Source: Thiomonas sp.
GTDB taxonomy: Bacteria; Pseudomonadota; Gammaproteobacteria; Burkholderiales; Burkholderiaceae
Direction: 5' to 3'
DNA: 18,284 nt
Assembly (NCBI GenBank): GCA_027443745.1
Contig: DAIAZB010000404.1
Span: 1 to 18,284 of the forward strand
Shown: positions 1 through 18,284 of the stretch, one piece after another
How positions within the stretch are numbered: position 1 is the stretch's first letter
Layout: the number at the start of each line of letters is the position of its first letter
Notes under the pieces: model-generated
What the model was told of the DNA's origin: nothing
What the model saw: only the letters and a program-made list of their open reading frames with translations
The model's database searches: none
Position numbers and translations under genes: made by a program

Positions 1-2
1 GC

Positions 3-266
3 AAGCGGTACAGCGAGGAGTTCAAGCAGCAGGCGCTGCTGCGTGCGGCGAAGGACGGGGTGCCGATGGCGGCGCGCGATCTGGGTCTGCAGCCGGCGCT
101 GCTTTACGCATGGCGTGAGAAGGCGCATCGGCAAGGTCAGGATGCCGAGGCGCGGCGGGTGATGCAGTCCGAGCAGGCCCGGCTGAAGCGGGAGCTGGCG
201 CGGCTGGAGGAGGAGAACGCCTTCCTAAAAAAGGCGGCAGCGTACTTCGCCAGGCCACCCCGGTGA
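3..266 (+). CDS. IS3-family transposase OrfA (5' end outside window)
   Basis: OrfA of IS3 elements is the DNA-binding part of the transposase and binds the terminal repeats. The visible 87 codons begin with KRYSEEFKQQAL, the usual first helix of the HTH_Tnp_1 domain. An HTH region follows (MAARDLGLQPALLYAWREK), then a leucine-rich coiled coil ending in ELARLEEENAFLKKA, which in this family serves multimerisation. The true start is upstream of base 1. The stop is TGA 264-266. The orfB GTG at 263-265 overlaps it in the -1 frame, and a slippery heptamer lies at 227-233, so the fusion transposase OrfAB would normally be made by frameshifting. Because orfB is truncated, only OrfA could still be complete. 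Identification to family is secure; the exact IS name is not determinable here. Confidence 0.9.
   Translation, partial: KRYSEEFKQQALLRAAKDGVPMAARDLGLQPALLYAWREKAHRQGQDAEARRVMQSEQARLKRELARLEEENAFLKKAAAYFARPPR
227..233 (+). promoter_or_regulatory. A AAA AAG slippery heptamer for -1 programmed frameshift
   Basis: In the orfA frame the bases read A AAA AAG, the classical -1 slip site of IS3 elements. It lies about 30 bases before the orfA stop. The -1 frame from here is open into orfB (GTG at 263). This matches known IS3 organisation. With orfB cut the site now has no full product. Confidence 0.85.
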
Positions 267-322
267 AGTACGCGACGATGCGCGAGCATGAGGGCGAGTT
301 CAAGGTGCGGTTGATGTGCCGG
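263..322 (+). pseudogene. IS3-family transposase OrfB, N-terminal stub
   Basis: From GTG 263 the frame encodes KYATMREHEGEFKVRLMCR, the conserved beginning of IS3 OrfB (Lys-Tyr-Ala then a His/Glu-rich stretch and VRLMCR). After the CR at about 320-322 the frame continues open to 562 but the amino acids (STRRKSASLPLALALR...) are antisense of the integrase fragment and not transposase. The HTH_21 and rve (DDE) domains are missing. This is a remnant cut by rearrangement. Confidence 0.8.
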
Positions 323-852
323 TCTACCCGTCGCAAGTCGGCCAGCTTGCCTCTGGCCTTGGCGCTGAGGGTCTCGTTGCCACCGCGGCCCTTGCGCTTG
401 GCGATCTCGACGCGCATGTGGAGGAGGTCGGTTTTGGTGATCGTGCCGACGGGGATGTCGCCCAGATGGGGAGTGAGGTGGCGGTCGATGGTCGAGCGAA
501 CGGTGGCGGCATGGGACTTGCGCCAGCTGGGCAGCGACAGGGTGAACCAGTCCTCGATGTAGGTGCGGAACAGCGGCGTGCCCGGAGCACGCTCGGCCTC
601 CATCGGCAGCGCCCGAGAGACAACCGGCGATGCGCCCTTGTCGGCAAACTTCTCGACCAGCGCGTTGCCGGGGAAGAAGTCGGCGTACTGGAACGTGCCA
701 GTGACGATGGCCTGCTCGATCTTGTCGAGGACCTTGTGCATGCGCTTGCGGTTGGCAGCGGTGTCGTCAAGGGTTGTTTGTTCGCGGCACCGGATGCCAC
801 GAAAGCGGAAGTCGAAGAACAGTCTGCCGTTGCGCAGTCGTACGTTACCCAT
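323..852 (-). pseudogene. Tyrosine integrase, N-terminal fragment (DUF3596-type arm domain)
   Basis: Starting from ATG 852 (a GGAGG lies 8 bases upstream on the minus strand) the frame reads MGNVRLRNGRLFFDFRFRG, then CREQTTLDDT and a helix-rich segment. This is the arm-DNA-binding domain seen in integrases of the DUF3596 kind. A SAM-like core-binding domain follows (FRTYIEDWF, HLTPHLGDIPVGTITKTDLL). The frame leaves integrase sequence near 323-350 and runs into antisense IS3 DNA, so the catalytic domain with Arg, Lys, HxxR and Tyr is gone. About 175 residues remain, against 400 or more for the family. The same N-terminal layout occurs in the intact integrase starting at 17630. The ATG overlaps the stop of the upstream excisionase-like remnant by 8 bases (ATGGGTAA). 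Confidence 0.85.
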
Positions 853-1004
853 TGCAAGCGCCTCCGTTGGCCATGGGGATGACTGCAGCGGACGAGGCAA
901 TGCCTTGCATGAACATGTCCTGTTCGATGGCCTCCCAGATGTACAGGATCTTCCGGCCGCCAAAAGGCCTGAAATAGTGACGATGTTCCAGCAGCACCGA
1001 CAGA
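845..1004 (-). pseudogene. Excisionase-like (HTH) gene, C-terminal fragment
   Basis: In the minus frame ending at TAA 847-845 the sequence reads LLEHRHYFRPFGGRKILYIW, then EAIEQDM and finally VIPMANGGACNG. It aligns by eye with the C-terminal part of the 148-aa protein at 17191-17637 (VLFENVHFIKPRRKYLFLWE ... LIPMANGGYARG). The homologous frame stops at about 1004, where a ThiF-like frame begins on the other strand. The N-terminal half, including the recognition helix, is therefore missing. The protein type is inferred from the intact relative: a small MerR/excisionase-like HTH protein that precedes an integrase. Confidence 0.75.
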
Positions 1005-1703
1005 CAGGCCTATCTCTGGGCGATCGGCCTGCTGCCATACGAACGTCCTGAGCAGGTGCATCTCGTGCTACAGGACATCGACGTCACCACGCCTTCGACG
1101 CAGAGCACGTCGATTCTCACGGACCACCGCACGGTCGGCGTGAAGAAGACGCGTGCCATGGCCAGCTGGGCCGAGTCCCGAGGGTTCAATGCCTCGATCA
1201 CCGAGCGGCGTTTCGCCTCAGGTTTCAAGCGACACGACGACGAGCCCGGGGTCGCGCTGTGTGGTCTGGACAATGCGCTGGGTCGACGTGTACTCGATCG
1301 GGTCGGGTTCGACTTCGTCGTGGAAGCGGGCCTTGGTCGTGGGCACCGCAACTTCCGAACCCTACGACTGCACGTGCTGCCCGGCCGCAGACCAGCCGCC
1401 GAGATCTGGCGCGGAACTGCCAGCGACGAGTCTCCAGAGGGCAATCCGGCCTATGCCAAACTTCTCGCAGACGGAGAGCTGGATCGGTGTGGGATGACTT
1501 TGCTCGCCGGAAAAGCAGTTGGAGCTCCTTTTGTCGGGGCAACGGCTGCGGCGCTTGCCGTTGCAGAAGTGCTGAGACTTTTGCACGGAGGGCGGGTCAA
1601 TCAGCTTATCGACCTCGACCTACTCTGTCCCGAGACGCGAACGGTGTCAGCTCATCCAATAGATTTCCATCGCATCAATCCTGGCTACTCGCTCGCAAGA
1701 TAG
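1005..1703 (+). pseudogene. ThiF/E1-like adenylyltransferase-family protein, C-terminal fragment
   Basis: The open frame from CAG 1005 encodes QAYLWAIGLLPY, then VLQDIDVTTPSTQSTSILTD, KKTRAMASWAESRGF, CGLDNALGRRVLD and VVEAGLGRG. It ends with CGMTLLAGKAVGAPFVGATA followed by LAVAEVLRLLHGG. These correspond to the later part of a Rossmann-type ThiF/MoeB/E1 fold: the Asp-binding beta strand, the CGxDN strand, the CG crossover region and the terminal helix. The nucleotide-binding glycine loop, which should lie immediately before QAYLW, is missing because the integrase/excisionase remnant abuts here. A GTG at 1056 could initiate translation but would give a protein lacking the ATP site. The family is judged from motifs only. 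Whether it came from a ubiquitin-like, CBASS-like or cofactor pathway cannot be told. Confidence 0.65.
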
Positions 1704-1943
1704 GGCGGATGTGTGGAGAAGAACGGCAGAGAATTCACCACCACCTTAATGACCGCTCCTGGCCGGGTTGTCGCCACTTCCAATGTGCGGCGTCGATGAC
1801 CGGTCACCGGTCCCAAGCGGTCACTGGCAGCACTGTCTGATCCACGTCACCAGCGATGGCGGCACGCGTGATCCGCCAGCGCGGATTCCACATCGAGGTT
1901 GAACGGCAGGCAAGCCTGCCAATCGCCTGACGCGGGCGCACAG
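1704..1943. other. Intergenic stretch with a short perfect palindrome
   Basis: No gene is supported in this 240-base interval between the ThiF-like fragment and the convergent 233-aa gene. It contains the perfect inverted repeat GGCAGGCAAGCCTGCC at 1905-1920 (7-bp arms, 2-base centre). There is no T-run after it on either strand, so it is not a convincing intrinsic terminator. A looser repeat of GGTCAC/CGGTCAC words occurs around 1799-1827. Confidence 0.5.
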
Positions 1944-2645
1944 TCAGTGCTCGACCGATCCCACTTTCTGATCCAGCGCCACATCCTGCTCGCGCAGCAC
2001 GCGCGCACCCATGACGACAGCGTGGATCTCCTGCTCGACGATCGCGGTCAGCTCGGCGAGCTGCTTCCTCAGCCCTTCCAGGTCACGGGCGCTTGCTGGC
2101 TTTTCGGGATCCTCCAGCAACGCCTGGACGCCAGCGAAGATGCCCTCCAGCTCCATCAGGGTGTCGAGCGATTCGCCCATGGGCGCGGGCACCTCGAGAT
2201 GCTCCTGATCACCGAACACGCCGGTCAGGAAGCCTTCCAGCTCTTCCACGCGCGCCTCGGCCAGGCAGGCCAGGCTCTCGCGCGTCGCTCGGGCCGGGAA
2301 CGCCATCAGCCGACAGGGATGACCCTCGTCCTGGTGCACGGTGAGCGCATTCCACAGTCCGTTGATCAGCGCGCCGAGGAGTTCGTTGACCGCTTCGATG
2401 GACGGAAGCGCTGGCAGCGCTCCGTTCCAGATCCGTGCCAGTGTCTTCATCGGCTGTATGGGCCCGGTCGCGCACACGGCGCCCAGAAAGTGCGTGCGCA
2501 CCGCGTGGAAGGGCATCGGGCAGTCGTAACGCTCCAGCATCGCGACGGCCTGTGCCTCGATGGTCCGGGTGCGGTTTCGCCTGGCGGCGGAGAGTTTCGA
2601 CTTCGACACGAAAGATAATCTCAGCTTCAGCTTCGATCCGGGCAC
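1944..2645 (-). CDS. Conserved hypothetical protein, 233 aa (paralogue at 15653-16335)
   Basis: The function is not recognised. The start is GTG 2645, which overlaps the end of the upstream 235-aa gene by 19 bases, so translational coupling is likely. The protein is mostly helical. It has a basic N-terminus (RRNRTRT), a conserved block MLERYDCPMPFHAVRTHFLG, then MKTLARIWNG, an acidic region with EELEGFLTGVFGDQE, and a leucine-rich C-terminus that may be coiled coil (LRKQLAELTAIVEQEI). No signal peptide or TM segment is seen. A diverged, broken copy lies on the same strand near the right end of the window, which confirms that the frame is genuinely coding. As the third gene after the large recombinase-like gene it may belong to the same mobile unit. 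That link rests on position only. Confidence 0.75.
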   Translation of the reverse strand: MPGSKLKLRLSFVSKSKLSAARRNRTRTIEAQAVAMLERYDCPMPFHAVRTHFLGAVCATGPIQPMKTLARIWNGALPALPSIEAVNELLGALINGLWNALTVHQDEGHPCRLMAFPARATRESLACLAEARVEELEGFLTGVFGDQEHLEVPAPMGESLDTLMELEGIFAGVQALLEDPEKPASARDLEGLRKQLAELTAIVEQEIHAVVMGARVLREQDVALDQKVGSVEH

Positions 2646-3334
2646 AGCACAGCGAAGCCCGGCTGCAGCGTGTACGTTTTTTGATCGGCCGCCAACGTGG
2701 CGGCTCCCGAGATCGCAATGCCGCCTGGCTCGACGGCCATACGACGCTGCTCTGTTGTCAATCCAGCGCGTACCACGTGGCCTGTGGCGAGATAGATCTG
2801 CTGGACCCCTTGGTGATCAGGCGGACTGACGGACTTCACCGCTGTGCAGAAAAACTCCAGCGTTTCGCGTGGCGTATTCACCGACTTGATCAGCAGTGCT
2901 GCTGATACCTGGGGAAATACCCAGCGCGAGCTAGTGGTCTCCACAATTAGTTCGAGCGATGGCACCTCCCGGCGTGCGTTGACCAACAGTTCAAGCACGC
3001 GCAGCGCCTCCCGATCCTTTGTCGCATCCCTCGCTATGCGGGGCATAGCTTTTGTAGCGTTGTCCTCCAGGGCAGCGATCGTTTCAAGGAAGCGCTCTTC
3101 AAGGCGTGCAGCGATTGCGCTGGAGTCGATGGCATCGACGCCGCCGTTGATGTGCAGGGCGATTGTCTCCTGGCTCAATGTTTCCCAGAGGTTGAAGCCG
3201 CCACGTGAGAACATTTTTTGAATCTGCACTAAGGTGGAAATTGCACACGCGGCCGCAGGCAGCATGTATTTTCCCTGCATCGGCTCCAGCGGAATTGACA
3301 CAGTGACATGGGGTACAGGTCCGGTTGAGTCCAT
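2627..3334 (-). CDS. Hypothetical protein, 235 aa, downstream of the large recombinase-like gene
   Basis: The family is not recognised. From ATG 3334 the protein begins MDSTGPVPHVTVSIPLEPMQ and is rich in helices (ALEDNATKAM, REALRVLELLVNARREV). It ends in a beta-rich tail (GGIAISGAATLAADQKTYTL) with no signal peptide or TM segment. No strong Shine-Dalgarno lies before ATG 3334; a downstream in-frame Met (MQGKY, residue 19) is an alternative. The gene starts about 130 bases after the stop of the 1834-aa gene on the same strand, and its 3' end overlaps the GTG of the 233-aa gene by 19 bases, so the three are probably co-transcribed. It may be an accessory protein of the same element. No biochemical role can be assigned from sequence. 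Confidence 0.7.
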   Translation of the reverse strand: MDSTGPVPHVTVSIPLEPMQGKYMLPAAACAISTLVQIQKMFSRGGFNLWETLSQETIALHINGGVDAIDSSAIAARLEERFLETIAALEDNATKAMPRIARDATKDREALRVLELLVNARREVPSLELIVETTSSRWVFPQVSAALLIKSVNTPRETLEFFCTAVKSVSPPDHQGVQQIYLATGHVVRAGLTTEQRRMAVEPGGIAISGAATLAADQKTYTLQPGFAVLCPDRS

Positions 3335-3464
3335 CGGATTCGGCAGCAGTTGCGGAAGACAGCCGCAACATAGACGAACCCAACGCCATGCCCGTTCGCG
3401 AATGCGCCTCTCAGAGGCATATTTGGCACTTGCTCAAGAGGCTGATTTGACAACTGATGTGGAA

Positions 3465-6400
3465 TTACGGACTCGTCAGATCCTTTTCCGACTGGGCTGC
3501 GACAGACAATGCGCTGCGTGGGACGCTGGTCACACGCTCGTAAAGCCAGACCAGGGAGCTGACCCACCGCAATGCCGCCAACAAAGAAACCCGTCGTTCA
3601 CGGGGATGGTCTTCTGGCGACGACGGCGACGCTCGCGAAAGGCTCAATCCATAGAGCCCTTGCTCGAGTGGGTGGGTGACGACGATGCGCGTTGGCGCGA
3701 TCCCGAGCGTATGAAGAGCCGCAGAGACTTCGGTTGCCTCGCGTGCGTCGAGCAGGACCAGCATCTCGCCGTGTTCGGCATCGACGAACGCACCGCTCCG
3801 GCGGGCCCAAATCGAGGCAATCGTGCGAAGGGCGTCGGATGGCTCGTGATCGAGCGCACGGAACAACGGCTCCGTGCCGGGCAAGCGACGCGGTGGCGGA
3901 AGGATCCGGATGCCTTTGCCTGGGACGCCGGCGTCCCAGGGTGCGCATTGCCGTTGCAGCGTCAGATCCTGTGCCGCGTGCTCAAGCATATTGACGAAGT
4001 TGATATCGAGGCCCACGGATAAGCCCACCTGCTCGATGGAAAGATCGGGCGATTTCTGTCGTGCGCGTGCGTACGCGGCGATATCCGACGGCATGGCGCG
4101 GCGCCCAACCGGCTGCTGCGGGGGATCCGTCCAGTGTTCGGCTGGCGCCATGGTTGGCAGCAGGCTTTGTCGTGAAAGCACGATCCCGACGCGCATACCC
4201 GGGACCGTATCCTTGGCGCGCATCCACGCCATGTCCAGCCCGGCCTTGCCAGAGAGCCTTGGTCCCGCAGCTGCGAAAAGGGCGGCCCGACTCACGGCAT
4301 CCGCAGTGCGCAGGCTGCCGGTCAGCGGAACAGCAGGATCGGCAATGTAAGCCTCGAGCGGCGTTCGGATGGCGACCTGGCCCGAATCCGCAAGTGCAGC
4401 CCGCACGTCAATGGCCCATGCCGTCGGCATCTCCTGCGCTGCGCGATGCCGGGCAAGGATTCGGCGCTTGCGTAACCAGTAGGCGTGGGCGTCCCGCAGG
4501 CCTGTTGCCCAGCGCATGAGTTCGTGGATGCGGCTGTAAAGAAGGTCTTGGGAAACACGTGCGGCGTCGCCGGGTACTTGGGCAAACAGCGGTACACGGG
4601 CGGGGGAGAGTCCAGCGCAGTGCGCACGCTCTTGCGCCAGCCACGCGATCACGTCTGTCCGGACATGGGTCCAGAGCGTACCCTGCAGGGGCGTGAACCC
4701 TTCGGAAGCGTCCGTCTTGATGGATCCGTAGCCGCCTCGCGCATGCAAGTGGACGTAGTCGGCCCCGGGGCCGAGCAAGAGCATGTCAGTCAGCAGCAAT
4801 CCGTAGACCGCGGCCGTACGCAACCCCGCCGCTTCCTGGATGACGAACGCCAGCCATCGCTGCATGGTGAGACGTTTCTGCGCCGGTGAGCCATCGGTGC
4901 GTGCCAGTTCGGATGACCGGTCTACGCTTAATGCCTTGATGACCGCTTGGACTTCGGCATTGGTGACTACGGCCGGATCGGCACTGTCGACGATCATGCC
5001 AATAGTGGCTTTGATCGCGTTCCAGTCTGCCGTGTCGCCACCGTACTGCCCGACCAGAAAGCGGTCGAATTGTTGCAAGGATTCGCTGACGCGCGCGCGG
5101 AACGCAGGAGATTTGGCGTTCAGGACGGCAAGGTAGAGCTGTGTACGCACTTCCGCATCGGCGGCATATAGAGGCGTGGCGCCAGCCAATTCAAGGAGCG
5201 CGCGGCCAAATCGCGTAATGGCCGTTTGGATGGTGCGGTGTTCGAGCTGCTTGAGGCGAACGCCGCCACGACGCAAGCGATCCAATGCAAAGGCGACCAG
5301 CAGTCCAACGTTGCTCTGTGCAGTTTGTTGATCAAGCAGATGTTCGAGCTCTCTCGCCAGCGCTGTTCTCCACCCGCGTCGTCCCTTGCCGGCCTTGCCC
5401 CGCATCGCGGCGAACTTGGCAGGATTGAGCACCGATGCGAGCCGTCCATAGGCCAAACGTGCATAGGCCGGACGCGGGACGGGTTTGTCGTCTGATGCGG
5501 ATCGGTCATGGCGGACATCGACGGCCGGGCGCCGCGCAGTGTTGTCCGGATTGGTCTCTGCTGGCCAGTCACCGTCCAGCGCAAGGCAGCGACGGGCAGC
5601 AACCGTATGTAGCGTTGCCTCGTCGAGGAGTAACACCCGCTCCGTACCGGTCAGCTCGATCCGACCCGCAGCGCGCGCAAGGCTCTCGATGCGTGCCAAT
5701 GACACCGAGTCGTCGGCGTCCTGGTCCCAGCCAGGAAAGCGGCTGCGAAGCCAGCCAGCGACAAGAGCGGGGGTGGGTGGATGGGCTGTTGGTGCCAAGT
5801 GCGCGCGCTGCGCGAGCACGATGGCAGGAATACCCCCGAACACCATCTGGAATGACGTTGCCCCCAACATTGCATCCAGGCGCAAGATACCCGGCCGTTC
5901 GGCGACGCGGGCGGCGGTAGCGGCAGCGCGCACGGCCGCATCAGCCCAGATTGCACGTCGATACGGCGAGTGGATCAGTACAGTCAGCCAGGCCAGGGTG
6001 CGCATGGCATGGCCGTCATGCAGATCGTTCATCAGAGCCTCGCGCACGTGCTCGGCCTGTCGCACGGCCATGCCCAGTCCTGGCATGAACGGCGTTGGCT
6101 GGCCTGTCAGCGAAAGCACCGGAACCCGGGGTAGAGGGCCCCGGGTGAGACCTTCGCCATGGCTGTGGCGCAACAGCCGGACGAGTTCCGTGCGGGCGAC
6201 GATGGCCTTCAGTGGGGACGCATTCGCTGCATGGGTGAGTTTGCCCGTCTGGTCTTCGCACGCAGAGAGCGTGTGGGTTAGTAGTAGGTCGAGGACAGCC
6301 TCATCGATTTCGATGATGCGGGGCGTCCGCGCGCGCGGCTTGGACGTGTCGGCGTCCATGGCGCGTCCACCCCCAGCATCCTGATCGTGCGTTCCCACGT

Positions 6401-8969
6401 CTCGGTGGGCATCCAAATCGACTTCGCTGGTCCGGACGAGGCAGTGGCGCGACTGATCGAATGTCAACATCGGCACCACCTTGGTAAAGGCGCGTGCAAG
6501 GTTTGGCAGCAGCTTGGCTCGCACCTCCTTTCGCGTCGTTCGCATCGACTCACGAACGTCGCGCAGGTCCGCATCGAAGTGGGCGCGATGCTCGCGTTCA
6601 CGAACGGACCAATCCTCCAACGGCGGCATCGGAATACCCCGCCAGCTCCAGGCAGTCATGTGCTCACCGCCGACCATCCATTCATCTTCGACCAGAAACG
6701 CATCGAGCGCAGGGGCAAGGCGTGAACCAAGTTCTGCAGGTGCATATGGAGACAGATCCGCAGTGGCATAGGCGGGGCAGGTGACCCAGCCCATCTGGGC
6801 GTTGCGTAGTTCGGGCTCGATCCCGCACCTTTGCAGTGCATGGTTCAGGCGATGGCGATACCAGTTGTCATGTGCACGCAGAGCTTCCGGCATGGTCTGC
6901 CGGACCTCCATCATCGTCAGCGCCACGGGAGTCTGGTCGCCAGGTACGTCAAATAGCGCGGCTTGGCCTCCCAGTATGGTGTCAATCAGTGCCTTGTCCT
7001 GCGGCGAGGCCGCTGACATCTCGCGCATTTCGTGGAGTGCGTCGAGGAACACGCGCAGGGCGCCGATCCAGCGCCGCCCTGTGCCCGCCAGTCGGTATCG
7101 TCGCAATGGGTCGGCACGCTTGTCGCTAAGTACAACCAGCGCGTGCTCTGGCACGACATCGTAAAGTCGCAACTGCCCGATAGCATCGACGGGGCGGTGG
7201 CCTGTTACCGCCATCAGAGCACCAGCAAGGTAATTGCGGTGAGCTGTCCAGCGCGCGCGCAAGGTAGCGTGCTTGCTGCGATCCAGCGAATGGCGCATCT
7301 TGCGTAGCAGGCGTGGCCATTGTTGCGCTGCTGTCGCACTCAAGACGAGCAGGGAGCCCAGATGGACCTCGCTGTCCAACGCAGCAGCGCGCGGCATCGA
7401 TGCGCCCGGGAACCAGTCAGTTTGGATCGCGCGTACCACTCGGGTGATATCCGATTGGCGTGGAGCCGAGTAGTACGTCGGAGCAGTCGATAGCGAAAAT
7501 GCATCGCCCATCGCGAGTTGCGCAACATCGGCGCCCAGTTGTGCAGCGATCCTACTGGCCAAAGCCAGGCGAAACCTTTGCGATCCCACCGCCAGGTCCG
7601 GATTGAGTAACCGCATCGTGGATTGCAGTCGTTCAATCGTTTCTTCTCGTCGTTCGTGCAGTGGCAGTACAGGCTCACCTTCGACAGCGGCATGAGTTAG
7701 ACCGCGTAGCGCTGCGTCGACGGATTCGGGCAGAGGCCACGCGATCACCATCCCGCACGGTTCGAGCCAGTCCTTCAGTCTTGGATCCGGGCGCACTGCA
7801 TGCGGCGGGCGAAGTACAGGCCGATAAAGCACGGCAGCATTCGGGTCCATGCAGGTGGTTCCAGGGCTTGGCGCTGTGCCCCAGCGCAAGCTGGAGAGGT
7901 CCATTTCCCGAACGCCTGTTGAAATGACGAGAAGCAATGCAGCGCAGGCTTCCGCTTGCATGAGGTTTGCTTTTCGAAGTGCTCCAGCATGCGTCTCAAG
8001 AGCGCGTTCAACGAACGCACGAATGGCGTCGCCCGGGAGCCAGCGGTCTGCTGGCATCAGCAGATCACCTTCACTCCGCCGCCAGAGTGTTTGCGCGCGC
8101 GCAAGATCCAACTGAACGTGATGGTCGCGCGGGATCACGTCGGCCGGCTCTGCAATTGTGAGGCCGGTTGTGATCTCCACTCCATCATCCGGATCACAAG
8201 CGATTGCATCACCGCTAGGATGCAGGTGCTGGAGCGGCGCCTCAGGGTCGTCCTGAAGGATGCTCCTGGGCATCAAGTCGATGAGATGCGCCGCGCCGCG
8301 TCGCTGATAGCGCAACACTTGCTCGCGGAGCCATAGCCGCCAGAGTCGGCTGAACCCTAGATGCTCTGGCTCACGGACACCACAAAGGATCTCCTGCATA
8401 GCGGAGACCAGTTCACTGGGCGAGGTAACGCCATTGATTGTGTGGCGAAGCGCCGAGCTCTGGTCCTCGGTTTCGTCGGGATTTTCAGCAGCCTTGCCGG
8501 CCCTGCGCAGTGCCCCTCGAATCATGCTTGCGAGTTCAACCAGGCGATGAGGGGGGTGCGTCGGAGTTCTTTCGAGTGCGGCCTCGCACAACAGGCCAGC
8601 AAGTAACTCGAGGTCTGGAAGATCCAGAAGGTTTCGCCCACCTAGTTCCACTACGGTGAAAAAAATAGGTGATGCATTACGGCTTGCCCCGGATAAGCGC
8701 GCTAGAGAGCCCTTGCGCCAGCGCTCTAGAGCATGACGGCAGGGTTCGACTCGAAGCCGCAGGTTTCGGAATACCGCGTAGCGCTCAAGTGTGGCCGCAG
8801 CGTCTTCACGGCCCAAGCAACTCAGCAGACCGTTCGCAAAGGCTGCACGGTGGGCGCGGGTGAGTTGCACGCGCCCGCCAATATGCTGAAGATCCGCTGC
8901 CAAGGCCTCTGCCAGAGCATCGCCTTCAGAGTCGTTGAATTGGGTAATGGGGGCGGCGAGCGCAACCAA
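3465..8969 (-). CDS. Giant protein (1834 aa) with three tandem tyrosine-recombinase-like cores
   Basis: Residue positions are read by eye. Core 1: box I ISTGVREMDLSSLRW (Arg354); box II SQRFRLALASRIAAQLG (Gln464/Arg467), AMGD (488-489) and STAPTYYS (Tyr499). Core 2: MAVTGHRPVDAIGQLRLYDV (Arg592), VVLSDKRAD (Lys617), box II NWYRHRLNH (706-710) and MGW (727-728); the nucleophile is unclear (Tyr734 or Tyr742). Core 3: a helical core-binding-like region at about 1205-1350, then AAGLRTAAVYGLLLTDM (Arg1384), GSIKTDASEGFTPL (Lys1418), HAYWLRKR (Arg1500) and SGQVAIRTPLEAYIAD (Tyr1541). A possible HTH lies near 1640-1662. Core 3 keeps Arg, Lys, Arg and Tyr but its two His positions look replaced. Typical family members have one core in 300-700 aa. 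The start is TTG 8969, directly after an in-frame TGA and without a clear RBS, so the N-terminus is uncertain. No frame break interrupts 5.5 kb, which argues for a functional gene. Likely role: DNA recombination by a mobile element (inferred). Confidence 0.8.
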   Translation of the reverse strand: MVALAAPITQFNDSEGDALAEALAADLQHIGGRVQLTRAHRAAFANGLLSCLGREDAAATLERYAVFRNLRLRVEPCRHALERWRKGSLARLSGASRNASPIFFTVVELGGRNLLDLPDLELLAGLLCEAALERTPTHPPHRLVELASMIRGALRRAGKAAENPDETEDQSSALRHTINGVTSPSELVSAMQEILCGVREPEHLGFSRLWRLWLREQVLRYQRRGAAHLIDLMPRSILQDDPEAPLQHLHPSGDAIACDPDDGVEITTGLTIAEPADVIPRDHHVQLDLARAQTLWRRSEGDLLMPADRWLPGDAIRAFVERALETHAGALRKANLMQAEACAALLLVISTGVREMDLSSLRWGTAPSPGTTCMDPNAAVLYRPVLRPPHAVRPDPRLKDWLEPCGMVIAWPLPESVDAALRGLTHAAVEGEPVLPLHERREETIERLQSTMRLLNPDLAVGSQRFRLALASRIAAQLGADVAQLAMGDAFSLSTAPTYYSAPRQSDITRVVRAIQTDWFPGASMPRAAALDSEVHLGSLLVLSATAAQQWPRLLRKMRHSLDRSKHATLRARWTAHRNYLAGALMAVTGHRPVDAIGQLRLYDVVPEHALVVLSDKRADPLRRYRLAGTGRRWIGALRVFLDALHEMREMSAASPQDKALIDTILGGQAALFDVPGDQTPVALTMMEVRQTMPEALRAHDNWYRHRLNHALQRCGIEPELRNAQMGWVTCPAYATADLSPYAPAELGSRLAPALDAFLVEDEWMVGGEHMTAWSWRGIPMPPLEDWSVREREHRAHFDADLRDVRESMRTTRKEVRAKLLPNLARAFTKVVPMLTFDQSRHCLVRTSEVDLDAHRDVGTHDQDAGGGRAMDADTSKPRARTPRIIEIDEAVLDLLLTHTLSACEDQTGKLTHAANASPLKAIVARTELVRLLRHSHGEGLTRGPLPRVPVLSLTGQPTPFMPGLGMAVRQAEHVREALMNDLHDGHAMRTLAWLTVLIHSPYRRAIWADAAVRAAATAARVAERPGILRLDAMLGATSFQMVFGGIPAIVLAQRAHLAPTAHPPTPALVAGWLRSRFPGWDQDADDSVSLARIESLARAAGRIELTGTERVLLLDEATLHTVAARRCLALDGDWPAETNPDNTARRPAVDVRHDRSASDDKPVPRPAYARLAYGRLASVLNPAKFAAMRGKAGKGRRGWRTALARELEHLLDQQTAQSNVGLLVAFALDRLRRGGVRLKQLEHRTIQTAITRFGRALLELAGATPLYAADAEVRTQLYLAVLNAKSPAFRARVSESLQQFDRFLVGQYGGDTADWNAIKATIGMIVDSADPAVVTNAEVQAVIKALSVDRSSELARTDGSPAQKRLTMQRWLAFVIQEAAGLRTAAVYGLLLTDMLLLGPGADYVHLHARGGYGSIKTDASEGFTPLQGTLWTHVRTDVIAWLAQERAHCAGLSPARVPLFAQVPGDAARVSQDLLYSRIHELMRWATGLRDAHAYWLRKRRILARHRAAQEMPTAWAIDVRAALADSGQVAIRTPLEAYIADPAVPLTGSLRTADAVSRAALFAAAGPRLSGKAGLDMAWMRAKDTVPGMRVGIVLSRQSLLPTMAPAEHWTDPPQQPVGRRAMPSDIAAYARARQKSPDLSIEQVGLSVGLDINFVNMLEHAAQDLTLQRQCAPWDAGVPGKGIRILPPPRRLPGTEPLFRALDHEPSDALRTIASIWARRSGAFVDAEHGEMLVLLDAREATEVSAALHTLGIAPTRIVVTHPLEQGLYGLSLSRASPSSPEDHPRERRVSLLAALRWVSSLVWLYERVTSVPRSALSVAAQSEKDLTSP

Positions 8970-9231
8970 TCAATTGGCCAGAAGTCCAAGACTTGGCCCC
9001 ATAGTAATGCTTTGGTCAAGTGTTCGGCAGGTCCGTGCTTAACATTTATCGACCTTGATGAACGTCCGCCCAGAGTGGGAAGTTACCCTGCGATTGACTG
9101 TTAAAGTTCAATAAAGAAGATATAGCATTGATTTATATGGGTTTATTGAGTTATGCGGCAGAAACGTGCATGGGCGCGTTAAGTTAATCTAGATACATAC
9201 ATGGCAAGAAAGATATATCAGCTTGACGTCT
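8970..9231. promoter_or_regulatory. AT-rich upstream region of the giant recombinase-like gene
   Basis: The part from about 9095 to 9220 is strikingly AT-rich compared with its surroundings. It holds an 8-bp inverted repeat, TCAATAAA (9108-9115) and TTTATTGA (9142-9149), plus several TATA-like words. It sits between the TTG start of the minus-strand gene and the tRNA fragment. The minus-strand promoter and perhaps an operator or recombinase core site should be here. I could not fix a -35/-10 pair with confidence. Confidence 0.4.
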
Positions 9232-9271
9232 CTCATAATGGTCGGTGGTTCGAGTCCACCCATAGCCACCA
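9232..9271 (+). other. tRNA-Met-like 3' fragment, probable attachment-site remnant
   Basis: The bases read like the 3' half of an elongator tRNA-Met. CTCATAA (9232-9238) is an anticodon loop with CAT at 9234-9236. GGTGG TTCGAGT CCACC (9244-9260) is a perfect T-arm. CATAGCC (9261-9267) is the acceptor 3' strand, followed by A and encoded CCA (9269-9271). Only 5 bases separate the anticodon loop from the T-stem where about 10 are expected, and nothing upstream pairs as a 5' half, D-arm or acceptor strand. It is therefore not a functional tRNA. Such displaced 3' ends are typical of the far end of elements integrated at tRNA genes. Confidence 0.75.
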
Positions 9272-9783
9272 CCGCATCAGCGCGCCGCGCGATCCCTCTG
9301 CAACCCGCATCCCGCCTCGTTTCCCTGGCGCCGAGCGCGTTCGAGCATGCACCCGTTTGCGCGCGATTTCAAGCCTGCGTTTGGACGTCCAAATGCCCTC
9401 TGTGCCCATTCTGTGCCCAACTTCTGTGCCCACGATCTGCCAGATTGGCAGAAATGACCTCAGCATCGACGATTTTTGGGCTGACCCCTTCCCCGACTTT
9501 GGGCACAGATTTTGTGCCCATCCTGTGCCCACGAGCTCCACCCATGTGACCCCGTTCGAGCGCCCGTGGACTCGTCGATTTGCAAGGCCAATCCAGGAGT
9601 CGAATCGCGCGAGTCGACATCCTGCGATCGGGCTGCAAGGCATCGATCCAGAGTGATGCTCCATTTCCATCACCGTGTGAGCATCGACCGAATCGGATCA
9701 GCGACCCGTAGTGCGTTGCGTGGTGGCGGCGTACTGAATCGCTCTGCCTCGTGTGCGTGCCCTGAGTGCTGGGATCTGACCGT
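9272..9783. other. Gene-free stretch beside the tRNA fragment
   Basis: No coding region is supported in these 512 bases. Open frames here are the usual read-through of tRNA 3' ends (for example WLWVDSNHRPL on the minus strand, antisense to the T-arm). The notable content is the TGTGCCCA repeat set at 9401-9531. The remainder, from 9532 up to the helicase stop at 9784, shows no recognisable element. Confidence 0.6.
9401..9531. repeat. Six copies of TGTGCCCA in two clusters (candidate integrase arm sites)
   Basis: Exact TGTGCCCA occurs at 9401-9408, 9412-9419, 9425-9432, 9513-9520 and 9524-9531, and its reverse complement TGGGCACA occurs at 9500-9507. Start-to-start distances are 11 and 13 bases in the left cluster and 13 and 11 in the right cluster, a mirrored arrangement with 75 bases between the inner copies. 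The array begins 130 bases from the tRNA CCA end. Short repeated octamers near a tRNA attachment site are what arm-type integrase sites look like. No integrase gene is adjacent to them now. Confidence 0.6.
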
Positions 9784-10134
9784 TCAATGCAGGGCAAACA
9801 GTTCCTTGAGCTCCGCATTGTCCAGCTGACCGATCCAGCGCTCACCGGTGCCGACCGTCAGGTCAGCCAGTTCGCGTTTGCTCTGGATCATCGCGTTGAT
9901 GCGTTCTTCAAACGTCGCCCGGGTAATGAGGCGGTGCATCTGCACATTACGCTGCTGACCGATGCGGTAGGCACGGTCGGTCGCCTGCGCCTCCACTGCC
10001 GGGTTCCACCACAGGTCGTAGTGGATCACGTTCGAGGCCGCCGTCAGATTCAGGCCGGTGCCGCCCGCTTTGAGCGAGAGCAGGAAGACACGCTCAGTGC
10101 GATCCTGCTGGAAGCGCTCGACCAACGCATCGCG
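9784..10134 (-). pseudogene. SNF2-family helicase, C-terminal fragment
   Basis: The minus frame reads RDALVERFQQDRTERVFLLS, then LKAGGTGLNLTAASNVIHYD (motif V region), WWNPAVEAQATDRAYRIGQ (motif VI with the arginine finger), and the closing helices ending ELFALH at TGA 9786-9784. This is the end of the RecA-like lobe 2 of SNF2/HepA-type ATPases, which remodel protein-DNA complexes. A full protein has roughly 900-1100 residues; here about 115 remain. In frame, the codon just before RDAL is TAG 10137-10135, which is also the stop codon of the Sel1 gene, so the upstream helicase sequence has been replaced by rearrangement. The natural C-terminus seems preserved. It is not functional as an ATPase because the Walker motifs are missing. 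Confidence 0.85.
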
Positions 10135-11502
10135 CTAGGCGCGCGGCACGCCGCCATGCAAGTACAGCGGCTCGCGGCCCAAGCGATCTTTGAGCGGATG
10201 CGCGGCCAGCCATGCTTGGGCATCTTGCTGTGCCAAGGCGATTTGCTTTGGTGGCATGTGGGTTCTCAATAGCGCCATGGCACCTTGTGTAACGGTGTAG
10301 TTCTCGGCCCCGGGCGCAGACCCGATTTGTGCAAGCTCAAACCATGTGTAGGCTTTCACAAGATTCTGGGGAACGCCTTGCGCCTTGGCGTCCATCATGC
10401 CGAGGTTGACCTGCGCGGTCGGGTTTTCGCGCGCCGCCGCCAGCAGGAACCACTTGCGCGCCCTGGCATAGTTCAGTGGAACGCCTGCGCCGACTTCATA
10501 CATCACGCCGAGCGCGACTTGCGCATCGACGCTGCCTCGCGGCGCAGCACGGTGAAACCAATAGAAGGCGCGGGTCAAATTGTGCGGGACATCGACACCG
10601 TGTTCGTCAATTAAGCCAAGGCCGTATTCCGCATCGGGGTCACCAAACATGGCCGCCCTGTGGTACCACTTCGCCGCCTTGCTGTCGTTCCGGGGAACGC
10701 CACTACCCAAGTAGTACGCGCGCGCGACGCCATCCACCCCATCGAGATTGCCTTGACGGGCTGCCGCTCGATACCACTTGAACGCCTTCCCTGGGTTCCG
10801 TGCGATGCCATGACTCGTGGCGTAAAGATACGCCAGTTGGACTTGGGCTTGCACGTCACCATCCATGGCAGCAAGGCGATACCACTGCTCGGCCTGGGCG
10901 GCGCTTTCTGGCACACCATGGCCTGACTGATAGTCACTGGCCAGGTCGATCTGTGCGTCTCGATCACCCGCCGCCGCAGCAAGTCGATACCACTTGTCCG
11001 CCTTGGACTCATCCTTCGGCACGCCGCGCCCCAGTGCGTAGGCGACCCCAAGGGCTGTCTCGGCTTCCGCATCACCTTGCTTTGCATCACGCCGATACCA
11101 CTTCACCGCCTTGGCGTAGTCTCGAGGAACACCCTGACCGTAGTAGTAGACATTGCCGAGGTTGTATTCGCCGACAGGATCACCGTGGTCCGCAGCCGAT
11201 TTGTACCAATACAGTCCCTTGGCATCGCTCTGCGGTACGCCGCGTCCTTTTTGGTAGAGCCAACCGAGGTTGACCTGGGCGTGCACATCGCCGGCATGCG
11301 CGGACAGGCGATACCACTTCGCCGCCTTGACGTCGCTCTTCGGAACCCCTTCGCCAGTCTCGTACATCACGCCGAGGTCGTTCTCGGCGACCGGGTTGCC
11401 CTTGCGTGCTTCCCGGCGATCAAGCTTGGCGATTTCAGCCTGGGGATGGCAACCAGTCAATAGCGCCGCAAGTGCGCAAATCGCGAATGCGCGATGTATC
11501 AT
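10135..11502 (-). CDS. Sel1-repeat (TPR-like) lipoprotein
   Basis: The preferred start is ATG 11502 (455 aa). It gives a lipoprotein signal, MIHRAFAICALAALLTGC, with the lipobox LTGC, and has AAGGGG 5 bases upstream. Longer in-frame starts up to 11616 would bury the signal. After a short linker come about ten consecutive 36-residue Sel1 repeats, each of the form AxxxLGxxYxxGxGVPxxxxKAxKWYxxAAxxGD. Repeats 8 and 10 are the most divergent. The C-terminal tail (about 60 residues) has no repeats. Sel1 solenoids act as protein-protein scaffolds, in bacteria often in envelope stress or secretion contexts; the partner here is unknown. The gene lies 150 bases after the 231-aa gene on the same strand. 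Its stop TAG 10137-10135 sits exactly at the joint with the helicase fragment, so its last residues might be altered by the rearrangement. Confidence 0.9.
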   Translation of the reverse strand: MIHRAFAICALAALLTGCHPQAEIAKLDRREARKGNPVAENDLGVMYETGEGVPKSDVKAAKWYRLSAHAGDVHAQVNLGWLYQKGRGVPQSDAKGLYWYKSAADHGDPVGEYNLGNVYYYGQGVPRDYAKAVKWYRRDAKQGDAEAETALGVAYALGRGVPKDESKADKWYRLAAAAGDRDAQIDLASDYQSGHGVPESAAQAEQWYRLAAMDGDVQAQVQLAYLYATSHGIARNPGKAFKWYRAAARQGNLDGVDGVARAYYLGSGVPRNDSKAAKWYHRAAMFGDPDAEYGLGLIDEHGVDVPHNLTRAFYWFHRAAPRGSVDAQVALGVMYEVGAGVPLNYARARKWFLLAAARENPTAQVNLGMMDAKAQGVPQNLVKAYTWFELAQIGSAPGAENYTVTQGAMALLRTHMPPKQIALAQQDAQAWLAAHPLKDRLGREPLYLHGGVPRA

Positions 11503-11652
11503 AAGTCCCCTTCCATCCATGCCCCGGCAGAGTTTTCTGCGAATGCGTTGCGAACGTCGCCAAAAAGCAAGATCTTCGGGATGCCTATGGCAGAATCGAG
11601 CGTCGGATCGCGGCATGCCACCCAGCCTACGATGAAGCAGTGTGTGCGTTGT

Positions 11653-12348
11653 TCAACATGACGTAACTTGACCTGCATGCAGCGATTGGATGCGTCCGTG
11701 CAGTGACCGAAGCATGAGCCAGTTTGTGAGATCAAATCGCATAATATTCCCCGTGTCACAATTTCCCCGTGAAGGCCGCTCAAAATCGAACGACAGCCAA
11801 TGACGCCACGCGACAGATGGCGGGCCAAGATGCGATATAATCGAGGAGATGGGTGAGCCAATCTCGAGCCCCAATCCGACAATCACCGGCGTCATAGCCT
11901 TTGGCAAGGATGGGCAATCATGGCTTGGTCCACCTGACGGCACATTTTCGATATCGATTTCCTGAACCACATGATCCGGCCCACCCATTTCTCCACTTGA
12001 AACGATCCATATGCGTTCGACAGGCGCGGCGTGCGTATTGGTGTAGCAGAGCCAAAGAATAGAGCCACCCGCATCCCCGTGGCGCTCGATCTGTCCTGCG
12101 TGCAATGCGCCCCTCACGTCATTCAGCGTGGTGTGCTCGAAGCGGGCGCCGAAAGCTCCCAGTGCGAAGCCTACAGCTGGCTCACTGCGGAGCGTGGCCC
12201 GGTACGGCATGAGGCGCCAGGACGGGAGCGCGGGTGGTGGCGTCTTTGCTGAGATCGGAGCGGCGGAACAAGCAAGCAACAGTAAACATCCTGCGGCGAA
12301 ACTTGTTATGCCACGAGCCTTCTGGATAGAGGATTTTTCAGGTGTCAC
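11653..12348 (-). CDS. Exported protein of unknown function, 231 aa
   Basis: The start is GTG 12348 with GAGG about 10 bases upstream. The N-terminus has basic residues and then a hydrophobic stretch, FAAGCLLLLACSAAPISA, which is a signal peptide. LLAC is a possible lipobox and ISA a possible signal peptidase I site. The mature part has mixed alpha/beta character with several Cys (ILWLCYTNT, SHDCPSL, GNCDTGN) and a GLGLEIGSPISSIISHLG segment resembling small periplasmic repeats that follow a G-x-P-x-S-x-V-x-x-x-L-G-x-P pattern. No family is recognised with confidence. It is on the same strand and 150 bases upstream of the Sel1 lipoprotein, so the two may form an envelope-directed pair. Its GTG start lies within a palindrome (12343-12357). 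Confidence 0.75.
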   Translation of the reverse strand: MTPEKSSIQKARGITSFAAGCLLLLACSAAPISAKTPPPALPSWRLMPYRATLRSEPAVGFALGAFGARFEHTTLNDVRGALHAGQIERHGDAGGSILWLCYTNTHAAPVERIWIVSSGEMGGPDHVVQEIDIENVPSGGPSHDCPSLPKAMTPVIVGLGLEIGSPISSIISHLGPPSVAWRHWLSFDFERPSRGNCDTGNIMRFDLTNWLMLRSLHGRIQSLHAGQVTSC

Positions 12349-12357
12349 GCGGTGACA
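12343..12357. promoter_or_regulatory. Palindrome covering the GTG start of the 231-aa gene
   Basis: On the minus strand TGTCACCGCGTGACA is a perfect 6-bp inverted repeat with a 3-base centre. The right arm contains the start codon GTG 12348-12346, and the left arm lies just after the GAGG ribosome-binding element. It could be an operator or an mRNA hairpin that hides the start. Chance occurrence is also possible. Confidence 0.35.
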
Positions 12358-12516
12358 TCCTCAGGTGTAACGGTTTGAACTCGGTCAAGATCTGCGGTGA
12401 CACTCTTGCCCCCTTCGGTTACTCCACGCCACTGGCCCGTTGCGGCCGCCGCATGACCCCGCGGCATAACGTGCTGCGCGACAGTGTGTCGGATAAGTGT
12501 TGTCACGTGAATGATA

Positions 12517-13440
12517 TTAGGGATTCAGATCAGTCAAATAATCACTCCGACGCATCAGTACGCGATTATGCCTCCAAGATGCAGGTTGAGCTGAGGCGGA
12601 CCAGATCAACTTGGAATGACGCAAAACCTCGAATGTGTGGAAAGGAGCAGCGTGTTCCGCAACTGCGATCAAGTGACCATCCCGCAAATCTTTAGTAAGC
12701 AGTCTCGCAACTCGGAGTAAGCGATAAAACTTGTAAATAGTATTGGCAGCGACGATTGTAATGATAAGCAAAATTATTTCGCGAATATCTGTTGGTGTTG
12801 ACCTTAATGACCCGCGCGATATTCCGGATGTGACACGTATTAGTGCAAACATAAATGCCGCGATAAAAAAGAACCTCACTCGCGTATTTTTTTTGAGACG
12901 CTGCACAGTCGCCGTTATTTCACTCAGTTCTTCCAAGGTAAATGAACGAAGGACCAGGGTGCGACGAGCTGAAGCTGGATGCTTTTTGGTTTCTATATTA
13001 GTGGTCGGCGATGCGGTCTCTGTAATCTCGGCAGCAATGCGCTTCGGCGGGATCCTGTTATTTGCCTTAAGTATGAACATTGAGCCTGGAAGCACGTCGA
13101 TGCTTTCCAGAGCACCCTCACACAATGAGGCTTTTTCATGTATGTCCGACGGTGTATTTGACAAAGCTTCGAACCGCTCGACCAGGCCGATTTCCAGATC
13201 GAGTCGCAACAGTTTGCGCAGTTTTTTAATGTCGCGAAAGCTCAGAAATGCAAATGCTGGGAAAATGTAGATGCTGCAGACCAGCAGTATCACGCCGGCC
13301 ACTTCGGCAATCCGTGTCGTATGGCTTTCCGCGAAGGCAAGCAGTCCTAAAACAAGACTCGTTGGTGATGCCGCAAGGAGAGCCCCCGGCAACCAGTATT
13401 GATTCCTGAATCGCTGCGTCTCCGAGCGCAAGTAGTTCAT
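12517..13440 (-). CDS. Membrane protein of unknown function, about 307 aa
   Basis: The open frame extends upstream to 13668, but that extension overlaps the end of the RDD gene and is not membrane-like. The start is therefore placed at ATG 13440 (MNYLRSETQRFRNQYW); a Met at 13485 is an alternative. There are two hydrophobic hairpins: TM1 LPGALLAASPTSLVLGLLAF, TM2 IAEVAGVILLVCSIYIFPAF, then a cytosolic stretch of about 125 residues with Lys/Arg-rich and Glu-rich helices (LEIGLVERFEAL), then TM3 VRFFFIAAFMFALIRVTSG and TM4 IREIILLIITIVAANTIYKF. A soluble basic tail follows. Base composition is visibly more AT-rich than the flanking genes, suggesting separate acquisition. No family is recognised. 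Confidence 0.7.
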   Translation of the reverse strand: MNYLRSETQRFRNQYWLPGALLAASPTSLVLGLLAFAESHTTRIAEVAGVILLVCSIYIFPAFAFLSFRDIKKLRKLLRLDLEIGLVERFEALSNTPSDIHEKASLCEGALESIDVLPGSMFILKANNRIPPKRIAAEITETASPTTNIETKKHPASARRTLVLRSFTLEELSEITATVQRLKKNTRVRFFFIAAFMFALIRVTSGISRGSLRSTPTDIREIILLIITIVAANTIYKFYRLLRVARLLTKDLRDGHLIAVAEHAAPFHTFEVLRHSKLIWSASAQPASWRHNRVLMRRSDYLTDLNP

Positions 13441-13592
13441 CTCGTCGGCATCAAGTCCACGAGTACCGACACTTCGCAAGCCCATACACCAGCGTGCACG
13501 TAATGCAACGGCTCCTTGCACCTTCCCCCCTACGGTCTGATCGGGATGCATTGGATGCTGTGGATTCGCGATGGCATCGGTGCGGCTCGCAC

Positions 13593-14585
13593 TCAATGCA
13601 TCGTTGTTCTCGGCGACTCCAGCCCCATCCACGCAGCCGGTGTGTAGCTGTAGTCCGTCGATCGCCAAGCTCGGGCGATGCCGATGTCATAGCCGTACAC
13701 GAGCTGCACCGAGACGATGTCCCGCGTGGCGGCATCGGGAATGTCTTGAAACAGAGTGGACGCAAAGGAAGCTGCTTCAGCTTTCGGATCGGCTGGCCAG
13801 CGTCGCACCACCACCGACGCGTTGAGCATCGTGGTTTTGTGCATCGCGCCGCCATTGAATGACGACCAGCTTGCACCCTCGTTCACCGAGGCCGAAACAA
13901 CATGGCTCTGTGCGTCCAATGTCCGTCCCGCCCGCAGAAGTGGCGCCAAGGATGTGATTCGCGACGCGAGCCAGAGTCCACCCAGAGGAAGGACGAGACT
14001 CAGCGCAATGGCCACCGCGATCACGATCTTGTGCACGCGCCGCAGCGGCGCGGGAAGTGGTACGGGGGCAGGGGCTGTGACGACGAACGCACCCGTGGCC
14101 AGATCGTGCACCGACTGCCGGGTCGGCAGGTTGAACAGCAGCAGGTAGAGGATGGAGAACCCAAGTCCAAAGACGAGGATCGACAGGATCATGGCGACCC
14201 ACGGGATCATGCCATCGGCGCCCAGCATGAGACCGTTCAGAAAATAGGGAACAAAGAAGATCGTGGACCGCAGCAGCGCTTGCGCAAGGCTGAGCCCGCG
14301 TCCGCTGTGATCCACCACACGGATCCCGAGGAGACGCTTGCCGAGCGTACGGCCACCGCCGACGCGACTCTCGAGGACCCCGAAGTAGGCCACTGCAATG
14401 ACAAAACCCAGCAACCGGCCCCAGGGTCCGAGTTCGGCCAAACGCGCAAACGCGACGGCACCCAGCGCTAAGCCGATGATCCCGAGAACGAGGCCATCGA
14501 TGCAAAAAGCACCCAGCCGACGCCAGGCACCTGAGTAGGCGACCGGCGCACCCGAACCACTGCCCGACTGCGGTGCTTCCGACAT
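13593..14585 (-). CDS. RDD-family integral membrane protein
   Basis: The start ATG 14585 (MSEAPQSG) is chosen because GGGGGAA lies 4-5 bases before it; an open extension to 14606 merely translates that ribosome-binding site. The RDD domain spans about residues 15-170. Its conserved Arg is in AWRRLGAF and the first Asp in CIDGLVLGIIGLALG. GGGRTLGKRLLGIRVV gives the GxTxGKxxxGxxV motif, and a closing Asp lies in SVHDLATGAFVV. Four hydrophobic segments lie in this part and another at about 190-212 (IVIAVAIALSLVLPLGGLWL), leaving about 115 residues probably on the periplasmic side. RDD proteins are membrane proteins, some linked to ion or solute transport; the substrate here is unknown. The gene lies on the same strand downstream of the Yip1 gene, about 190 bases away. 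Confidence 0.85.
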   Translation of the reverse strand: MSEAPQSGSGSGAPVAYSGAWRRLGAFCIDGLVLGIIGLALGAVAFARLAELGPWGRLLGFVIAVAYFGVLESRVGGGRTLGKRLLGIRVVDHSGRGLSLAQALLRSTIFFVPYFLNGLMLGADGMIPWVAMILSILVFGLGFSILYLLLFNLPTRQSVHDLATGAFVVTAPAPVPLPAPLRRVHKIVIAVAIALSLVLPLGGLWLASRITSLAPLLRAGRTLDAQSHVVSASVNEGASWSSFNGGAMHKTTMLNASVVVRRWPADPKAEAASFASTLFQDIPDAATRDIVSVQLVYGYDIGIARAWRSTDYSYTPAAWMGLESPRTTMH

Positions 14586-14775
14586 GACTTCCCCCTTTGG
14601 AGTCAAACGTGCCGCACGATTACCCTAGCAGTCTATCTCGCTCGCCCCTCACGTTGGGCGCGTTTCAAAAACATCACCTGCCGGCGCCAATGCCAAGTTC
14701 GATCGCGCCGTGCAACTGCTGTCGAGAATACGCTAAGCCCGAGTCCGCCGCAGACGCGGCGGCCAAGAATGATTT

Positions 14776-15375
14776 TCAAAGAATACGACCGAGCAGGGCT
14801 AGGGGCGGCAACACCAAGGTGCCGAGCATCATTAGCGGCAGACTGATGATCACGGTCACCACCACGTAGCCTGCAGCGCGATCCTGCGGACACTTCATGG
14901 TCGCAGGCAGACCGATGTAGAGCAGATAGATGGCGTAACCATCAGCAACGTGTCCGATGGCAGCGGCCAGCGGCCACGTTGGGGGAAGGAGCATCAGTGC
15001 GCTGGTGATCCAAATCGGGGTATAGGCATAGGCGACAGCCTTCAGTGCCTGCACACGATCCTTGCGGCCCCCGAAGCTGGGTGCAAGAGCGCTAACGCAC
15101 CAGGCCAACGCAAGGACTTCGATCAGATCAACTGCATAGCTGAGCAGTGCCGTTGCGCTCCCCATGCGCAGGCTCAACGAGAACCCAAGCGGTAGCTGAC
15201 TACCGTAGATGGCGAGCGCCATCAGACTCGCCACCAGTGGGATCGCCGCAAGCCACAGTACCCAAGTGGTGTAGATCGATTGTGATGTCGCGTTTTCATC
15301 AGCAATCACTGACCATGTGTTGCGAGGCGCGAGCACGAGGTCACGCATGCGTATGAATCGAACGGTCAAGGTCAT
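14776..15375 (-). CDS. Yip1-family integral membrane protein
   Basis: The start ATG 15375 (MTLTVRFIRMRDLVLAPRNT) follows AAAGGA at 6-7 bases and gives 199 aa, typical of bacterial Yip1-domain proteins. Characteristic features are the N-terminal VLAPRNTWSVIADE segment, five hydrophobic segments, and the conserved block near HVADGYAIYLLYIGLPATMK. The hydrophobic segments are TTWVLWLAAIPLVASLMALA, ALLSYAVDLIEVLALAWCVS, YTPIWITSALMLLP, GYAIYLLYIGLP and the C-terminal VVVTVIISLPLMMLGTLVLP. The bacterial proteins are inner-membrane proteins of unknown biochemical role. The RDD gene downstream could share its transcript. The open frame extends upstream to 15453 but without a better RBS. Confidence 0.85.
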   Translation of the reverse strand: MTLTVRFIRMRDLVLAPRNTWSVIADENATSQSIYTTWVLWLAAIPLVASLMALAIYGSQLPLGFSLSLRMGSATALLSYAVDLIEVLALAWCVSALAPSFGGRKDRVQALKAVAYAYTPIWITSALMLLPPTWPLAAAIGHVADGYAIYLLYIGLPATMKCPQDRAAGYVVVTVIISLPLMMLGTLVLPPLALLGRIL

Positions 15376-15519
15376 GGCGATCCTTTCGAGTTGCTTCGTG
15401 GCGGGAAATGACCAAGCATGCGCGAAGGTATTGACCATGCGCTTACAGCGCAACCGTCAGCAATCGCCGAAACTGCCCGCTGGTTTAGGGGCGCTCCGAC
15501 CTCGCCGAGATGCAGAGTC

Positions 15520-15542
15520 GGGGTCAAGAATCGAGTGACCCC
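15520..15542. repeat. Inverted repeat GGGGTCA / TGACCCC
   Basis: The 7-bp arms GGGGTCA (15520-15526) and TGACCCC (15536-15542) are separated by 9 bases. There is no T-run on either side, so an intrinsic terminator is unlikely. It lies just before a sequence resembling an insertion-sequence end (GTTGAAAAACTC around 15559-15570). Together these hint at an IS or transposon remnant between the Yip1 gene and the broken paralogue, but no transposase frame is seen. Confidence 0.35.
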
Positions 15543-15652
15543 GCAGTGGGTCGATTCTGTTGAAAAACTCGGGGGCAAGATTTCGGGCCTGTCCGCCCGC
15601 AAAATCTTACTTGCCACAGTTTAGTTCTGGACGTTTGAAGGCAACAATTCGC

Positions 15653-16335
15653 TCAGAACCGAACGCTAGCCGGCGTCAGCGAGCCCGCCAAGCGGGGAGC
15701 CGAAGCGGTCAGCTCGACCACGTGCGCCTTCAGACTTTTCAGGTCCTCGACGCCAGCGGGCTTCTCGAGATCTTCGAGCAACGCCTGCATGCCTGCAAAG
15801 ATCCCGACCAGCTCCATCAAGGTATCCAGCGCTGCGCCCATGGGTTCGGGCACCTCCAGGTTCTCCTGATCACCAAAGATGCCCGTCAGAAACCCATCGA
15901 TTTCTTCCGCGCGCGTCTCGGCCAGGCTCGCCAAGCTCTTGCGCGTTGCGCGAGCCGGGGTTGGCATCAACTGATACGGCTGCATCTCGTCCTGGTGAAT
16001 TGTGAGCTCGTTCCACAGCGCGTTGATCAGCGCTCCCAGCATCTCGTTGACCGCTTCGATGGACGCGCCTGCGGGCAGCATGCCATCCCAGATCCGGGCG
16101 AGCACCTTCATCGGCTGCTGGCAACAGGGCTATGATGCCACCGGTTCTAAGGTTATCTGGCCACGGCCATGCGTCTTTCAATCGGCTGCACCGGTGCAGT
16201 TCCGCTCATCGCCCCCAGGAAATGCGTGCACACCGCGTGGTACGGCATCGGGCAGTCATAGCGCTTCAGCATCTCGATCGCGCGCGCTCCGATGCTGCGG
16301 CGCCGATCGCGCCCTGCGGTCGATGGCTTCGGCAT
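15653..16335 (-). pseudogene. Broken paralogue of the 233-aa hypothetical protein
   Basis: From ATG 16335 the frame reads MPKPSTAGRDRRRSIGARAI, then MLKRYDCPMPYHAVCTHFLG, matching residues about 35-55 of the protein at 1944-2645. At about 16189 the frame is lost. It resumes in another frame with MKVLARIWDG and continues in good agreement through EEIDGFLTGIFGDQE to LKAHVVELTA near 15705. Between the two parts are 71 extra bases bounded by the 9-bp direct repeat ATCGGCTGC (16110-16118 and 16181-16189 on the plus strand); 71 is not a multiple of three. After LTA the tail SAPRLAGSLTPASVRF is unlike the paralogue, so the C-terminus is also replaced. A possible small upstream frame on the same strand (NPFVKWQPMDIARP, near 16530) is too uncertain to call. 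Confidence 0.75.
16110..16189. repeat. 9-bp direct repeats bounding a 71-bp insertion
   Basis: ATCGGCTGC occurs at 16110-16118 and 16181-16189. In the intact paralogue the corresponding site occurs once and the protein reads straight through (GPIQPMKTLARIW). The DNA between has no counterpart there. It holds short dyads such as GGCCACGGCC (16159-16168). Confidence 0.6.
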
Positions 16336-17190
16336 GGACAAGGCTCCGGGAGTGTGTTGCAGGATCGTAACCGCCGATGCCTGGCATGTCCCGATGGGTC
16401 GCTGCGGTGCAGGCGGCTTGGCGATGACAACGGCCCGTGTAGTCGAGTGTGGCAGGACAACCGCACGTCGCAGCACCGCCGCAGCCGGGCGGGCGATGTC
16501 CATGGGCTGCCATTTCACGAAGGGATTTGCCAACGACACGGATCGGCGCGAGGCGTGGCATTGGGCTGCCTGCATCAATTGCGGTGATGAGTCCGTCTGC
16601 GTGTCGCGTCATGCAGTGAATGAGCACGAGAAATCCATGCGCCACCTTGTGCACCTTCAGTGATATCGACCTCGTGCGAAACAGCACGTTGCGTCCTTCC
16701 ATGAACCACGCCACGGCGGCAGACGCCGCGCACATGCCAGGCACTTGCCACCGACGCAATCGACATGCGCAGCATCACGCAGTGACCGCGTAACTGGGCA
16801 CCTCGCAAACCACGACTGTCCATGAAGCAACCATCTTCGTGTTGAGCAACGCCGGGATCGTTGACGCCAGCTCGCCATTTCTGCAGCCCAGCCTGCGTGC
16901 GCACGTGGCTGCAGTGCGGCGATGCGCGCTGGGCTGTTCGATACCGCCATCGCGCATCACGCGCGTTTGTATCCCAGCGTGAAATGCGCCGCAGATTGCG
17001 TTGTCGCATACGCCCGACAGCCGCACGAACCCAATCAGGAATCAGGCGTTCAGCGGCCGTTTCGCCCATGAGATCGAACGACGTCGATTGACGTCCATGG
17101 CGATCGTGCATCCCGCTCTTGCCACAGCGCAAACGTGTGCTTTCTTGAATTCACGCGGAGCAGCCGCTTCGCCCAACTCAGGAGACCACG
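16336..17190. other. About 850 bases without a supported gene
   Basis: Open frames exist on both strands, but none has recognisable motifs, a good start or consistent codon use. They look like shadows in GC-rich DNA or decayed sequence. The last 20 bases hold the Shine-Dalgarno AGGAGA (17180-17185) of the excisionase-like gene. No tRNA, CRISPR or clear terminator is seen. Confidence 0.5.
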
Positions 17191-17637
17191 ATGAAAACCG
17201 CAACCCAGCCGCTGACCCCTGCCACTCAGGATGCGCAATCGGACACGCGCGTGCCGCGCCGCGTGTCGCGTCGCAACGACCAACCCTCGCGGCAGGTATC
17301 GCCCGCGCCGGCACACCCGCCGGTCGCGGTGCCACCGCAAGATCCGCCGGCCACCCGCGCGCCAGCAATTCCCTACCTGCTCGGACCTGCCGCGACGCCG
17401 CCGGACGTGTCCAAGTTCGAGGTGATCACCACCGATAAGGTGGCCGAGCGCCTGGGCTATGCCAAGTGCACGATCCGCAACACCTGGATCGATGTCGTTT
17501 TGTTCGAGAACGTGCACTTCATCAAGCCGCGCCGGAAGTATCTCTTCCTGTGGGAGAACATCGTGCGCGATCTGCCCTACATGGGCCAGTGCGGCACGCT
17601 GATCCCGATGGCCAACGGGGGCTACGCACGTGGGTAA
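17191..17637 (+). CDS. Excisionase-like HTH protein preceding the integrase
   Basis: The start ATG 17191 has AGGAGA 5 bases upstream. The protein is 148 aa. Residues 1-75 are a disordered Pro/Ala/Arg-rich region (SRRNDQPSRQVSPAPAHPP). From about 76 a MerR/excisionase-type HTH follows: FEVITTDKVAERLGYAKCTI gives helix 1 and the turn, RNTWIDVVLFENVHFI continues it, and KPRRKYLFLWENI is the wing with a basic patch, much like HTH_17 proteins with a GRRxxF motif. Small proteins of this kind placed just before an integrase usually act as recombination directionality factors or as regulators of the element; which one is inference. The stop TAA 17635-17637 overlaps the GTG of the integrase by 8 bases (GTGGGTAA), suggesting coupled translation. 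A truncated relative sits at 845-1004. Confidence 0.75.
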   Translation: MKTATQPLTPATQDAQSDTRVPRRVSRRNDQPSRQVSPAPAHPPVAVPPQDPPATRAPAIPYLLGPAATPPDVSKFEVITTDKVAERLGYAKCTIRNTWIDVVLFENVHFIKPRRKYLFLWENIVRDLPYMGQCGTLIPMANGGYARG

Positions 17638-18284
17638 GGTGCGTACCCGCATCGAGTCCGGGAAGTTGTTCGTCGACTTCCGCTATCGCGGTCAGCGGTG
17701 CCGCGAGCAGACGGACTTTGCCGACACGCCGGCCAATCGTCGGCTGCTGCAAGGCCTGCTCAAGCGCATCGAGCGCGCGATCAGCGAGGGCAGCTTCGTG
17801 TATTCGGCATTCTTTCCGGACAGTCCGCGCGCCGCCCTCATGGCGGCGCCGGGCTTGCCCCCGGCCATCCACGGCGCCCTCGGCACACCGCTGGGCGTGC
17901 CGATGCCGGCGACTATGACGAGCAGCAATGCCGCCGCCCTCGCCGCGGCACCTCTTTTCGCCACCTTCGCCGAGACCTGGTACGTGGAGATGACGCCGCA
18001 GTGGCGGCCCGGCTACCGCGAGAACGTCCGCGCGGTGCTCGATCGCGATCTGCTGCCGTACTTCGGCGTGCAGCCGCTGGCGCTCATCGGCAAGGCCGAG
18101 GTGCTGGCGTTGCGCGCCGAGTTGGCGCAGCGCCCCGGCAAGAAGGGCACCCTTGGCCCAGCGCGCATCAACAAGATCCTCGGCGTATTGCGGCAGATCC
18201 TCAACGAGGCCGCCGACCGCTTCGGCCTGGTGCCGGCCTTCCGCGGCATCAAGCCCCTGAAGCTGCCGCGCAGCGACGTGCAGC
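17630..18284 (+). CDS. Tyrosine integrase, N-terminal part (runs off window)
   Basis: From GTG 17630 the frame reads MGKVRTRIESGKLFVDFRYR, then GQRCREQTDFADTPANRRLL, the arm-DNA-binding domain of the DUF3596 integrase type. A Pro/Ala-rich linker follows (about residues 75-108). The SAM-like core-binding domain begins at FATFAETWYVEMTPQWRPGY and passes through LLPYFGVQPLALIGKAEVLA and ARINKILGVLRQILNEAADR. The window ends before the catalytic domain, so Arg, Lys, HxxR and Tyr cannot be checked. Such integrases mediate site-specific insertion and excision of prophages and integrative elements. GTG is chosen because it matches the start and overlap in the left homologue (ATG 852) and overlaps the excisionase-like stop. 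The target site is not visible here. Confidence 0.88.
   Translation, partial: MGKVRTRIESGKLFVDFRYRGQRCREQTDFADTPANRRLLQGLLKRIERAISEGSFVYSAFFPDSPRAALMAAPGLPPAIHGALGTPLGVPMPATMTSSNAAALAAAPLFATFAETWYVEMTPQWRPGYRENVRAVLDRDLLPYFGVQPLALIGKAEVLALRAELAQRPGKKGTLGPARINKILGVLRQILNEAADRFGLVPAFRGIKPLKLPRSDVQ

Follow-up and report, generated by a model that had tools for sequence, protein, structure and literature searches.

A single chain with three tandem tyrosine-recombinase cores, the probable integrase of tRNA-bounded genomic islands

The window (the whole stretch of DNA analyzed, 18,284 nt) encodes one long chain, very probably an integrase through which a mobile genomic island inserts site-specifically at a tRNA anticodon loop, in this case that of tRNA-Met. 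Its three tyrosine-recombinase cores are fused here and are spread elsewhere over two overlapping genes. The features of the window are collected in Table 1.

Table 1. Positions of the recombinase, its parts and associated features in the window
Feature	Position	Strand	Remarks
Three-core recombinase ORF	3465-8969	-	1834 codons from the listed TTG; true start may differ
Core 1, catalytic fold	7470-8051	-	residues 307-500
Core 2	6735-7352	-	residues 540-745
Middle region, long helix and helix/strand domain (about residues 920-1115)	5331-6602	-	residues 790-1213
Core 3, core-binding and catalytic domain	4281-5330	-	residues 1214-1563
Adjacent downstream ORF (235 aa), a candidate partner	2627-3334	-	against the partner family: hhalign E 0.027, probability 1.8%
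tRNA-Met 3' half, anticodon loop (CTCATAATG, 9232-9240) to CCA	9232-9271	+	element/flank junction

Three predicted recombinase folds in one chain

The fusion is conserved. The single reading frame is not a product of chance, because 32 database proteins longer than 1,600 aa are kin to the window protein and a single chain alignable with it was present at 20 of the 33 loci examined; chains of this family are 1,680-1,925 aa long. A protein search with the window protein returned 10 relatives, of which one was 94% identical, eight were 33-38% identical over 80-93% of the length and one was 29% identical over 73%; one of the 10 bears the source name 'integrase'. Searching the protein database with an alignment gave two proteins, one of them new, and a search started from a second subfamily listed 24, one of which was the twin of the query itself. 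Profile libraries detect the family poorly: the window protein had no match in Pfam, NCBIfam, PHROGs or the PDB sequences at E values up to 1, and PF00589 matched 3 of the 11 members of family alignment A1 weakly, with a best E of 0.0032.

Scanning genome contigs with the single window sequence gave no match; the scan with an alignment gave four named loci, in Dyella solisilvae (L001), a Lysobacteraceae MAG (L002), a Dokdonella MAG (L003) and Arenimonas metalli (L004). A profile matched GTDB genomes in the family of genome G001 (11 of 233), in its order (32 of 398) and in its class (10 of 369). Many order-level matches were weak and came from integrases of ~500 aa aligned to core 3 only, and an open frame of at least 1,732 codons lay under the match in 11 of the 398 order genomes. 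From this distribution the host of the window probably belongs to the Lysobacterales. Three loci of the first set of 15 (L021, L026 and L029) held fragments or cut frames only; the profile matched 16 of the 18 loci of the second set, L082 and L084 giving no match. A viral origin was set aside, as two scans of viral contigs found no relatives. A plasmid search with the window protein found none at E 1e-5, and plasmid-borne kin were reached by way of distant relatives. A chain of the 1683-aa Acinetobacter type is present in 42 of 72,556 plasmid records at 84.9-100% identity to the query copy, with insertion sequences interrupting some copies and others divided into pieces. In six pairs among four Acinetobacter chains the overall dN/dS was 0.35-0.42; the middle segment gave 1.0-1.3 in three of the six pairs, calculated from 2-8 synonymous changes.

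AlphaFold models combined with structure search placed core 1 (residues 307-500), core 2 (540-732) and core 3 (1214-1563) in the tyrosine-recombinase/topoisomerase-IB fold, the outcome that the original prediction had anticipated for all three. The model of residues 280-800 had a pLDDT of 84 and a pTM of 0.82, and the best Foldseek E for this core-1/2 model was 2.1e-3. The second model, which covers core 3, was weak overall (pLDDT 69, pTM 0.39); its core-3 catalytic domain scored mostly 72-94 in pLDDT, with 55 in one loop and 36-63 around Tyr1541. Structure matches to core 3 include XerH, Cre and an integron integrase, and PF00589 scored above the cut-off in core 3 of 5 of the 7 split or distant chains scanned. 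Profile links between the cores are modest, with E ~5e-4 (single comparison) and a probability of ~31% for cores 1 and 2 and for cores 2 and 3. Profile comparison linked the middle region to none of the three cores, and the matches listed by the VIA structure search were taken up by core 3. A possible fourth core in residues 900-1130 is suggested by predicted secondary structure, but profile comparison with the cores and the N terminus gave no match (E of 0.11 to 0.28). Predicted structures, structure searches, profile comparisons and conserved residues together support the proposal of three tandem cores in one chain, and the three box-I motifs on which it was built are present.

In L075, L076, L078, L079 and L083 and in plasmids of Vibrio cyclitrophicus and Acinetobacter towneri the same cores are divided between two genes that overlap or adjoin; the first encodes cores 1 and 2 and the second encodes core 3. 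L080 is split otherwise and has cores 2 and 3 both in its second gene. A quick core-3 tree of 44 rows took 32 from the 53-row alignment described below, together with one Acinetobacter chain, ten split loci and one outgroup. The fused or split label requires three changes on this tree, at least two of them forced by starred branches, and many end branches are long. The Acinetobacter fused form clusters with the split loci L081 and L082 (95, starred); this placement and the forced label changes point to probably more than one event of fusion or fission. Ten split-gene proteins gave no NCBIfam match under the name gamma-mobile-trio.

The original prediction regarded a single fused chain as a new architecture. 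No paper describing tandem recombinase cores within a single chain came up in the open-licence PMC literature searched, but RefSeq names many of the plasmid-borne kin 'tyrosine-type recombinase/integrase'. The architecture is conserved, real and apparently undescribed, inside a known kind of enzyme.

Insertion at tRNA genes and island cargo

The tRNA-Met remnant of the window lies 262 bp from the recombinase start, on the opposite strand. In a strict scan for T-arm plus acceptor, 13 of 33 loci had a tRNA 3' part no more than 1 kb upstream of the recombinase, always on the opposite strand, at 215-342 bp in 12 of them and at 596 bp in one. As background, the scan found 0 such parts in the 290,056 bases of these loci that lie more than 1.5 kb upstream or more than 7 kb downstream of the recombinase start. 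These 13 loci do not represent 13 independent events, because some are close kin (L075/L076). The other 20 loci had no remnant in the strict scan, and L087 among them was positive by a looser pattern. The 13 remnants and that of L087 extend back to the anticodon loop and are of the types tRNA-Met, Arg, Thr and Pro, with the loop read by eye. Rfam gave no match to the window. The window has no second CTCATAATG, and its element therefore probably extends past base 1.

Relatives of the chain lie in islands bounded by tRNA sequence at both ends. In genome G195 the remnant (3,294,773) and an intact tRNA-Met (3,330,674) are ~35.9 kb apart, and in G001 the corresponding positions are 751,696 and 818,943, ~67.2 kb apart. 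Empty sites were found for the G195 island: 5' flank, intact tRNA-Met and 3' flank are contiguous in four of the eight G195 relatives inspected (L126, L127, L128 and L130), which is a classical sign of insertion at a tRNA. Among the other relatives, L131 has an insert of ~0.8 kb and three have no tRNA or 5' flank within the 1.5 kb covered. The cargo of the ~36-kb G195 island includes MzaA-E, Vsr, two cytosine methylases and a type II restriction enzyme, and BREX genes adjoin an Acinetobacter plasmid copy of the recombinase. The family marks islands with anti-phage systems, Mza in the one case and BREX in the other.

Some further features of the tRNA sites were recorded. Five of six tRNA-Met remnants lack 3-5 nt right after CTCATAATG (5 nt in the window and G195, 4 in G003 and G248, 3 in G198), and that of G001 lacks 0. 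At positions 9218-10520 of L026 (G198) just 1.2 kb separates an intact tRNA-Met from a remnant, and an N-terminal recombinase fragment lies in that interval; the locus resembles what a deletion in such an island would leave behind. In G001 (C10, 703158-751696) the host 3' flank lies 48 kb past the remnant, so another island seems to be stacked at the same tRNA. ORFs of this stacked stretch in L001 have the look, by eye only, of type I restriction genes.

Catalytic residues and possible division of labor among the cores

Conservation was read from a 53-row alignment of 33 proteins longer than 1,600 aa (the window protein included) and 20 loci, which contains some near-duplicates such as P0013 and L023. 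By this alignment core 3 alone among the three has the full catalytic set: Arg1384, Lys1418, Arg1500 and Tyr1541, the four residues initially assigned to it, are present in 53 of 53 rows. The third box residue at 1531 is His in 48 rows and Gln in five, and the window protein has Gln1531. The full core-3 set was also found in seven of eight distant or split chains; the Lys reading for L081B came from a spurious second stretch.

Core 1 lacks a complete tyrosine-recombinase set in this alignment. Tyr500 is invariant (53/53), Arg467 is present in 49 rows and Arg354 in 16, and all three are kept together in 15 of the 53. Four rows carry another residue in place of Arg467, and so do three distant members, which have Ser, Lys and Ser. 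There is no conserved Lys, and no column from 360 to 412 has Lys in more than 18 of the 53 rows. The core-1 assignment of Arg354, Arg467 and Tyr499 in the original prediction held for Arg467 but not for the other two, as Arg354 is a minority residue and the invariant Tyr is Tyr500; Tyr499 was found in 15 of 23 rows of an earlier alignment. The invariant columns of that 23-sequence alignment include Y500, R592, K617, N702, R705, R1384, K1418, R1500 and Y1541. Core 1 could be aligned at the Tyr position in five distant or split chains, and all five have Tyr.

Core 2 is incomplete in a different way. Arg592, Lys617 and Arg705 are present in 53 of 53 rows, Asn702 is present in 48, and residue 728 is His in 33 and Trp in 20. 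The second Arg, which core 2 had been thought to have lost (Asn709), is Arg705 in an N-x-x-R-H motif; Asn709 is not at the Arg-II position, and it is the conserved Tyr that is missing. At its expected place, 737/738 (9-10 residues after the His/Trp), mostly Ser/Ala and Asp/Asn are found, and residues 727-745 have no Tyr at all in 21 of the 53 rows. Column 736 has Tyr in 15 rows and column 734, six residues after the His/Trp, has Tyr in 29, so core 2 might own a nucleophile in part of the family. The Arg, Lys, Asn, Arg and His are present in five of eight core-2 chains of distant or split members, the other three being partly unaligned or misaligned. The Lys motifs reported for cores 2 and 3 were recovered as Lys617 and Lys1418, and the idea that one or two cores are not self-sufficient fits the incomplete sets of cores 1 and 2.

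In the mechanism that we propose, the chain itself would perform integration and excision. Core 3 would cut DNA, and its built-in partner, cores 1 and 2, may bind the att core's other half. One chain would span one att core: core 3 would occupy one half-site, cores 1 and 2 the opposite one. Two chains could form the usual four-subunit-like synapse. The available text of PMC3646895 describes four cleavages per recombination by four monomers in tyrosine recombinases, mostly in cis and in trans for Flp and the SSV1 integrase.

How cutting is shared among the cores admits more than one reading. Core 3 may be the sole cutter, with cores 1 and 2 as non-catalytic modules for DNA binding or assembly, like GinC of the GInts or Tfp of the SEs, and with their kept residues serving DNA binding. 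The absence of the first Arg from core 1 in 37 of 53 rows and of a conserved core-1 Lys, the missing Tyr of core 2 and the replacements of Arg467 all point this way, and Tfp and GinC are described in the available part of PMC10214605 as fold proteins without catalytic residues; for GinC, the accessible text of the GInt paper says only that the first Arg is missing (PMC5385486). An invariant Tyr500 would however be needless in a merely structural core 1, as would the invariant Arg-Lys-Arg of core 2. Alternatively, cores 1 and 2 may form one joint active site, in which Tyr500 would enter the core-2 Arg-Lys-Arg pocket as in the trans cleavage by Flp, and core 3 would be a second, self-contained site. 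This arrangement is plausible but less likely than not. The losses in the two cores are complementary across the 53 rows, distant members gave a core-1 Tyr in five chains and the core-2 residues in five of eight, and trans cleavage has precedents in Flp and the SSV1 integrase (PMC3646895, in the portion available), but 15 rows retain the Arg354-Arg467-Tyr500 combination within core 1, and the Tyr at column 734 could supply core 2 with its own nucleophile. If a joint site were true, the chain would be a covalently linked asymmetric pair of active sites, two chains would provide four cleavages, and the way in which recombinase trios serve four DNA strands would be explained.

It is very unlikely that the chain is a polyprotein cut post-translationally into separate recombinases; the occurrence of the same cores as two overlapping genes is compatible with this, but no result obtained favors processing. 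A recombinase-fold regulator in place of a recombinase is highly improbable. The phage repressor SroF, whose structures 9rgl and 9rd5 were among the structure matches, is such a protein, but the complete, invariant catalytic set of core 3 and the tRNA-bounded islands argue for an enzyme. That a full active site is present in just one of the three cores is relevant to why certain mobile elements require three recombinases, a question still open. Because the cores are locked in a 1:1:1 ratio and the losses in core 1 complement those in core 2, point mutants of a single protein can now put this question to the test.

Related systems and neighboring genes

The available parts of PMC5385486, PMC10214605 and PMC3414803 describe GInts, SEs, RITs and Tn554 as using two or three recombinases from separate genes. 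As judged from sequence, the present family follows the same logic but is fused, uses tRNA anticodon loops and has no clear sequence kinship with the proteins of SE-6945, the sole set compared. GInt islands (ginABCD) likewise have three recombinase-fold proteins, one catalytically incomplete, at one end of a cargo-bearing island, with site-specific insertion and direct repeats (PMC5385486, available portion). By that description they have three separate genes plus ginD, whereas the present family has one chain or two genes, and the cases described insert at protein genes such as ssb rather than at tRNA anticodon loops. Separate genes of the ginA/ginB/ginC type are absent at the window, which has the single ORF, and other arrangements in the family are mostly of two genes. 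SEs, strand-biased circularizing elements (intA-tfp-intB-srap), similarly carry two recombinases and a non-catalytic fold protein at one end (PMC10214605, text available). The SE-6945 proteins (408, 581 and 720 aa) have a total length similar to that of the present chain; in hhalign comparisons they gave no match to cores 1 and 2, and IntA matched core 3 weakly (E 0.025), so that a deep kinship may exist.

RIT elements (ritABC) resemble the family in having recombinases in trio from overlapping genes. In the accessible text of PMC3414803, from which the word 'fusion' is absent, they are ~3.5 kb long with a possible catalytic motif in all three families, in contrast to one ORF here and islands of ~36 and ~67 kb in relatives. 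Tn554 (TnpA/TnpB/TnpC) has one ordinary and one N-terminally extended recombinase, both needed; compared by description in the available portions of PMC3414803 and PMC10214605, it has two recombinases from separate genes and not a fused three-core chain.

A partner protein of ~240 aa is encoded downstream of the recombinase and is homologous among L001, L002, L003 and L086, as found by comparing neighbor ORFs of 120-340 aa; the candidate at the window is listed in Table 1. The small protein of the GInts, GinD, has a helix-loop-helix structure according to the available text of PMC5385486. In L081, L082, L111, L112 and L119 an ORF of 170-234 aa stands directly 5' of the recombinase genes and often overlaps them. 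The L081 and L082 copies of this 5' ORF are homologous, and the Vibrio copy has a weak Xre-like match below the cut-off.

Two similar modules stand on both sides within the window, at 22-1038/1944-2645 and 15653-16111/17630-18283, with 76% identity in repeat D1 and 71% in repeat D3. Each flanking module consists of an Arm-DNA-binding integrase part and an ORF, the left ORF being weakly UPF0149-like. Short TGTGCCCA-type repeats lie by the junction at 9399-9529, and a Sel1-repeat protein is encoded at 10135-11616, beyond the element boundary.
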